Shown: positions 1 to 64,000 of the stretch, one piece after another
Position numbering within the stretch: the first letter of the stretch is position 1
Layout: every line of letters begins with the position of its first letter
DNA from: Erwinia pyri
GTDB lineage: Bacteria; Pseudomonadota; Gammaproteobacteria; Enterobacterales; Enterobacteriaceae
Reading direction: 5' to 3'
Assembly (NCBI RefSeq): GCF_030758455.1
Contig: NZ_CP132353.1
Coordinates: forward strand, 4,030,001-4,094,000
Length of the DNA: 64,000 bases
The notes under the pieces: generated by a model
Database searches by the model: none
Told to the model about the DNA's origin: nothing
What the model saw: only the letters and a program-made list of their open reading frames with translations
Position numbers and translations under genes: made by a program

Positions 1-45
1 TCTTCCGCTCCACTCAACTTTTTTAAGTACCCATCCGGAGGCTCT

Positions 46-612
46 ATGCAGCTCGACTTTTTTCAGGAACAGGATAAACCCCTACTCAGGAGCTGGTTTG
101 CCTCGCAGCGCGAGGTGACGCAGTGGGCAGGCCCGGGGGTAGAATGGCCGTTAAGTGACGCCTTCCTGGAGACGCTGCTGGATTCTGCCAGCCAGAAGCC
201 GGCACGTCTGCTGACGTTTGCTGCGCGACAAGAAGAGGATCTGGCAGCAGTGGCGCAGCTTGGATTTGACTGGGATAACCATTTTGCCTGTCTGTGCCGC
301 GTGGTGGTGAACCCCGCACTGCGCGGGCAAAAGCTGGCGGAAAGAATGGGCAGCATGCTGGTTGAGAGCGCCTTTCTGCACCTGCAGCCTGCGGTTGAAC
401 GGATTGAGCTTCACGTCTATCCGTTTAATAAGGCAGCGGTAAGGACATATGAAAAACTGGGTTTTGTGCATGAGGGCGTGCGGCGGGCTTGCGTGGCGGT
501 GGGAGATGAACGCTGGGACTGCGCCTTTTACGGCCTGCTGCGCACGGAATATACCGGGCGCGGCGCGGACCTGTCAGCGCAGGAGAAGGTTTTTAGCGCT
601 GACTCTGTTTGA
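46..612 (+). CDS. GNAT family N-acetyltransferase
   Basis: The 188-residue protein has the GNAT fold signature. The acetyl-CoA pyrophosphate loop is recognisable near residues 86-105 (VVVNPALRGQKLAERM, a variant of R/QxxGxG/A), and the usual C-terminal element with NKAAVRTYEKLGF follows. It probably transfers an acetyl group from acetyl-CoA to an amine or a protein N-terminus; the substrate cannot be read from sequence. A GGAGG ribosome site lies 7 bases before the ATG. The stop codon lies inside the loop of an inverted repeat (590-599/621-630). The gene converges on the reductase at 743-1810. Family assignment is firm, function is not. Confidence 0.85.
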   Translation: MQLDFFQEQDKPLLRSWFASQREVTQWAGPGVEWPLSDAFLETLLDSASQKPARLLTFAARQEEDLAAVAQLGFDWDNHFACLCRVVVNPALRGQKLAERMGSMLVESAFLHLQPAVERIELHVYPFNKAAVRTYEKLGFVHEGVRRACVAVGDERWDCAFYGLLRTEYTGRGADLSAQEKVFSADSV

Positions 613-630
613 TATCAGGCGCGCTAAAAA
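590..630. repeat. Inverted repeat spanning the end of the GNAT gene
   Basis: TTTTTAGCGC at 590-599 is perfectly complementary to GCGCTAAAAA at 621-630, giving a 10-bp stem with the stop codon at 610-612 inside the loop. It could act as a terminator or mRNA 3' structure. There is no clean T-tract after the second arm, so the role is inferred. Confidence 0.5.
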
Positions 631-642
631 TCCTGGCGGTAC

Positions 643-730
643 GACACTAAAGCAGTGCCGTTCAGACATGGCTGAAACCAGGCCCGCCAGATAGCCTTAA
701 CGGCAAGACACCAAAGCAGTGCCGTTAAGG
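643..730. repeat. Short tandem-like repeat pair with an 11-bp hairpin
   Basis: Two 20-base units, at 643-662 and 707-726, share 19 of 20 bases (GACACYAAAGCAGTGCCGTT). The second is embedded in a perfect 11-bp inverted repeat, CCTTAACGGCA (695-705) with TGCCGTTAAGG (720-730). It sits between two convergent genes and may be a small palindromic intergenic element or a bidirectional terminator. Confidence 0.5.
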
Positions 731-742
731 CTTCTCTGACCC

Positions 743-1810
743 TCAGGCTGGGATCAGTTTTTCCGCTTTCAGACGGTCAAACAACGCGATAAAGGCATCG
801 CGGGTACACTGATAGCCCGTAAATCCTGCCTTGCGGCTCTTGCTGATGTCGGTAAACACCTCCATCGGCCGCCCCAGATCGGCGTCGGTATGCCACCAGG
901 AGACCAGCTTGCTGATATCAGCTTCTTTCAGGCCAAACTGTTTTGCAATGGCCTGCCACTCGGCGGGAGCGGCATCCATACGCCCTTCCAGCGGCTGCAT
1001 TTCGCCCGGGAACGGCGCGGCTTCAATGCCAAAGTAGTCGGCAATCTCACCCCACATCCACTTCCAGCGGAAGACGTCACCGTTCACGACGTTGTAATCC
1101 TGATTCTGTGCGGCAGGAGTGGTAGCAGCCCATTCCAGCTGCTGCGCCAGAATATGCGCATCCGTCATATCGGTCACCCCTTCCCACTGCGCCTGTGAAC
1201 CCGGGAAGACAAATGGCTGCCCGGTTTGCTTGCAGAGGGTCGCATAAACCGCCAGCGTCTGGCCCATGTTCATCGCGTTGCCGAGGGCAAAGCCGATAAT
1301 GGTGTGCGGGCGGTGAACGCTCCAGGTGTAACCATATTTCTCTGCGCCAGCGAAGAGTTCATCTTCCTGAGCATAATAGAAGTTATCCACTGGCTGACGC
1401 CCCTGCTCTTCGCGGAACGGGGTCATCGGCACTGCGCCCTTGCCGTACGCATCGAACGGGCCAAGGTAGTGTTTAAGGCCGGTGATCAGAGCAACATGGC
1501 CGCCTTTCAGACGATCGCCCAGCGCTTCTATCACGTTACGTACCATCGCCCCGTTAACGCGAATATTCTCTTTCTCATTAGCCTGACGAGCCCAGGCGCT
1601 GAAAAAGACTTTGTCTACGCTGACCCCTTCAAGGGCTTTCTGTACAGAGTCGCTGTCAGTGAGATCGGCGGTAAGCGCCGTACAGCCTGCGGGAACAGCC
1701 GTCCGCCCGCGAGACAAGCCATAAACCTCCCACCCTTCACCGGTGAGCTGCTCTGCGAGGGCGGTACCATTAATGCCACTGATACCAACGATGAGTGCGC
1801 GCTGTTGCAT
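743..1810 (-). CDS. SDR-family oxidoreductase, PRISE (progesterone 5-beta-reductase/iridoid synthase-like) type
   Basis: The protein has 355 residues and an extended short-chain dehydrogenase fold. The N-terminal dinucleotide motif GISGINGTA (residues 9-17) and the PRISE-specific stretches KHYLGPFDAYGK, NFYY and SVHRP are all visible; the Tyr in NFYY is in the usual catalytic position for this subfamily. Such enzymes use NADPH to reduce activated C=C bonds of enones. The start ATG has an AGGAG site six bases upstream. A LysR regulator is divergent with about 100 bp between the starts, which suggests local control. The natural substrate is unknown. Confidence 0.8.
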   Translation of the reverse strand: MQQRALIVGISGINGTALAEQLTGEGWEVYGLSRGRTAVPAGCTALTADLTDSDSVQKALEGVSVDKVFFSAWARQANEKENIRVNGAMVRNVIEALGDRLKGGHVALITGLKHYLGPFDAYGKGAVPMTPFREEQGRQPVDNFYYAQEDELFAGAEKYGYTWSVHRPHTIIGFALGNAMNMGQTLAVYATLCKQTGQPFVFPGSQAQWEGVTDMTDAHILAQQLEWAATTPAAQNQDYNVVNGDVFRWKWMWGEIADYFGIEAAPFPGEMQPLEGRMDAAPAEWQAIAKQFGLKEADISKLVSWWHTDADLGRPMEVFTDISKSRKAGFTGYQCTRDAFIALFDRLKAEKLIPA

Positions 1811-1910
1811 AACTTGTCTCCTGAAAATGGGCAGACAATAAGCATAATAGAGAAATTAATTCCTATTATGGGTATATTTTCACATCATTTGCGAAATGAA
1901 GTCTTAAATC

Positions 1911-2816
1911 ATGATGAACCAGGATCGCCTTAAGGGCATCACCCCCTTTGTTGCCAGCGTGGAACAGGGCAGTTTTACCGCGGCGGCTAAAAGCCTGCAT
2001 CTGACCAGTTCTGCCGTCAGTAAGAGTGTAGCGCGTCTGGAGGCCCGACTTGGCTCGCAGCTTTTTGAACGCACGACCCGACGCCTGACGCTGACGGATG
2101 CAGGGCAGGCGTTTTATGACACCTGTACACGGGTATTAAACGAGCTGTCGGAAGCGGAATCCGTGCTGGCTGCACAGCGCAGCATTCCGGTCGGGCGGCT
2201 CCGGCTGGCGGTACCCAATACCTTTGGGCGGATGCGGGTAATGCCTTTACTGAATCAGTTCTGCCTGCAAAATCCAGAGATGCAGATCAACCTCTCATTC
2301 TCCGACCGCTTTGTGGATCTCTTTGAAGATGGCATTGATATCGCGGTGAGAATTGGCGGCCCGGCAGAGTACCCCGCTTCGCTGGGTTTTCGTTATCTGG
2401 GAAGCGAGAAACTAATCTTTTGTGCCTCTCCCGACTGGATCGCCCGGCAGAGTATGCCCGCTTCTCTGGAGGAGCTGGCATCGCATCGCGCTATCGTTTA
2501 TGACCGCATTGACGGCAGCACCACTCCCTGGCGCGTGATGTCGCCCGACGGGCGCATAGCCACCCGAACTGTACCGCACCGTATGGCATTAGGTGATGGT
2601 GAAGCGCAGGTCGCGGCCGTAGTGGCCGGTCTTGGCGTGGCACAGATGGCAACCTGGCTGATGGAAAAGGAGCTTTCAGGGGGGGAACTGCTGCCCATCC
2701 TGCCAGAGCTGGCGGTGGATGGGCTGCCGCTGACCGTGATCTGGCCGCGAAAAAAGCAGCTGACACCCAAAGTCGATGCGCTGCTTTCCGTGCTGAATCA
2801 GCTCAGGATTGATTAA
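1911..2816 (+). CDS. LysR-family transcriptional regulator
   Basis: The 301-residue protein has the N-terminal winged helix-turn-helix of LysR regulators at residues 1-60 (GSFTAAAKSLHLTSSAVSKSVARLE), a linker helix, and a substrate-binding domain from about residue 90. It resembles the DsdC/YafC-like group with the LFERTTRRLTLT motif. Two adjacent ATGs (1911 and 1914) could serve as start. It is divergent from the PRISE-type reductase and is therefore its probable regulator. The stop overlaps the convergent VOC gene by four bases. Confidence 0.85.
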   Translation: MMNQDRLKGITPFVASVEQGSFTAAAKSLHLTSSAVSKSVARLEARLGSQLFERTTRRLTLTDAGQAFYDTCTRVLNELSEAESVLAAQRSIPVGRLRLAVPNTFGRMRVMPLLNQFCLQNPEMQINLSFSDRFVDLFEDGIDIAVRIGGPAEYPASLGFRYLGSEKLIFCASPDWIARQSMPASLEELASHRAIVYDRIDGSTTPWRVMSPDGRIATRTVPHRMALGDGEAQVAAVVAGLGVAQMATWLMEKELSGGELLPILPELAVDGLPLTVIWPRKKQLTPKVDALLSVLNQLRID

Positions 2817-3253
2817 TTGCTGGCGGGTTTGTTAACGCTTATCCGCCATGGAATACCGAATTTATCCACCAGCGTACCGAATCCCAGCGCCCAGAAGGTC
2901 TCTTTCCACGCCATCGTCACCGAGCCGCCTTCGGCAAGGTTGTCGAACCAGCGTTTGCCTTCATCAACATCATGGCTGGAGAGGCTGACGGCAAAGCCGT
3001 TGTAGCTTACCGCTTCCGCACTGTCGCTCAGCTGCAGTTCGCCATCGCCGATATGCAGTAATGCATGCATGATTTTATCATCAGCAGGCTGCTCTCCAGC
3101 GGGGCTGTTCTGTTTTTCAGGCTGCTGATGCTGGTCAGACGGGACATCTCCCCAGGTCATTTTAAACGCCAGTTTGGCGCCGGTCGCCTGCTGATAAAAG
3201 GCCAGAGCTTCTTCGCAGTTGCCAGCAAAATAGAGATAGGGTGAAAGCTGCAT
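2813..3253 (-). CDS. VOC-fold (PhnB/YjdN-like) protein
   Basis: The 146-residue protein starts MQLSPYLYFAGNCEEALAFYQ and contains LLHIGDGELQLSDS, both typical of the PhnB/3-demethylubiquinone methyltransferase-like branch of the vicinal-oxygen-chelate superfamily. A single betaalphabetabetabeta pair gives the expected length. Residues 45-60 hold a Gln/Pro/Asn-rich insert. A ribosome site AAGGAG precedes the ATG. It is expected to be a small soluble metal-dependent enzyme or binding protein; the reaction is unknown. Confidence 0.75.
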   Translation of the reverse strand: MQLSPYLYFAGNCEEALAFYQQATGAKLAFKMTWGDVPSDQHQQPEKQNSPAGEQPADDKIMHALLHIGDGELQLSDSAEAVSYNGFAVSLSSHDVDEGKRWFDNLAEGGSVTMAWKETFWALGFGTLVDKFGIPWRISVNKPASN

Positions 3254-3382
3254 AACGTCTCCTTGGTTTGAAAAGGGGGCAAAATTTCAGACTCAGGAGC
3301 AAGTGTAGTAGAGGAAAAAAGCAGGGGATCGGAAATCTCGGGAATTGCGTCTGGTTATTTATCCCGTAAGGCCCGGCTGTAG

Positions 3383-3412
3383 AAATAAAAATGGCCGGAT
3401 TTCCCGGCCATT
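3383..3412 (-). terminator. Intrinsic terminator downstream of the dehydrogenase operon (distal)
   Basis: AATGGCCGG (3390-3398) pairs with CCGGCCATT (3404-3412). On the minus strand the stem is followed by TTTTTATTT, a proper T-tract. It lies downstream of the cytochrome c gene. Confidence 0.75.
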
Positions 3413-3421
3413 GAAGAAGAT

Positions 3422-3457
3422 AAAACGGATGCTGCTGTTTGCCCGGCATCCGTTTTT
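3422..3457. terminator. Bidirectional hairpin terminator at the end of the dehydrogenase operon
   Basis: AAAACGGATGC (3422-3432) pairs with GCATCCGTTTT (3446-3456), an 11-bp stem with a 13-base loop. The T-run is on the plus side and an equivalent TTTTAT on the minus side. It is the first hairpin after the cytochrome gene and precedes a second terminator, so the operon end is doubly insulated. Confidence 0.7.
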
Positions 3458-3489
3458 CGCCCTGCGCGGAACGTATAAAACCGCTGCCG

Positions 3490-4800
3490 CTATTTGCCCT
3501 GCATCAGTTTTTCTGCGTCCGCATTGCCCTGGTCCGGCACCGTTTTACGCACTTTTGCCACATCGCTGGCGCTGACCTGCGCTTTAGCTGTATTGCCCCA
3601 GCTGGTGCGGATAAAGTTCACCACATCCGCCACCTGCTGGTCCTTCAGACGCCAGCCGAAAGCGGGCATGGTGATGCTGGAGGGCGCGTCTTTCACGCCG
3701 GGCAGCGTAGCGCCGCCAAGCACAATGTGGATCAGAGAGGTAGGATCTTCAGCCTGAACCACAGGATTACCCCGCAGCTCCGGGAAGAAGCGCTGATAGC
3801 CGCTGCCGTCGGTTTTATGGCAGGCGGCGCAGCTGTCCACATAGAGAGAGGCACCCGGCTTGCTCTCATCCCCTTGCCACAGCGCTTTCGCTACCCTCTT
3901 ATCCTCTTTAAAACCAGCCTGATTGGGATCGCGAGCGCCTAACGACTTCAGATAGCGGGCAATAGCGGTGGCATCTTCCGCAGAGAGATGCTGCAGACTG
4001 TGCTCCACCACGTCGGTCATGCCGCCAAACACGGCGGTCCGATCGTTGCAGCCGGTACGCAGGAACTGCACAAGATCCTCTTCGCTCCAGCTGCCCAGAC
4101 CATCCCGGTTGTCGCCACGCAGATTACTGGCAGTCCAGCCATCAATCGGCGCGTTGCTGCCGGAGAGGTAGTCACTGCCTTCGCTGTCGTTGAGCGCTTT
4201 TTCCTGCATAGTCAGACTGCGCGGCGTATGGCAGGCACCACAGTGCCCCAGCCCTTCCACCAGATACTGGCCGCGAGCCAGCACGGGATCCTGACCTTTT
4301 ATCGGCTGGAAGGCCTTCACATCCGGCGCAAATATGCCGCGCCAGACAGCCAGCGGCCAGCGCATAGAGAGCGGCCACATGATGTCGCTCTCCTGATTGG
4401 GCTGCTCCACTGGCTTTACGCCATGCATAAAGTAAGCGTACAACGCCCGCATATCGCTGTCGCTGACCACGGCATAGGAGGGATAGGGCATCGCCGGATA
4501 GAGCGTGTCGCCATTCTTAGCTACGCCATGACGTACCGCTTTCTGGAAGTCATCATAGCTGTAGTCGCCGATACCGGTTTTCTTGTCGGGGGTAATGTTA
4601 GTGGAGTAGATATTGCCAATCGGCGTTGCCATCGACAGGCCACCCGCAAACGGCTCGCCGCCCGCTTTGGTATGGCAGGCCACGCAGTCGCCGGCTCGCG
4701 CCAGATATTCACCACGTTGGATCTGCTCTGCGCCGTTATCATCTGCCAGCGCGGCAAAACTCGCCATGCCCAGGAACAGGGCCGGGATCATCTTCATCAT
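3490..4800 (-). CDS. Tri-haem cytochrome c subunit of membrane gluconate-type dehydrogenase
   Basis: The 436-residue protein has a signal peptide (residues 1-19, ending AALA) and three c-type haem sites: CVACH at 39-43, CGACH at 187-191 and CAACH at 324-328. This three-haem layout is that of the cytochrome subunits of gluconate, 2-ketogluconate, sorbitol and alcohol dehydrogenases of Erwinia/Gluconobacter type. It passes electrons from the flavoprotein to ubiquinone at the periplasmic face of the inner membrane. It is the last gene of the small-large-cytochrome operon, 11 bases after the GMC stop. The start has GGAG seven bases upstream. The exact sugar substrate of the complex is not determined by this subunit. 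Confidence 0.9.
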   Translation of the reverse strand: MMKMIPALFLGMASFAALADDNGAEQIQRGEYLARAGDCVACHTKAGGEPFAGGLSMATPIGNIYSTNITPDKKTGIGDYSYDDFQKAVRHGVAKNGDTLYPAMPYPSYAVVSDSDMRALYAYFMHGVKPVEQPNQESDIMWPLSMRWPLAVWRGIFAPDVKAFQPIKGQDPVLARGQYLVEGLGHCGACHTPRSLTMQEKALNDSEGSDYLSGSNAPIDGWTASNLRGDNRDGLGSWSEEDLVQFLRTGCNDRTAVFGGMTDVVEHSLQHLSAEDATAIARYLKSLGARDPNQAGFKEDKRVAKALWQGDESKPGASLYVDSCAACHKTDGSGYQRFFPELRGNPVVQAEDPTSLIHIVLGGATLPGVKDAPSSITMPAFGWRLKDQQVADVVNFIRTSWGNTAKAQVSASDVAKVRKTVPDQGNADAEKLMQGK

Positions 4801-4811
4801 CAGGGTTCTCC

Positions 4812-6593
4812 TTACGCCTGCACCAACGGACCTGGGTTTTTCAGGTACTGTTCACGAATCGCTTTCGCTGACCAGTAGGTCAGAGCCGCCACCATACCGG
4901 TTGGGTTATAGCCCAGGCCTTGTGGGAAGGCAGAAGCGCCGGGCACAAAGACGTTCGGCACGTCCCAGCTTTGCAGATAGCGGTTCACCGCGCTGGTTTT
5001 GGGATCTTCCCCCATGATCGCGCCGCCGTTCATATGCGTGGTCTGGTAGACCGTGGTGTCGAAATGGGTGCCTGGCTTTTTCGGTGAGCCGCTGATCAGC
5101 TTCGGGTTCATCGCTTCGGCAATTTTGTGCATCCGATCGTGCATGAACTGCGACATTTTGATGTCGTTATCCTGCCAGTCGAAAGTCATACGCAGCAGTG
5201 GCTGACCAAACGCATCCTTGTAGTTGGGATCGAGGTCCAGATAGTTGTTGCGGTAAGACTGATGGGCGCCGTGGGCATCCATCGACACATGATGGGTATA
5301 GTGATCGGCTACTGCCGCTTTCCACTTGCTGCCCCAGTTTGGCGTGCCCGGAGGCGTCGGCAGCCCGGAGACAGGCTTCACGCCCGCCTGGTTGACCCAG
5401 AAAGGGGACCCGCCGACAAAACCATATTTACCGTGGTCGAAGTTATCCGCATTGAAGTCATCCACGCCCACGCCCGCGCCGCCCGCGCCAATAAAGTTAT
5501 TGGTGAAAACATCTTTATCGAAGAACGCTTTGATGGTGGAGATGTTCTGATAGGCGAAGTTACGCCCTACGGTACCCTCATTGGTCACCGGATCGTAAGG
5601 CTTACCAATGCCGGAGAGCAGCATCAGATGCACGTTGTGGAACTGGAAGGCGGAGAGGATCACCAGGTCCGCAGGCTGTTCGATCTCACGGCCCAGCGCA
5701 TCGACGTAAGTCACGCCGGTAGCGCGCTTTTTGTCGGCGGTGAGGTTAACGCGCAGGACATTGGCGTTTTCACGCAGTTCGAACTTCGCTTCCTGACGCA
5801 GGGAAGGCAGCACGTTTACGTTTGGCGAGGCTTTGGAATACATATAGCAGGCGTAGCCGCTGCAGTAGCCACAGAAGTTACACGGCCCCATCTGCGCGCC
5901 ATAGGTGTTGGTATAGGGGCCAGAGGTGTTGGCGGAGGGCAGATCGTAAGGGTGATAGCCCACCTTTTCTGCCGCCTGAGCAAACATCTGGGCAGAGAAG
6001 GTGCGTTTCTGCGCAGGCAACGGGAATTTGTCTGAACGGTCTGGCGCAAACGGGTTGCCTTTGCCCTGCCCAATCACTTTCCCTTTCACGCTCCATTCTG
6101 AACCTGAGGTACCAAAGACTTTTTCCGCTTTGTCGAAAAACGGCTCAAGCTCGTCGTAAGTGACGCCAAAGTCCTGAATGGTCATGCCTGCGGGGATAAA
6201 GTTTTTGCCGTAGCGCTCTTCATAATGGCTGCGCATCCGCAGTTCGATCGGATCGACGCGGAAATGGACGCCGGACCAGTGCAGGCCAGCGCCGCCGGTG
6301 CCGGTGCCGGGCAGAAACGCGGCAAGCTGACGGTAAGGCTGGGCCGTCTGCGCCGCATTGTGACGGATAGTCACGGTGCTTTTCGACAGATCCTGGAACA
6401 GCTTTTTACGGATGTTATAGGTCAGCTCGTCAATCACCTGCGGGTAAGCGCCATCAGGATAGGTGTCGCGATGCGGGCCGCGCTCCAGCGCCACCACGTT
6501 CAGCCCTGCTTCGGTCAGCTCTTTAGCCATGATCGATCCTGCCCAGCCGAAACCGACGATCACCGCATCCACTTTTTTCATTTCATTTGCCAT
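4812..6593 (-). CDS. GMC-family FAD-dependent dehydrogenase, gluconate 2-dehydrogenase-like large subunit
   Basis: The 593-residue flavoprotein starts with the FAD-binding GFGWAG motif (about residues 14-19) and ends with the GMC active-site region, with catalytic His in THMNGGAIMG and Asn in GYNPTGMVAAL. It has a Cys-rich stretch (PCNFCGYCSGYACY, about residues 238-251) typical of gluconate/2-ketogluconate dehydrogenase large subunits. It has no signal of its own and would be co-exported with the Tat-tagged small subunit, whose stop lies two bases upstream. It likely oxidises D-gluconate to 2-ketogluconate in the periplasm; 2-ketogluconate or sorbitol as substrate cannot be excluded. Confidence 0.9.
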   Translation of the reverse strand: MANEMKKVDAVIVGFGWAGSIMAKELTEAGLNVVALERGPHRDTYPDGAYPQVIDELTYNIRKKLFQDLSKSTVTIRHNAAQTAQPYRQLAAFLPGTGTGGAGLHWSGVHFRVDPIELRMRSHYEERYGKNFIPAGMTIQDFGVTYDELEPFFDKAEKVFGTSGSEWSVKGKVIGQGKGNPFAPDRSDKFPLPAQKRTFSAQMFAQAAEKVGYHPYDLPSANTSGPYTNTYGAQMGPCNFCGYCSGYACYMYSKASPNVNVLPSLRQEAKFELRENANVLRVNLTADKKRATGVTYVDALGREIEQPADLVILSAFQFHNVHLMLLSGIGKPYDPVTNEGTVGRNFAYQNISTIKAFFDKDVFTNNFIGAGGAGVGVDDFNADNFDHGKYGFVGGSPFWVNQAGVKPVSGLPTPPGTPNWGSKWKAAVADHYTHHVSMDAHGAHQSYRNNYLDLDPNYKDAFGQPLLRMTFDWQDNDIKMSQFMHDRMHKIAEAMNPKLISGSPKKPGTHFDTTVYQTTHMNGGAIMGEDPKTSAVNRYLQSWDVPNVFVPGASAFPQGLGYNPTGMVAALTYWSAKAIREQYLKNPGPLVQA

Positions 6594-6595
6594 GA

Positions 6596-7333
6596 TTATG
6601 CTCTTTCCCCACGAATCGATACCGGCGGGAACGGATAGCGCTCGCCACGTTCAACCCAGTCCATAAAGTCCGCACGTGCGCCCGGGAAGCCAATCAGCGT
6701 CCAGCCAACCATGCCCTGATTGCCGCCGTGGATCGGATCGCTGAAGAAACCTTCACGGGTATTCTGCAGCAGGAAGGTAAAGAACACGTTTGCCGGAACC
6801 TGCTTAAACGCCACGCTTCCCGCTTCAAACGCCTGCAGCAGCGCATCCTGCTGGTCGCCGCTGAGTCTGGCGAAGACGTTGCCATGCCGGGCTTTTGCCA
6901 CGGCATCGGCATCTTCCAGGCCAAGACGGTAAATCTGACGTGGCACTAAGGGATACTGGAACCCCAGCTCTTTATCCGCATCGGGGTGGAACGGTCCCTG
7001 CATATACCAGTTGGAGCCGGTGGCATAAGGGGTGTTCATCTGGCGGTCAATATATTCCGGTACGCCCGCTTCCAGCGCGCCCGGACCGCGTTCGTCAGCC
7101 GGGATCAGACGGGCAACGGCCGCCTGGATAAAGGCATACTCTTCTGGTGTGAACCAGACAGGCTGGTAATCACGCGCTTTCTGTGGGCCTGCGGGGGCGG
7201 TCTCTTTTGCGGCGGCCGGTACGGGGGCGGTCAGAGCGCCAAGGCCAGTGCTGCCAATCGCTACAGCGGGGGCGAGGGTAATGGTTTTCAGCAAAAAGTC
7301 CCGGCGGGAACTTCCTGTTTTTTCATTCGACAT
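6596..7333 (-). CDS. Gluconate 2-dehydrogenase-like small subunit (subunit 3), Tat-exported
   Basis: The 245-residue protein begins with a twin-arginine signal (SRRDFLLK at residues 8-15, then a hydrophobic stretch to about residue 37). The mature part contains [31 protein letters not shown], the hallmark of the gluconate 2-dehydrogenase subunit 3 family. In this family the small subunit carries the export signal for the flavoprotein. It is the first gene of the operon. The promoter region upstream carries a GntR-like palindrome at 7440-7453. Confidence 0.9.
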
Positions 7334-7439
7334 TGAGATTGCCTTATCAAACTTACGCCTGGTGTTACGGCTAAGGATTCACGGTTGCTTGCGGTCATTA
7401 TTTTTTTGAGCAGGGCGGATAACGGGGTTACCGCGCAAA

Positions 7440-7453
7440 TGTTACCGGTAACA
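7440..7453. promoter_or_regulatory. Perfect palindromic GntR-like operator
   Basis: TGTTACCGGTAACA is a 14-bp perfect palindrome matching the gluconate-repressor (GntR/IdnR, LacI family) operator pattern, ATGTTA-N4-TAACAT core. It lies 107 bp before the dehydrogenase operon start and 158 bp before the divergent MFS start, so one bound repressor could control both. A second, half-matching GGTTACCGC is at about 7427-7435. No gntR gene is in the window. Confidence 0.75.
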
Positions 7454-7610
7454 ATGGCGCGCAGTTTAACAGGTCTTTTAGCAAAAATTTAGCGACAGGA
7501 AACAAAATGGCACAAAATCATTAACAAAGAAGGCGATTGAGCCAGTAAATACAGTGCTTAAGCCTTAGGATGATGAGTTACTGCACTGTAATAACGAGGT
7601 TAATAATTAA

Positions 7611-9020
7611 ATGAGTGAAGTCATATCCACAGGGATGCCTCCGTACCAGCTGGTTAATAACGGCAGACTTTCAGAACGTATTGATGCCCTCCCCGCTTCT
7701 GCCGGTCTCTGGCGCTTTATCGCCCTGCTCTCGCTGGGCGGCTTCTTCGAGCTTTACGATCTGTTCCAGACGGGTTACATCAGCGGCGGCCTGGTAGCGG
7801 AGAATATTTTTCACCTCGGTACGCTGGGAGTGTTTGGCATTTCCGATCAGGCGGCTTTTGCTTCCTCTACTTTTCTTGGCTTATTTATCGGGGCGAGCCT
7901 GCTGGCGCCTTACGCCGACCGCTTTGGTCGTCGCCTGACCTTTATGTGCGCGCTGGCCTGGTACGGCTTCTTTTCCCTGCTGATGGCGTTTCAGCATCAG
8001 GCTGAATGGATTATTTTTTTCCGCCTGCTGGTGGGGGTTGGACTGGGTATTGAGCTTGTCACTATCGACACCTACCTGACGGAATCGGTGCCGAGCTATT
8101 TGCGTAGCAGAGCCTTTGCTTTCGCCTTTTTTGTGCAGTTCCTGTCGGTACCCGCCGTGGCGCTGATGTCGTGGTGGCTGGTGCCGCAGACTATTTTGGG
8201 GTTAACCGGCTGGCGCTGGGTGGTGATCGCCGGTGCGCTCTGCTCGCTGGTGATCTGGATCATCCGTAAAAATCTGCCTGAGTCGCCCCGCTGGCTGGCG
8301 CAGCAGGGGCGCCATCTGGAAGCACATCAGGGCGTCACCCGCATGGAGCTACGCTGTGGAAAACCCTCCACCGAACCTGCGCCGGATGCTATTGATACCG
8401 GTGAAATCATTCAGCAAAAAGGCCGCTTTCGCGATATCTGGCGGCCAGAATATCGTCAGCGCACGCTGATGCTGGTGGTGATGAATATCTTCCAGGCGAT
8501 AGGCTTTTTCGGCTTCGGTAACTGGCTTCCGGCGCTGCTCTCGGGCAAAGGCACCAGCATCACCCACAGCCTGCTGTACGCTTTTTTTATCACGCTTGCC
8601 TATCCGTTGGGTTCACTGATCTGCAGCCGCTATGCCGACAAAATCGAGAATAAATGGCAAATTGTCTTTGCCTCCCTGATGACTGTGGTGTTCGGCACGC
8701 TGTTCGCTTTGCTGAGTAATCCCATCCTGCTTATCGTGTGTGGCTTCTGCATTACTTACTCCAACGCCTGGCTGACCTACAGCTATCACGCCTATCAGAC
8801 GGAAGTGTTCCCGACGTTTATTCGGGCGCGCGCCGTGGGCTTCTGTTATTCGTTCAGCCGCCTCTCTACCGTGTTCAGCAGCATTCTTATCGGCCTGATC
8901 CTGCAGGTGGCGGGAACGCCGGGAGTGATTGCCTTTATCGTGGTCAGCATGCTGATTGTGATGCTGGTGATTGGTCTGTTTGGGCCAAAGACGCGCGGCC
9001 TTGACCCGGAGAAGATCTGA
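7611..9020 (+). CDS. MFS transporter, sugar-porter/metabolite:H+ symporter type
   Basis: The 469-residue protein has about 12 membrane segments, the MFS loop motif ADRFGRRLTF between TM2 and TM3, and the sugar-porter motif PESPRWL after TM6. It resembles E. coli YaaU and related putative sugar/acid symporters. It is divergent from the gluconate-type dehydrogenase operon and shares its 277-bp regulatory region with a GntR-like operator. I infer that it imports gluconate, ketogluconate or a related product of periplasmic oxidation; the sequence alone does not fix the substrate. Confidence 0.8.
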   Translation: MSEVISTGMPPYQLVNNGRLSERIDALPASAGLWRFIALLSLGGFFELYDLFQTGYISGGLVAENIFHLGTLGVFGISDQAAFASSTFLGLFIGASLLAPYADRFGRRLTFMCALAWYGFFSLLMAFQHQAEWIIFFRLLVGVGLGIELVTIDTYLTESVPSYLRSRAFAFAFFVQFLSVPAVALMSWWLVPQTILGLTGWRWVVIAGALCSLVIWIIRKNLPESPRWLAQQGRHLEAHQGVTRMELRCGKPSTEPAPDAIDTGEIIQQKGRFRDIWRPEYRQRTLMLVVMNIFQAIGFFGFGNWLPALLSGKGTSITHSLLYAFFITLAYPLGSLICSRYADKIENKWQIVFASLMTVVFGTLFALLSNPILLIVCGFCITYSNAWLTYSYHAYQTEVFPTFIRARAVGFCYSFSRLSTVFSSILIGLILQVAGTPGVIAFIVVSMLIVMLVIGLFGPKTRGLDPEKI

Positions 9021-9024
9021 GAGA

Positions 9025-9048
9025 AACCAGCCGGTACCGGCTGGTTTT
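9025..9048. terminator. Bidirectional terminator between MFS and PAS-GGDEF-EAL genes
   Basis: AACCAGCCGG (9025-9034) and CCGGCTGGTT (9037-9046) form a 10-bp stem followed by TTTCG on the plus strand and TTTCTC on the minus strand. It separates two convergent genes. Confidence 0.75.
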
Positions 9049-9050
9049 CG

Positions 9051-12020
9051 TTACTTATCTGAAAGCGAATCTTGCGTGAAATGCAGGTCAGCCGTGCCCG
9101 GCGGCGCTGCCGTTCCCATTACCCCGGCGCTATCATGCCGATCGGGGGAGTGCTGCGCAAAACGTTCTGCAGGGTGGAACACCTTCAGGCGGGTCTCCGG
9201 AGGCTGCGGGCGGCCAAAGAAGTAGCCCTGGAACAGGGTGCAGCCCTCGCTTTTTAACTGCTCAAATTGTTCGCTGCTTTCCACCCCTTCTGCGGTGATC
9301 TGAATATCCAGACTGCGGCTCATTCCGGTGATGGCGCGAATAATCGCCAGCGCCTCGCGACTCTCCTTCATGTCGTTGATAAAGGACTTATCAATTTTTA
9401 TCTTATCGAACGGGAAGGATCGCAGGTAGCTGAGCGACGAATAGCCGGTGCCGAAGTCATCCAGCGCAATCCGCACCCCTAATGCCTTTAATTTTTGCAG
9501 CGTGCGGATGTTTACCAGCGTGTTGTCCAGCAGCACGGACTCGGTTATCTCCACTTCAAGGCGATGCGGTTCCAGCCCCGACTCCTTCAGCGCTGCCTCA
9601 ACTACTGAGACCAGCGAGCTGTTTTTGAACTGCAGCGGCGAAAGGTTGACCGCCACGCTCTGATGCGCAGGCCAGCCTGCCGCCTCCCGGCACGCCTCAT
9701 ACAGCGCATAAGCGCCAAGGCTGTGGATCAGGCCGGTCTCCTCCGCAATTGGTATAAACTCCAGCGGCATAATCAGCCCTTTCACCGGATGATGCCAGCG
9801 CATCAGCGCTTCATAGCCGATGATTTCACGACCATGGTTATTGGTGATGGGCTGATAGTAGAGCCGCAGATGCTTACTGGTGATCGCCTCACGCAGATCG
9901 TTTTCAATCAGCCTGCGCAGGCTGGCGGCTTCACCCATCTCTACGGAGAAGTGCTCAAACCGGTTGCGCCCGTTACGCTTCGCTTCATAAAGCGCCATAT
10001 CGGCACAGCGCAGCAACTGCTCCGGCGTGGTGAGTTCGCGGCCACCGATAGCGATACCGATACTCAGGCCGACCGAGAGGTTATGGCCGTCAACGTTGAA
10101 GGGCGCGCGGATCACTTCAATCAGCCGGCGGGCTACCGCTTCAGCCTCTTTCTGGTGCGAAAGCGAGGGGAGCACAATGGAGAATTCATCGCCACCGTTA
10201 CGGGCCAGCGTGTCAACATCCCGCAATACGCCCCGTAACCGGCTGGCGACCGCACGCAGCAGATCGTCCCCTACCTGATGACCGAGGGCATCGTTAACGT
10301 TTTTGAAGTTATCGAGATCCAGACCCAGCGTGGCGGTCAGCTTGCCCATCTCCCGGTCTTGCCGCAGCGCTTCATTAAGCCGCTGGCTGAACAGGACGCG
10401 GTTGGGCAGGCTGGTCAGGTTGTCGTGATGCGCCATATGATGAATGCGGGCATCCGCCGCCCGCTGGTCGGTGACATCATCCGCAATCAGCAGGACATAA
10501 TTATTGCGCGCATCGTTACCGCGAATGATAGAGGCAGAGGCAGAGATAATCCGCTCTCCGCCGCGGGTATTTAACAGCTGTTCGTTTTTATGCAGCCCCT
10601 CATTACGCTGCGCCGCTGAGGAGAGCTGGGCGAAATATTCACCCATTTCTGGCGTCAGGCACTCAACAAGCTTTTTGCCGTTGACCTGATTCTGCGACAG
10701 GCCAAGCAGCTGCTCTGCCTTGTTGTTTATCAGCAGGATCTCTCTGGAGACCACATCCTCCACAATCACCAAAGAGGGGATGTTGGCGATGATGGTATCG
10801 AGGAATTTAGAGAGCGAAGCCATTTTAGTGCTGTTCTGTTCGGCGAGATCTTTCGCCCGCAGGATCTGCTGCTCATACTCGCGCACTTCGGTACAGTCAC
10901 GAGTGATCTTGGCATAACCCAGCAGCTGGCCCTTTTCATTACGGATGGCATCTATCACCACATGTGCCCAGAACGCACTGCCATCTTTACGATAGCGCCA
11001 GCCCTGATCGTTAAAACGACCGGTGGTTTCGGCCAGTTTCAGGTTAGTTTCAGGCAGGCGTGCCAGCCGGTCCTGTGCGCTATAGAAGCAGGAGAAATGT
11101 TTGCCCACGATTTCGTCGGCGGTGTAACCCTTGGCGCGGTGCGCGCCAGCGTTCCAGTTAACCACCATTCCCTTAGGGTCCAGCATATAGATGGCGTAAT
11201 CGGTGACGCCTTCCACCAGCAGACGGAAAACCTGCTCACGTTCGCGCTGCTCATCCAGCAGCCGCTGCTGCTCTGTGCAGTCACGGGTGATCTTGGCGTA
11301 GCCGATCAGCCTGCCGTCGTCGTCATGCACCGCGTCAATCACCACATGCGCAAGGAAGGAGCTGCCATCCTTACGATAACGCAGCCCCTGCTCTTCAAAA
11401 CGTCCGGTGCGATAAGCGGTTTTCAGGTTGGCTTCCGGCACTTTGGCCAGCCTCTCCTGAGTGCTGTAAAACACAGAGAAATGTTTGCCGACGATCTCGT
11501 CTGCGGTATAGCCTTTGGAACGCTTTGCGCCAGCGTTCCAGTTGACGACGTGGCCATCCGGGTCAAGCATATAGATGGCGTAGTCCGTGACGCCCTCCAC
11601 CAGCAGACGAAATTTTTGCTCCTGCGCGCGCTGCTCTGCCTGCAAGGCTTTCTGCTCTGTGCAGTCGCGGGTGATTTTGGCGAAGCCGATCACCGTGCCA
11701 TCTTCAGCATACACGGCATCAATGATCACGTGCGCCCAGAACGCGCTGCCATCTTTGCGGTAGCGCCAGCCCTCCACTTCGTAACGCCCCGTTCTGGCGG
11801 CGGTGGCAAGGCCTTGCTCAGGCAGCCCTTTAGCGCGATCCTCCGCGCTGTAGAAGGTGGAAAAATTCTTGCCGATAATCTCTTCCGGCAAATAGCCTTT
11901 GGCTCGTTGCGCACCCGCATTCCAGTTGGCTACAGTGCCATCCGGTTTGAGCATGTAAATTGCGTAGTCAATTACGCTCTGCACCAGTAACCGGTACATC
12001 ACATCGCTATTTTCTGTCAT
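9051..12020 (-). CDS. Multi-PAS GGDEF-EAL cyclic-di-GMP enzyme
   Basis: The protein is 989 residues if started at the ATG at 12020, which has AGGCG upstream. The frame stays open to a TTG at 12083 but without a convincing ribosome site. Three near-identical PAS repeats (about residues 5-120, 138-250, 266-378, period 128 residues) are followed by a fourth divergent PAS (about 405-518), GGDEF (NGGDEF at 608-613, with RDVD I-site five residues before) and EAL (YEALMRW) domains. Both catalytic signatures look intact, so it may make or degrade c-di-GMP. No membrane segment is visible, so it is probably a soluble sensor, with the PAS array binding a small ligand or haem/flavin. Confidence 0.9.
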   Translation of the reverse strand: MTENSDVMYRLLVQSVIDYAIYMLKPDGTVANWNAGAQRAKGYLPEEIIGKNFSTFYSAEDRAKGLPEQGLATAARTGRYEVEGWRYRKDGSAFWAHVIIDAVYAEDGTVIGFAKITRDCTEQKALQAEQRAQEQKFRLLVEGVTDYAIYMLDPDGHVVNWNAGAKRSKGYTADEIVGKHFSVFYSTQERLAKVPEANLKTAYRTGRFEEQGLRYRKDGSSFLAHVVIDAVHDDDGRLIGYAKITRDCTEQQRLLDEQREREQVFRLLVEGVTDYAIYMLDPKGMVVNWNAGAHRAKGYTADEIVGKHFSCFYSAQDRLARLPETNLKLAETTGRFNDQGWRYRKDGSAFWAHVVIDAIRNEKGQLLGYAKITRDCTEVREYEQQILRAKDLAEQNSTKMASLSKFLDTIIANIPSLVIVEDVVSREILLINNKAEQLLGLSQNQVNGKKLVECLTPEMGEYFAQLSSAAQRNEGLHKNEQLLNTRGGERIISASASIIRGNDARNNYVLLIADDVTDQRAADARIHHMAHHDNLTSLPNRVLFSQRLNEALRQDREMGKLTATLGLDLDNFKNVNDALGHQVGDDLLRAVASRLRGVLRDVDTLARNGGDEFSIVLPSLSHQKEAEAVARRLIEVIRAPFNVDGHNLSVGLSIGIAIGGRELTTPEQLLRCADMALYEAKRNGRNRFEHFSVEMGEAASLRRLIENDLREAITSKHLRLYYQPITNNHGREIIGYEALMRWHHPVKGLIMPLEFIPIAEETGLIHSLGAYALYEACREAAGWPAHQSVAVNLSPLQFKNSSLVSVVEAALKESGLEPHRLEVEITESVLLDNTLVNIRTLQKLKALGVRIALDDFGTGYSSLSYLRSFPFDKIKIDKSFINDMKESREALAIIRAITGMSRSLDIQITAEGVESSEQFEQLKSEGCTLFQGYFFGRPQPPETRLKVFHPAERFAQHSPDRHDSAGVMGTAAPPGTADLHFTQDSLSDK

Positions 12021-12353
12021 GGTCTTTTTCGCCTGGTTGCTGAGGACGTTATGGGCTTTTGCTGATACGTCACCAGCTTTCAACTGCGTCAGGGCCTGAC
12101 GCCAGGAGGCTTAACGCTGCCTCAGTTCTGCAGGCCGCCTGTTTTTTCTAAGAAAAATCTTAATAGCTATAGACTGAAAGGCGCAATAATTTCAAGAGAT
12201 TTCCTTTTCTCCGTCAGAGGTTCTTTTCTCTATATCGGCATTGTTTAAAAATTATTCAGCATTTATTTAACACTGACACTTATCGAAACAACCGCGATAA
12301 GATTGTTCACAGTAAAAAGCGTTATAAAAAAGAGCACACTTTCTGGAGTCATT
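12021..12353. promoter_or_regulatory. Divergent promoter region of the c-di-GMP enzyme and sbmA
   Basis: This 333-base AT-rich gap lies between two divergent genes and must hold both promoters. I see no clear operator palindrome, RNA gene or additional reading frame in it. Confidence 0.4.
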
Positions 12354-13583
12354 ATGTTCAAATCTTTTTTCCCCCGACCGGGGCTGTTTTTTGGCAGTGT
12401 CGTGCTCTGGAGCGCCCTGGCTATTTTGTTCTGGTTTGCCGGCGCCAGTAACTGGATCGCTCATTTTCCCGCCTTTGCCGCCAACGCCCACCAGCCGCTA
12501 CCGAATAATGCCTGGCGTTTTATCGCGCCATCCGCGCTGGCCTTTTATCTCTACTATCTGGCGGTCACCGCGCTCTTTTACGCCTTCTGGGCCATTGTCA
12601 GCCCGCACCCCTGGCAGCGCTGGTCCGTTCTGGGTTCCGCGCTGATTATTTTCGCCACCTGGTTTTCAGTGCAGGTGAGCGTGGCGGTAAACGCCTGGTA
12701 TGAACCTTTCTATGATCTGATTCAGAAGGCGATGTCGCATCCCAATACCATCAGCATTGAAGCGTTTTATGTGCAGCTGCAGGGGTTTTTGAGCATTGCG
12801 ATGATTGCGGTGGTCGTAGGCGTGCTGAATATGTTCTTTGTCAGTCACTACATCTTTCGCTGGCGCACGGCGATGAACAACTACTACATGGAGCACTGGC
12901 CGGAGTTGCGGGGCATTGAAGGTGCTGCACAGCGTGTGCAGGAAGATACCATGCGATTCTCCTCCACGCTTGAGGATATGGGCACCAGCTTTATCAACTC
13001 CATTATGCTGCTGATCGCTTTCCTGCCGGTACTTGTGGCCCTCTCAGTGCATGTGAAAACCATCCCGATTCTGGGCAGTATTCCCTATTCACTGGTGATT
13101 GCGGCGCTGCTGTGGGCAGTGCTGGGAACCGGCCTGCTGGCGGTGATCGGCATTAAGCTGCCGGGACTGGAGTTCCGCAATCAGCGGGTAGAGGCGGCTT
13201 ACCGTAAAGAGCTGGTCTATGGTGAAGACGATCCCCATCGCGCCCGTCCGCCAACCGTTCGCGAACTGTTTTCCAACGTGCGCAGGAACTATTTCCGCCT
13301 CTATTTCCACTATCTCTACTTCAATATTGCCCGCATTCTTTATCTGCAGCTTGATGCCGTATTCAGCCTCTTTGTGCTGTTCCCGTCGATTGTGACCGGG
13401 GCAATTACGCTTGGGTTGCTGACACAGATAACTAACGTCTTCGATCAGGTTCGCGGCTCGTTCCAGTATCTGATTAACTCCTGGACGACGCTGGTAGAAC
13501 TGCTGTCGATCTACAAACGTCTGCGCAGTTTTGAACGGACGCTCGACAGTTTACCCGACCCGCAAGATGCCACGGTGGAGTAA
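12354..13583 (+). CDS. sbmA: SbmA-type peptide/antibiotic uptake transporter
   Basis: The 409-residue protein starts [15 protein letters not shown], the usual SbmA start, with GGAG seven bases before the ATG at 12354. An upstream in-frame TTG at 12303 is not supported. It has about seven membrane segments and motifs of the SbmA/BacA family (FYDLIQKA near residue 118, [20 protein letters not shown] near 286). SbmA is a proton-driven inner-membrane importer of microcins, bleomycin and proline-rich peptides. It stands alone here, divergent from the PAS-GGDEF-EAL gene and convergent with an Rpn-type nuclease. Confidence 0.93.
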
Positions 13584-13594
13584 GGGTCAGGCTG

Positions 13595-13617
13595 TAAAAA
13601 AAGCCCCATTCGGGGCT
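13595..13617 (-). terminator. Intrinsic terminator for the Rpn-type gene
   Basis: AGCCCC (13602-13607) and GGGGCT (13612-13617) with loop ATTC. On the minus strand the stem runs into seven T residues (13595-13601), so it terminates the minus-strand gene and may also stop sbmA transcription. Confidence 0.8.
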
Positions 13618-13636
13618 ATTAAAATGATTGATTGGC

Positions 13637-14575
13637 TTAATGTCGGATCTGCGCAAGGTCATCCGCGGACAGGCCGGTCATTTTCATGATGGTATTGCGG
13701 TCGAGGCCGTTCTGCAGCATGGTGCGAGCGATTTTCAGAGTGGCCTCACGCTCACCTTTTTCAATACCTCGCTGTTCACCAAGCTCAATGCCTTCCGCGC
13801 GGCCTTTTTCAATACCTTTCTGTTCAAGTTGCTGTGCAATGGTCATCAGTGCGTCTCCGTGTTGTGGCACCCGCTGTGCCAGTTCGCGAACGAAAGCTTC
13901 GTAGTCAGCTGACTCACCTGCCTGCAGTAAATAGTGTATCAGCGCCGTTACCTGTGGTGAAGAAAGATAATCTGCCATCAGTAACGTGGCCAGACGATCG
14001 GTTAGAGTTGCAATGTCGCGCTGATGAATATGTTTTTGTAACAGAGTCAGCGCGGCCATGCTGCGATGGGTCATGATTTCGTCATCCGGCATGACTGTCA
14101 CGTCAACCAGGGGAAAGGCGCTTCCATAAAGCCTTTCCGCCAGCGCCGGATCGTCGAACTCGTCAAACCAGCGTGTTGAATAAGGATAGGGGCTGCGCTT
14201 GCCGGTATAAAACAGCACAGGTATTACCAACGGCAGCTTTTTATGACCCGTCTCAAGGTGACGCTGCATCGCGGCGACCGCATAGCGGATCAGGCGAAAG
14301 GCCATATGCCTGTCAGGCGTGGACTGGTGTTCAATCAGGACGTGAATATAGCCGTCGCCAGCTGAGGTTTTGAGGCTGTAAAGCACGTCACTGAAATACT
14401 GGCGCAGGTCATCCTCAACAAAGGAGCCGGATTCCAGTTTCAGGGTGCTGAGATCGCAGATAGCACGCAGTTCTGCTGGCAGATGCAGTTGCATAAAATC
14501 CCGAGCTATATCCGGCTGCGTCAGGAACTGGCGAAAGGTAGCGTCATGGGGCGTAGGGTTGCTTTTCTTTTTCAT
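13637..14575 (-). CDS. Rpn family (PD-(D/E)XK) recombination-promoting nuclease/putative transposase
   Basis: The family usually starts MKKKS..PHDATFRQFL, which fits the ATG at 14575 (312 residues); the open frame extends 21 codons further. The N-terminal half has the Rpn nuclease motifs: PHDATFRQFL, DVLYSLKT and IHVLIEHQST, the Asp and ExQ of the PD-(D/E)XK core. The C-terminus has the repeated short motifs EKGIEKGRAEGIELGEQRGIEKGE and a final helix (MTGLSADDLAQIRH). Rpn proteins are DNA endonucleases that promote RecA-independent recombination and some work in phage defence. No transposon ends are visible around it. Confidence 0.85.
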   Translation of the reverse strand: MKKKSNPTPHDATFRQFLTQPDIARDFMQLHLPAELRAICDLSTLKLESGSFVEDDLRQYFSDVLYSLKTSAGDGYIHVLIEHQSTPDRHMAFRLIRYAVAAMQRHLETGHKKLPLVIPVLFYTGKRSPYPYSTRWFDEFDDPALAERLYGSAFPLVDVTVMPDDEIMTHRSMAALTLLQKHIHQRDIATLTDRLATLLMADYLSSPQVTALIHYLLQAGESADYEAFVRELAQRVPQHGDALMTIAQQLEQKGIEKGRAEGIELGEQRGIEKGEREATLKIARTMLQNGLDRNTIMKMTGLSADDLAQIRH

Positions 14576-14638
14576 CGATTCAGTCTCTGAAATCTGAAGT
14601 GATGATATCACAGCTGAAGGGCGATATATCGGACGCAT

Positions 14639-15223
14639 ACACCAGATTTCAGTGAGGTAATTTCTTGCTATTCAGATAATAACATCCTCAAAGAATGCAT
14701 TAATATTGCAAAAAAGTTATTATTAATAGTTATCTATTAATATTTAACTCTGAAGGATCAGTACTGAGAAGCATTATATCGCTTCTAATAAACTTAAAAA
14801 AAATTTTTCTAATATCTTTTTACCTTAATGTTGATAATGGATTATGCAAATATTACTGGATGAAATGGGCAGTAAAACCTGCTGATGAAGGAAAGAGAGC
14901 CGCGCAGGCGTTGTCTGACAGTGAGTTACTCAAAAATTATGCGATGACCAAATGAGAGGTGATCAAATTGCTTCTTCAGAGTGCAGACATCAAGTTAAAA
15001 AATGAACATGGCATAAAGAACGAAACAGACTTTGACAGAATAGGTTTATAACTATACCTGACACCTGACATTTCTTTGTGATTTAGCTGCAGAAGAAACT
15101 TCAGCGGCACTTCAACATTCCGCCAGACAACTCACCCTGGCGGAGATGAAGGGGCTTTCCGATCGCATCTCAGCTTTACAGCTTCAGCGTTTTCTCTTTT
15201 TATAAAGCCTTAGCACTACTGCT
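14639..15223. other. AT-rich gene-poor gap between the Rpn gene and dhaK
   Basis: The stretch is clearly more AT-rich than its neighbours. It holds a decayed reading frame (14860-15051) and an 8-bp inverted repeat TCCGCCAG/CTGGCGGA (15119-15126/15137-15144) that may help end transcription. Otherwise I see nothing. Confidence 0.4.
14860..15051 (+). pseudogene. Possible decayed small ORF with one in-frame TGA
   Basis: From the ATG at 14860 a frame runs 31 codons to a TGA (14953-14955) and then continues open, in the same frame, to TAA at 15049-15051. The second half reads EVIKLLLQSADIKLKNEHGIK, which looks like part of an ankyrin-type repeat (EVIKLLL..GAD...KNEHGxT). This suggests a remnant of an ankyrin-repeat protein interrupted by a nonsense change. 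Both halves are short, so it could be chance. Confidence 0.3.
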
Positions 15224-16876
15224 TCAGGGCTTTGCCTCTTTCGCCAGCGCAGCAAAGACCTGCTCAACGGCCCAGGCACCCGGGTCTTTTACGCCGTTCA
15301 GGCTATCCTGATTCAGATAGGAAGAGCGCCCCGCCTGTGCTTTCACCATTTTTGCCGTTTCGTCAGCGCCTCTCTTCGCCGCAGCGGCCACACTGGCGAG
15401 ATCTTTACCGGCTACCAACGCTTCAAAGGCAGGATGCAGCGCGTCGATCATCGTGCGGTGCCCCGGACGTGCGCCGCCATAATGCTGCATGCGGTCCAGC
15501 CCCCAGCTCAGCGCCTGCGGCAGAGATTCGCCCTCTTCCAGCTTCTGCCCGGCAGCGGTAAACATGATCGACATCAGCACGCCGCTGGAGCCGCCCATCA
15601 CCATGGCAAGCTGCTCCCCCACCAGGGTTAGCAGGCTGTGCAGTTCATTTAAGGGCAGCTTTTTCTCCTGCAGCTCCTTCAGAATTTTGCCCGCGCCCGC
15701 GGCAAAGGTTGAGCCGGTATCACCATCGCCAACTTTGGCATCCAGCTGATTCAGCTCGCTTTCCAGCCCCACCAGCGTGGTACAGATGGTGCGGAGGGCG
15801 GCCGCCACGCCAGCATTTTCAGACGGGGTTGTCTGTTGATGCGAAGCGGTTTTCTCGCCCTTAACAGGCTTCGGCGCCTTTACCTCCACGGCCGGTTGCC
15901 AGCCGCTGGCTTCCACTGGTGCAAGCAGCGCCTCTTCCAGTTCTGGAGAGAGCAGCAGCGTTGAAAGGGAAAAACCTTTCATATCCAGCGCGCTGACCAG
16001 TGTGGCCGGGCCAACCAGGTGCTTTACCGATTTCCCCAGAGAGGAGTTCAGCGTCTCACGCGTCAATACCGCCATCTCTAAGGCGGAAAAACCGCCCAGA
16101 TTATTGATCAGCAGAGCCACTTTTTGACCCTTTGCATTATGCTCCGCCAGCTTTTCCGTCAGTACGTTAACGATCTCCACGCTGTTTTGCGTTTTCAGCG
16201 TAGAGGCGCCTGGCTCGCCATGAATGCCCATCCCCAGCTCGCTCTGCCCTTCACCTACCCGATCGTCACGTTTTTCACCCGGTACATGACAGGTGGAAAA
16301 AGCCAGGCCGATACTGGCCGTCGCGGTAATCGCTTCCGTTGCCAGTGCCGTCACCTCTTTCAGAGAGTGTCCCTGTTCGGCTGCAAAGCCCGCCACTTTA
16401 TGCACCAGCGCCGTTCCGGCGATGCCGCGCGGCTGGGGATTATCCGGCAGAGCAATATCATCCGTTACCATCACCAGCTCAACATTGAATCCCAGCTTTT
16501 TTGCTTTCTCGGCCGCCAGGCCAAAATTGAGCCGGTCGCCGGTGTAGTTTTTTACAATCAGCAGGCAGCCTTTCTCACCGGTCACGTTCACGATGGCGCT
16601 GAGCACCGCATCCACGCTGGGTGAGGCGAAGATATCGCCACAGACTGCCGCAGTCAGCATCCCTTTGCCCACAAATCCTACGTGAGCAGGCTCATGGCCC
16701 GATCCCCCACCGGAAATCAACGCGACGTTCGATTTATCCCAGTCATTACGGACTACTACCCGGATATCTTCCCCTACCTCTAACTGGCTCAGATTATGGT
16801 ACCGGCTACTAACCAGTGCCCCTTCGATCGCTTCATTAACCAGGCTGCTCTTCTGATTCATAAAAAACTGACTCAT
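15224..16876 (-). CDS. dhaK: Single-chain ATP-dependent dihydroxyacetone kinase (DhaK-DhaL fusion)
   Basis: The 550-residue protein has an N-terminal DhaK domain (about 1-330) with GGGSGHEPAH (56-65) and the substrate-binding His219 in GMGIHGEPGAST, then a linker with a Lys/Pro-rich stretch, then a C-terminal DhaL domain (about 355-548) with the Mg-ATP motif GDGDTGS. This is the Citrobacter freundii-type enzyme, not the PTS-linked three-protein form. It phosphorylates dihydroxyacetone to DHAP in the cytoplasm. No glycerol dehydrogenase or dha regulator is adjacent, so it is a stand-alone gene here. Confidence 0.93.
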   Translation of the reverse strand: MSQFFMNQKSSLVNEAIEGALVSSRYHNLSQLEVGEDIRVVVRNDWDKSNVALISGGGSGHEPAHVGFVGKGMLTAAVCGDIFASPSVDAVLSAIVNVTGEKGCLLIVKNYTGDRLNFGLAAEKAKKLGFNVELVMVTDDIALPDNPQPRGIAGTALVHKVAGFAAEQGHSLKEVTALATEAITATASIGLAFSTCHVPGEKRDDRVGEGQSELGMGIHGEPGASTLKTQNSVEIVNVLTEKLAEHNAKGQKVALLINNLGGFSALEMAVLTRETLNSSLGKSVKHLVGPATLVSALDMKGFSLSTLLLSPELEEALLAPVEASGWQPAVEVKAPKPVKGEKTASHQQTTPSENAGVAAALRTICTTLVGLESELNQLDAKVGDGDTGSTFAAGAGKILKELQEKKLPLNELHSLLTLVGEQLAMVMGGSSGVLMSIMFTAAGQKLEEGESLPQALSWGLDRMQHYGGARPGHRTMIDALHPAFEALVAGKDLASVAAAAKRGADETAKMVKAQAGRSSYLNQDSLNGVKDPGAWAVEQVFAALAKEAKP

Positions 16877-17428
16877 GCTGCTTCTCTCTCTGATGAAATG
16901 AAAAGGAATCTAAGTCACTAACTGTAGCTGAATTATTCTGGTAAACAGGGAGAAAAGAGCATGATGTAAGGTGGATAGAGCAGAAGAATTAAGATAAAGC
17001 TTAAGACATTAATTTAATGCCATTAATTGAACAATTAACTTATCAGGTTACATATTATTCTACTCAGGCAATATTCCCGTTTTTATTTATTCTTCAGACC
17101 AGCGCGAGCCAGAGAGTTTATTGTCACGTTTTGACACAAAATTTCAATCTACTGATAGATAAAAGAATTATTTCTTAACACTTTCTTATCAAAATGAATA
17201 TCACCAAAAATTCTGTGCGCTGTAATGCCGGCTTAGTCACATTTTTCTGCTAATTTTTTTTACCCGAGTGCGAAATGACTTAAAATAAGCATGATTTTTA
17301 AGAAATGCTTGTGGCAAACATAATTTTCCATTAAAAAGAACTGAGCGGATAAGTTATAGCAGTTATTAAAATACCGCTCACAGCAAATACATTGGGTTCC
17401 ATCACGCCAACACCAGGGCGTTCAGGAA
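16877..17428. other. Long AT-rich intergenic region upstream of dhaK
   Basis: No convincing protein frame is present. The left part must hold the dhaK promoter (minus strand). The right part, about 17250-17454, has features of a small-RNA gene on the plus strand, listed separately. Confidence 0.4.
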
Positions 17429-17454
17429 GCAGACCATCAGGTCTGCTTTTTTTT
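17342..17454 (+). ncRNA. Candidate small RNA ending in an orphan Rho-independent terminator
   Basis: A strong plus-strand terminator (GCAGACC 17429-17435, loop ATCA, GGTCTGC 17440-17446, then eight T) has no plus-strand gene upstream. About 50 bases before it, TGAGCGG (17342-17348) and CCGCTCA (17374-17380) form a 7-bp stem. A TTAAAAT box near 17280 could be a -10 element. Together these resemble an Hfq-type sRNA with a 5' stem, a single-stranded middle and a terminator tail. The 5' end is not defined and I do not recognise the RNA as a named family. Confidence 0.4.
17429..17454 (+). terminator. Rho-independent terminator without an upstream gene
   Basis: 7-bp GC-rich stem, 4-base loop and eight consecutive T on the plus strand. 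The minus-strand Aer gene has its stop at 17481, but no T-tract exists in that direction. Confidence 0.8.
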
Positions 17455-17480
17455 GTCAAAAGAGGGATGTCGGGTAAGCG

Positions 17481-19025
17481 TTAACGGAAAACAGTGATCG
17501 CTTCTACCAGACGCGTTGCCTGATGGGTCATCCGTCCGGATGCCTGTGCGCCCTCTTCTACCCGGGCCGCATTCTGATGGGTAATATTATCGAGATCCTC
17601 TACCGCCAGGCTGACTTCACTTAGCGCCGTCGCCTGCTCGGAAGTCGCCGCGCTGATCTGCGCAATCAGCGTGGTCACGTTCTGTACCTGCGAAACAATG
17701 TTATCCATAGTTTGTCCGGCATCGTTAACGTGTTCGCTGCCCAGCCGCACTTTGGTGGCGCTGTTCTCCACCAGATTCTTGATCTCGCTGGCGGCTTTGG
17801 CGCTGCGCTGCGCCAGGCTGCGGACCTCGCCAGCCACCACCGCAAAGCCTTTGCCCTGCTCACCGGCGCGCGCGGCCTCCACGGCCGCATTCAGCGCCAG
17901 AATATTGGTCTGAAAGGCGATGCCGTCAATCACACTGGTAATGCTGGCAATTTTCTTCGAGCTTTCGGCGATTTCGGCCATCATGGTGACCATCTCTTTC
18001 ATCGCTTTGCCGCCCTTGCTGGCCACATCACTGGTGCTTTTCGACAGTGAATTCACCTGCTGCGCCGTTTCGGTATTACTTTGCACCGTCGCGGTCATCT
18101 CATTCATCGTGGCGGCAGTCTGCTGTACGTTAGCCGCCGCCTGTTCTGTACGACGGCTCAGCTCATTGTTGCCCTGCGCTATCGCATCACTGGCGCTGAG
18201 CACGTTGATCGCCTGACCGCTGACATCATCCACCAGCCAGCGGAACATCAGGCCCAACTGATCGATCGCCCGTAGCGTGGTACCGACTTCATCCACATGA
18301 TCGACCTGGTCAACCTGATGGCTGGCGCCCGTTGCCACGCGCAGCGCCTGCTGGCACATCTTTTCAATCGGACGCGAAATCTTCTGCTCCAGCCAGGCCG
18401 AAGTCAGAATCAGTAACAGCGCCATGATGCCGCTGAAAATAGCCAGAGATTGCACAGGCAGACCCAACATCCAGACGGCCGCTAATGAAAGAGGTAACAG
18501 AGCAATCAGGGTTGTACGGATACGCCAGCGCAGCGGCAGCGTTTTGAGCAGGGATGCCCAGCGCAATATGCCGGTTCTGACCAGCAGTCCTTTATGGAAA
18601 CGCCACCCTTTACGTTTGCCCTCGCGGAATTCGCGGTAAAGCCGTTCGGTTGCCTGAATTTCCTGCGCGGTGGGTTTAATGCGCACGGACATAAAGCCCT
18701 GCACTTTGCCCTCTCTGACCACAGGAATGGCATTAGCCCGTACCCAGTAGTAGTCGCCATTCTTACGGCGATTCTTCACCAGTGCCGTCCAGGGCTCACC
18801 CAGTTTCAGCGTTGCCCACATATCCTCGAAGACCTCTGACGGCATATCAGGATGCCGCACTATGTTATGCGGCTGGCCGTTAATCTCTTCCGGCGTAAAG
18901 CCGCTAATTTCAATAAACGCATCATTGGCATAAGTGATGTGACTACTGGTATCAGTAATCGTCATCAGTGTAGCCCGATCGTCAAACATATACTCTTGCT
19001 GAGTGACGGGTAAATTTGTACGCAT
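17481..19025 (-). CDS. aer: Aerotaxis receptor Aer-like methyl-accepting chemotaxis protein
   Basis: The 514-residue protein matches E. coli Aer in layout. It has an N-terminal FAD-binding PAS domain (about 10-120) with GQPHNIVRHPDMP and KNRRKNGDYYWVRANA, a hydrophobic hairpin (about 170-212), a HAMP region, and a signalling domain with the invariant hairpin tip (FQTNILALNAAVEAARAGEQGKGFAVVAGEVR, near 370-400). It has no periplasmic ligand domain. It senses redox/oxygen through PAS-FAD and signals to CheA. The remaining chemotaxis genes are elsewhere. Confidence 0.93.
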   Translation of the reverse strand: MRTNLPVTQQEYMFDDRATLMTITDTSSHITYANDAFIEISGFTPEEINGQPHNIVRHPDMPSEVFEDMWATLKLGEPWTALVKNRRKNGDYYWVRANAIPVVREGKVQGFMSVRIKPTAQEIQATERLYREFREGKRKGWRFHKGLLVRTGILRWASLLKTLPLRWRIRTTLIALLPLSLAAVWMLGLPVQSLAIFSGIMALLLILTSAWLEQKISRPIEKMCQQALRVATGASHQVDQVDHVDEVGTTLRAIDQLGLMFRWLVDDVSGQAINVLSASDAIAQGNNELSRRTEQAAANVQQTAATMNEMTATVQSNTETAQQVNSLSKSTSDVASKGGKAMKEMVTMMAEIAESSKKIASITSVIDGIAFQTNILALNAAVEAARAGEQGKGFAVVAGEVRSLAQRSAKAASEIKNLVENSATKVRLGSEHVNDAGQTMDNIVSQVQNVTTLIAQISAATSEQATALSEVSLAVEDLDNITHQNAARVEEGAQASGRMTHQATRLVEAITVFR

Positions 19026-19324
19026 GAATGGATACCCTTGAGGCTGCCGCCTGAATTGACTTAGTAAGATAAATTACGGTTTTTTATATTTTCGGCGGCT
19101 GAGGAGTGAACTTTAGCGGCCTGAAGGAAATTACGTGATTCTTGTCGCAAAACGGGAATCCAGGCGGGGCGTGCATTGCGCAGAAAACGAACCGGTTCCA
19201 GAGCAGAGATACCCCTGCATCTGCCAGGTCATTATTATCAAGAGGAACTTCAGGATATTGCGGAGATATCTTTGCAGAAGAGCAGCGACTGGAAAAAAAA
19301 GCGGGGAAACTGAAGGTTATTAAA
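19026..19324. other. Intergenic region upstream of aer
   Basis: Holds the aer promoter on the minus strand. Short open frames on the plus strand (19135-19333) have no ribosome site or family resemblance and I do not call them. Confidence 0.35.
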
Positions 19325-19360
19325 GGGTGCTGAGGGCGGGTTTTCCTGCCCTCAGCACCC
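19325..19360 (-). terminator. gltP terminator, 13-bp perfect hairpin
   Basis: GGGTGCTGAGGGC (19325-19337) and GCCCTCAGCACCC (19348-19360) form a perfect 13-bp stem with a 10-base loop. On the minus strand TTTAATAA follows, so it ends the gltP message. Confidence 0.8.
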
Positions 19361-19368
19361 GCTTATCA

Positions 19369-20670
19369 TCAGGTTGCTGGCGCGAATTTCTTCATTTTTG
19401 ATTCATATTCCACAGCCTGTTTAGCATCGAACTGGTTTTCCCATTTGGCAATAACCAGCACGGCCAGCGCATTCCCCACCACGTTCAGCGCGGTACGCGC
19501 CATGTCCATGATGCGGTCTACGCCAGCAATAAACGCCAGGCCTTCCAGAGGAATACCTACGCTGCCCAGCGTAGCCAGCAGCACCACAAAGGAGACGCCC
19601 GGTACGCCCGCGATGCCCTTTGAGGTCACCATCAGCGTCAGTACCAGCACGATTTCCTGCCCCACAGAGAGGTCGATACCGTAAAGCTGAGCGATAAAGA
19701 TGGCCGCGATGCTTTGGTACAGCGTTGACCCGTCCAGGTTAAAGGAGTAACCGGTCGGCACCACAAAGCTGGTGATCGATTTCGGCGCACCATAGGCTTC
19801 CATCTTCTCCATGATACGCGGCAGCACGGTTTCCGAACTGGAGGTGGAGTAAGCGAGGATCAGCTCATCTTTCAGAATCCGCATCAGCGTGGTGATACGC
19901 AGTTTGCAGAGCCGCGCTACGGCACCCAGCACCACAAAAGCAAAGAACAGGATCGCGACATAGACCAGGATAACCAGCTTCGCTAACGGCCAGAGCGAGG
20001 CGAAACCGAAGTTGGCGATAGTCACCGAAATCAGCGCAAACACCCCAATCGGCGCGTAACGCATGATCATATGCGTGACTTTAAACATCGCTTCAGAGGT
20101 AGAGCGGAACACCTTCAGCAACGGATCGCGGTGTTCGGCAGGCAGCGAAGAGAGCCCCAATCCAAACAGCACCGAGAAGAAGATGATCGGCAGCATGTCG
20201 CCTTTGGCGATGGCGGCAAAGATATTCTGCGGGATCAGCGACAGAATGGTGGTGACCAGGCTGTGCGCCCCGCCCTGCACCTGCGCCGTGGTTGCTTCAT
20301 ACTTAGAGATGTCCACCGTTGCCAGCGTCGACATATCAATGCCGTAGCCGGGTTGAAACACGTTCGCCAGGGTAATGCCTACCACAATGGCAATGGTGGT
20401 TATCACTTCAAAATAGACGATGGTTTTTACGCCAATGCGCCCGAGTTTTTTTGCATCGCCCACGCCGGCAATACCGACGATCAGCGTGGAGATAACGATG
20501 GGTACCACTATCATTTTGATCAGGTGAATAAAGATGTCACCGGCCGGGCTGAGAATGTTAGTGATTAACCATTCACGTTCTCCCGGCTGGTTATGCAATA
20601 TAGCGCCGACGATGATCCCCAGTACTAACGCCGTCAGTATTTGCCAGGCAAGGCTGAATTTTGCTTTCAT
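19369..20670 (-). CDS. gltP: Glutamate/aspartate:proton symporter GltP
   Basis: The 433-residue protein is close to E. coli GltP throughout (FSLAWQILTALVLGIIVG, SPAGDIFIHLIKMIVVPIVISTLIVGIAGVGDAKKLGRIG). Family landmarks are the serine-rich hairpin TSSSETVLPR, the substrate motif with NLDGST, and ATLGSVGIPLEGL. It has eight membrane helices plus two re-entrant loops and imports glutamate and aspartate with protons. In E. coli gltP also lies close to acs-actP, so this is conserved synteny. It is transcribed divergently from acs. Confidence 0.95.
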   Translation of the reverse strand: MKAKFSLAWQILTALVLGIIVGAILHNQPGEREWLITNILSPAGDIFIHLIKMIVVPIVISTLIVGIAGVGDAKKLGRIGVKTIVYFEVITTIAIVVGITLANVFQPGYGIDMSTLATVDISKYEATTAQVQGGAHSLVTTILSLIPQNIFAAIAKGDMLPIIFFSVLFGLGLSSLPAEHRDPLLKVFRSTSEAMFKVTHMIMRYAPIGVFALISVTIANFGFASLWPLAKLVILVYVAILFFAFVVLGAVARLCKLRITTLMRILKDELILAYSTSSSETVLPRIMEKMEAYGAPKSITSFVVPTGYSFNLDGSTLYQSIAAIFIAQLYGIDLSVGQEIVLVLTLMVTSKGIAGVPGVSFVVLLATLGSVGIPLEGLAFIAGVDRIMDMARTALNVVGNALAVLVIAKWENQFDAKQAVEYESKMKKFAPAT

Positions 20671-21199
20671 AACTTGTCTTTTTCCTTAACAAAACCCGTT
20701 CTCCGCGCAGGTTGGCGGAATGAATCACTCTCAAGGGGAGTAGGCCGATGTCGGCTAATTCGCGGATAATGGATGGTTGAAACCTGAATTTCAGGCGCGT
20801 AATCAGTACCATTTTCACTGGTATAAATGCAACCCTAAGCGACATGTGGCTACTTTATGGGCAGGGAACAGGATAAAGCTCTGAAACGCCCCCACTTATA
20901 GTAACCTGTTGTTATACTTAGAAATAATTGCATCTTATTAAGCATATCTATGCAATTTGTGTCATTGAGCTGAAATAAAGACAGGTTTCAGTTGTCTCTT
21001 TTATGACCAGTGATTTTCGCTGATGCGCCGCTTTGGTGGACAAAAAGGCGAAAAGGTTCCAGCTTCTGGGGGCCGTTCAGAGCCATTTCATGCGCTGAAT
21101 CATGACGTGATCTGTGGCGCAAAAAGCAAACAAAACTCCCCGGCTCGCTTTAATTAACCTTTGATTGACATATCATTAACATCTTCAAGGAGATTTGCC
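20671..21199. promoter_or_regulatory. Divergent regulatory region of gltP and acs
   Basis: This 529-base gap carries promoters for both genes. In E. coli acs is activated by CRP here, but I see only weak CRP-like half sites (for example TGTGTC near 20958 and GTGATC near 21108) and no perfect box, so I mark no operator. A clear Shine-Dalgarno AAGGAGAT (21187-21194) precedes acs. Confidence 0.5.
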
Positions 21200-23155
21200 A
21201 TGAGCCAACAACACCGACATCCTGTTCCCGCCAATATTGCGGAAAATACCCTGATCACTGCTCAGCAGTACCAGTCCATGTATCAACAGTCTGTCCAGGA
21301 CCCAGAGGCGTTCTGGGGCGAACAAGGCAAAATACTCGACTGGATCAAACCCTTTTCTGCGGTGAAGAACACCTCGTTCGCGCCGGGTAATATTTCGATC
21401 CGCTGGTATGAGGATGGCACGCTGAACCTGGCGGCTAACTGCCTTGACCGTCATCTGCACAACCGTGGCGATCATCCCGCCATTATCTGGGAAGGCGATG
21501 ATGCTAATGAGAGTAAAACGCTGACATTCCGCGAGCTTCATCGTGAAGTCTGTCGCTTTGCCAACTCCCTGACCGAGCTTGGGGTGAATAAAGGCGATGT
21601 GGTGGCTATCTATATGCCGATGGTGCCGGAAGCTGCGGTTGCCATGCTGGCCTGCGCGCGCATTGGTGCGGTGCACTCGGTGATTTTTGGCGGCTTTTCC
21701 CCGGAGGCGGTGGCGGGCCGCATTATTGATTCCAGCGCGAAGCTGGTGATCACCGCCGATGAAGGGGTTCGTGCCGGCCGTACTATCCCGCTTAAAAAGA
21801 ATGTTGATGATGCGCTGGCTAATCCCGGCGTTAAGACCATTACCAATGTGGTGGTGTTCAGGCGCACCGGCAAAGAGACGGGCTGGGTTAATGGCCGCGA
21901 CGTCTGGTGGCATGAGTTAATGAACAAGGCCAGCGCGCACCATCAGCCGGAAGAGATGAACGCGGAAGATCCGCTGTTTATCCTTTATACCTCAGGTTCT
22001 ACCGGCAAACCCAAAGGGGTCTTGCACACCACCGGCGGTTATCTGGTCTATGCAGCCACCACCTTTAAATATGTTTTTGATTACCATCCTGAAGATATCT
22101 ACTGGTGCACCGCTGATGTGGGCTGGATAACCGGCCACAGCTACCTGCTGTATGGCCCGCTGGCCTGCGGCGCGACCACGCTGATGTTCGAGGGGGTGCC
22201 AAACTGGCCGAAACCGAGCCGGATGGCAGAAGTCGTCGATAAACACAAAGTGACCCTGCTCTATACCGCCCCTACCGCCATTCGCGCCCTGATGGCCGAA
22301 GGCGACAAAGCGATTGCCGGAACCGATCGCTCCAGCCTGCGCATTATGGGTTCAGTGGGAGAACCGATTAACCCGGAAGCGTGGGAGTGGTATTACAACA
22401 AAATTGGTGACGGACGCTGCCCGATTGTGGATACCTGGTGGCAGACCGAAACGGGCGGCTTTATGATCACCCCGCTGCCTGGCGCAACCGAACTGAAAGC
22501 GGGTTCAGCGACCAAACCCTTCTTCGGCGTACAGCCTGCTCTGGTAGACAATGAAGGGCACGCTCAGGAAGGCGCCTGTGAAGGCAACCTGGTGATTGTG
22601 GACTCCTGGCCGGGCCAGGCCCGCACCCTGTATGGCGATCACGACCGCTTTGAACAGACTTACTTCTCTACCTTCAAAAATATGTACTTCAGCGGTGACG
22701 GCGCACGCCGGGACGAGGATGGTTACTACTGGATCACCGGACGGGTTGACGATGTGCTGAACGTTTCAGGCCATCGCCTTGGCACGGCAGAGATCGAATC
22801 GGCGCTGGTGTCGCACCCGAAAATTGCCGAGGCTGCCGTGGTAGGGATCCAGCACAGCATCAAAGGCCAGGCGATTTATGCCTATATCACCCTGAACAGC
22901 GGCGAAGAGCCCTCTGCTGAGCTTTATACCGAGGTGCGTAACTGGGTGCGCAAAGAGATTGGTCCGATTGCCACGCCGGATGTGCTGCACTGGACCGACT
23001 CGCTGCCGAAAACCCGCTCGGGCAAGATTATGCGCCGCATCCTGCGCAAAATTGCCTCGGGCGATACCAGTAATCTGGGCGACACCTCCACGCTGGCCGA
23101 TCCTGGCGTCGTGGAGAAACTGCTCGAAGAGAAGCAGTCCATTAAAATGCCGTAA
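21200..23155 (+). CDS. acs: Acetyl-CoA synthetase
   Basis: The 651-residue enzyme is co-linear with E. coli Acs (652). I chose the ATG at 21200 because it has AAGGAGAT upstream and matches the E. coli N-terminus; an in-frame ATG at 21161 has no ribosome site. Landmarks are the P-loop [19 protein letters not shown], the hinge and CoA region [23 protein letters not shown], and SGKIMRR with the acetylation-regulated catalytic lysine. It activates acetate to acetyl-CoA through acetyl-AMP in the cytoplasm. yjcH and actP follow and form the acetate-scavenging unit. Confidence 0.97.
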
Positions 23156-23190
23156 AGGCAGAGAGTTTAAATAGCGTCATAGCGGTAAAC

Positions 23191-23226
23191 GGGCAGCGTA
23201 ATAAAAAGAAGTTAATAACGCTGCCC
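23191..23226. repeat. Inverted repeat between acs and yjcH
   Basis: GGGCAGCGT (23191-23199) pairs with ACGCTGCCC (23218-23226). The hairpin may attenuate read-through or stabilise the acs part of the transcript, making acs levels differ from yjcH-actP. No T-run follows, so it is not called a terminator. Confidence 0.5.
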
Positions 23227-23392
23227 ATTATTCATTTCACTAACAGTCATTGAATGTTTTAAACCTATCCTGCCGACCCTGAATAATTCGAGGTTTGGTG
23301 CTGCGAACGTATTCCTGGAGCCTGCTCCAGGGCACATTCGTGCACTATCCGCAGCCTGAAATATGACGGGAAATACCCCTGGAGACTCTGTG

Positions 23393-23704
23393 ATGAATGA
23401 CATTATTTATCAACGGATAGAAAAGAGTGCACGCTTTAAAGAACTGGTGAGAAAGCGCCAGGCCTTTGCCACTCTGCTCTCCGTTATCATGCTTATTCTG
23501 TATGTGGGCTTTATTCTGCTGATTGCCTTTGCGCCCGGCTGGCTGGGTACGCCGCTACATGCCGGAACCAACGTTACCCGGGGTATTCCGATTGGCGTGG
23601 GGCTTATTGTGATCTCTTTTGTACTGACAGGCGTTTACGTCTGGCGCGCTAACGGTGAATTTGACCGTTTAACCCGTGAGTTGCTGAATGAGGTAAAAGG
23701 ATGA
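23393..23704 (+). CDS. yjcH: DUF485 inner-membrane protein YjcH
   Basis: The 103-residue protein (E. coli 104) starts [19 protein letters not shown] and has two membrane helices (about 25-45 and 62-85) with the conserved [25 protein letters not shown] between. I chose the ATG at 23393; the frame opens ten codons earlier. It overlaps actP by four bases (ATGA), so the two are translationally coupled. Function is linked to acetate uptake by ActP, but the mechanism is unknown. Confidence 0.95.
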
Positions 23705-25359
23705 AATATCGTCATCTGTTATTTAGCCTGCCCGCTCTTTTGCCTTTTACCGCGCTGGCTGCCGATGCAATAACCGGCGCGGTGGAGAAGCAGCCGACCA
23801 ATTACGAAGCGATAATTATGTTTATTATCTTCGTGGCGGCTACGCTCGGCATTACTTACTGGGCCTCTAAACGCACCCGTTCCCGCAATGATTATTATAC
23901 GGCCGGCGGCAATATCACCGGCTTCCAGAACGGACTGGCCATGGCGGGTGACTTTATGTCAGCCGCCTCTTTTTTGGGCATCTCCGCGCTGGTTTATACC
24001 TCTGGTTACGACGGACTGATCTACTCGCTGGGCTTCCTGGTGGGCTGGCCGATTATTCTGTTTCTGATTGCCGAACGCCTGCGTAATCTTGGACGCTATA
24101 CCTTTGCTGACGTGGCCTCTTACCGCCTGAAGCAGTTGCCGATCCGCACGCTTTCCGCCTGCGGCTCGCTGGTGGTTGTCGCGCTCTATCTTATTGCTCA
24201 GATGGTAGGCGCAGGCAAACTCATCCAGCTGCTGTTTGGCCTGGATTACCACATTGCGGTGGTGCTGGTAGGAATATTGATGGTGCTCTACGTGCTGTTC
24301 GGCGGCATGCTGGCCACCACCTGGGTACAGATTATTAAAGCCGTACTGCTGCTGTTTGGCGCCAGCTTTATGGCGATTATGGTAATGAAGACGGTAGGTT
24401 TCAGCTTTAATAACCTGTTTACCCAGGCGATGGCTGTGCACCCGAAAGGCATTGAGATCATGCGGCCTGGCGGGCTGGTGCACGACCCCATCTCCGCCCT
24501 GTCGTTGGGGCTGGGGCTGATGTTTGGTACCGCCGGTCTGCCGCACATTCTGATGCGCTTCTTCACCGTCAGCGACGCCCGCGAAGCGCGTAAAAGCGTC
24601 TTCTACGCCACCGGATTCATGGGCTATTTCTACTTCCTGACCTTTATTATTGGCTTTGGCGCTATCCTGCTGGTCGGCGCTAATCCCGCCTTTAAGGATG
24701 CCAGCGGCCTGCTGATTGGGGGGAATAACATGGCGGCGGTGCATCTTGCCGATGCAGTGGGCGGCAGCCTGTTCCTGGGCTTTATCTCCGCCGTTGCCTT
24801 CGCCACCATTCTGGCGGTGGTGGCTGGCCTGACGCTGGCAGGCGCATCTGCGGTTTCGCACGATCTCTACGCCAGCGTGTTCCGCAAAGGTCAGGCGACC
24901 GAGCTGCAGGAGCTGCGGGTTTCCAAAATCACCGTGGTGCTGCTGGGATTTGTCGCTATCACGCTGGGGATTTTGTTCGAGAAGCAGAACATCGCCTTTA
25001 TGGTTGGGCTGGCGTTCTCGATTGCCGCCAGCTGTAACTTCCCGATTATCCTGCTGTCGATGTACTGGTCGAAGCTGACCACGCGCGGCGCGATGATTGG
25101 CGGCTGGCTGGGGCTGATCACCGCCATTGTGCTGATGGTGCTTGGACCGACTGTCTGGGTACAGGTGCTGGGCAATGCCAAACCGATCTATCCGTATGAG
25201 TATCCGGCGCTCTTCTCGATGCTGGCGGCCTTTATTGGCACCTGGCTCTTCTCGGTCACCGATCATTCCGTATCGGGCGCACAGGAGCGTCAGCGCTTCC
25301 AGGCACAGTTTGTTCGTTCACAGACGGGTGTGGGCATTGAGGGCGGCAAGGCGCACTGA
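23701..25359 (+). CDS. actP: Acetate permease ActP (cation/acetate symporter)
   Basis: The 552-residue protein (E. coli 549) has a cleavable signal peptide (residues 1-20, ALAADA), then about 13 membrane helices of the sodium:solute symporter fold. The stretches [21 protein letters not shown] and [21 protein letters not shown] are diagnostic. It imports acetate and glycolate at low concentration, feeding Acs. It overlaps yjcH by four bases. Confidence 0.96.
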
Positions 25360-25372
25360 GTCAAGCTAAGAG

Positions 25373-25394
25373 GGGCGGATCGAACGATCCGCCC
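25373..25394. terminator. Bidirectional hairpin between actP and yfaZ
   Basis: GGGCGGATCG (25373-25382) and CGATCCGCCC (25385-25394) form a 10-bp stem with a 2-base AA gap in the loop. It lies between two convergent genes. T-runs are weak on both sides, so termination strength is uncertain. Confidence 0.55.
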
Positions 25395-25400
25395 TGTGCA

Positions 25401-25946
25401 TCAGAAGTGAACTGAAGCACCTACATAAGGGCCATCGGCAATGACGTTATCTTTACGACCGTCTTTGCCGTTCAGGCTCATGTATTTATAACCTACACGC
25501 ACATCAACCAGAGAGATTGGCTGGAAGCTGACGCCGCCTGACGCTTCCTGGTAGTCATCGATGTGGCTGGAGAAGGCGTCCGGAGAGTAGTAGTACTCAC
25601 CGTAAATGTTGAACATTTTGGTCACAGGCACCCGCACGCCGCCGCCGACCGCAACGGCATAGCCATCTTTGCTGTCAGTAGGGTTTGTGGACATCACTTT
25701 CACGCCAGGGGAGAGGAACACATCGCCAACGGCGACGTTGTAGCCCAGACCCAGGCTCTCTACGTTGCCGTCATGATCGCTGCGCAGCCAGTCGCCTGAA
25801 AGCGCGAAGCCTGGCGAGTTAGTCCCCAGCCCTACACGCACGTGGGTGTAATCTTCACCGACGTTAACGCCGCCATCGATTGCCTGCGCGGATCCTGCCA
25901 GCGCCAGAAGCGCCAGTGCGCCTGCGGTAGTTGCCACTGCTTTCAT
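25401..25946 (-). CDS. yfaZ: YfaZ family outer-membrane protein
   Basis: With the start at 25946 (AGGAG nine bases upstream) the protein is 181 residues, begins with a signal peptide MKAVATTAGALALLALAGSAQA and ends in Phe, as beta-barrel proteins do. EYYYSPDAFSSHIDDYQEA and ADGPYVGASVHF match YfaZ. The frame extends 32 codons upstream without a start signal. It is probably a small eight-stranded barrel or porin-like protein. Its cargo is unknown. In E. coli yfaZ lies at another chromosomal place. Confidence 0.88.
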   Translation of the reverse strand: MKAVATTAGALALLALAGSAQAIDGGVNVGEDYTHVRVGLGTNSPGFALSGDWLRSDHDGNVESLGLGYNVAVGDVFLSPGVKVMSTNPTDSKDGYAVAVGGGVRVPVTKMFNIYGEYYYSPDAFSSHIDDYQEASGGVSFQPISLVDVRVGYKYMSLNGKDGRKDNVIADGPYVGASVHF

Positions 25947-26091
25947 TTTTTTTCTCCTGATGAATTTACTCACGCCTTTATCGGGCGGCTTCGCAGAGTA
26001 AACTAACTGTGGCCTGAATAAAATGAGAGAGGGCCTTATCACTGGAGAATTTAGTTAACATTACAAATCATCTGGTAACAGGATGTGTCCC

Positions 26092-26790
26092 TCAGACCGC
26101 TGCCCAGAGCAAATGCCCGATTGCAGGCGCAATCACCACGGTCACCACGCCAGAGAGCATCATCACCAGGCTTGAGACTACGCCCTCTTCCTGGCCCAGC
26201 TCATAAGCACGCGCCGTTCCCGCCCCATGAGAAGCCGCGCCGAACCCGGCACCTTTTGCCATCCCCTGTTTTACCGCCAGCCTGATAAACAGCAGATCGC
26301 CCACCGCCATGCCAAATACGCCGGTGATCACCACAAACAGGGCGACGAGGTCGGGTTGACCGCCAAGCTGTTTAGCCGCAGCAAGCGCAAATGGTGTGGT
26401 GATGGAACGCACCGCCAAGCTGCGCTGGATCTCCTCTGGCAGCGTCAGCAGCCGCGCCAGCCACACCGAGCTGAATATGGCCACGGTTGTGGCGGTGATA
26501 ACGCCTGCGGTTAACGACATCCAGTGACGCCTGATAATGGCCAGATTCTCATAGACCGGCACGGCAAAGGCGAGCGTGGCGGGTCCCAGCAACCACAGCA
26601 GCCAGTGGCTCTCACCAATATAGTTCTGCCACGAGATGTGCGTGACCAGCAGCAGCGCCACCAGGATCAGCGGCGTCATCACCAGTGGCATCAGCAGCAG
26701 CTTGTGCCAGCGGCGGTAGAGACGCTTATTGAGGAAATAGATGCACACCGTGGCAATCAGGCAGAGAATGCTGATAAGGAAGCTGGTCAT
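26092..26790 (-). CDS. CidB/LrgB family membrane protein
   Basis: The 232-residue protein has about seven membrane helices and LrgB-family motifs (FLISILCLIATV at the start, SITTPFALAAAKQLGG, GAASHGAGTARAYELGQEEGVVSSL). It pairs with the upstream CidA-like gene, overlapping it by four bases. CidA/CidB systems are linked to murein hydrolase control or to export/import of small organic acids such as pyruvate. E. coli relative: YohK. Confidence 0.9.
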   Translation of the reverse strand: MTSFLISILCLIATVCIYFLNKRLYRRWHKLLLMPLVMTPLILVALLLVTHISWQNYIGESHWLLWLLGPATLAFAVPVYENLAIIRRHWMSLTAGVITATTVAIFSSVWLARLLTLPEEIQRSLAVRSITTPFALAAAKQLGGQPDLVALFVVITGVFGMAVGDLLFIRLAVKQGMAKGAGFGAASHGAGTARAYELGQEEGVVSSLVMMLSGVVTVVIAPAIGHLLWAAV

Positions 26791-27212
26791 TGCGCGCCCC
26801 TTTTCTTCCGCTCTGCCAGCCAGATCTCCAGGCGATAAACCCGATCGACCACCAGCGCCGTCGCTGCCAGCACCAGCAAAGTGCTGAGGCCAATCACCAG
26901 CATAATCCGCCAGCCCTCCACCCGCAGTAGCTGGGAGTAGTTCACTACCGCAACCACGGCCGGAATAAAGAACAGCAGCATTTCGGCCAGCAGCCAGCGC
27001 GAGCCCGCCTTCACCCAGCCCAGCGGCAGCACGCGCAGCATGATTAAGGCCAGTAACAGCAGCATGCCGACGATGTTAGCAGGCAACGGCAGATGGAATC
27101 TCTCCACCAGCTGCTGGGCGACCAGAAAGAAGGCGATATAGAGTGCGACCTGAAGTGGAACCTGAACACGTTGCAGCCAACCCGTTCTTTGCGAGCTAAT
27201 GACCAACGCCAT
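26787..27212 (-). CDS. CidA/LrgA family holin-like membrane protein
   Basis: From the ATG at 27212 (GGGGAGAAG upstream) the protein has 141 residues and four membrane helices. It contains LPLPANIVGMLLLLALI, the LrgA signature. It is the first gene of the cidAB-like pair, with a four-base overlap to the second. The divergent LysR-type gene at 27315 is placed like cidR, which activates cidAB with acetate or pyruvate in Firmicutes. That fits the neighbouring acetate genes, but this is inference. Confidence 0.88.
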   Translation of the reverse strand: MALVISSQRTGWLQRVQVPLQVALYIAFFLVAQQLVERFHLPLPANIVGMLLLLALIMLRVLPLGWVKAGSRWLLAEMLLFFIPAVVAVVNYSQLLRVEGWRIMLVIGLSTLLVLAATALVVDRVYRLEIWLAERKKRGAQ

Positions 27213-27314
27213 ACTGACTTCTCCCCAAATGTAGTGAGCCACCAGTATAAAACGGTTACAAACAGTGAAAAAAATGACTTAATATTATTCAAACTATGCC
27301 GTACAGGAATGATT

Positions 27315-28229
27315 ATGGACGTTCGGGCCCTGCGCTATTTTGTCGAAGTGGTACGCCAGCAAAGCTTTACGCGGGCGGCGGAGCAACTTTATGTCACTCA
27401 GCCCACCATCAGTAAGATGCTCCGCCAGCTTGAGGATGAGCTGGGTTGCACGCTGCTGATCCGTGAGGGCCGCAAGCTGCATCTGACCGATACCGGTCAG
27501 GCGGTTTACCAGCGCGGGATGACCATCCTGCAGGAGTTCAAGCAGCTTGAAGCTGAGATCAGCGATATTAACGATTTGAAAACCGGCGAGCTGCGGTTAG
27601 GTATTCCGCCGATGGTGGGGATGCAGATTGCGGGTTCAATCTCCGCCTTTCGTCAGCGTTATCCCGGCGTGGAGCTGAAAATCTCTGAGTTTGGCGGCTT
27701 AACGGTCCAGCAGGCGGTGCTCTCCGGAAGCCTGGATATTGCGATGACCGCGCTGCCGGTTGCCGATGATTTGCCGCTTAACGCTTTGCCGCTGATGAGC
27801 CATCCGCTCTGCGTGCTGGTCCCGCGCACCAGGGAGTGGCTGCGGCGCACGCATATTCCGATTGCCGAGCTGGCCTCGCAACCTATCCTGATTTACAACG
27901 AAGAGTTCTCCCTCAATCGCCAGCTGATGAAGGCTTTTCAGTCCAGCGGCTTTACGCCGCAGATAGCCGTACGCAGCGGCCAGTGGGATTTTTTAGCGGC
28001 AATGGTGCAGGCCGGAATGGGTGTTGCCATTCTGCCGGAGCCGATCTGCCAGCGGCTGGATAAGAAGCACCTGCTCTGGCTGCCGCTGGAGTCCGACCTG
28101 GTCTGGAAGCTGGGGCTTATCTGGCGGGAAGGCAGCTATCTGTCAAAAAGCGCTCAGGCCTGGATCGCCTGCTGCCGCGAGTTCTGGCCCGGTCAGGCCC
28201 CGACGCTGTCGGTAGGGTCGAGGACCTGA
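27315..28229 (+). CDS. LysR-family regulator, CidR-like
   Basis: The 304-residue protein starts MDVRALRYFVEVVRQQSFTRAAEQLYVTQPTISKMLRQLE at 27315, with AGGA six bases upstream; the frame opens earlier but the family start is here. It has an N-terminal winged HTH (1-60) and an effector-binding domain (about 90-300). It is divergent from cidA/cidB-like genes with about 100 bp between, which points to direct control of them. Confidence 0.88.
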   Translation: MDVRALRYFVEVVRQQSFTRAAEQLYVTQPTISKMLRQLEDELGCTLLIREGRKLHLTDTGQAVYQRGMTILQEFKQLEAEISDINDLKTGELRLGIPPMVGMQIAGSISAFRQRYPGVELKISEFGGLTVQQAVLSGSLDIAMTALPVADDLPLNALPLMSHPLCVLVPRTREWLRRTHIPIAELASQPILIYNEEFSLNRQLMKAFQSSGFTPQIAVRSGQWDFLAAMVQAGMGVAILPEPICQRLDKKHLLWLPLESDLVWKLGLIWREGSYLSKSAQAWIACCREFWPGQAPTLSVGSRT

Positions 28230-28406
28230 GGGAGAACTTTAATGTAAATCGTGTACGGCAAAAAGGCATCACTTGTCACCAGCACAAAGCCCTATAGCCT
28301 GACGTACAGGATCAAAAGCGAAGAAGGCGCGAATGGGACGACCAGCATACTGTATACGAAGCTCTTTCATATTTTTGTACCTGGAGCCTTTCACCGTATA
28401 TCGCTC

Positions 28407-30056
28407 TCACTCTTCCTTCTCGATCAGCAGCGCCTCCAGCAGATCGAGATCGTGCAGCAGCTTCTGCATCGTCTCATTGCTGATCTTCTGCGTGGCGCGC
28501 AGGTGATAGAGTTCAGCGCGTTCGGCGCGCAGCGCGGTCAGGCGGAAGCGGCGTTCAAGATTCTCGGCGAAGAGCGAACGCTCAAGATCCTCTTTCCCTA
28601 CCACCCGACGACGAAGATTACCTGTAACCCGTGAGCTCACCTCTTTGATCAGTTCAGGATCGATATTCTCTTCCGTATCCGCTACCAGACGCTCTTCCAT
28701 CTTGTGCAGGCTCTCAATGGCGGTACCGGCCATGACCGCACGGGCCATCTGAACCTCGTGGCGATGCGCGTTCTTATCCTTGCCGGCAATCCCGCGCAGC
28801 AGCAGCGGCAGCAGCACAACGCCCACCAACAGCGAGAACAGGATCACGCCCGTTGCCAGGAACACCAGCTCATAACGCGCCGGGAAAGCGTCGCCATTGC
28901 TCAGATAGAGCGGAATAGAGAGGACACCGGCCAGGGTAATCGCCCCGCGAACGCCAGCGAAAGAGGCGATCAGCAGCTCACGCAGCGAATAGGTGGTGAA
29001 CTCCATCGGCTTCTTCTTCAGCAGCCGTTTGCTGATCAGCTGCATGGTCCACAGCCAGCCGAAACGCACCACCATCAGCGCGGCGTAAATCAGCACCACG
29101 GAGAGCATCAGCATCCATAAATCGACGTTCGGATCGGCATCCGCCTGCGTGACCGAGATCTGCAGGATGGCGGGCAGCTGCAGTCCCAGCATCAGGAACA
29201 CCATGCCGTTAAACACAAATTCCAGCATCTGCCAGACGCTGTTGGCACGCAGGCGCATCGCCAGCGGAGCCTGACGGATAATCCCGGAGCGGGTGATGGT
29301 CATACCGGCCGCTACCGCCGCCAGAATGCCCGATACGCCGATATGTTCAGCAATCAGATAAGAAGCAAAAGGCAGCAGCAGCAGCAGTACGGTTTGCGTA
29401 GCCGGATCGTCTCCGCTCCAGCGGCTGAACAAACGCAGCGATTTACCATAAAGCCAGCAGATAGCGATACCCGCCAGCAGGCCGCCGATCGCCACTTTCA
29501 GGAATTCGATGGTGGCTCCCGATACGGTAAACACCATCGTTCCCATCGCTACAGCTACCGCAAACTTCAGGGAGACCAGGCCGGAGGCGTCGTTCATCAG
29601 CGCCTCGCCCTGCAGAATCGACATAATTTTTTTCGGTATTCGCCCCTCCCCCACAATGCCGGAGAGCGCCACGGCATCGGTTGGTGAAAGGACCGCTGCC
29701 AGCGCAAAAGCAGGCAACAGCGGGATCCCAGGCACCAGCCAGTAAATCAGGTAGCCAATCCCCACGACCGTGATCAAAACCAGAACCAGTGCCAGGCCGA
29801 TAATCTCACGCCCGTGATGCAGGAATTCGCTGGTGGGTGTTTTCCAGCCATCTGCAAACAGCAGCGGCGGGATAAACAGCACCAGGAACAGCTCGGGGTC
29901 GAAGTCGACATGCAGGCCAAACGTCGGCCAGGCTAGCAGCGCTCCCAAGCCTATCTGCACCAGCGGCAGCGGGATTTGAAAGGGGATAATGCGGGCGGCA
30001 ACGCCGGAGAGCGACACCATCAGCGTTAAAATGAGGATAGTAAAAAAGATTTCCAT
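28407..30056 (-). CDS. yjcE: CPA1-type Na+/H+ antiporter YjcE
   Basis: The 549-residue protein is the same length as E. coli YjcE and near-identical in the core. It has 12 or so membrane helices, the ion-site motif LMNDASGLVSLKF, SPTDAVALSGIVGEGRIPKKI, and the cytosolic C-terminal helical tail (ENLERRFRLTALRAERAELYHLRATQKISNETMQKLLHDLDLLEALL). It exchanges sodium for protons at the inner membrane. Conserved synteny with actP and ghxP supports orthology. Confidence 0.95.
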   Translation of the reverse strand: MEIFFTILILTLMVSLSGVAARIIPFQIPLPLVQIGLGALLAWPTFGLHVDFDPELFLVLFIPPLLFADGWKTPTSEFLHHGREIIGLALVLVLITVVGIGYLIYWLVPGIPLLPAFALAAVLSPTDAVALSGIVGEGRIPKKIMSILQGEALMNDASGLVSLKFAVAVAMGTMVFTVSGATIEFLKVAIGGLLAGIAICWLYGKSLRLFSRWSGDDPATQTVLLLLLPFASYLIAEHIGVSGILAAVAAGMTITRSGIIRQAPLAMRLRANSVWQMLEFVFNGMVFLMLGLQLPAILQISVTQADADPNVDLWMLMLSVVLIYAALMVVRFGWLWTMQLISKRLLKKKPMEFTTYSLRELLIASFAGVRGAITLAGVLSIPLYLSNGDAFPARYELVFLATGVILFSLLVGVVLLPLLLRGIAGKDKNAHRHEVQMARAVMAGTAIESLHKMEERLVADTEENIDPELIKEVSSRVTGNLRRRVVGKEDLERSLFAENLERRFRLTALRAERAELYHLRATQKISNETMQKLLHDLDLLEALLIEKEE

Positions 30057-30198
30057 GTTTTCCTTATACGTCTTCCTGGGGAGTGCTAAAACTCAGACGA
30101 AAATGCGATCGGACCTGGTGAATAGTAAAACAAAAAGGGGAAGGGTTTAAAAACAGGAAGTGCCTATTTGCAGAAAAAATTGGAGAGAAAATGAGAAG

Positions 30199-30221
30199 CG
30201 GGAGCCGCAAGCCGGCTCCCG
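30199..30221 (-). terminator. Probable ghxP terminator
   Basis: CGGGAGCCG (30199-30207) and CGGCTCCCG (30213-30221) form a 9-bp stem with a 5-base loop just after the ghxP stop. The minus strand continues CTTCTCATTTTCT, a weak T-rich tract. Confidence 0.6.
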
Positions 30222-30226
30222 GAAAA

Positions 30227-31576
30227 TCAGATCGCCCAGCCGCCGGCATAAAATGCCACCAGCGCGACCGCAATGATCACCGTGCCGGCATTCAGCTTGC
30301 GCCACTCGCCTGCGAATATCCGGCCAATTACCAGTGAACCGAAACCAAGCATGATGCCGGTAACGATGTTACAGGTCAGGACGATAAACACCGCCGCCAG
30401 CAAACCGGACATCGCGTCGACAAAATCATCAAAATCAATTTTCGACACGTTGCTCAGCATCAGCAGACCGACATACATCAGCGCAGGCGCGGTAGCATAG
30501 CCCGGCACCAGGTAAGCCAGCGGGGAGAGGAACAGGATCAGCAGGAACAGGATGCCAACCACAATCGCCGTCAGGCCGGTTTTACCGCCTGCCGCCGTAC
30601 CCGCTGCGGATTCAATATAGACCGCTGCAGGCGAAGCGCCTACCAGCCCGGAGAAGATGCTGCTGACGGAGTCAGTGGTCAGTGCCTTACCGCCGTTGAT
30701 GATCTGATTATCTTTATCCAGCAGGTTTGCCTGCCCGGCCACCGCACGGATGGTACCCGTAGCATCAAAAACGGCCGTCATGACCAGCGCCAGCACGCTT
30801 GGCAGCACCGCAGGTTTCAGCGCGCCGAGGATATCCAGACTGAACACCAGTGAATTGCCTTGGGCATCGCTCAGACTTGGCATCGCAAACAGCCCCTGAT
30901 ACTTCACCGCCGGGTCAAAGATCAGACCGAGAATGGAGATCGCAATAACCGTCAGCAGGATACCACCCGGCACGCGCAGTTTTTCCAGGCCAAAAATCAC
31001 CGCCAGCCCCAGCAGCGACATCATCACCGGAAACGACGCAAAGTCTCCCAATGCAACAGGCAGACCTGGCGCCGGGTTTTTCACCACCAGTCCTACGCCA
31101 TCAGCGGCAATCAGCAGCAGAAACAGGCCAATTCCCACGCCGGTGCCATGCGCCACGCCCATTGGCAGGTTGCGCAGGATCCAGGAACGAATGCCGGTGG
31201 CAGAGATAATGGTGAACAGGATCCCCATCAGGAAGACGGCACCCAGCGCCACGGGCACGCTGATATGTTGACCCAATACCAGACTGAACGCGGTAAATGC
31301 GGTCAGCGAGATAGCACAGCCTATGGCCATTGGCAGGTTAGCCCACAGCCCCATGACCAGTGAACCGAAGCCCGCGACCAGACAGGTTGAGACAAAGACG
31401 GCCGCCGGAGGGAAACCCGCTTTGCCCAGCATGGAAGGAACAACGATAACGGAATAGACCATCGCCAGGAAGGTCGTGAGGCCTGCTATGATTTCCTGGC
31501 GAACAGAGCTGCCGCGCGCAGAAATTTTAAACCAGCTGTCCAGCGAACCGCCGGGCTGATGAGAAGGAGTCGACAT
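30227..31576 (-). CDS. ghxP: Guanine/hypoxanthine permease GhxP
   Basis: The 449-residue protein has the NCS2/AzgA-type signatures [37 protein letters not shown] at the N-terminus and [19 protein letters not shown] in the middle, with about 13 membrane helices. It matches E. coli GhxP (formerly YjcD; 449 residues). It imports guanine and hypoxanthine with protons. Its position between yjcE and soxR is conserved. Two PurR-like boxes lie 140-195 bp upstream. Confidence 0.95.
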
Positions 31577-31968
31577 AGTGAAAAATCCCCTGAGATTTCT
31601 TATGAGTTATTGCTGCGTGACGCATGAAGCAGACCTCGTTCAACGTTTTACCATCCCAGGACACTCTGTTCACAGACCGCAAAAAACCCCGTTCAGGGCG
31701 GCGGTTGGAAAAAAGGCAAACGTTTACTACGCCACGCAAAAGGCTACCATTTAAAGGCAAACGATTATCCAGCGTTTATTACTGCATTTTCAACTGCTGT
31801 TTGTGCCTGTTTTTGCACAAACCCTGAGCCAGCTCCTTGCGGTTTTATTTCGCCGCGGAAAGCGGAAACTCTACCCATCTGCCCTGCCGCCTCGTAATAG
31901 TGATTTCTTATAGGTGGATGGGCCGGAGTGAATGCTGAAACGCTGGACCTCTTCAGGGGAAAAAAGAT
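31577..31968. promoter_or_regulatory. ghxP upstream region
   Basis: This 392-base gap contains the ghxP promoter on the minus strand and two PurR-like boxes (listed separately). The GST gene ends at 31969. I see no other gene. Confidence 0.5.
31714..31729. promoter_or_regulatory. Candidate PurR operator upstream of ghxP
   Basis: AGGCAAACGTTTACTA differs from the PurR consensus ANGCAANCGNTTNCNT at one position. A second, weaker match (two mismatches) is at 31755-31770, AGGCAAACGATTATCC. Purine-dependent repression of a purine permease would be logical. The site lies about 140 bp before the start codon. Confidence 0.6.
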
Positions 31969-32631
31969 TCAGCTAAGCTTCACTTCACCGCCCTTTTGCA
32001 GGGCACGCTGCCAGGCTGCGCGGCTCTGCACTTTTGCCAGCCAGGCCTGAATGGCAGGCGAGGTTGCCGCTCCGCCACGGGCGCTCAGCGCCTGAAGAGG
32101 AAAGCTCATCTGCACATCGGCAATGCTGAATTGCGCCCCGGCAAACCACTCGTGGCGGCTCAGATGTTGTTCAATAAAGTCCCTGTGGGTCGCCAGCTGC
32201 TTATCCAGATAAGCTTTCTGTACGCCCTTGCCAAAAGCGTTGCCAACGGGCCGTAACAGCCACGGCACCGGGGGCTGCCCCATCCGGCTGAAGATCAGCT
32301 TCATCACCAGCAACGGCATAAGAGACCCTTCTGCATAATGCAGCCAGTAGCGAGACTGCAGGCGTGCTTCTTCATCCAGAAGTTTCAGCCTGTTTTCTGT
32401 GTCATATCGCTCAGCGAGGTACTCAAGGATCGCACCCGACTCCGCAATCACCCGATTATCGTCGGTGATAACCGGAGATTTACCCAGCGGATGCACTTTT
32501 TTTAATGCCTCAGGCGCCAGCATGGTGGCTTCGCGCTGGTAAAGCTTAATCTGATAAGGGAGTTCTAACTCTTCCAGCATCCAGAGCACGCGCTGCGAGC
32601 GGGAGTTATTAAGATGGTGAACGGTAATCAT
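31969..32631 (-). CDS. Glutathione S-transferase family protein
   Basis: The 220-residue protein has a thioredoxin-fold N-terminus (residues 1-80; ITVHHLNNSRSQRVLWMLEELELPYQ, with the glutathione-binding GKSPVITDDNRVIAESGAI) and an all-helical C-terminal domain. The N-terminal Ser in NNSRSQR is the probable catalytic residue. It likely conjugates glutathione to electrophiles. It sits upstream of the soxR end, separated by 58 bp, and the same strand is used. Confidence 0.88.
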   Translation of the reverse strand: MITVHHLNNSRSQRVLWMLEELELPYQIKLYQREATMLAPEALKKVHPLGKSPVITDDNRVIAESGAILEYLAERYDTENRLKLLDEEARLQSRYWLHYAEGSLMPLLVMKLIFSRMGQPPVPWLLRPVGNAFGKGVQKAYLDKQLATHRDFIEQHLSRHEWFAGAQFSIADVQMSFPLQALSARGGAATSPAIQAWLAKVQSRAAWQRALQKGGEVKLS

Positions 32632-32689
32632 GCGCTAACCTTGTGTTAAACGAAGAGTTAGCAGTATAGACCCCACTCAGGCATGGGGC

Positions 32690-33157
32690 TTATTCCTGTT
32701 CCGGCTCCAGCAGAATGGCACCGGTACCGCGCGCGCCTAACTGGTCATTGGGGTTACGCAACGGACAATCCTGCATAGAGAGACAGCCGCAGCCGATGCA
32801 GCCATCCAGATCGTCACGCAGCCGGGTCAGGGTTTCAATTCGCCGATCCAGCTCTTCGCGCCACTTTTCCGTCAGCACTTTCCACTCTTTAGGCGACATT
32901 CGGTGTCCGACAGGAAGCTGCATCAGATGTTCGCCAATCGTCGCCAGCGGGATCCCAATGCGCTGGGCAATTTTCACAATTGCCACCCGACGAAGCACAT
33001 CGCGGTGATAACGCCGCTGATTACCGGCATTACGGAAGCTGCTGATTAATCCTTTGCTTTCATAAAAGTGCAGTGCAGAAACGGCCACGCCACAACGCTG
33101 GGCGACATCGCCCGGAGTCAGCTCCCGCTTGTTAGGGCAATTGCGATTTATTTTCAT
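32690..33157 (-). CDS. soxR: Redox-sensing transcriptional activator SoxR
   Basis: The 155-residue protein has a MerR-type HTH ([23 protein letters not shown], 17-39), a dimerisation helix, and the [2Fe-2S] cluster cysteines Cys120, Cys123, Cys125 and Cys131 in [12 protein letters not shown], matching E. coli Cys119/122/124/130. Oxidation of the cluster by redox-cycling drugs triggers soxS transcription. It is divergent from soxS around the operator at 33169-33186. Confidence 0.97.
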
Positions 33158-33164
33158 TCAGGCC

Positions 33165-33195
33165 TTTACCTCAAGTTAACTTGAGGAATTATACT
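33165..33195 (+). promoter_or_regulatory. soxS promoter with SoxR operator
   Basis: An 18-bp perfect palindrome CCTCAAGTTAACTTGAGG (33169-33186) sits between a -35 element TTTACC (33165-33170) and a -10 element TATACT (33190-33195). The 19-bp spacer is the lengthened spacing typical of MerR-family activation. This matches the E. coli soxS promoter almost base for base. Confidence 0.95.
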
Positions 33196-33247
33196 CAGCA
33201 GCCATTGAGAAGACGAACTGAAATTTCTCACCAGGGAGAAGACCAGT

Positions 33248-33676
33248 ATGCATGACGACATCATTCACACCCTTACCGACTGGATTGAAGGCAATCTCGA
33301 TAAAACGCTGTCGATTGACGAAGTGGCTGCAAAATCGGGCTATTCGAAATGGCATTTACAGCGGATGTTTCGTACCGTCACTAAACAGACGCTGGGCAAC
33401 TATATCCGTGAACGCCGCCTGACGCTGGCTGCCGAAGCATTACGCCAGACGCAGCGTCCGGTATTTGATATCGCCATGCAGTATGGTTACGACTCACAAC
33501 AGACCTTCTCTCGCGTGTTTCGCCGTCAGTTTTCGCAGACCCCAACGGCTTACCGCCACATGATGCGTCGCCAGTCGCTGATCCGCCCTTCTGGCTATCG
33601 CTTCGACTGCAGCGATTTTGCTACGCACCCCTGTGCCAGCGTGGTCGATAAAACTGTCACCCCTGCCTGCAGCTGA
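33248..33676 (+). CDS. soxS: SoxS superoxide-response activator with C-terminal extension
   Basis: Residues 1-105 match E. coli SoxS (107 residues): an AraC/XylS-type double HTH with SGYSKWHLQRMFRTVTKQTLGNYIRERRL and YDSQQTFSRVFRRQFSQTPTAYRH. The frame then continues for about 35 residues absent in E. coli (RQSLIRPSGYRFDCSDFATHPCASVVDKTVTPACS), giving 142 residues in total. GGGAGAAG precedes the ATG. The operator and divergent soxR leave little doubt about identity. Whether the tail changes Lon turnover or activity is unknown. Confidence 0.93.
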   Translation: MHDDIIHTLTDWIEGNLDKTLSIDEVAAKSGYSKWHLQRMFRTVTKQTLGNYIRERRLTLAAEALRQTQRPVFDIAMQYGYDSQQTFSRVFRRQFSQTPTAYRHMMRRQSLIRPSGYRFDCSDFATHPCASVVDKTVTPACS

Positions 33677-33741
33677 CGAGTGCCAGCCGCGCCCTTTCTG
33701 CACAAAGAGGGGCGTTGCCCTGGCATTAGCGCTGCAACCGT

Positions 33742-35037
33742 TCAGGCCCGATGGCGGATCTGTGGCGCGGCCTGCGGATCCTGGCCCCAAAATGAGGGGG
33801 AGAAATACCAGCCGCCGCCCAGCTCTTTGATGTGGTACATCGCCGCATCCGCCGTCGCCAGCAACGCCTCCCCGGACGCATGATCTCTGGCCAGCGCCAC
33901 GCCAATACTCAGGGATTGCGATACCGTTTCGCCGTTCCCCAGCCGAATCGGCTGCCGCATCGCCTCTATGATATTTTCCGCCACCCTGGCCGCCTGGGCG
34001 CCGCTTTCGATTCCGGTCAGTAATACGGCGAACTCATCGCCTCCCAGGCGGGCTACCATATCTTCTTTGCGCAGCTTATTGCGCAGGCGTTGCGCGGTTT
34101 CTGCCAGTACGTTATCGCCGGCGGCATGGCCATAGGTATCGTTCACCTCTTTAAAACGATCGCCATCGATAAACAGTACCGCCAGTTTCTTCCTCTGCAG
34201 AGGATCGCTACGCAGCTTTTTCAGCTGCAGTTCAAAAGCCATGCGGTTGGGTAAGCCGGTCAGCGCATCATGCAACACCTGATGCGCCAGCGAATCATTT
34301 TCACGCTGCAGATGATGCTGCCACTCACTAAGCTCATCCAGCAGGCTGTTGAAATCTCCGCTCAGCTTATTCAGCTCTGCAATAGAGGAAGAAGGCACCC
34401 GCATTGAGAAGGCGCGTCGTATCCGGACATCGTGAGCCACAGAGGCAATGTTCAGCAGGCCGCTCAGGATCCCGGCGTGCATCCTGTTTGAGAGCCAGAA
34501 CGCAAGAATTGCGGTAATCAGCAGGCTGCCGCTCAGCCATTTCAGCGCCTGACTGAGGTAGCGCATCACCCGGCTGGCGTCACCAGTCAGCCACACTTCG
34601 CCAATCTGCTGTCGGGCATGCATAATGGGCACGCTGACCGGCTGCGGGAAAAGCCAGTGCGTCACCAGATCTCCCACGCCTTCGGCGTGACGGGTGCCGG
34701 AAGCGGGCCAGCTGACCAGTACCCTCTTACTGGCATCAAGAACCCTGGCGTGGCCGAACTCTGCTGTCGCACCAATTTGCCGGACAATATCGCTGGCTGT
34801 GGCAGCGTCGCCCGCTAACACCGCCGGTTCCAGGCTGTAGCCCAGCGTGGTGGCGACCAGCTGAAGGTTATTTTCTGCATAGCTGCGCAACGCAAACAGC
34901 GACAGCACCGACAGCGAGATGCCGCTGAACATCAGCGACACGACAATGATCGCCAGATAAATCCGTTGCAGGGATTTGCGCAGCGTCGGCAACGGCTTTT
35001 TGCCCTTCCCTACAGCCTGTTCAGAATAGTCAGACAT
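33742..35037 (-). CDS. HAMP-GGDEF diguanylate cyclase, DgcN (YfiN)-like
   Basis: The 431-residue protein has a first membrane helix (about 27-52), a periplasmic CHASE8-like domain (about 53-165) with THWLFPQPV and IGEVWLTGDASRV, a second helix (about 168-190), a HAMP segment and a GGDEF domain with intact GGDEF and an RKED I-site five residues before it. E. coli DgcN has the same layout and the same HWLFP and FNSLLDE stretches. It should synthesise c-di-GMP under control of a periplasmic repressor, but no yfiR or yfiB is adjacent. Confidence 0.88.
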   Translation of the reverse strand: MSDYSEQAVGKGKKPLPTLRKSLQRIYLAIIVVSLMFSGISLSVLSLFALRSYAENNLQLVATTLGYSLEPAVLAGDAATASDIVRQIGATAEFGHARVLDASKRVLVSWPASGTRHAEGVGDLVTHWLFPQPVSVPIMHARQQIGEVWLTGDASRVMRYLSQALKWLSGSLLITAILAFWLSNRMHAGILSGLLNIASVAHDVRIRRAFSMRVPSSSIAELNKLSGDFNSLLDELSEWQHHLQRENDSLAHQVLHDALTGLPNRMAFELQLKKLRSDPLQRKKLAVLFIDGDRFKEVNDTYGHAAGDNVLAETAQRLRNKLRKEDMVARLGGDEFAVLLTGIESGAQAARVAENIIEAMRQPIRLGNGETVSQSLSIGVALARDHASGEALLATADAAMYHIKELGGGWYFSPSFWGQDPQAAPQIRHRA

Positions 35038-35204
35038 GCATCCTCCCTCACCTGTATGGCGGTGAATGAGCGTTGAGTAAAAAACACAAAGGCTCCTTTC
35101 TGGTTTTATTGCCCGATGCTGACTACTAAGCCGTTATTCAGCGAGCTAATTTTCAGGCAAAGCCTGCCCGTCCCGTAAAATAACAGGGATAGGAGGTAAG
35201 GATT

Positions 35205-35405
35205 TTGAGTATGAAAAAGCCTACAGCCCAGGGGCAGGTTGCACAACTTTTAACAGGTCGGATTCATCCCAAAGAGAAAATTTGGTTTAAGTCTGAAATA
35301 GAAGAAGCTAAAAACGTTACGCAATTAAGCTCTGGAGTGAATGACGGGTTATATCATCAACCTTGGGTAAGCACGTGCAAACAAAGCAGATTAAAAAATA
35401 AATAG
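35205..35405 (+). CDS. Small hypothetical protein with strong ribosome site
   Basis: A 66-codon frame (TTG start at 35205, or ATG at 35211) follows AGGAGGT (35191-35197). The TTG is better spaced. The product is Lys/Gln-rich with no membrane segment and no family I recognise. The perfect Shine-Dalgarno makes it worth keeping; the composition is AT-rich compared with its neighbours. It sits between the DgcN-like gene and yjcB. Confidence 0.45.
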   Translation: MSMKKPTAQGQVAQLLTGRIHPKEKIWFKSEIEEAKNVTQLSSGVNDGLYHQPWVSTCKQSRLKNK

Positions 35406-35817
35406 TTAAATGCGCTCTTAACGGAATTAATTTTCATTTCGCGTCTCAAAAATAATTTTCTCGCCGATTCCGCTAATAACCCTCTTAATAACGACATCAT
35501 CTCTTTTATGGCGACGCAACAAATTGACAAGCGCTGTTCGGAAGTAGTGCTGCAGCAATAAGCCCACTATTCGCCATTTTTGGAATAATTATGTAAACCT
35601 CAGGAAATAAAAGCTTATTTATCACGCCCGCAAAAAACTACCATACCAGGGCTGAATTTTGTTCAAATTTTAAAATCGAGTGATATAATGTGACGGTCGT
35701 CACACTTCTATGACCCTTTGTGTCTGCTCAGATGAAAAGCAACCTGGCAACTTTTCGGCTGAACTGGTGATGACTTGGCCTTTTGTCAGGGCAGTCTTAC
35801 CTGGAGTATGAACAGAT
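35406..35817. promoter_or_regulatory. AT-rich region with extended -10 promoter for yjcB
   Basis: TGATATAAT at 35681-35689 is a perfect extended -10 element (TGnTATAAT). A possible -35 is TTGTTC at 35659-35664. This predicts an approximately 120-base untranslated leader before yjcB. No other gene is seen. Confidence 0.55.
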
Positions 35818-36099
35818 ATGGGTACCTTAACCGCTAGCCTGGTATTGATGAGATGGGAACTGGTGAGTGCAGTAATGATGTTTTTCGCCAGCACCTTTAA
35901 CGTGAAGTGCCGTAAAACCAGCCGCAACGGCATCGCCTTCATTTTTACTGGTGTAGGGATCGGCATGTCATGCTGGTTCGTTACAGGGCTGTTAGGCATC
36001 ACGTTGAGTATGGAAAACCTGCACAACTTCTGGCACATCACAAAAGATGTGTTCATCGACGTCATGAGCCACACCCCTACTGATTATCCTATGCCCTGA
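35818..36099 (+). CDS. yjcB: Small membrane protein YjcB
   Basis: The 93-residue protein (E. coli 93) has three predicted membrane segments and the YjcB pattern LVLMRWELVSAVMMFFASTFN...CWFVTGLLGIT and a C-terminal TPTDYPMP. In E. coli yjcB lies between ssb and pdeC. Here the soxS side is conserved but ssb is 26 kb away. Function is unknown. Confidence 0.9.
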   Translation: MGTLTASLVLMRWELVSAVMMFFASTFNVKCRKTSRNGIAFIFTGVGIGMSCWFVTGLLGITLSMENLHNFWHITKDVFIDVMSHTPTDYPMP

Positions 36100-36106
36100 A
36101 AACAAG

Positions 36107-36138
36107 CGAGCCGCTTTCTCATAGAGAAACGGCTCGTT
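36107..36138. terminator. Shared terminator between yjcB and the ATP-grasp gene
   Basis: CGAGCCG (36107-36113) pairs with CGGCTCG (36130-36136), extended inside by TTTCTC/GAGAAA with a single bulged C. It sits between convergent genes; TT follows on the plus strand and TTGTTT on the minus strand. Confidence 0.7.
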
Positions 36139-36154
36139 AGTCCGATCGGGTCAT

Positions 36155-37105
36155 TCAGATCTTTTTAAGCGCGACCGGCAGCGGCGTTACGTCAGAAGTC
36201 GCGGGCAGATTTGCCGCCTTCTTCTCCTGTAGCCACATATCACCCATCATTTTATCCAGACCCATATCCAGTCCCGTTACCAGGCCAGCACCCGGGGTAA
36301 AGGTAAGCTCACCAAAGTAGATCTGTCCTTCACTGATGTACCAGTCTACCCGTACATAGTCAAAATCACTTGCCAGCTTCTTACTGAGCGCCAGCGCCTT
36401 TTCCAGCGTTTCTCTGTCACCGCTGATATCCAGCCCCGTATCACGAATTTTGTAGAAGCACTGCTGCAAGCTGTTTACGTAGAAGTTCATAGAGAGTGGC
36501 GCATTACCGCAGCGGTTATAGATAATCTGCAGAACATACTCAAAATTGCCATCTTTCTTGTTAAACATGTGGAATTTATAATCCACGGCGGCAAGTTTAC
36601 CGTCGCCCACATACTCTTCCACCACGATGCGCGGCTTAATATAGCGATAATGGATCTCACGGGAATGGTGTGAGAAATCGCGGCTCAGCCACTCTTCACA
36701 GCGTTTAACTAACAGCTGTTTCTGAATACAATCTGGCTCTTCCAGCAGTATTTCTACCATACCAGAACCGTGATTTGGCTTAATAACGGTATTTTTAAGA
36801 GATTTAAGCCCAAGCAGCGTTTTCGGATCTGCCGTTTCATGCAGCATGGGAATTAAATATTCTTCACCAATTGTTTTTGCTATGTAGTCGCGCACCAGAA
36901 TTTTATCCGAAAGGTTCCCATATCGAACATAGTCGCCGGTGACAAATTTTCTATACAGAATTTTCTCATTAAATAATTTTGGCTGGTGTATGTTAGGTAA
37001 CCGCTTAAATTTATGAAAATAATGAATTCTGTCCTGATAGGACCAAGGCATTTTTTTGAGCAGGTATAAGACGCCTTTTCTCAATTCTGCTTTGAGTTTT
37101 AACAT
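36155..37105 (-). CDS. TupA-like ATP-grasp protein, probable polysaccharide-modifying enzyme
   Basis: The 316-residue protein begins with a region typical of TupA-like ATP-grasp proteins (LKKMPWSYQDRIHYFHKFKRLPNIHQPKLFNEKILYRK) and carries LSDKILVRDYI, IKPNHGSGM and the metal/ATP-site stretch YVRVDWYISEGQIYFGELTFTPGAG. Family members lie in capsule, teichuronic acid and exopolysaccharide clusters. It starts with GAGG seven bases upstream, eight bases after the flippase gene, so the two form an operon. It is AT-rich relative to the yjcB side. The exact reaction is unknown. Confidence 0.8.
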   Translation of the reverse strand: MLKLKAELRKGVLYLLKKMPWSYQDRIHYFHKFKRLPNIHQPKLFNEKILYRKFVTGDYVRYGNLSDKILVRDYIAKTIGEEYLIPMLHETADPKTLLGLKSLKNTVIKPNHGSGMVEILLEEPDCIQKQLLVKRCEEWLSRDFSHHSREIHYRYIKPRIVVEEYVGDGKLAAVDYKFHMFNKKDGNFEYVLQIIYNRCGNAPLSMNFYVNSLQQCFYKIRDTGLDISGDRETLEKALALSKKLASDFDYVRVDWYISEGQIYFGELTFTPGAGLVTGLDMGLDKMMGDMWLQEKKAANLPATSDVTPLPVALKKI

Positions 37106-37113
37106 TTTTTACC

Positions 37114-38370
37114 TCATTTGTAGGTTTTGTAGTTGAGTGAGGAAAGCTGTATTTTAAGAATGACGCCATTCTTAAAGAGATAATTCATTACCGTCAGGGA
37201 GAGCAGTTCTGTTACCAGTACGCTCCAGGCAGCTCCTGTTAATCCCCAGAAACGGATGAAGAACCAGTTGGTCACTACGCTAATTACCACCAGTAAAACA
37301 ATCTTAACCAGCAGATAATTAAAACCACCTTCTTTCACCATATAGCGATAAGCTACTGTTCCCATTGCCGAAAAGCAGGTTGCTAACGACAATAACGTAA
37401 CGAGGTTTCCCGATTGTGTGTAGTCATGCCCATAAAGGGTAGTGATGATCTTTTCGCCAAACAGCGCGACGACAAGAAGCATCAAAAATGATACTGCCAT
37501 AACATAGCCATTCAGCCTTGCGGCCAGTTTCACTGCCACATCCGCGCGCTCCCTGAAGATCTCAGAAAAACAGGATGTAATAATTGCCACCGGAATAAAG
37601 ATCCACGAGGCAGAAATCGTATTGGCGGCGGTAAAGAGCCCCAGGTCGTGCGCTGACCCCACGCCTACCAGGAAAAACTGCGCCAGCTTCACCTGAATCG
37701 AAATGAACACGCTGGATATAGCCAGCGGTAAGCCCGCATGCAGCAGATAGCGCAGATAGCTTCTGTGCCTGCGTTTAGGCGGTGGGCTGATGCTGTTCGC
37801 CTGATAGAAGCGGCTACGCTTGATAACGTAAGGCACCAGCGTGACGGCCACTATAGAGAATGAAAGCAGCAGAGGGCTCAGCTTGAACCACGCCACCAGA
37901 AAACTGATAGCAAAACTAATGAGCATACCGGTGGCATTGGCAACCGTATTCATCCGTGATTCCAGCCGGGCGTTGTTATATACGCTGAAAATATCCTGGG
38001 TAACAAACATCGCAGAGAGAAACGATGCGATAGCGAAAACCAGAAAGTTTTCCCGCATTTCCAGCCAGACATAAATTAATACCGGCACGGAGAGCAGTAA
38101 CAACAGGGCCATTCGCAGCTGTTTGGCAACCGCCATCAGCCGTATTCCTTTAGCCGCACTTTTGCTGATACTTTTAAACAGAATGGTTTCAGTACCGAAA
38201 ATGGCAATAGTCTGAACAATTGAAAAAAGTGAAGCAGAAAATGCTATTTGCCCGAATATCGAAGGCCCAAAGGATTTTGCGACATAGGATGTGACAAATA
38301 TCACACCGAATACGGAAACAACCTTTTCCGACATCATCCAGATGGCGTTTGACATAGCGCTGTGTTTCAT
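37114..38370 (-). CDS. Wzx-like oligosaccharide flippase (MOP superfamily)
   Basis: With the start at 38370 (AAGGA eight bases upstream) the protein is 418 residues and has about 12 membrane helices. The N-terminus SNAIWMMSEKVVSVFGVIFVTSYVAKSFGPSIFGQ is typical of O-antigen/polysaccharide flippases. The frame extends 49 codons further up without a good ribosome site. It is expected to flip lipid-linked sugar units across the inner membrane. Only the ATP-grasp partner is present, with no glycosyltransferases or polymerase, so it is either a cluster remnant or a helper for a locus elsewhere. Confidence 0.85.
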   Translation of the reverse strand: MKHSAMSNAIWMMSEKVVSVFGVIFVTSYVAKSFGPSIFGQIAFSASLFSIVQTIAIFGTETILFKSISKSAAKGIRLMAVAKQLRMALLLLLSVPVLIYVWLEMRENFLVFAIASFLSAMFVTQDIFSVYNNARLESRMNTVANATGMLISFAISFLVAWFKLSPLLLSFSIVAVTLVPYVIKRSRFYQANSISPPPKRRHRSYLRYLLHAGLPLAISSVFISIQVKLAQFFLVGVGSAHDLGLFTAANTISASWIFIPVAIITSCFSEIFRERADVAVKLAARLNGYVMAVSFLMLLVVALFGEKIITTLYGHDYTQSGNLVTLLSLATCFSAMGTVAYRYMVKEGGFNYLLVKIVLLVVISVVTNWFFIRFWGLTGAAWSVLVTELLSLTVMNYLFKNGVILKIQLSSLNYKTYK

Positions 38371-38909
38371 CGAAGCATCCTTTGTAAAACTAATCACTTG
38401 TTGCAATAACTCGGACATCCATGTTGAAAACGAAAAAGTAATACGCTCAAAAATCCTGGCGATTAAAGTGGACCTAAAATTTATAAAACGGATTAATCCT
38501 AATCCGCGCTTATTCAAAAGCGTTCGTTTTTCACATCTTCATCAATGAAAATTTTTTTGAAATTCTTCAGAGGCAAATCTTGAGGGATTTTCCCTAAGCC
38601 ACTTTTGGCGCTAATTATCATGGCACAGATTTTACCGATTACATGCTGGAGTATTCTGAATTACTCGCTGGTCTTGTTCATGACATGAGACGAATTTATA
38701 TCAAAAACCCGCATATCGAAAGCTAACTCGGGACTTTGGAAATAAAATAGGAGAAATCCCATGATGATATTTCTTCATAATCACTTAACTTAATCGTTGC
38801 CATTCAAATCGCGCACTTACACAGGCTGCCCTAATTTATGGAATTATCAGATCCATTTATTATTGCAGTCATTCTCATCACATTATAGTTAAGAAACGGA
38901 AGAGCATTT
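38371..38909. promoter_or_regulatory. AT-rich region between flippase and transposase-like genes
   Basis: This 539-base gap is strongly AT-rich and lies between divergent genes. It must hold their promoters. I see no JUMPstart/ops element, RNA gene or insertion-sequence end. Confidence 0.4.
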
Positions 38910-39305
38910 ATGAGAAAGTCACGATATACAGAAGAGCAAATCACCAGCGCCATTAAAGCATCTGAATGCGGTGTAAAGGTGAAAGAGATTTGCGAAGAAC
39001 TGGGCATCTCTGAAGCGACGTTTTACAGCTGGAAGAAAAAATTTGCCGGTCTTTCTTCTGAGGAAGGAAGGAAAATCAAGGGTTTAGAAGAGAAAGTGCA
39101 TAACATGGAGCGTGAATTACAGACTCTCTCATCCGATAAAGAGATGCTGCAAAGCGTTCTTAAAAACTTCTTTACTACCAATGACAAACGCCAGGCGGTT
39201 AATTATCTGCAGGATACTTTTGATATCGGAACCCGCCGCAGCTGCCGTTTGTTGGATATAAGTCGCAGTGTTTACCACTATCCCTACAATGTAGAAAATC
39301 ATTAA
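38910..39305 (+). CDS. Truncated IS3-type transposase (OrfA fused to the OrfB N-terminus)
   Basis: Residues 1-95 are an IS3-family OrfA: HTH (RKSRYTEEQITSAIKASECGVKVKEICEELGISEATFYSWKKKF) then a leucine-zipper-like coiled coil (KGLEEKVHNMERELQTLSSDKEML). Residues 100-128 (QAVNYLQDTFDIGTRRSCRLLDISRSVYHY) correspond to the start of OrfB, but the DDE catalytic domain is missing and the frame closes at 131 residues. The reading frame is intact with GGAAGAG before the ATG, and no terminal repeats are seen. It may be a dead fragment or a DNA-binding protein co-opted by the host. Confidence 0.75.
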   Translation: MRKSRYTEEQITSAIKASECGVKVKEICEELGISEATFYSWKKKFAGLSSEEGRKIKGLEEKVHNMERELQTLSSDKEMLQSVLKNFFTTNDKRQAVNYLQDTFDIGTRRSCRLLDISRSVYHYPYNVENH

Positions 39306-40145
39306 TTGAGATCTATCGCACATTTCATTATTACTTGCAGGACCAAATTAAAATATTTCCAATGCTAATTGAAAAGTACGAACCCATTTCAGGGAGACGC
39401 TTTTTTGTGATGAGTTAGTTGTCATTATCGTCCCCTAATGATCTGTTCATTTATTCATCACCAGCTAAAAACCTTTTAACTTCAAGTGCTTCTGAGCGCA
39501 TTTATCTTTGAGTCCAAAGATAAATGCGCCTTTCATGACATTAACTCTTCTAACAGAAAGCACAAAAAACAACCATACTACTTCAAATTTCGTAAACCTT
39601 TTCTTTTTATGAATGGTTCATGAATTTGACGCTTCTGGCAAATTCCTACCCCTTCTGCTACTCCCTGTTCCGGCCTGAAAGCCCGCCCTGCGGTTCACCT
39701 CAGGGATAAAGCATCCGCTTTACTACCATAAATTAAGTAGAGATGCTTATACATAACCTTATTACTGATTAAAAAACAGCCAAATCAGAAACCCTAACTT
39801 AGCCATTTCTAATGTTTTTAACGAATTTAAAGCGCTTTCCTGACCTTTCCCTGACCAGAATATTTGAGTTAAGTGTGGTTTTACTTTACAGAAGGCGTCT
39901 CAAAAAAGGCGTTTTTGTCATTAAGTAGTCTCTGTTGACTGTCCAAAAACAGCACAAATATCATTAGCGATTATTCTTATAGCGGAACAATTACTTACTG
40001 TGCCAGGTACCAGAGAGCTATATGCAGGCTCTGAGCGGCTCGGCATAGTCTTAAAAACACGCCCTGCATCACATTTCCTGCAAAATAACGGCGGCCTTTG
40101 CGGCCAGCCAGGAGAAAAGGAGCGGGTTAACTTATCAGCAGAAAT
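39306..40145. other. 840-base AT-rich gap with one strong hairpin
   Basis: The stretch contains no supported protein gene. It holds a 15-bp perfect hairpin (39496-39529). The composition is typical of horizontally acquired, H-NS-silenced DNA. IS remnants may be present but I see no recognisable terminal repeat. Confidence 0.45.
39496..39529. terminator. 15-bp perfect hairpin in the AT-rich gap
   Basis: GCGCATTTATCTTTG (39496-39510) and CAAAGATAAATGCGC (39515-39529) with a 4-base loop. It could end transcription from 38910, but only CTTTC follows, so a regulatory or processing role is equally possible. Confidence 0.5.
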
Positions 40146-41111
40146 TTATTTATCAGGGATGACTTTAATGATGACGGGTTCGGGTTTGATGCGGGTAGCG
40201 ACAACTACGCCCGCCATCAGACAGAGGATGCCGCAGAGCGTCAGCAGAGGCGGCCAGCTCTGGCGAATAAGAAAGGTATAAGCCAGTCCGGCGAGGATTT
40301 CGAACACGATTAACGGACCAACCAGCACGGTAGGCAGACGCTGGCTCGCTTCGTTCCAGCATAGTGCGCCCAGCCAGGAACAAAACAGCCCAATCGCTAT
40401 CATCAGAGGGACAAAAAGCGCGGGATGCGGGCCAAAAGGCAACGCGAAATCGGGCTGGGTCATATGCAGCTGAAGACTCACCAACAGATAGCCCACTATC
40501 GCCAGCGGCAAGGTGGCGATGCCCTGTGCCGTTGCCCAAGTGGTCGCCTTTTTCTCCGGATGCTCTCGTAGCCAGCGAGCGTTGCGTAGCGGGTACCATG
40601 TCCAGCAGATCGTCGCCATTATGGCCAGCGCAATGCCGCTGAGATAGCGCCACGGATCGGTATGCTGAACACTCCCCGTTAACTCTGCGATATTGACGAA
40701 CACCAGGCCGCCAGCAATCAATATCAGGGCCGGCGTCAGCTTGCGCCAGGACAACCTGCCTTCATGATGACCATAAAGCAGGTTGGCGCTGACGGATATC
40801 ACCACCGGCAGCGTGCCGATAATCATTGTGGAAACCGGTGCGCCGGTGCGCTGGATAGCATTTGCCAGAAAGGTGTAATAAAGAAGGTTGCCGACCAGCG
40901 CCAGTTTAAGTGCTTCACGCCAGTCGCTACGCTTAAGCTGGCGCAGGCGTTTCCAGTCGCGCCAGGCAAGCGGCAAGGCGATCAGGCCAAACGCCAGATA
41001 ACGGGCGACAGACTGCAGCGCGCCGGGATAGTCGGGCACCAGTAAAGGACCAACAAAAATCAGACCCCACATCATCCCGGCAGCCAGAGCAAACAATACA
41101 CCTGCAAACAT
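40146..41111 (-). CDS. EamA/DMT-family transporter
   Basis: The protein has about ten membrane helices in two EamA repeats (MFAGVLFALAAGMMWGLIFVGP and the second half from about residue 145). I chose the ATG at 41111, preceded by GCAGG; the frame opens 14 codons earlier with no ribosome site. It is probably an exporter of amino acids or metabolites. It lies downstream of an AraC-type regulator on the same strand, about 70 bp from its stop, so it is a likely target. Confidence 0.83.
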   Translation of the reverse strand: MFAGVLFALAAGMMWGLIFVGPLLVPDYPGALQSVARYLAFGLIALPLAWRDWKRLRQLKRSDWREALKLALVGNLLYYTFLANAIQRTGAPVSTMIIGTLPVVISVSANLLYGHHEGRLSWRKLTPALILIAGGLVFVNIAELTGSVQHTDPWRYLSGIALAIMATICWTWYPLRNARWLREHPEKKATTWATAQGIATLPLAIVGYLLVSLQLHMTQPDFALPFGPHPALFVPLMIAIGLFCSWLGALCWNEASQRLPTVLVGPLIVFEILAGLAYTFLIRQSWPPLLTLCGILCLMAGVVVATRIKPEPVIIKVIPDK

Positions 41112-41182
41112 AGAAACCTGCTTTTCAATAAAAGAGAGGCACATTGTCGGCATCAGGAGAGTAAAAAGCTTGTAGCAAATTG

Positions 41183-42016
41183 CTATCGCCTGCTGGCGTT
41201 GACCTGTTTCTGGTAACGCGCGGGGGTAATGCCATAGCGCCCTGCAAAGCTTTTTGTCAGATGGGCCTGGTCGCTTAATCCTACCATCACCGCCACGTTC
41301 GCCGCAGGGATCCCTTGCGTAAGCAGCGTTTTAGCATGGTAAAGACGAAACGCCATAAGCATCTGGTGGGGAGTCACATGGAAATGCGCCTTGAACTGAC
41401 GCTGGAAATGGTAAGGGCTGAGTGAGACCAGGCTGGCCAGATCGGCAAGAGAATGGGTGTCGGCCAGATTTTCACGAAGACAAGCTTTAACCAGATCAAA
41501 ACGGTGTCGGGCTTCAGCAGGTAATTTTTCCGCAATGCAGGCGTGAGGACGCAGAAGTTCAGTCAGCGAAAGCAGCAACCCGTCCCGCGCCAGCGGATCG
41601 GGCGCTTGCCATAGCGCGGCCAGCAAGCCAGAGAGCTGTTGCGCCCGCAGCGGATCAAACCGCACTGCGTCAGTAAACCACCAGCCCCGTTCCCCTGATA
41701 ACGCTTCAAGCTGCTGTGGCTCGATATAGATCATCCGATATTGCCACCCCTCTTCAGCAGCCGATTCACCGGTGTGCAGTTCATCCGGATTCATCAGTAC
41801 CAGCGATTGCGCAGGGGCAAGATGCTGAACCCCGCGATAGCGGAAACGCTCGGCCCCCGCCACAATCGTGCCGATACCAAAGGCTTCATGGGTGTGCGGT
41901 TCAAAGGCATAACGGGAGATATGGGCGTGATAAAGCTCCACCCCCGGCAACCCCTCAAGGTGGCGAAACTGGGCGCGATCTTTTTCATCACTGAACTGCG
42001 CTGGCACACCCTGCAC
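41183..42016 (-). CDS. AraC-family regulator with N-terminal sensor domain
   Basis: The 277-residue protein starts at a GTG with GGAG six bases upstream. The N-terminal cupin-like domain (VELYHAHISRYAFEPHTHEAFGIGTIVAGAERF) is followed by the AraC HTH pair (LADLASLVSLSPYHFQRQFKAHFHVTPHQMLMAFRLYHAKTLL and NVAVMVGLSDQAHLTKSFAGRYGITPARYQ). This is the common layout of AraC regulators that control an adjacent exporter, here the EamA gene. Ligand unknown. Confidence 0.87.
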   Translation of the reverse strand: MQGVPAQFSDEKDRAQFRHLEGLPGVELYHAHISRYAFEPHTHEAFGIGTIVAGAERFRYRGVQHLAPAQSLVLMNPDELHTGESAAEEGWQYRMIYIEPQQLEALSGERGWWFTDAVRFDPLRAQQLSGLLAALWQAPDPLARDGLLLSLTELLRPHACIAEKLPAEARHRFDLVKACLRENLADTHSLADLASLVSLSPYHFQRQFKAHFHVTPHQMLMAFRLYHAKTLLTQGIPAANVAVMVGLSDQAHLTKSFAGRYGITPARYQKQVNASRR

Positions 42017-42229
42017 TTGACTCTCCGTCAGAGAATAGAGAAAAGATAAGCTTACGACGTTTGCGCAGGGCGATCCATTCTTGCCGTTTACCCGACTGAT
42101 TTGCCTTAATTCTTCCGCAAGATAAACGGTTATTCAACGACTAAGAATTTTCTTAAATCGAGCAGGGACGTTTACCGAATGTTGAGCGTCAGAGTGGTTG
42201 ACTGTGGTTTTCCTTCTGGATGAGCCGCT

Positions 42230-43165
42230 ATGTCTGATACCACTTTACTTCCCTACCCGGAGACGAACCTGACCTTTTTCTTCTCCCTGATCACCGGAAA
42301 ATTCAAGCCGGGAAAATTGTGGTATGACCGTGAATATCGCATCAAATATCTGTTCCGTTCCCTTGCCGTGCCAACCACGACCTGGAAGATAGTGAAAGCC
42401 ATTACCGGCGAACCGGTGATGCGCGATATTTTGCCCGTTCAGCATACGCTACCCAGTAAAATACACCGCCCTTACCTTTATAGCGGCATGCCGACAACTG
42501 ACCGCGCTGATGCGATCATTAACCACTATCGCTATGTGAAAAATTTGCCCGTTCCGCGCCTGCGTCAGGCGATGCTGACCCGCCAGGGCGTCGATTTAAT
42601 CACCTTCACGGGAAAGAGTGGCGAAACGTTCACCATTACGCTGGCCTGCACCGGCCGTTGTGAACGAGAGGGGGAGGTCAATCTGCTGTTCCGGCGTGAG
42701 GGCGTCCAGCTGGCGATGCTGACCTTTGCGGTGACGGAAAGTCACGGCCAACACGTGGCGATGATTGGTGGCATTCAGGGCGCCCACCGGGATACGCCGC
42801 ACGAGCTGATCCGCGAAGCGACCAAAGCCTGTTACGGGCTATTCCCAAAACGTTTGCTGATGGAAACGCTGAGCCTGATTTGTACCGGCACCGGCATTGA
42901 AAAAATCGAAGCGGTCAGCGACAACGGCCATATCTTCCGCAGCCTGCGCTACCGGCTGAAAAAACGTCAGCTGTTCCACGCCAGTTACAATGAATTCTGG
43001 GAGACGCTGAACGCGCAGCCGCTTTCAGACAAACTCTACTCGCTGCCGCTCCGCTTCCCGCGTAAGCCGCTGGAAGAGATAGCCAGTAAAAAGCGGTCGG
43101 AATACCGTAAGCGTTATGAGCTGCTGGATGCCATACAGGGGCAGTTCAGTCAGGCGATTGCCTGA
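42230..43165 (+). CDS. VirK/YbjX family protein (DUF535)
   Basis: The 311-residue protein has the DUF535 core: LYSGMPTTDRADAIINHYRYV, AMIGGIQGAHRDTPHELIREATKACYGLFPKRLLMETL and CTGTGIEKIEAVSDNGHIFRSLRYRLKKR. VirK/YbjX proteins are linked to virulence and to resistance to cationic peptides in enterics. The C-terminal region has Arg/Lys-rich stretches. It is soluble or peripheral, with no signal peptide. Biochemical activity unknown. Confidence 0.85.
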   Translation: MSDTTLLPYPETNLTFFFSLITGKFKPGKLWYDREYRIKYLFRSLAVPTTTWKIVKAITGEPVMRDILPVQHTLPSKIHRPYLYSGMPTTDRADAIINHYRYVKNLPVPRLRQAMLTRQGVDLITFTGKSGETFTITLACTGRCEREGEVNLLFRREGVQLAMLTFAVTESHGQHVAMIGGIQGAHRDTPHELIREATKACYGLFPKRLLMETLSLICTGTGIEKIEAVSDNGHIFRSLRYRLKKRQLFHASYNEFWETLNAQPLSDKLYSLPLRFPRKPLEEIASKKRSEYRKRYELLDAIQGQFSQAIA

Positions 43166-43197
43166 GACAAGCGGGGGAAATAGCCCTGTTAAACGGG

Positions 43198-43635
43198 CTA
43201 CTTATTCTCTTTTTCGACGTCGTCGATTCGCCAGCCTGCCGCCTCTTTATGCAGCGTGATCAGCAGAAGCTGCCGATCGGCAGGATCGTTGCCCAGCGTC
43301 ACGTCGCCGGTAGCGGTGGTGCCATTCAGGGTAAAACGCCCTACGTTAACATGATCTACCCAGCTGTCGCTGTAGTCCTGATCCTGAAGAAAATAGTCGT
43401 CATCCATGCCTTCCGGGCTTTTGATCAGCACGTTGATTTTCTGAAGCAGCCGCGGCGTAACAAAGGCGTTAAGTTGGGGATCGTGTTCATCAATCGGGCT
43501 TTCGTCTTTACTTAAGGCCGTTAAGTACCAGCTGTAAAAATTTCTGCTGGTCGCTTCGGGATCGCTGTTCTGTTCCGCGGCCGTTACCTGCCAAGCCAAC
43601 AGGGCCATCGCTGACGCCAGTAACCATTTTTTCAT
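43198..43635 (-). CDS. Exported DUF3828-like protein
   Basis: The 145-residue protein begins with a signal peptide (MKKWLLASAMALLAWQVTAA). The mature part, NFYSWYLTALSKDESPIDE..LNAFVTPRLLQKIN..DDYFLQDQDY, and the C-terminal LLITLHKEAAGWRIDDVE are typical of DUF3828 (cystatin/NTF2-like fold). It is probably a periplasmic protein that acts alone; function unknown. Confidence 0.78.
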   Translation of the reverse strand: MKKWLLASAMALLAWQVTAAEQNSDPEATSRNFYSWYLTALSKDESPIDEHDPQLNAFVTPRLLQKINVLIKSPEGMDDDYFLQDQDYSDSWVDHVNVGRFTLNGTTATGDVTLGNDPADRQLLLITLHKEAAGWRIDDVEKENK

Positions 43636-44021
43636 CTGATGCCATCTCTACCCGGAAAATTCGGAATGCTGAGCTAATTTACCCTTTCACGCTGCGCTTT
43701 GAGCAGAAATTCGCTTTTTTTTTAGTAACTGTTTATACAGGATGTGGCCGCAGCCGGCGCCTGTACCCTGTTTTGCTCAGCTCTGCCCTCCTCCCGACTA
43801 CAAAAGGCAGATTCATCAGAAACGCAAAATGAGCAAAAAATGGCCGTAAACTGACAATAATTGAGATAAACAGCGGCAAACGGACATTACTTATTTTCGT
43901 TAACAAATAACCCGGCATTCCGGCAATCTCTTTTCCGGACAACTCATTTTTTTCACTACAATCAGGTTTTACGGGCATGTGGGTAATTTTGCCTGTGTGG
44001 TGAGAACGTCGGGGAGAAGAG
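43636..44021. promoter_or_regulatory. Intergenic region between DUF3828-like and DUF1275 genes
   Basis: The 386-base gap between divergent genes holds their promoters and a 9-T run near 43715. No gene or clear operator is seen. Confidence 0.4.
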
Positions 44022-44777
44022 ATGCAACAGATGTTGATAAAGAGTAAGCGCAACAGAACGCACCTTGAAGATCGCCACTTAGCTCTGGTACTCGCTACCG
44101 CCGCTGGACTGCTGAACGCAATGGCGCTGGGTGCGTTCGGCTTTTTCCCCTCCCATATGTCGGGTAACACTTCGCAAATCTCGACGGAAGTCTCTTCATC
44201 TGATTTAAGCGACCTGCTGATCCTGGCGGCCATTATTATCGCGTTTGTTACCGGGTCGGTCACTTCCCGTCTGCTGGTCATCAGCGGGATTAAAAATAAT
44301 ATCCGGACAATCTTCAGCCTTATTTTGCTGATGGAGGGCATCGCGCTGATCCTGCTATCGCTGTTTGAGCAGTTCTTCTACTCTTCCAGCCATAATAATG
44401 AAGTGATTGTACTGCTGGGATTCCTGATGGGCATCCACAACGCCACCTCCACTCAGCTCTCTGACGGTCGTGTCCGGTCCACCCATATTACCGGCACCTT
44501 AACTGACGCGGGCATAGCGCTGGGATCTGTGTTGAGCGCGCTGCTGCGCCGTGATTTTTCGAAAGATTTAAAGGCGCAGCGCAGCCAGCTTTTCACCCAC
44601 CTGGTGACGATCTTTTCGTTCCTGGCGGGCGGGGTTTGCGGGCTGCTGCTGTTTAAGTTTTATGGCTTTACCGCCATGATTGCCGTCGGCGCGTTTCTGG
44701 CACTGGTGTCGTTAAGCTCCATCACGCTTACGCTGCTGATGGCAAAAAAACGCGCCCTGAAGCCGGGGATTTTATGA
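44022..44777 (+). CDS. DUF1275 (YoaK-like) membrane protein
   Basis: The 251-residue protein has six predicted membrane helices and the DUF1275 motifs LVLATAAGLLNAMALGAFGFFPSHMSGNTSQIS and GIHNATSTQLSDGRVRSTHITGTLTDAGIALGS. Family function is unknown; members are thought to be transporters. GGAGAAG precedes the ATG. The stop overlaps the convergent OYE gene by a few bases. Confidence 0.87.
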   Translation: MQQMLIKSKRNRTHLEDRHLALVLATAAGLLNAMALGAFGFFPSHMSGNTSQISTEVSSSDLSDLLILAAIIIAFVTGSVTSRLLVISGIKNNIRTIFSLILLMEGIALILLSLFEQFFYSSSHNNEVIVLLGFLMGIHNATSTQLSDGRVRSTHITGTLTDAGIALGSVLSALLRRDFSKDLKAQRSQLFTHLVTIFSFLAGGVCGLLLFKFYGFTAMIAVGAFLALVSLSSITLTLLMAKKRALKPGIL

Positions 44778-45914
44778 AGTTTTTGACAACTCCGGGTGAT
44801 AAACCGGGTAATCGGTAAATCCTTCACTGCTCCCACCATAAAGCGTGGCGGCGTGATGACTGTTAAGCGGCCAGCCATTGGCGATGCGTTCCGGCAGGTC
44901 GGGATTCGCGACAAAAGGGCGACCGAAGGCGATCAAATCGGCGAGATTATCCTCAACCAGTCTGGCGCCGCGCTCAGCCGTATAACGGCCTGCATAAATG
45001 ATACGCCCGCTGAAGATAGCCCGGATCTCACGGCGGAAAGCTTCAGGCAGATCCGGGGCATTTTCCCAGTCCGCTTCGGCTATAGAGAGATAGGACACAC
45101 CGGCGTTTTCCAGTATTTTCACCGCTTCAACGTAGGTTTTATGGGGATCTTTTTCTACCAGCCCAATATAGACGCGCTCTTCATCGGTGCTGGTAAAGAG
45201 CGGTGTAAAACGAACGCCCAGACGTTCTGGCCCTATGGCCTCACTGATAGCCTGAACGATTTCACGCAGGAACCTCAGTCTGTTTTCAACAGAACCACCA
45301 TATTCATCAATACGCTGGTTGGCATGCTCCGAAATAAACTGATTAACCAGATAGCCATTGGCAGCATGGATTTCAACGCCGTCGAAACCTGCACTGAGCG
45401 CATTTTTTGCCGCCTGAGCATAGAGGCCGACCAGGGTTTTAATCTCTGTGTGAGTCAGTTCACGGGGCATCGAAGGCGCAACCAGTGTCCCTGTATTCGG
45501 CCCGGTTTCGATAAAAGCTTTTACTTTTTCGGCCATGATGGCAGAGGGCGCTACGGGTGCTCCCTCCTCTGGCTGCAAAGCGGAATGGGAGACGCGTCCC
45601 ACATGCCAGAGTTGCGCAAAAATGATCCCTCCTTCGGCATGTACCGCACGGGTAACTTTTTGCCAGCCCTCAATCTGCTGCTGACTGTAAATACCCGGTG
45701 TCCAGGCATAGCCCTGACCGCGAGGCTCGATTTGCGTTCCTTCGCTGATCATAAACCCTGCGCTGGCGCGCTGGCGGTAGTACTCAGCCATGAGATCGGT
45801 GGGCACATTACCTGGCTGGGCGCTTCTCTGCCGCGTAAGAGGCGGAAAGACGATACGGTTCTTAAGCGTATAGGGGCCAAGGGTGGTGGTTTCAAATAAA
45901 GCTTTATGATTCAT
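44772..45914 (-). CDS. Old yellow enzyme family alkene reductase (NemA-like)
   Basis: From the ATG at 45914 (GGAA upstream) the protein has 380 residues and the OYE barrel motifs: TTLGPYTLKNRIVFPPLTRQRS at the start, FAQLWHVGRVSH, GFDGVEIHAANGYLVNQFISEHANQRIDEYGGSVENRLRF and the FMN site IAFGRPFVANPDL. It reduces C=C bonds of enones, N-ethylmaleimide and nitro compounds with NADPH. An upstream TAGAC-N5-GTCTA operator (46034-46050) suggests TetR-type control, as in nemRA of E. coli. Confidence 0.92.
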   Translation of the reverse strand: MNHKALFETTTLGPYTLKNRIVFPPLTRQRSAQPGNVPTDLMAEYYRQRASAGFMISEGTQIEPRGQGYAWTPGIYSQQQIEGWQKVTRAVHAEGGIIFAQLWHVGRVSHSALQPEEGAPVAPSAIMAEKVKAFIETGPNTGTLVAPSMPRELTHTEIKTLVGLYAQAAKNALSAGFDGVEIHAANGYLVNQFISEHANQRIDEYGGSVENRLRFLREIVQAISEAIGPERLGVRFTPLFTSTDEERVYIGLVEKDPHKTYVEAVKILENAGVSYLSIAEADWENAPDLPEAFRREIRAIFSGRIIYAGRYTAERGARLVEDNLADLIAFGRPFVANPDLPERIANGWPLNSHHAATLYGGSSEGFTDYPVYHPELSKTS

Positions 45915-46033
45915 GACGTTTTCCAAAATTATCATCAAAAGGATGGTCACCGACTGCGTTCTGTTCCCTGTTCAGCAGGCTGCCTTAACATGTTCAGAGT
46001 TTTACTGACCGATCCTGACGCTGCGAGCATTAA

Positions 46034-46050
46034 TTAGACCGGTCGTCTAA
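46034..46050. promoter_or_regulatory. TetR-type operator, copy 1
   Basis: TTAGACCGGTCGTCTAA has perfect 6-bp arms (TTAGAC/GTCTAA) and a 5-base centre. It lies 120 bp before the OYE start. Two close copies precede the DJ-1/PfpI gene. The arrangement is that of a TetR-family (NemR-like) regulon; the regulator is not in the window. Confidence 0.7.
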
Positions 46051-46110
46051 ATTCTGGGCAAACCGCTGATGCTGGTAACAAGAGCTGCTCCGGGTGTGAT
46101 TATCGTACGA

Positions 46111-46800
46111 TTACTGGGATAAGCTTTTTGCCGCCTTCTCAATCAGGGCCGCAATTTTCTCCGGCTGTGAGGCGTAAATAGCGTGACTGCCTTTCAGCTC
46201 GGTAACAGGGCTGTGCGCACGTTGCGCCATAAAGCGCTCCAGCTCAGGATTGATTGCGCGGTCTTGCGTTGACACCACGGCCCAGCTTGGTTTGGTTTTC
46301 CATGCCGGTTCGCCTGCCGGTGTGTTAAAGGCCACCGCTGCCGTCATAACCTGCGAGCGCGCCATGAAATCAGCCTGTTTTGCCGGTAAATCGGCAGCAA
46401 AGTCTGCGTGGAAGTTTTCAGGTTTCAGATAGAGGTAATGATCGGAAGTTTCGGTAATCGCCTTGCTGGCTGGCGGATTTTTGCTGGCAAGGTTCAGCAA
46501 CGACTCGCCTTTCTCTGGCTGGAAGGCCGCTATATAGACCAGCCCCGCCACCGAGGGGTCATTGCCCGCATCGCTGATGATCATGCCGCCGTAGCTGTGG
46601 CCAACCAGCAGCGTTTTTCCTTTCTGTTGTTCCAGAACGCGACGGGTCGCGGCCACATCATCAGCCAGAGAGGTTTCCGGCTCCTGCACTACGGAGACGT
46701 TATAGCCCTCTTTACCCAGAATACGCGCTACCGGTAACCAGCCCGATCCATCAGCAAAAGCACCGTGCACCAGAACAACATTTTTCACCGGTTCAGCCAT
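46111..46800 (-). CDS. Alpha/beta hydrolase, apparently lacking its ancestral signal peptide
   Basis: The 229-residue protein has NVVLVHGAFADGSGWLPVARIL at the start and the nucleophile elbow GHSYGG, with a late Asp and the His in LKGSHAIY. It is a paralog of the gene at 58926-59687 but starts directly at MAEPVKNVVLVHG. The bases upstream of this ATG encode ASALGLILSTYAQAS, a signal-peptide tail, in frame, but the upstream ATG (46833) is out of frame by one base. The weak AGG before the current ATG means expression may be poor. It lies 80 bp downstream of the DJ-1/PfpI gene, probably in the same transcript. Confidence 0.85.
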   Translation of the reverse strand: MAEPVKNVVLVHGAFADGSGWLPVARILGKEGYNVSVVQEPETSLADDVAATRRVLEQQKGKTLLVGHSYGGMIISDAGNDPSVAGLVYIAAFQPEKGESLLNLASKNPPASKAITETSDHYLYLKPENFHADFAADLPAKQADFMARSQVMTAAVAFNTPAGEPAWKTKPSWAVVSTQDRAINPELERFMAQRAHSPVTELKGSHAIYASQPEKIAALIEKAAKSLSQ

Positions 46801-46836
46801 TGAAGCCTGAGCATAGGTGGAGAGGATCAGACCTAA
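46801..46836 (-). pseudogene. Signal-peptide remnant upstream of the hydrolase
   Basis: Reading the minus strand into the hydrolase start in frame gives ASALGLILSTYAQAS, a hydrophobic segment with an AQA cleavage site. An ATG GCA just before it is displaced by one base, and a TGA closes the true frame. Deleting one base restores MAASALGLILSTYAQAS-MAEP. This looks like a recent frameshift in a secreted hydrolase, or a sequencing error. Confidence 0.6.
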
Positions 46837-46880
46837 TGCCGAGGCGTGCCATCAAGGCTGCCCCCCTCCACCGCTGGCAA

Positions 46881-47561
46881 TTATTCAGCCAGTTGCTTAA
46901 TCAGCTGCGCCGCCGTGGCCGCTGAAGAGGTTGGGTTCTGACCGGTGATCAGCAGCCCATCGCTGACAACATAAGAGCTCCAGTCCGCACCTTTGGAGTA
47001 GATGCCACCCTTAGCGATCAGCTCATCCTCTACCAGGAAAGGCACAACCTTAGTCAGGCCTACCGCTTCCTCTTCAGTGTTGGTGAAGCCGGTCACTTTT
47101 TTGCCCTGAACCAGCGGAGTGCCCTCAGGCGTTTTCACGTGTCGAAGCACGCCGGGTGCATGACAGACCAGCGCGACATTTTTGTCTGCCGCCAGGAAGG
47201 CCTCAATCAGTGCGATGGAGTGCTTATCTTCCGCAAGATCCCACAGCGGGCCGTGGCCGCCCGGGTAAAAGACCGCGTCGTAATCTGCCTGCGACACGCT
47301 GTCCAGACGGACGGTTTCGGCGAGCTTCGCAACGGCATCGGCGTCGGCCTCAAAACGATGCGTCAGCTCAGTCTGGAAATCAGGCTCGTTACTTTTAGGA
47401 TCCAGCGGCGGGTTGCCCCCTTTTGGCGAGGCCAGCGTGATCTCTGCGCCGGCATCTTTAAAGGCGTAGTAAGGGGCGGCCAGCTCTTCCAGCCAGAAAC
47501 CTGTTTTACGTCCGGTATCGCCCAGCTTGTCGTGTGAGGTCAGAACCATAAGAATTTTCAT
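46881..47561 (-). CDS. DJ-1/PfpI family protein (type 1 glutamine amidotransferase-like, Hsp31/HchA-like)
   Basis: The 226-residue protein has the DJ-1/PfpI fold: MKILMVLTSHDKLGDTGRKTGFWLEELAAPYYAFKDAG, YDAVFYPGGHGPLWDL and the nucleophile Cys in ALVCHAPG. Such proteins act as glutathione-independent glyoxalases or deglycases. Two TAGAC-N5-GTCTA operators lie in its promoter region. With the OYE, aldehyde dehydrogenase and hydrolase it makes a reactive-carbonyl detoxification group. Confidence 0.9.
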   Translation of the reverse strand: MKILMVLTSHDKLGDTGRKTGFWLEELAAPYYAFKDAGAEITLASPKGGNPPLDPKSNEPDFQTELTHRFEADADAVAKLAETVRLDSVSQADYDAVFYPGGHGPLWDLAEDKHSIALIEAFLAADKNVALVCHAPGVLRHVKTPEGTPLVQGKKVTGFTNTEEEAVGLTKVVPFLVEDELIAKGGIYSKGADWSSYVVSDGLLITGQNPTSSAATAAQLIKQLAE

Positions 47562-47595
47562 TTGTAACTCCTGCTAAGTTGAATTTTAAGTTTGA

Positions 47596-47611
47596 TTAGA
47601 CCGGTCGTCTA
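47596..47611. promoter_or_regulatory. TetR-type operator, copy 2
   Basis: TTAGACCGGTCGTCTA, identical to copy 1 over these 16 bases, 35 bp before the DJ-1/PfpI start, where a bound repressor would block transcription. Confidence 0.7.
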
Positions 47612-47727
47612 TTAACAAGGTAAAAAAACAGCCCGGCCTGATGAAATAATATCTCTAAGAACTTTGCTACTCTTCAGTTCAACACCGGTTTGCGTACTTC
47701 CGGTTGATGTCTCTAAGCTACCACCCA

Positions 47728-47743
47728 TTAGACTGGTCGTCTA
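47728..47743. promoter_or_regulatory. TetR-type operator, copy 3
   Basis: TTAGACTGGTCGTCTA, one base different from copy 2, 132 bp upstream of it. The pair could allow cooperative binding or looping. Confidence 0.65.
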
Positions 47744-47863
47744 CAAGTAATTTGCTTCTTTTTCCTCTCTTTCCTGACTCTCTGCTGTTTAATGAGAGGC
47801 TAACTCAATGATAATTGCTTTATCAAAGAGTTAACCAACTGGCTTCTGAAGGCCCACCATAAA

Positions 47864-49279
47864 TTAATCGATTTTTTTCGCCCAGACCGCCTGTGCGTTA
47901 GTAAATTCACGCAGCCCAAAGTGCGAAAGCTCACGGCCATAGCCGCTTTTCTTCACGCCGCCGACCGGGATGCGGGCATTAGTGGCAGAAAATCCATTGA
48001 TGAAGACACCGCCCGTTTCCAGCCGACGTGCAATACGCTCAGCCCGGGTTAAGTCACTGCTCCAGAGATTACCGCCTAAGCCATAATCGCTGGTATTAGC
48101 CAGCTGAATGGCATGCTCCACATTGTCTGCAATGGTGATAGCGGCAACGGGGCCAAACGTTTCTTCATCAAATGCAGCCATACCCGGGGCGACATTACCC
48201 AATACGGTAGGCTGATAAAAATTGCCGCTTCCCGCAACGATTTCCCCGCCCAGAAGCAGCGTTGCGCCAGCTGCAAGCGTGCGCTCTACTTGCTGATGCA
48301 GCTCTTCCCGCAGATCTTTGCGCGCCATTGGCCCGACGTTAGTACGCGGGTCAAGCGGGTCGCCAATCTTCAGTTGACGGACGGCCGCGATAAATTTCTG
48401 CGTGAACTCTTCGGCTATCGGCTTTTCCAGAATAAAACGCTTGGCTGCCAGACAAACCTGGCCCGCATTCTGGAACCGCGCTTCTATACCAGCCTTGACG
48501 GCCAAATCAATATTCGCATCAGCAAGCACAATAAAGGCGTCTGAGCCGCCCAGTTCCAGCAGGCTCTTTTTCAGCGCCTTACCAGCGATTGACGCCACGG
48601 CTGAACCTGCACGCATACTTCCGGTCAAGGTGACGGCTGCCACGCGGTCATCTTCAATTACCTGCGCCACGGTGTCGTTATCCGTAATGAGATTTGCAAA
48701 CAGACCAGCCGGGAAGCCTGCGCTCTCATAGGCGTCCTGTAAGGCATAAGCGGAGCCCATAACATTCGGTGCATGCTTGAGAATAAAGCCGTTGCCGGAA
48801 AGCATAATCGGCCCCGAGGCGCGGATCACCTGCCATAGCGGGAAGTTCCAGGGCATAACGGCCAGAATGGAGCCAACGGGCAGATAAGAGACATGCACCC
48901 GATCGTCATTCTCAACAGAGACAGGTTCATCGGCGAGGATCGCCGGGCCGTTATCGGCAATCCACTCAATGGTAGCGGCACATTTCTCGACTTCCGCACG
49001 GGCGGCGGCCAGCGTTTTTCCCATTTCGGCGGTGATGATCCCCGCCAGGCTCTCGGTGCGTTCACGCAAAATCGCCGACAGACGACGGTAAGCGACAACG
49101 CGTTCAGACATCGGTGTGGCACGCCACAGACGAAAAGCCGCGTTATTTTCCACCAGCAGGCTTTCTACCTGCTCAGCGGTCTGGAATGCATAGGTCGCTA
49201 TCAATTCATCAGTCGCAGGATTACGTGAAGTTGCGACGCTGACGGCGGGGGTGGTCACTGGAATCGGTTGAGATGACAT
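47864..49279 (-). CDS. NAD(P)-dependent aldehyde/succinate-semialdehyde dehydrogenase
   Basis: From the ATG at 49279 (GGAGG eight bases upstream) the protein has 471 residues. It has the ALDH fold with VMPWNFPLWQVIRA, TGSMRAGSAVASIAGKALKKSLLELGGSDAFIV, and the catalytic Cys in NAGQVCLAAKRF. The family close to YneI/GabD-like semialdehyde dehydrogenases is suggested by EEHA-type end (VKKSGYGRELSHFGLREFTN). It oxidises an aldehyde to the acid. An upstream GTG start (49333) is unsupported. Confidence 0.9.
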   Translation of the reverse strand: MSSQPIPVTTPAVSVATSRNPATDELIATYAFQTAEQVESLLVENNAAFRLWRATPMSERVVAYRRLSAILRERTESLAGIITAEMGKTLAAARAEVEKCAATIEWIADNGPAILADEPVSVENDDRVHVSYLPVGSILAVMPWNFPLWQVIRASGPIMLSGNGFILKHAPNVMGSAYALQDAYESAGFPAGLFANLITDNDTVAQVIEDDRVAAVTLTGSMRAGSAVASIAGKALKKSLLELGGSDAFIVLADANIDLAVKAGIEARFQNAGQVCLAAKRFILEKPIAEEFTQKFIAAVRQLKIGDPLDPRTNVGPMARKDLREELHQQVERTLAAGATLLLGGEIVAGSGNFYQPTVLGNVAPGMAAFDEETFGPVAAITIADNVEHAIQLANTSDYGLGGNLWSSDLTRAERIARRLETGGVFINGFSATNARIPVGGVKKSGYGRELSHFGLREFTNAQAVWAKKID

Positions 49280-49374
49280 GATATTGCCTCCGGGTGGTTT
49301 AAGAGAGCACGTTGTGTGCTGCTGTGAATCCACTTTAGGCGCGTCAGATCATCCCTGGAAGGCGTCTTGTTATC

Positions 49375-50187
49375 CTATGACTCGGGGTCACTGGCAACGT
49401 GGCGGGGGATATAGGTCACCAGAGACAGGTCCGGACGCCCCTCCGGCGTCAAGGCGACATAGGTAAATTCAATATGGCCGGAGGTAGGATGTAAAAGACG
49501 CTTGCTGCCCTCGCCCATGCCTTTCACTTCCGTATCCTGCCACCACTCCTGAAATTCAGGGCTCTGTTCAGAGAGCTCTTTTATCAGGTTATCGAACGGC
49601 GCTTTATTTTGCGCATGCGCCCGGGAAGCGCGGAACACAGAGATCATCCCTCTCGCCATCTGCTCCCAATCCAGGATCAGCGTGCGGTAGGGCCGGTAAA
49701 GAAACAGCAGGCGCAACGTATTGCGCTCATGAGGTTGCAGCGAGCCATAATCGATAAACAGCTCTGCAATAGCATCATTCCAGGCAAGAATATCAAGCCG
49801 GGTATTGCGGATATAGGCCGGGATAGGGTCGATAGCACGAACCAGACTCTCCAGCCCCTCGCTGACGCCATCATCAATCGTACGGGGCAGAGGCTCTTCA
49901 CGAGGTGAAAGGGCAAAAAGATGGGAAGACTCAATTCTGTCGAGCCTGAGGACTTTGGCGATACGCTGCAGGGCATCCGCCGAGGGCTTGATTTCTCTGC
50001 CCTGCTCCAGCCAGGTATACCAACTCACGCTGACGCCAGCCAGTACCGCCACTTCTTCACGGCGTAGGCCTGGCGTACGACGCGTCCCTGCGGGCAGACC
50101 AAATTCCTGCGGGTTAAGACGCGCCCGGCGGCTGACCAGGAAAGCGCCCAGTTCACGACGCTGTTCGGGGGAGGTTTTTTTTACCAT
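49375..50187 (-). CDS. XRE-family regulator with MmyB-like ligand domain
   Basis: The 270-residue protein has an N-terminal XRE HTH (TRRTPGLRREEVAVLAGVSVSWYTWLEQGREIKPSADALQRIAKVLRLD, about 36-85), then an MmyB-like PAS-related domain (IPAYIRNTRLDILAWNDAIAELFID onward). It lies upstream of the aldehyde dehydrogenase on the same strand, about 95 bp away, and could regulate that gene. Members often control neighbouring oxidoreductases. Confidence 0.87.
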   Translation of the reverse strand: MVKKTSPEQRRELGAFLVSRRARLNPQEFGLPAGTRRTPGLRREEVAVLAGVSVSWYTWLEQGREIKPSADALQRIAKVLRLDRIESSHLFALSPREEPLPRTIDDGVSEGLESLVRAIDPIPAYIRNTRLDILAWNDAIAELFIDYGSLQPHERNTLRLLFLYRPYRTLILDWEQMARGMISVFRASRAHAQNKAPFDNLIKELSEQSPEFQEWWQDTEVKGMGEGSKRLLHPTSGHIEFTYVALTPEGRPDLSLVTYIPRHVASDPES

Positions 50188-50393
50188 GTAACGGTTTATC
50201 CCTTAGCTTAATCATTTATGAGAGCTATCTTTCTCTGTGCGCAGCGCCTGAAAATCTTATCGCAAAAAGGAAAGGGTTAACATCTCCTCCCCAGAAATCC
50301 AACTGAAAGCGTTGCTTCAACAGGTAACCCTGAAAGATTTCCCTGGCATTACATTTCATCGGTGCTGCCGAAAGCTATTTTCATCGGGGTGAG

Positions 50394-50663
50394 TTAATGG
50401 CCCTCAGTCACTAAAGGATTTGCATCCCGGGCTGACTCAAGTAACCACTCTTTGAACGACTGAGCTGCGGCTGAAGGCTGAGCTTTTGCTATCTGTACAA
50501 GGTAATAGGCCAGCGGGCTTGACTGAGCATCACCAAAAGGTCTGACTAAACGACCGGCCTGAAGGTCAGCCATGACCAGACTGCTTCGACCCAATGCGAC
50601 GCCACTTCCAGCCATGGCTGCCTGTAACCCCGCGGCTGAGTCACGGATTTTCTTCGTCGATGA
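50394..50663 (-). pseudogene. C-terminal remnant of a LysR (GcvA-like) regulator
   Basis: The minus-strand frame reads DSAAGLQAAMAGSGVALGRSSLV...GRLVRPFGDAQSSPLAYYLVQ...FKEWLLESA, the effector-domain end of GcvA-type LysR regulators. The HTH and most of the domain are missing and the frame upstream of about 50660 loses similarity. It is the debris of a gene probably lost when the present neighbours arrived. The left boundary is the stop codon at 50394. Confidence 0.75.
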
Positions 50664-50798
50664 TAGTTGATTTATGCCGGTGATAGCTGGCTTCGGTAAA
50701 CTATCCGGGAAAGTGGTTATTCAGCCAAACCACAAGAACTAAGCTGCCGCTAAAGAAAAACTATACTCTTTACTCTATCCGTATCGGGAGACAAAGGT

Positions 50799-51662
50799 AT
50801 GTTTGAAGGATTTATCCATCAGGAAGTTACGCTTTCTGAAGCCGTCCTGAACGTACGTTATGGCGGCAATGGCCCACCCGTGTTGTTACTGCATGGCCAT
50901 CCCCGTACGCACGCAACCTGGTCAAAGGTGGCCCCTCTGCTTGCTCAATCCTTTACCGTGGTGTGCCCGGACTTACGCGGCTTTGGCCGCTCTTCCAAAC
51001 CCGCAGACTCCCCCGATCATGCTGGCTCCGCCAAAAGAGCAAAAGCACAGGATTGTATCGAGCTGATGAGCTTTCTCGGCTTTGAAAAATTTGCGTTAGT
51101 GGGGCATGACAGAGGAAGTTATACCGCCTATCGCGCCGCTTTAGATTACCCGGAAAAGATTACGCAGCTGGCGGTTCTGGACGGCGTTCCGATACTCGAA
51201 GCACTGGAGCGGTGTAATGAGAAATTTGCCCGCCAGTGGTATCACTGGTTTTTCTTTGCGCAACCCGAAAAGCCTGAACGGGCTATCCTGGCCGACCCTG
51301 ACCAATGGTACGGAGAGCGTCCCGAAACAATGGGGGATGAAGAGTATGAAGAGTTCAGGCGGGCGATCCACGATCCGGCAACCGTCCATGGAATGATTGA
51401 AGATTACCGTGCCGGATTGTCGGTAGATCGACAGCATGAACTTCAGGACCGTCAGGCAGGAAGAATGATCGAGTGCCCTCTGCTTTGCCTGTGGTCAGAA
51501 CATGATGACCTGGAGGAGATCTACGGCGATATTCCGGCCATCTGGAGAAGCTGGGCGCATAATGTACAAGGTAAAAGCATTAACAGCAGCCACCATATGG
51601 CCGAAGAGGCTCCTGAGGAGCTGGCGGCTGCACTCCGTCAGTTTCTGTTGTCATGCAGTTAG
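50799..51662 (+). CDS. Haloacetate dehalogenase-like alpha/beta hydrolase
   Basis: The 287-residue protein has LLLHGHPRTHATW (30-41), the nucleophile elbow GHDRGS with Asp104, Asp128, the HW pair (149-150) and a late His (265/266). An Asp nucleophile in GHDRG and HW are marks of fluoroacetate dehalogenases, but the second halide/carboxylate Arg of that family (DRGGR) is replaced by Tyr109 (DRGSY). It may instead be an epoxide hydrolase or a relaxed dehalogenase. It is beside a LysR remnant, which once may have controlled it. Confidence 0.8.
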   Translation: MFEGFIHQEVTLSEAVLNVRYGGNGPPVLLLHGHPRTHATWSKVAPLLAQSFTVVCPDLRGFGRSSKPADSPDHAGSAKRAKAQDCIELMSFLGFEKFALVGHDRGSYTAYRAALDYPEKITQLAVLDGVPILEALERCNEKFARQWYHWFFFAQPEKPERAILADPDQWYGERPETMGDEEYEEFRRAIHDPATVHGMIEDYRAGLSVDRQHELQDRQAGRMIECPLLCLWSEHDDLEEIYGDIPAIWRSWAHNVQGKSINSSHHMAEEAPEELAAALRQFLLSCS

Positions 51663-51891
51663 CATTCAGCCAGATCGATGCTGTGTCAGTGTGACAATGA
51701 AAGATGAGCGCGATATATCTGACAAAGTTTAAAGCGCTCACCAACAGGTTAAAAATCAGTCCGACTGCTCATTCAAATTTACTGACTTACCTCAGCAAAT
51801 TGTTCAGCTTTTATCCTTTCATGTTTAAGCCTACTATCACTACATCGAGGCAACACGGCCTCTCAATAAAATAATCTCTGAGGAATTAAAC

Positions 51892-52101
51892 ATGAAAACC
51901 ATCAAAACTTTCGTTGCAGTTGCGGCACTTTCACTGATTTCTTTTGGTAGCTTCGCCCAGAGCATCACCGTTTCAGCTCCTACCCTGGATGATGCTGAAG
52001 CGAAAATCTCCGCTCAGGCTCTGCAGGCTGGCGCCTCTTATAAAATCACCGGCGCACGTGTTGATAATGGTGCTTACGTCTCGGCTGAACTGACTAAATA
52101 A
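51892..52101 (+). CDS. BhsA/McbA-type DUF1471 small periplasmic protein, copy A
   Basis: The 69-residue protein has a signal peptide (1-22, GSFAQ) and the DUF1471 core ISAQALQAGASYKITGARVDNGAYVSAELTK. DUF1471 proteins such as BhsA and McbA are small exported stress and biofilm proteins. GAGGAATTAAAC precedes the ATG. It is protein-identical to the gene at 53408-53617. Function is likely surface or stress related. Confidence 0.9.
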   Translation: MKTIKTFVAVAALSLISFGSFAQSITVSAPTLDDAEAKISAQALQAGASYKITGARVDNGAYVSAELTK

Positions 52102-52151
52102 AGAGTCTGGCGTTAAAACAGCGCAATGCAGTACCGCGAGATTGAAACAAA

Positions 52152-52173
52152 AAACCCTGCCTGAGCAGGGTTT
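52152..52173. terminator. Terminator module, copy A
   Basis: AAACCCTGC/GCAGGGTTT, 9-bp stem and CTGA loop. It has T-rich sequence on the plus side and an AAAAAA run on the minus side that gives TTTTTT. The flank GCGCAATGCAGTACCGCGAGA is shared by copies A, B and C, and in part by D. Confidence 0.8.
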
Positions 52174-52184
52174 CGTTGTTTTTG

Positions 52185-52482
52185 GGTAATGGTGATGGAA
52201 ACGCATCCTAATCATGTTTTCCAGACAAAATGATCATCTCCCGCCTGCCCCGAATATGAACCCTGATGGCACCTTCTTTCCTGGTAAGACGAACCCTGAT
52301 AAGCGTTCGACAATTATCAGGTTCAGATCAATTATGCTTACCGTGATTTTTATTGGCTCGAACAGAATCTGATATTCCCCCAGAAAGTCCGCTGTAAGCG
52401 AAAAGCAGACGTTAATTTCACACGCGTATAATCCTTTTGTCGGAAACGCTCTGAAGATAAAGGGTTCAAATTACAGAAGCGC
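52185..52482. other. Gap between DUF1471 copy A and the glutathione peroxidase
   Basis: Contains a 11-12 bp imperfect inverted repeat (GAACCCTGATAA 52291-52302 / TTATCAGGTTC 52314-52324, one extra C). No gene seen. Confidence 0.4.
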
Positions 52483-52965
52483 TCAGATTTCAAGTGCAGC
52501 AAGAATTATGGCTTCCATTTTTTCCGGGGTATGGATCGGTGCAAAACGTTTGAGCGGTTTGCCGTCGCGTCCGATCAGGAACTTAGTGAAGTTCCACTTG
52601 ATTCGCCCACCCAGCACGCCTGGCAATTCATTCTTCAGATAACGAAACACAGGGTGCGCTGCGTTTCCGTTGACCTCCACTTTCTCGAACATCGGGAAGC
52701 TCACCCCGTAGTTGATGTGACAGGTCTGCGCGATTTCGTCAGCGCCGCCGGGTTCCTGCTTACCGAACTGGTTACAGGGGAAACCAAGCACCATCAGCCC
52801 CTGGGCGGCGTACTTCTTGTAGAGTGATTCAAGGCCTGCGTATTGTGGCGTAAATCCACAGTGACTGGCGGTATTGACTACGAGCACCAGCTTGCCAGCA
52901 TAGTCGGCCATAGGGATGAGCTGACCACTCAGACTGGTGGCAGTAAGTTGATGAAAAGTGGTCAT
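52483..52965 (-). CDS. Glutathione peroxidase family protein
   Basis: From the ATG at 52965 (GAGG nine bases upstream) the protein has 160 residues. It has the peroxidatic-Cys region NTASHCGFTPQYAGLESLYKKY, the GFPCNQFGKQEPG motif, and KWNFTKFLIGRDG. It reduces peroxides with glutathione or thioredoxin. It sits alone between the two DUF1471 copies, so it is the cargo of that duplication interval. Confidence 0.93.
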   Translation of the reverse strand: MTTFHQLTATSLSGQLIPMADYAGKLVLVVNTASHCGFTPQYAGLESLYKKYAAQGLMVLGFPCNQFGKQEPGGADEIAQTCHINYGVSFPMFEKVEVNGNAAHPVFRYLKNELPGVLGGRIKWNFTKFLIGRDGKPLKRFAPIHTPEKMEAIILAALEI

Positions 52966-53286
52966 GTCGAAATCCTCACTATTACTCACATCGCAGATTC
53001 GTTGTGTAAGACAGGATAATTGCCTGTCGAACAGAACTACACATTTTCCACGTCCGCTGCTGGCAAAAAGCCACCGGTGCAGACCGCTTCAGGCAAAAAG
53101 CGCACTGCCGGGTGCTGAGTTAAGCCTGGCATATCCAATGAAGAGATGACGAGCTGCGAGACAAGTTGGGGTGCATGAAGCATGCGCAGAACATAAACCC
53201 ATTTACCCTGACATCCGAAAACAGAATCGTGGACTGGCACAGGCATAAAGCCCTCAACACTCAGTTAAAAAGCAACCCGAACTATT
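52966..53286. other. Gap between glutathione peroxidase and DUF1471 copy B
   Basis: The GPx promoter lies here. A high-GC patch (53037-53246) has an open minus-strand frame without family resemblance and no ribosome site, so I do not call it a gene. Nothing else recognised. Confidence 0.35.
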
Positions 53287-53407
53287 ATTCAAATTTACTG
53301 ACTTACCTCAGCAAATTGTTCAGCTTTTATCCCTTCATGTTTAAGCCTACTATCACTACATCGAGGCAGAACGGCCTCCCAATAAAATAATCTCTGAGGA
53401 ATTAAAC

Positions 53408-53617
53408 ATGAAAACCATCAAAACTTTCGTTGCAGTTGCCGCTCTTTCACTGATTTCTTTTGGTAGCTTCGCCCAGAGCATCACCGTTTCAGCTCCTACC
53501 CTGGATGATGCCGAAGCAAAAATCTCTGCTCAGGCTCTGCAGGCTGGCGCCTCTTATAAAATCACCGGCGCACGTGTTGATAACGGTGCTTACGTCTCGG
53601 CTGAACTGACTAAATAA
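53408..53617 (+). CDS. BhsA/McbA-type DUF1471 small periplasmic protein, copy B
   Basis: The 69-residue protein is identical to copy A, while the DNA differs at a few synonymous sites (for example GCC GCT CTT for GCG GCA CTT). Identity at protein level with synonymous drift suggests purifying selection on both copies. Signal peptide, DUF1471 core and ribosome site are unchanged. Confidence 0.9.
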   Translation: MKTIKTFVAVAALSLISFGSFAQSITVSAPTLDDAEAKISAQALQAGASYKITGARVDNGAYVSAELTK

Positions 53618-53668
53618 AGAGTCCGGCGCTAAAAACAGCACAATGCAGTACCGCGAGACTGAAACAAA

Positions 53669-53690
53669 AAACCCTGCCTGCGCAGGGTTT
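53669..53690. terminator. Terminator module, copy B
   Basis: AAACCCTGC/GCAGGGTTT stem with loop CTGC. Same flanks as copy A with two differences. Confidence 0.8.
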
Positions 53691-53766
53691 CATTGTTTCC
53701 AGGGAACGGTGACTATGATCATATAGTCCATTCAGGTACACCTGGGTCCGGCGCTTTACTGTGAGC

Positions 53767-54984
53767 TTACCGGGGATCCTCAGATTGTTCAGGCAGGAAG
53801 ACAGCAATTGACCAGATAAGCAACCCGCCGAGTGCCAGGGCAAAACCTGTCCAGCCAGCCGACGCCCATCCCAGGCCTGATGCGATAGCTAAACCTGCCA
53901 GCCATGGACCAAGCGCATTGGCAATATTGAATGCCACATGATTCAATGAAGCGGCTAAATTCTGGGCATCTCCCGCTACCGCTATCAGCCGCATTTGCAG
54001 TATTGTCCCGAGTCCTCCCCCACAGCCAACTGCGAATACCGACAGCGCAATTAACCCTATGTTATGTACGCTGAAAGAATAGAATAATGTTGAGAGCGCA
54101 CTCCAGAGCAGGATAAGGCCCGCTGCAGGCATAATCCCCTTTCTTACCAACCTGGATGCCATCATATTGCCGAAGGTAATGCCTGCCCCGAACAGGCAAA
54201 AAATAAGGACGGTAGCAATATCTGATACCTGCTTTATCGTCTGCAATGTTGAAGCAAGATAACTGTAAATGGCAAACAGGCCGCCGAAGCCAATGGCACC
54301 GATACCCACGCTCAGCCACACCTGTGGACGGCGTAACGCGCCAAGCTCCTGACGTATGGAGGCGTTAACACTAACCGGCTGAAGCGGCAGTATGCAGCGT
54401 AGCGACACCATAACCAGCACTGAAAAAAGTCCAATAACGGCATATCCCATCCGCCAGCCCGCCCACTGGGTAAGCAGGTTAGTCAGCGGTACGCCAAGTG
54501 TGGTAGCCAGTGCCAGCCCCATAAGAATGCGGGCTACGGCACTACTTTGACGCTGCTCTCCTGCAATAGTGACGGCAACCAGAATTGCAGCCCCAAAATA
54601 AGCCCCATGAGTCATCCCGGTGACGAAACGCAGTGCGATTAAACTTTGCAGAGTGGGAGCCAGAGCGCTGAGTAAATTACCCACAGCGAACCAGCTTAAC
54701 AACAGCATCAGCAGCAGGCGGCGTTCAACACGCGCCCCCAACACCGCCAGTAAAGGCGCGCCCAGGACAACGCCAAGTGCATAAGCGCTAACTACGTGTC
54801 CTCCTGACGGGGCATCGCCACCCAGCTCATGGGTAATGGCTGGTAAAAAACTCATAGTGGCGAACTCACCCGTACCGAAAGCGAATCCCCCTGATGAGAG
54901 GATCAGATGTGCCAGCGTGACAGATGCAGACGGGCGTGAGCGTAGGATGTTAAACATTTTTACTGGCGACATTTTCCGGTTCAC
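53767..54984 (-). CDS. AraJ/YdeA-type MFS transporter
   Basis: The 405-residue protein has 12 membrane helices and the start of an arabinose-polymer/drug-type MFS exporter (SSGGFAFGTGEFATMSFLPAI, ALGVVLGAPLLAVLGARVERR). It lies just downstream of the SDR gene; the GTG start at 54984 follows that stop by six bases, and ATGs at 54972 or 54957 are alternatives. The pair looks co-transcribed and divergent from a LysR gene. Probable efflux of a small molecule. Confidence 0.85.
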   Translation of the reverse strand: MNRKMSPVKMFNILRSRPSASVTLAHLILSSGGFAFGTGEFATMSFLPAITHELGGDAPSGGHVVSAYALGVVLGAPLLAVLGARVERRLLLMLLLSWFAVGNLLSALAPTLQSLIALRFVTGMTHGAYFGAAILVAVTIAGEQRQSSAVARILMGLALATTLGVPLTNLLTQWAGWRMGYAVIGLFSVLVMVSLRCILPLQPVSVNASIRQELGALRRPQVWLSVGIGAIGFGGLFAIYSYLASTLQTIKQVSDIATVLIFCLFGAGITFGNMMASRLVRKGIMPAAGLILLWSALSTLFYSFSVHNIGLIALSVFAVGCGGGLGTILQMRLIAVAGDAQNLAASLNHVAFNIANALGPWLAGLAIASGLGWASAGWTGFALALGGLLIWSIAVFLPEQSEDPR

Positions 54985-54990
54985 TCAGTT

Positions 54991-55608
54991 TCAGTAAGCG
55001 ACGGTAAAACGTTCACGGTGATGCTGTGGCTGCTCTGCTTCATCCAGCATGGCAACAGCGTAATCTTCCAGGGAAATCCGGCTTTCCCCGCTGCTGTTGA
55101 CCAGCAGGTGGTCTTTACCGACCCGATACTGCCCGGTACGTTCGCCAGGCACCAGCATGGCTGCCGGACTAAGAAACACCCAGTCCAGCTGTTTCTCTTG
55201 TTCTAGCTGCTGCAGAAATCTGGCGGTGCGCAATGACCCTTCCTTCCACTCGGCAGGAAAATCTTTTTGATCTACAACACGTTCACCGGAGGGCAGCAGT
55301 AGTGTTCCGGCACCTCCCACTACCAAAAAGCGACTGACCTCTGCACGTTTTACGCCTTCAATAATAGCCAGCGTGGTGCTGCCATCACTGTCTGCCCCAG
55401 GGTTGTAAGCGCTGATAACTACGTCATGCCCGGTGAGTGCAGCAGACAGATCGCCTGCATCTGCCACTTTCACACTCAGGTTTCTCTCATTTAATGAAAT
55501 GCTGTTGATATTTCTTACAATGGCGGTGACCTCATGGCCCCTTTCCAGCGCTTCAGCGAGCAGTTGAGATCCTACATAACCGGTACTACCAATAAGTGCA
55601 ATTTTCAT
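54991..55608 (-). CDS. NAD(P)-binding SDR-like protein (YwnB/NmrA-like)
   Basis: The protein (205 residues) starts MKIALIGSTGYVGSQLLAEALERGHEVTAIVRN, with GGAGG before the ATG at 55608. It carries the GxxGxxG motif and ends with PAAMLVPGERTGQYRVGKD...SRISLEDYAVAMLDE. Family members reduce flavins or act as NAD(P)-dependent regulators. A divergent LysR gene begins 142 bp away; the MFS gene follows. Confidence 0.87.
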   Translation of the reverse strand: MKIALIGSTGYVGSQLLAEALERGHEVTAIVRNINSISLNERNLSVKVADAGDLSAALTGHDVVISAYNPGADSDGSTTLAIIEGVKRAEVSRFLVVGGAGTLLLPSGERVVDQKDFPAEWKEGSLRTARFLQQLEQEKQLDWVFLSPAAMLVPGERTGQYRVGKDHLLVNSSGESRISLEDYAVAMLDEAEQPQHHRERFTVAY

Positions 55609-55749
55609 GAAACCTCCATAAATTTTCCCAATGCGCAAAAACAAACCCTGAATTTTACGGCCTGTTTTATATTGAGATTTATTATGTCATTTTAATAATG
55701 TCGTGATTATCTCGGTTTTATTTAATGGTTCTTTAAGGCAGGCTAATAG

Positions 55750-56700
55750 ATGAATGATTTAAAGCAATATGCTGTGTTTGCTGAAGTGGTCGCATCGGGC
55801 TCCATGAGCGCGGCTGCCCGCAGACTGAATCTGACTCCCTCTGCCGTTAGCCAGATTATCAGCACGCTGGAGCGACAGTTCGGCGTAAGCCTGTTACACC
55901 GCTCAACTCGCAAACTGGTGCTTACTGATGCCGGAGAGCGCTGTTACCCCCATTGTCTGAGATTACTGGAAGCCAGAAATTCTGCCGCCGCTTCGCTGGA
56001 ACTTGCCCGTGACGCGCCTGGAGGTGAACTGAAAATTGCTGCCCCTTTGGGGTTTGGTGCCTACGTAGCGCCTGCGCTTGCCCCCTTATTGGCGGAATGG
56101 CCACAGCTAAGACTGAGTCTGCTCGTTGATGATGAGCTGACAGATCTGGTGGCATCACGCATTGATGTGGCGCTGCGCGTTGGCTCATTACCTGATTCAA
56201 GTTGGGTTGGACGCAAGCTGGGTGATATGGAGACGGTATTGTGTGCCTCGCCAGCCTATCTGGAACGTTGGGGAGCGCCGCAAATGACAGATGATTTATA
56301 TCATCACCACTGGCTGTCACTGATGAATGAGGTCCATTATACGGCTACCACAAACCGTACTAACGCTACCCCTTTGCCAACGTTTCAACTTCATTTAATG
56401 GATGAAAATAATAAGCCGGAAAAGATAACGTTAGCGGTCAGAACCACCACTACTAATCAGATTACACTCCAGCAGATGTGTGAACAGGGGGCAGGCATTG
56501 CGCGACTTTTTTATCCAGATGTCCGGGCCGCCCTTGAACATGGCATTCTGGTAAGAGTCTTGCCCACTAAGCAGCTTCCTTTTTACCCGCTAACTTTATT
56601 AACATCCGAACGTCACCCGGGGCAGGCAAAAATAAAAATGGCTGTCAGTGCGTTAACCTCCTTTTTTAGTTTTTTGCCTACCGTGAAACGGCATTTTTAA
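55750..56700 (+). CDS. LysR-family regulator
   Basis: The 316-residue protein has the winged HTH MSAAARRLNLTPSAVSQIISTLERQFGVSLLHRSTRKLVLTDAGE (residues 18-64) and a full effector domain. It is divergent from the SDR-MFS pair and is probably their regulator. Its C-terminal residues (TVKRHF) extend beyond the usual length by a few residues. Confidence 0.87.
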   Translation: MNDLKQYAVFAEVVASGSMSAAARRLNLTPSAVSQIISTLERQFGVSLLHRSTRKLVLTDAGERCYPHCLRLLEARNSAAASLELARDAPGGELKIAAPLGFGAYVAPALAPLLAEWPQLRLSLLVDDELTDLVASRIDVALRVGSLPDSSWVGRKLGDMETVLCASPAYLERWGAPQMTDDLYHHHWLSLMNEVHYTATTNRTNATPLPTFQLHLMDENNKPEKITLAVRTTTTNQITLQQMCEQGAGIARLFYPDVRAALEHGILVRVLPTKQLPFYPLTLLTSERHPGQAKIKMAVSALTSFFSFLPTVKRHF

Positions 56701-56858
56701 TGAGTTAACGCCTTCTCTTTTTAACGTGACTGATTTCTGCCTGCTTTTACAGTGAAGGAAATAACCAGGAATATGAGTGCATAATTTTTTAGCTGAATTT
56801 TAATTGTCGGTAAACCATGCCCTTTACTCTCTGAGCAAAAAAGTTGCCGATAGATATT

Positions 56859-58232
56859 TCAGGGAAATCGTAGCGTAAACCGGTTAACGCCGTGCTCGCT
56901 ATGCACCTCGCAACTTCCCTGATGTAATCGCATGATGCTACGTACAATAGAGAGCCCCAATCCGCTGCTGCCCTGATGGCGTGAAGTTTCGGCACGCCAG
57001 AAACGATCGAAAATACGCGCCTGATGTTCAGCATTCAGCTCAGGGCCATGGTTTTCCACTACCAGTTCGGTGCCCTGCAGCTGCGCCTTGCTAAAGACAC
57101 GGATCGTGGTGTCACGATTGCCATAGCGCAGCGCATTCGCCATCAGATTTGCCAGCGCGCGTTGCAGCAGCTGCGGATCGGCATACAGTTCGCCCTGCAG
57201 CGCCATCTCCAGCCGCATCGCCTTTTCTTCCGCCATACCGTCAAAATATCCCTGCAGTTTCTCGCCGAGCTGCGCCAGATCGATGCGCTGTACATCCATC
57301 GCCTGACTGGCATCTTCCGCTTTGGCAAGAAAGAGCATGTTGTCGATCATCTTCGCCAGCCGTTCCAGCTCTTCATAATTGGAACCCAGCAACGCCTGAT
57401 AGTCGCTGACGCTGCGCGTCTGGCTCAGCGCCACCTCGGTCTGGCCAATCAGCGTCCCGACTGGCGTGCGCAGTTCATGCGCCATATCCGCAGAAACCTG
57501 GCTCAGCTGCTGATAACCCGACTCAAGACGACTCAGCATCTGGTTAAAGGCGGCGACCAGCGGCTGCAATTCAGCGGGAGCCTGATTGGGTATGCGGTGT
57601 GACAAATGGCGCACATCAATCGCATTCGCTTCCGTCGCCAGAGTGCGCAGCGGGGACAACCCCCGTCGCACCAGCCAGATACTGATCGCTGCCACCAGCA
57701 ATGCTGTCAGTACAGTTGCCAGAATGACCCGATCGCGGTAGCTGTTCATTGTTTGGGTACGGTCACTCAACAGGCGACCAGTAATGATCTCAATCTGCCC
57801 GGTGCCATCACGCGTTGGCGTGAGAGCCGCCGCCGAGATAAACGGCGTGCCGTCTTCGGCTTCAAGATGGTGTACCGACGCCAGCGTCAGCGGCTGGTCA
57901 GCAGGGACGGGGGTAATGGCAGGAAGCGGACGCTGGCCAGGATTGACCACAATGAGCGGTGGCTGCCCGGGGAAACGCAGCACCAGCAAAGATTCGGTAT
58001 TGCCAAGCATGTTGGCGAACAAATGCGGTTTCTGCTGGATCAGCGTAATGGCATCTTCATCGCGCAACAGTGTGCGGATCTGATCTATACGCGTCAGCAG
58101 TGCGCCATCATCACGCACGCCAATCTGGCTTGCCAGCGATTGGTAAAGCGCGAAGCCGCTGAATGAAAAAATGACAATCACCGTGGCGCTCAGCATCAGC
58201 GACAGACGTGCCGCAAGGGAGCGTTTCCTCAT
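56859..58232 (-). CDS. Sensor histidine kinase, heavy-metal (CusS/IrlS-like) type
   Basis: From the ATG at 58232 the protein has 457 residues: a membrane helix (about 10-31), a periplasmic domain (about 32-158), a second helix (about 160-183), HAMP, then the phosphoacceptor His in SADMAHELRTPVGTLIG and the ATPase N-box ANLMANALRYG and GSSGLGLSIVRSIMRLH. The ATG overlaps the regulator stop by the bases ATGA, so the two are coupled. The G1 box DxGxG is replaced by ENHGPE, as in CusS-type kinases. The signal is unknown. Confidence 0.9.
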   Translation of the reverse strand: MRKRSLAARLSLMLSATVIVIFSFSGFALYQSLASQIGVRDDGALLTRIDQIRTLLRDEDAITLIQQKPHLFANMLGNTESLLVLRFPGQPPLIVVNPGQRPLPAITPVPADQPLTLASVHHLEAEDGTPFISAAALTPTRDGTGQIEIITGRLLSDRTQTMNSYRDRVILATVLTALLVAAISIWLVRRGLSPLRTLATEANAIDVRHLSHRIPNQAPAELQPLVAAFNQMLSRLESGYQQLSQVSADMAHELRTPVGTLIGQTEVALSQTRSVSDYQALLGSNYEELERLAKMIDNMLFLAKAEDASQAMDVQRIDLAQLGEKLQGYFDGMAEEKAMRLEMALQGELYADPQLLQRALANLMANALRYGNRDTTIRVFSKAQLQGTELVVENHGPELNAEHQARIFDRFWRAETSRHQGSSGLGLSIVRSIMRLHQGSCEVHSEHGVNRFTLRFP

Positions 58233-58903
58233 GATTCTGCTTCGCAACGATAGCCTACGCCGTAAACGGTATGGATCAGCGGTTGGGCAAACGGGCCATC
58301 AATTTTCTGCCGCAGGCGTTTAACCGCCACATCCACCACGTTGGTGTCGCTGTCAAAGTTCATATCCCATACGCGGGAAGCAATCACGGTGCGCGTCAGC
58401 ACCTCGCCGGGATAGAGCAGAAACAGATGCAGCAGATTAAACTCTTTGTTGGTGAGATCGATGCGCTGACCGCCGCGCTCGACGCGTCGTTTAAGAATAT
58501 CGAGCTGCAAATCGGCAAGCGTCAGAATATCCGGCAGCTTATGCTGGCCGCCGCGTCGCAATTGCGTACGAACGCGCGCCAGCAGTTCGGCAAATGAAAA
58601 GGGCTTGACCAGATAATCGTCTGCTCCCAGCTCCAGCCCTTTAATGCGATCTTCCAGAGTCCCTTTGGCGGTAAGGAATATAACTGGCGCATGAATTTGT
58701 TTATCCATCGCCGCCATCACTTGCCACCCATCCATGCCGGGCATCATCACGTCCAGTAAAATCAAATCGTAATGATGCTCCTGGGCATAGAACAGACCCT
58801 CCTGGCCATTTTCTGCCACATCCACGATGAAGCCCGCCTCCGTCAACCCTTTGCGCATGTAATCGCGTGCTTTGGCTTCATCTTCAATGACCAAGATTTT
58901 CAT
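58229..58903 (-). CDS. OmpR-type response regulator
   Basis: The 224-residue protein has a receiver domain (1-120, phospho-Asp in LILLDVMMPGMDG) and a winged HTH with RRVERGGQRIDLTNKEFNLLHLFLLYPGEVLTRTVIASRVWDM and VVDVAVKRLRQKID. It is a CusR/CopR/IrlR-like regulator. It lies between the hydrolase (22 bp) and its kinase in a three-gene operon. It likely binds the TGACA repeats at 59738-59777. Confidence 0.92.
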   Translation of the reverse strand: MKILVIEDEAKARDYMRKGLTEAGFIVDVAENGQEGLFYAQEHHYDLILLDVMMPGMDGWQVMAAMDKQIHAPVIFLTAKGTLEDRIKGLELGADDYLVKPFSFAELLARVRTQLRRGGQHKLPDILTLADLQLDILKRRVERGGQRIDLTNKEFNLLHLFLLYPGEVLTRTVIASRVWDMNFDSDTNVVDVAVKRLRQKIDGPFAQPLIHTVYGVGYRCEAES

Positions 58904-58925
58904 GCGCGTCTCCCTGGAACAGGTT

Positions 58926-59687
58926 TTAAGGTTGTGCGTGTTGCGCGGCTTGCTCGATCAATTTCGCAACTTCGTCAGGATGTGACTGATACACCGAATG
59001 GCTGGCACCGGCAATTTCCACCGTATAGCTGTGTGCACGTTTGGCGTACATACGCTCCAGATCGGGATTAATAATTTTGTCAGCTTTCGCCACCATGTAC
59101 CAGCTGGGCCTGGTTTTCCACGCCGGATCGGGAATATTAGCGGTGAACACTGCCGCGTTCGTCGGCATCTGAGCATGTGCTTCAAAATCGGCCTGTGCGG
59201 CAGGCAAGTCAGCAGCGAAATCGCTGTGATAATATTGTGGCGCGATAGTCAGATAGCCGTCGCCCGACCTTGCAAACGGATGGGCGCTGTTGGGGAATTT
59301 CTTGCCGTTACTGGCTTCAGTTTCGCCGTTATCCAGCGCATGCGCGGCAATATAGACCAGGCCTGCCACCTTACTGTCGTTACCGGCTTCCGTGATGATT
59401 GCGCCGCCGTAGCTGTGGCCGACTAAAATCACCGGGCCATTTTGCTCATCGATTATGCGTCGCGTCGCCGCCACATCTTGTGGAAAGCCGGTCAGCGGCT
59501 CCTGTACCAGCGTCACATTATAACCGTCATGCGTTAAACGATCGTACACCGGACGCCAGCCCGCGCCGCCAACGAAAGCACCGTGCACCAGCACAATGTT
59601 ATGCACCGGCTCTGCCTGAGCTTGCGCCGCGCCGCCTGCGATTGCCAGCAGCATGCCCGCTGCAAGGGTAATTTTGTTCAGTTTCAT
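58926..59687 (-). CDS. Secreted alpha/beta hydrolase
   Basis: The 253-residue protein has a signal peptide (MKLNKITLAAGMLLAIAGGAAQA) and VHNIVLVHGAFVGGAGWRPVYDRLTHDGYNVTLVQEP, the nucleophile elbow GHSYGG, and a C-terminal His in AGASHSVY. It is a paralog of 46111-46800. It is the first gene of a hydrolase-regulator-kinase operon, so the enzyme is probably produced in response to the kinase signal. Confidence 0.9.
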   Translation of the reverse strand: MKLNKITLAAGMLLAIAGGAAQAQAEPVHNIVLVHGAFVGGAGWRPVYDRLTHDGYNVTLVQEPLTGFPQDVAATRRIIDEQNGPVILVGHSYGGAIITEAGNDSKVAGLVYIAAHALDNGETEASNGKKFPNSAHPFARSGDGYLTIAPQYYHSDFAADLPAAQADFEAHAQMPTNAAVFTANIPDPAWKTRPSWYMVAKADKIINPDLERMYAKRAHSYTVEIAGASHSVYQSHPDEVAKLIEQAAQHAQP

Positions 59688-59737
59688 TTTAATACTCCTG
59701 TCTGGAAAGGTTCGCCTACAGGATATGAAACGGGTTC

Positions 59738-59777
59738 TGACATTCGGGTGAGCCAGTTATGACAAAAAAATGACATT
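59738..59777. promoter_or_regulatory. 11-bp-phased TGACA direct repeats, candidate response-regulator site
   Basis: TGACATT at 59738, TGACAAA at 59760 and TGACATT at 59771, spaced 22 and 11 bp. OmpR-family regulators bind such direct repeats in helical phase. The site lies between the hydrolase-regulator-kinase operon and the divergent DUF4142 gene, so both could be targets. Confidence 0.6.
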
Positions 59778-59940
59778 GGTCGAAACGTGACTGCCGTTTC
59801 TCCGTTGAGAACCATAACTCAAACTTATGTCCCGAATCGTTGATCTACTATACTGACCATTGCAGTTGTAATTTACCTACGAGGCTGCGCACGGTTGATT
59901 ACCTGACATCAACCTTACCCATGACCTTCAGGAGAACAAA

Positions 59941-60495
59941 ATGCAGAAGAGTAAAACCTTGAAAGGGCTGTTGGCCCTATCGGTAGTAGCAGCTATGTTC
60001 AGCACTGTTAGCGTGCAAGCCCAAACGCCGACGAGCGCCGCAGATCAGACCGCATCGAGCGCAAAACTCAGCTCCGGTGACGAAAAAGCGTTGAAGGATA
60101 TGGCGCAGGCCGATATCAATGAAGTTGCCGCCGCCAAAATCGCGCTGAGCAAGGCCGAAAGCAGCGACGTCAAAGCGTTCGCTCAGAAGATGGTCGAAGA
60201 CCACGGTGCTGCCTTGACCAAAGTACAGACGGTCGCCCAGCAAAAGGGCGTGGCGCTGCCGACTGAGCCGGACGCCAAACACAAAACCATGGCCGCCAGT
60301 CTGGAAAAGCAGAGCGGCGACGCATTTGACAAGATGTATATGGAAAACGCCGGTACTAAAGACCACAAAATGGTGCTGTCGAAACTGCAGAGTGATGCCA
60401 AAAAGATCAAGGATCCTGATGTGAAGGTCCTGGCCGATGCGCACACGCCGGTCGTTGAGCAGCACCTGAAGGCTGCCCAGCAGATGTCGATGTAG
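59941..60495 (+). CDS. Exported DUF4142 protein
   Basis: The 184-residue protein has a signal peptide (1-27, ending SVQA) and the DUF4142 four-helix ferritin-like domain: DMAQADINEVAAAKIALSKAESSDVKAFAQKMVEDHGAALTKVQTVAQQKGVALP. Family members are often found near two-component systems in soil beta- and alphaproteobacteria; function unknown. CAGGAG lies 11 bases before the ATG. It is divergent from the hydrolase-regulator-kinase operon and shares its regulatory region. Confidence 0.88.
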   Translation: MQKSKTLKGLLALSVVAAMFSTVSVQAQTPTSAADQTASSAKLSSGDEKALKDMAQADINEVAAAKIALSKAESSDVKAFAQKMVEDHGAALTKVQTVAQQKGVALPTEPDAKHKTMAASLEKQSGDAFDKMYMENAGTKDHKMVLSKLQSDAKKIKDPDVKVLADAHTPVVEQHLKAAQQMSM

Positions 60496-60663
60496 TCAGG
60501 TAAGTCAATATTGACTGTAAGTGTGCCGAGCGATGCTCGTCCATGAGTGGTCGCAAGCTGACGCTCACTCTACGTGTTGACGAATGGAATTGACCCCGAG
60601 CAGCCGCCCGACAGGCTGCATGGGGCAAATATTGCGAAGGACCGCTTCTGGTACAGAGCCGTT
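60496..60663. other. Junction between DUF4142 gene and DUF1471 remnant
   Basis: Sequence of unknown origin between the DUF4142 stop and the breakpoint of the third DUF1471 copy (about 60660). It carries no gene or recognised IS end. Confidence 0.35.
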
Positions 60664-60735
60664 GGTGCCTCTTATAAAATCACCGGTGCACGTGTTGATA
60701 ACGGTGCTTATGTCTCGGCTGAACTGACTAAATAA
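60664..60735 (+). pseudogene. 3' remnant of a third DUF1471 gene
   Basis: The last 23 codons and stop of the DUF1471 gene (GASYKITGARVDNGAYVSAELTK) are intact, but everything before is lost. The following bases match the terminator module. It combines variants of copies A and B, so it is a separate paralog. Confidence 0.85.
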
Positions 60736-60785
60736 AGAGTCCGGCGCTAAAACAGCGCAATGCAGGACCGCGAGATTGAAACAAA

Positions 60786-60807
60786 AAACCCTGCCTGAGC
60801 AGGGTTT
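60786..60807. terminator. Terminator module, copy C
   Basis: AAACCCTGC/GCAGGGTTT stem with CTGA loop. The minus strand gives a T-run. Same module as A and B, here behind the truncated DUF1471 gene. Confidence 0.8.
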
Positions 60808-60857
60808 CATTGTTTGCAGACTAAACCAGAGCAATTGACTACTGACCACCCGCACTA

Positions 60858-61922
60858 TCAGTCATCGGAGTTGGTCAGCGTAGCCCTGAAGTGAGGCAGG
60901 CTCTGCGGATAATTTTGCTGAATAAACTCAATCATTTTTTCACGGACGTAACAGCGTAAATCCCAGGCTATAGGGGAATTCTGAGCGGTCATCAACAATC
61001 TGATTGTCATGGTTTTTTCACTCGTATCAGTAACCTGAAGCACCTGAGTCTGTTGATCCCAGAGTTTTGTTTCACTGAGTACTTTTTCAAAATGCTGACG
61101 GAGAGGCTCTAACGGCATCGAATAATCAACATAAAGAAATACAGAGCCTAATATTTGTGCGTTATTACGCGTCCAGTTCTGAAAGGCATTTTCTGTAAAA
61201 TAGGTGATAGGCAGGACCAGTCGGCGCAGATCCCAGATACGCACAACGACATAGGTCAGGTTTATCTCCTCAATCCAGCCCCACTCCTTTTCAACTACCA
61301 CCGCATCATCAATTTTTATAGGCTGCGTAAAGGCTATCTGAATACCGGCAAACAGATTGACAAGCGACTTCTGCAGGGCAAAACCAATGATGATGCCAGC
61401 AACCCCTGCCCCGGCCAGGATGGTTGTGCCGAATTTTCGAATGCCAGGGAAACTGAGCAGGATCAGAGAAACACAGAATGAGACGAGGAGTACGATAGCG
61501 ACCTTTTTTACATAGATTATCTGAGTACGAACTTTACGGGCACGAAGATTATTTGAAAGATTAATGTCATAACGTATAAAAAGCATATCCTGCACAACAT
61601 TCGTCAGGCGAATTAAAACGGAGCAAAATGATAATATGATGAATATATTAACGGTATTTGTAATAATATAAAGGTAAGTTGGGTGAATGTTAATATAATT
61701 AACGCCGATATTTATTAACATCAAGGGAATGAAAAGAAACATCGATCCACGAAGATTTTTTTCAAGTGATTTGAATAGCTTTCGGTCACGATTCTGCCAG
61801 TAGCGAATAAACTGGAGAAGTATAAATCGGGCCAGGAACCCCACTATGAATGAGAGAGTGACGAGCAATAAAGCAGGTACCCATGATGGAGCACCAGATA
61901 ACTCACCGAATATCGTTGGCAT
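60858..61922 (-). CDS. MscS-family mechanosensitive channel
   Basis: The 354-residue protein has about five membrane helices, then the MscS core with the pore helix AGAGVAGIIIGFALQKSLVNLFAGIQIAFTQPIKIDDAVVVEKEWGWIEEINLTYVVVRIWDLRRLVLPITYF. The N-terminal extra helices make it larger than MscS itself. It should open under hypo-osmotic shock and release solutes. It lies between terminator copies C and D. Confidence 0.9.
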   Translation of the reverse strand: MPTIFGELSGAPSWVPALLLVTLSFIVGFLARFILLQFIRYWQNRDRKLFKSLEKNLRGSMFLFIPLMLINIGVNYINIHPTYLYIITNTVNIFIILSFCSVLIRLTNVVQDMLFIRYDINLSNNLRARKVRTQIIYVKKVAIVLLVSFCVSLILLSFPGIRKFGTTILAGAGVAGIIIGFALQKSLVNLFAGIQIAFTQPIKIDDAVVVEKEWGWIEEINLTYVVVRIWDLRRLVLPITYFTENAFQNWTRNNAQILGSVFLYVDYSMPLEPLRQHFEKVLSETKLWDQQTQVLQVTDTSEKTMTIRLLMTAQNSPIAWDLRCYVREKMIEFIQQNYPQSLPHFRATLTNSDD

Positions 61923-62230
61923 TTCTTTCCCTTATATTCAGACAACAACTATCAGTTGTCATATCAGTAATAAAACTTCAGTAACCGTTGTTTTCCCGGT
62001 TATCTGAGGATTAAATGGTTAACGCACATAAGCTTAGCTGACTGACGTTTAACGCAAAATAACCATGAAAATAAATCAATATAAAGGGTAGCATAAACGC
62101 AACTGACCTCACCCAGTAGGCTCCAGAGACGCTGAAAAAGCGCAAGGCAGTGCCGTGAGACTGAAACAAAAAAACCCTGCCTGAGCAGGGTTTCACTGTT
62201 TTTATGGAACGTTGACTGAAGCGAGATCGC
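61923..62230. other. Gap between the MscS-type gene and ssb
   Basis: The MscS promoter lies near the left edge. The terminator copy D (62172-62193) and about 70 bases of flank similar to copies A-C occupy the right half. No gene seen. Confidence 0.45.
62172..62193. terminator. Terminator module, copy D (ssb terminator)
   Basis: AAACCCTGC/GCAGGGTTT with loop CTGA. On the minus strand it is followed by TTTTTTT, so it is the ssb terminator. The flank GCAAGGCAGTGCCGTGAGACTG is a diverged version of the flank of copies A-C. Confidence 0.85.
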
Positions 62231-62779
62231 TTAGAAAGGAATATCGTCGTCAAAATCCATTGGCGGTTCATTGTTAGCCGGAGCATTGTTCTGCTGTGGC
62301 TGCTGCGGACGGGACTGCTGGCCACCGCTGAACTGGTTGTTGCTGCCGCCCTGCGGCTGCTGAGGCTGGCCCCAACCGTTGTTGTTGCCCTGTCCACCGC
62401 CGCCTGCCGGTGCGCCTGCACCGCCACCCTGACGGCCACCCAGCATCTGCATGGTGCCGCCAACGTTGACCACCACTTCCGTAGTGTATTTCTCTACGCC
62501 AGCCTGGTCAGTCCATTTGCGGGTCTGCAGCGCGCCTTCGATATAAACCTGGGAACCTTTACGCAGGTATTCACCCGCCACTTCCGCCAGCTTGCCAAAC
62601 AGCACTACGCGGTGCCATTCAGTTTTCTCTTTGGTTTCGCCGGTCTGCTTGTCACGCCAGCTTTCAGACGTGGCCAGGGTAATGTTGGCAACGGCGCCGC
62701 CATTTGGCATGTAGCGGACTTCCGGGTCTTGACCCAGGTTGCCCACCAGGATCACTTTGTTTACGCCTCTGCTGGCCAT
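62231..62779 (-). CDS. ssb: Single-stranded DNA-binding protein
   Basis: The 182-residue protein (E. coli 178) has the OB-fold domain [26 protein letters not shown]...[21 protein letters not shown], a Gly/Gln/Pro-rich linker and the conserved acidic tip DFDDDIPF that binds partner proteins. It coats single-stranded DNA in replication, recombination and repair. It is divergent from uvrA around a LexA box, as in E. coli. Confidence 0.97.
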
Positions 62780-62983
62780 GTTGGTGTCTCCGATAATTGT
62801 TCTGCTTTAAGTCTAAGCCGGAAATTCTAACATGCCACTCTTTGAGATCCTACTTTCAGATCGGGATCGAAAAGGGTTTATCCAGCTTGCAACGTTGCAG
62901 GTTGCGGCCTGAGAAGGATCGAGAAAATTTCCGGTCAGGCACCCGGCAGGATCCGGATCCTGCTCTGCTCTTGTGGCAAAGCA

Positions 62984-62999
62984 CTGGTTATCCATTCAG
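62984..62999. promoter_or_regulatory. LexA (SOS) box between ssb and uvrA
   Basis: CTGGTTATCCATTCAG fits CTG-N10-CAG. The right half is the same as the E. coli uvrA box. A CATAAT -10-like element follows at 63012-63017 for uvrA. Confidence 0.8.
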
Positions 63000-63077
63000 G
63001 TTTTTTTGTGCCATAATAACAGGCTTCATTCTGACCGTGCCTGCACGGTGAGGTCTGTGTTAATCCGGGAATTGTGA

Positions 63078-64000
63078 ATGGATAAGATCGAAGTACGGGG
63101 TGCACGCACCCATAATTTGAAAAATATCAACCTGATCATCCCTCGCGACAAACTGATCGTTGTCACAGGCCTGTCAGGCTCCGGTAAGTCCTCGCTGGCG
63201 TTCGATACGCTCTACGCCGAGGGGCAACGCCGTTACGTGGAATCTCTCTCTGCCTATGCGCGCCAGTTTCTCTCCCTGATGGAGAAGCCGGACGTGGATC
63301 ATATTGAAGGGCTGTCGCCAGCCATTTCGATCGAGCAGAAATCCACGTCGCATAACCCGCGCTCCACCGTGGGGACTATCACTGAAATTCATGACTACCT
63401 GCGCCTGCTGTTTGCCCGCGTGGGTGAGCCTCGTTGCCCGGATCACGACGTGCCGCTGGCCGCACAAACCGTCAGCCAGATGGTGGATAACGTGCTGGCC
63501 CAGCCGGAAGGCCGTCGCCTGATGCTGCTGGCGCCGATCATCAAAGATCGTAAAGGCGAGCACACCAAGACGCTGGAAAACCTGGCATCACAGGGCTATA
63601 TCCGCGCCCGTATTGATGGTGAAGTGTGCGATCTGTCAGATCCGCCAAAGCTTGAGCTGCAGAAGAAGCACACCATTGAAGTGGTGGTAGACCGCTTTAA
63701 AGTGCGTGAAGACTTACAGCAGCGCCTGGCGGAATCTTTTGAGACTGCGCTGGAGCTTTCCGGCGGTACCGCCGTTGTGGCTGATATGGACGACGAAGCG
63801 GCCGAAGAACTGGTGTTCTCCGCTAATTTCGCCTGTCCGGTCTGCGGCTACAGCATGAGCGAGCTGGAACCGCGCCTCTTCTCCTTCAACAATCCGGCCG
63901 GCGCCTGCCCTACCTGTGACGGCCTTGGCGTGCAGCAATATTTCGACCCGGACCGCGTGGTGCAGAATCCAGAGCTGTCGCTGGCTGGCGGCGCTATCCG
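63078..64000 (+). CDS. uvrA: UvrA excinuclease ATPase subunit, 5' part
   Basis: The gene runs off the window. The first 307 codons show [17 protein letters not shown] at the start and the Walker [10 protein letters not shown] (31-39), then the insertion and first zinc-binding region (CPVCGYS near 253, CPTCDG). UvrA recognises bulky DNA lesions with UvrB in nucleotide excision repair. Divergent from ssb with a LexA box between. Confidence 0.97.

Follow-up and report, generated by a model that had tools for sequence, protein, structure and literature searches.

A duplicated DUF1471 transcription unit with a probable ssb-derived terminator forms direct repeats in an accessory region of Erwinia pyri

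What is repeated in an accessory region of Erwinia pyri in which one hairpin recurs four times between genes of different kinds, and do the repeats mark the borders of movable DNA? The window, i.e. the whole stretch of 64,000 nucleotides that we analysed (G000:C1:4030001-4094000), includes such a region, and an earlier note on this DNA had read its hairpins as terminator modules between which each block of genes could be gained, lost or amplified. Much enterobacterial accessory DNA occupies variable regions in which no integrase is visible; if a single small multi-copy family repeatedly supplied the homology, this would be a simple and testable rule for where genes land, and the same rule, if true, would account for the strings of gene remnants at such sites. 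The features to which we refer are the following:

51771..52181, plus strand: copy 1, DUF1471 unit (upstream region, gene 51892-52101, 3' flank, hairpin 52152-52173)
52483..52989, minus strand: glutathione peroxidase gene (gpx), between copies 1 and 2
53287..53698, plus strand: copy 2, DUF1471 unit (gene 53408-53617, hairpin 53669-53690)
53767..59687, no strand assigned: MFS, SDR, LysR, histidine kinase, response regulator and hydrolase genes, between copies 2 and 3
59941..60495, plus strand: DUF4142 gene, which adjoins mscS in G165 (another genus, same family)
60663..60815, plus strand: copy 3, 5'-truncated DUF1471 remnant (3' flank, hairpin 60786-60807)
60858..61922, minus strand: MscS-type channel gene, between copies 3 and 4
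62120..62223, no strand assigned: copy 4, ssb terminator region (hairpin 62172-62193; matches the 3' flanks of copies 1-3)
62231..62779, minus strand: ssb

The hairpin AAACCCTGC-N4-GCAGGGTTT starts at 52152, 53669, 60786 and 62172, each time on the plus strand, and is preceded by a 21-base flank at 52121, 53638, 60755 and 62140 with 0, 1, 1 and 3 mismatches, respectively; in 100 shuffles the mean hairpin count was 0. Across the 4.76-Mb genome, the exact pattern occurs in four places, all within one 10-kb stretch of this region, and a BLAST search with the 78-bp module returned the same four. Pattern search, BLAST and flank match therefore bear out the four modules, their positions and their single orientation as first described, and the module is not an ordinary terminator common throughout the genome. 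Based on its G+C-rich stem (approximately -14 to -15 kcal/mol) and the T run next to it, the hairpin is a predicted intrinsic terminator; the T run consists of six T on the minus strand and is interrupted on the plus strand. We note that the uninterrupted run lies in the direction of ssb. An Rfam search gave no match at gathering scores.

Flank comparison confirmed that three modules lie at DUF1471 genes or their remnant while the fourth is the ssb terminator, and the gene content between modules (gpx; MFS/SDR/LysR/histidine kinase/response regulator/hydrolase/DUF4142; MscS) was also as described. The earlier note's view of the module as a stand-alone terminator did not hold, as the repeated unit is the whole DUF1471 transcription unit, which spans ~410 bp in copies 1 and 2. 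Specifically, these two copies match at 117/121 upstream positions, 204/210 positions in the gene and 74/80 positions in the 3' flank with the hairpin, compared with 27/41 (immediate) and 31/67 beyond the unit on the left and 24/56 on the right. The gene has 69 codons and encodes a BhsA-like protein, identical in both copies, all differences within the gene being silent; the copy 1 protein is assigned to DUF1471/YdgH_BhsA-like (PF07338) with 27.5 bits against a Pfam cut-off of 27. Copy 3 retains 23 codons of the gene together with the 3' flank. We conclude that copies 1 and 2 are a duplicated DUF1471 transcription unit and that copy 3 is a 5'-truncated remnant of it. Selection could be part of the reason why copies 1 and 2 are so alike.

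Similarity to copy 4 begins just past the DUF1471 stop codon and does not extend into the gene. For the stretch from stop codon to hairpin, none of 2000 plain shuffles was as good as copy 1, 2 or 3 in its match to copy 4; past the hairpin, towards ssb, copy 2 (1/2000 shuffles) and copy 1 (15/2000) also matched, while copy 3 beyond the hairpin (291/2000 plain shuffles) and the inside of the DUF1471 gene (229 and 430 of 2000 shuffles) gave no match to copy 4. Among the matches listed, copy 1 ceases to resemble other DUF1471 loci at or before its stop codon. The ssb gene was found in 36 of 37 genomes of the genus. Its 3' flank was compared in 31 of 35 relatives, a full-length filter having excluded the other four; a CCCTGC/GCAGGG stem is found at ssb in 4 of these 31 (L092, L096, L097 and L105), a near match in L113, and the remainder differ, and the DUF1471 genes in those relatives have different sequences downstream. 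The DNA next to ssb resembles the 3' flank of copies 1-3, which points to this neighbourhood as the probable source from which the flank was captured. On the simplest reading of these alignments, a DUF1471 gene would once have been convergent with ssb, and its copies would carry the ssb terminator, making the window a neat case of a gene seemingly taking over the terminator of an essential neighbour. A contig end in G030 (L012) resembles the same ssb junction. We also considered a convergent downstream neighbour, which the window modules have, as a general rule for DUF1471 genes and rejected it (61/130 versus 793/2041 other genes, p = 0.08).

The tendency to form direct repeats extends beyond the window. 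We scored direct repeats of at least 100 bp and at least 80% identity covering the 3' end of a gene in 142 of 152 loci (10 redundant loci were dropped, among them L204, whose sister L206 was kept), with other ORFs of at least 100 aa in the repeat test as controls. Such repeats cover the 3' end of 21/132 DUF1471 genes versus 4/2119 other ORFs, and of these four controls two are IS copies (L112) and two overlap a DUF1471 repeat; inverted repeats were found for 0/132 DUF1471 genes versus 1/2119 others. The p value of 3e-23 for direct repeats is indicative only because each repeat pair contributes two genes, one event may underlie both L156 and L162, and many loci were chosen for holding DUF1471. 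This test supersedes a smaller set (118/127 loci) that had given 16/105 DUF1471 genes versus 8/2246 others. The 21 genes belong to 11 loci, i.e. the window, L209, G026, G021, G008 and six more in Phytobacter diazotrophicus, Pantoea AS-PWVM4, a Pantoea MAG, Klebsiella BIGb0407 and two Siccibacter species. Between the copies lie genes for a RelE-type toxin and an HTH protein (G026), a BrnA antitoxin (G021), a RhuM protein (Phytobacter), a NicO-type transporter (G023) and an MCP and a GGDEF protein (L209); three cargo proteins of Pantoea AS-PWVM4 had no match above the cut-off, and the Klebsiella locus holds nothing but DUF1471-like sequence between its copies. Cold-shock genes, viewed by eye as a control family, form at least one adjacent pair (G026) among the matches listed.

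Alternatively, a small gene may simply have been duplicated in tandem, with unrelated insertions later separating the copies; on this view selection keeps the repeats, which play no role in moving DNA. Adjacent DUF1471 copies do occur (L165, and in the excerpted account of the family in PMC4092069), and copies 1 and 2 differ within the gene solely by silent changes. However, copies 1 and 2 are 97% alike at silent sites and in the upstream DNA while their outer flanks have decayed, and the other genes in the same loci are almost without such repeats, and we consider this explanation unlikely.

Comparisons between relatives bear on whether recombination at the repeats moves genes. G023 and G008 each carry a NicO-type gene enclosed by a pair of DUF1471 copies, the whole flanked by MFS and AraC genes, whereas in G030 the same MFS (94%) and AraC (91%) genes surround one DUF1471 gene without the NicO gene. 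On the right side of the G030 alignment, the right copy and right flank match without a break; on the left side, the MFS end matches, ~120 bp are unmatched, and then the repeat matches. Gain of the NicO gene is likelier than its loss, given that G020, G003, G022 and G019 lack a NicO match at loci where a DUF1471 gene lies close to these AraC/TetR genes. At 15 sites that divide the four G023/G008 copies two against two, nine group the copies within species, three by position and three crosswise; the copies thus look homogenised, within-species grouping being the kind of pattern that conversion between copies would leave.

Other loci give a more mixed picture. Two DUF1471 copies enclose genes C1-C4 in Siccibacter (L156, L162), while in Leclercia (L158) C2-C4 lie between the same outer genes with a single DUF1471 copy and without C1; because Leclercia has C2-C4 with one copy, the second Siccibacter copy was gained or lost without C2-C4. 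This behaviour resembles that of copy 3 in the window. The bcsZ and bcsG genes are close neighbours without DUF1471 in G000, G024, G036 and G007, and for this reason we regard the whole DUF1471 stretch between them in G026 as an insertion; the G026 hairpin is absent from the bcsZ-bcsG junctions inspected. A second repeat in the same genome as the window, L209 at xdhC, consists of a 185-bp segment present twice with 91% identity and composed of the xdhC tail (77 nt), a hairpin and a DUF1471 gene end. The MCP and GGDEF genes lie between the two segments, the outer genes have open frames, and each segment copy is truncated where it meets the cargo. A circle that carried segment and cargo and entered by one crossover would give this arrangement, as would a tandem duplication with a later insertion. 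At bcsG and xdhC, a search of 37 genomes for each gave no site with a single DUF1471 copy.

The interval from the soxS side to ssb is variable across the 35 relatives. None of them has gpx, MFS, SDR, LysR, histidine kinase, response regulator, DUF4142 or mscS genes beside ssb at the thresholds used (a few contigs end early, e.g. L119 at 2.9 kb), and in this set, which includes no second strain of the species, none of the blocks of the window was seen to be gained or lost. A Pfam scan of ten window proteins found no integrase or transposase in the blocks. Relatives of the genes are found elsewhere: those of the histidine kinase-response regulator-hydrolase genes on a large plasmid of Pantoea sp. 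SOD02, those of mscS and DUF4142 on a large plasmid of P. piersonii, and DUF4142 adjoining gpx on a large plasmid of Chimaeribacter arupi. Among 149 genomes, gpx has relatives in 27 others, mscS in 12 others and NicO in 5, and the MFS gene has just three other matches (45-47%). No DUF1471 gene was found near the gpx (27), NicO (5) or mscS (12) relatives in 1.5-kb flanks and 20 longer gpx/mscS stretches at the thresholds used. As an exception to this pattern, the MCP-GGDEF pair of L209 recurs in G021, differently arranged but again close to a DUF1471 gene.

The strongest result against separate blocks comes from G165, in which DUF4142 and mscS are direct convergent neighbours 133 bp apart, with identities to the window genes of 86.6% (680 nt) and 83.5% (1083 nt), respectively; in the window, 362 bp including copy 3 separate the two. 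Because the pair is adjacent in G165, copy 3 does not mark a join between blocks that arrived separately, and on this alignment it would, either way, have been inserted into a pre-existing DUF4142-mscS pair or lost in G165. The idea that every module borders a self-contained cassette is, as far as gene order in G165 can tell, contradicted at copy 3.

It follows from these comparisons that the recombination proposed in the earlier note, with each stretch between modules a separately mobile block gained, lost or amplified through homologous recombination between modules, stands in part. The single orientation of the repeats, the NicO gene bracketed by a DUF1471 pair in G023/G008 and absent from the single-copy site of a sister species, and the within-species grouping at 9/15 sites speak for it, whereas the G165 pair that copy 3 splits, the Siccibacter copy that moved without the bracketed genes (L156/L162 versus L158), the 27 gpx and 12 mscS relatives without a DUF1471 gene in the loci covered and the lack of any window block observed moving speak against it. 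We conclude that recombination at DUF1471 repeats is supported in relatives and plausible in the window, that the window modules are not proven to border one-block cassettes, and that independent mobility of every block is improbable.

We regard as similarly improbable that the DUF1471-terminator unit is a small mobile element copying itself into intergenic sites. Copy 3 inside a pair that is adjacent in G165, the stretch splitting bcsZ and bcsG in G026 and a lone copy gained in Siccibacter relative to Leclercia would fit such an element, but inverted repeats are missing (0/132) and all four places lie in one 10-kb stretch of the genome, both unlike a transposing element. A recombinase acting on the repeats in trans has been proposed for the H47 island of E. 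coli, an island reported to have no integrase, to carry long imperfect direct repeats and to excise in a recA background (PMC3191183). For the DUF1471 repeats we consider such a recombinase very improbable, given that the remnants start at different points (about codons 46, 43 and 58), that many repeats cover the whole gene and that no recombinase is among the ten window proteins scanned.

Our preferred account, to which we give even weight for and against, starts from the observed copies, their polarity, their genome-wide rarity, the enrichment at DUF1471 genes and the one pair of empty and occupied sites in relatives. A DUF1471 gene convergent with ssb would have acquired the ssb terminator, and the ~410-bp unit would then have been copied in the same orientation along the accessory region, giving two intact copies and a 5'-truncated remnant. 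Gene conversion by homologous recombination may keep copies 1 and 2 alike. Against this account count the six of 15 sites at which the G023/G008 copies fail to group within species, the ~120 unmatched bp left of the repeat in G030, the missing match of copy 3 to copy 4 past the hairpin, the Siccibacter copy gained without its neighbours, and the gpx, NicO and mscS relatives without DUF1471 in the loci covered. The genes between copies, with their relatives on Pantoea and other large plasmids, would have arrived by gene transfer, the repeats being a possible route of entry: DUF1471 units appear to form direct repeats recurrently, often with genes between them, and could in this way act as recombination portals, while the unit may also be copied without adjacent genes. 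More tentatively, and in our judgment doubtfully, DUF1471 units across Enterobacterales may be integrase-free portals: homologous recombination would bring in genes next to them, for example those for toxin-antitoxin pairs, metal exporters and regulators, with direct repeats or 5'-truncated remnants left behind, and recombination between repeats would then swap the cargo; the Siccibacter/Leclercia comparison lowers the odds of this wider reading. In brief, we regard the locus as a recombining duplicated gene, with cassettes unproven.

How does this locus compare with known systems? Downstream of E. coli rnpB lie tandem repeats with terminators in which the 3' end and the terminator are repeated directly; they differ from the DUF1471 repeats in that no genes are known to lie between them. 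In the titles and abstract starts returned by searches of the open-licence PMC literature, we found no description of DUF1471 repeats around cargo. The DUF1471 (YhcN/BhsA/McbA) family has several paralogues per enterobacterial genome, and adjacent copies have been noted, while the excerpted account of this family expansion mentions no cargo between copies, captured terminators or remnants (PMC4092069). The H47 island of E. coli holds accessory genes, no integrase and direct repeats, like the DUF1471 loci, and has empty sites with a hybrid repeat; its authors infer site-specific recombination in trans (PMC3191183). In Streptococcus, transformation is described as able to create merodiploids through repeats (PMC3784515). 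Finally, homology-facilitated illegitimate recombination, which is reported to be rare in E. coli (PMC3240628) and has been proposed for arrays at Vibrio T6SS immunity loci (PMC5361080), combines a homologous anchor with a non-homologous join and, going by excerpts of both reports, can leave displaced or truncated copies, as are found here.

Apart from the window, its own genome holds a second case of a DUF1471 repeat (locus L209, G000:C1:2093000-2109000), in which both copies of a repeated segment bracket an MCP gene and a GGDEF gene. Between bcsZ and bcsG in the genome G026 (locus L192, G026:C1:125001-145000), a toxin/HTH pair has a full DUF1471 gene on one side and the 3' remnant of that gene on the other. 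The features, in locus coordinates, are:

L209, 4207-4391 and 7863-8047: repeated segment, comprising the xdhC tail, a hairpin and the DUF1471 3' end
L192, 8304-9417: RelE-type toxin and HTH protein pair

A DUF1471 gene is also carried by a 4660-bp ColRNAI plasmid of Klebsiella pneumoniae (NZ_CP024195.1), in which it adjoins a gene annotated as an anti-phage dCTP deaminase. A small DUF1471-bearing circle of this kind would lend itself to entry by a single crossover.

Comparison with 35 relatives revealed that the entire interval from the soxRS side to ssb (window 35000-62200) is variable, an accessory hotspot reaching well past the module region. Within the cargo, mscS (60858-61922) has a G+C content of 42% versus 51-56% in the other measured genes. 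A short GTCCGCT...AAAAAGC-like motif recurs in window spacers near the modules (52387, 53052, 53082 and 60640); this recurrence may be due to chance.

A similar hairpin was matched seven times in the genome G002 (locus L009, about 1270-2300; G002:C1, near 3202000-3203000). These matches form a tandem array, spaced at about 118 bp, that resembles the terminator repeats known from downstream of rnpB.
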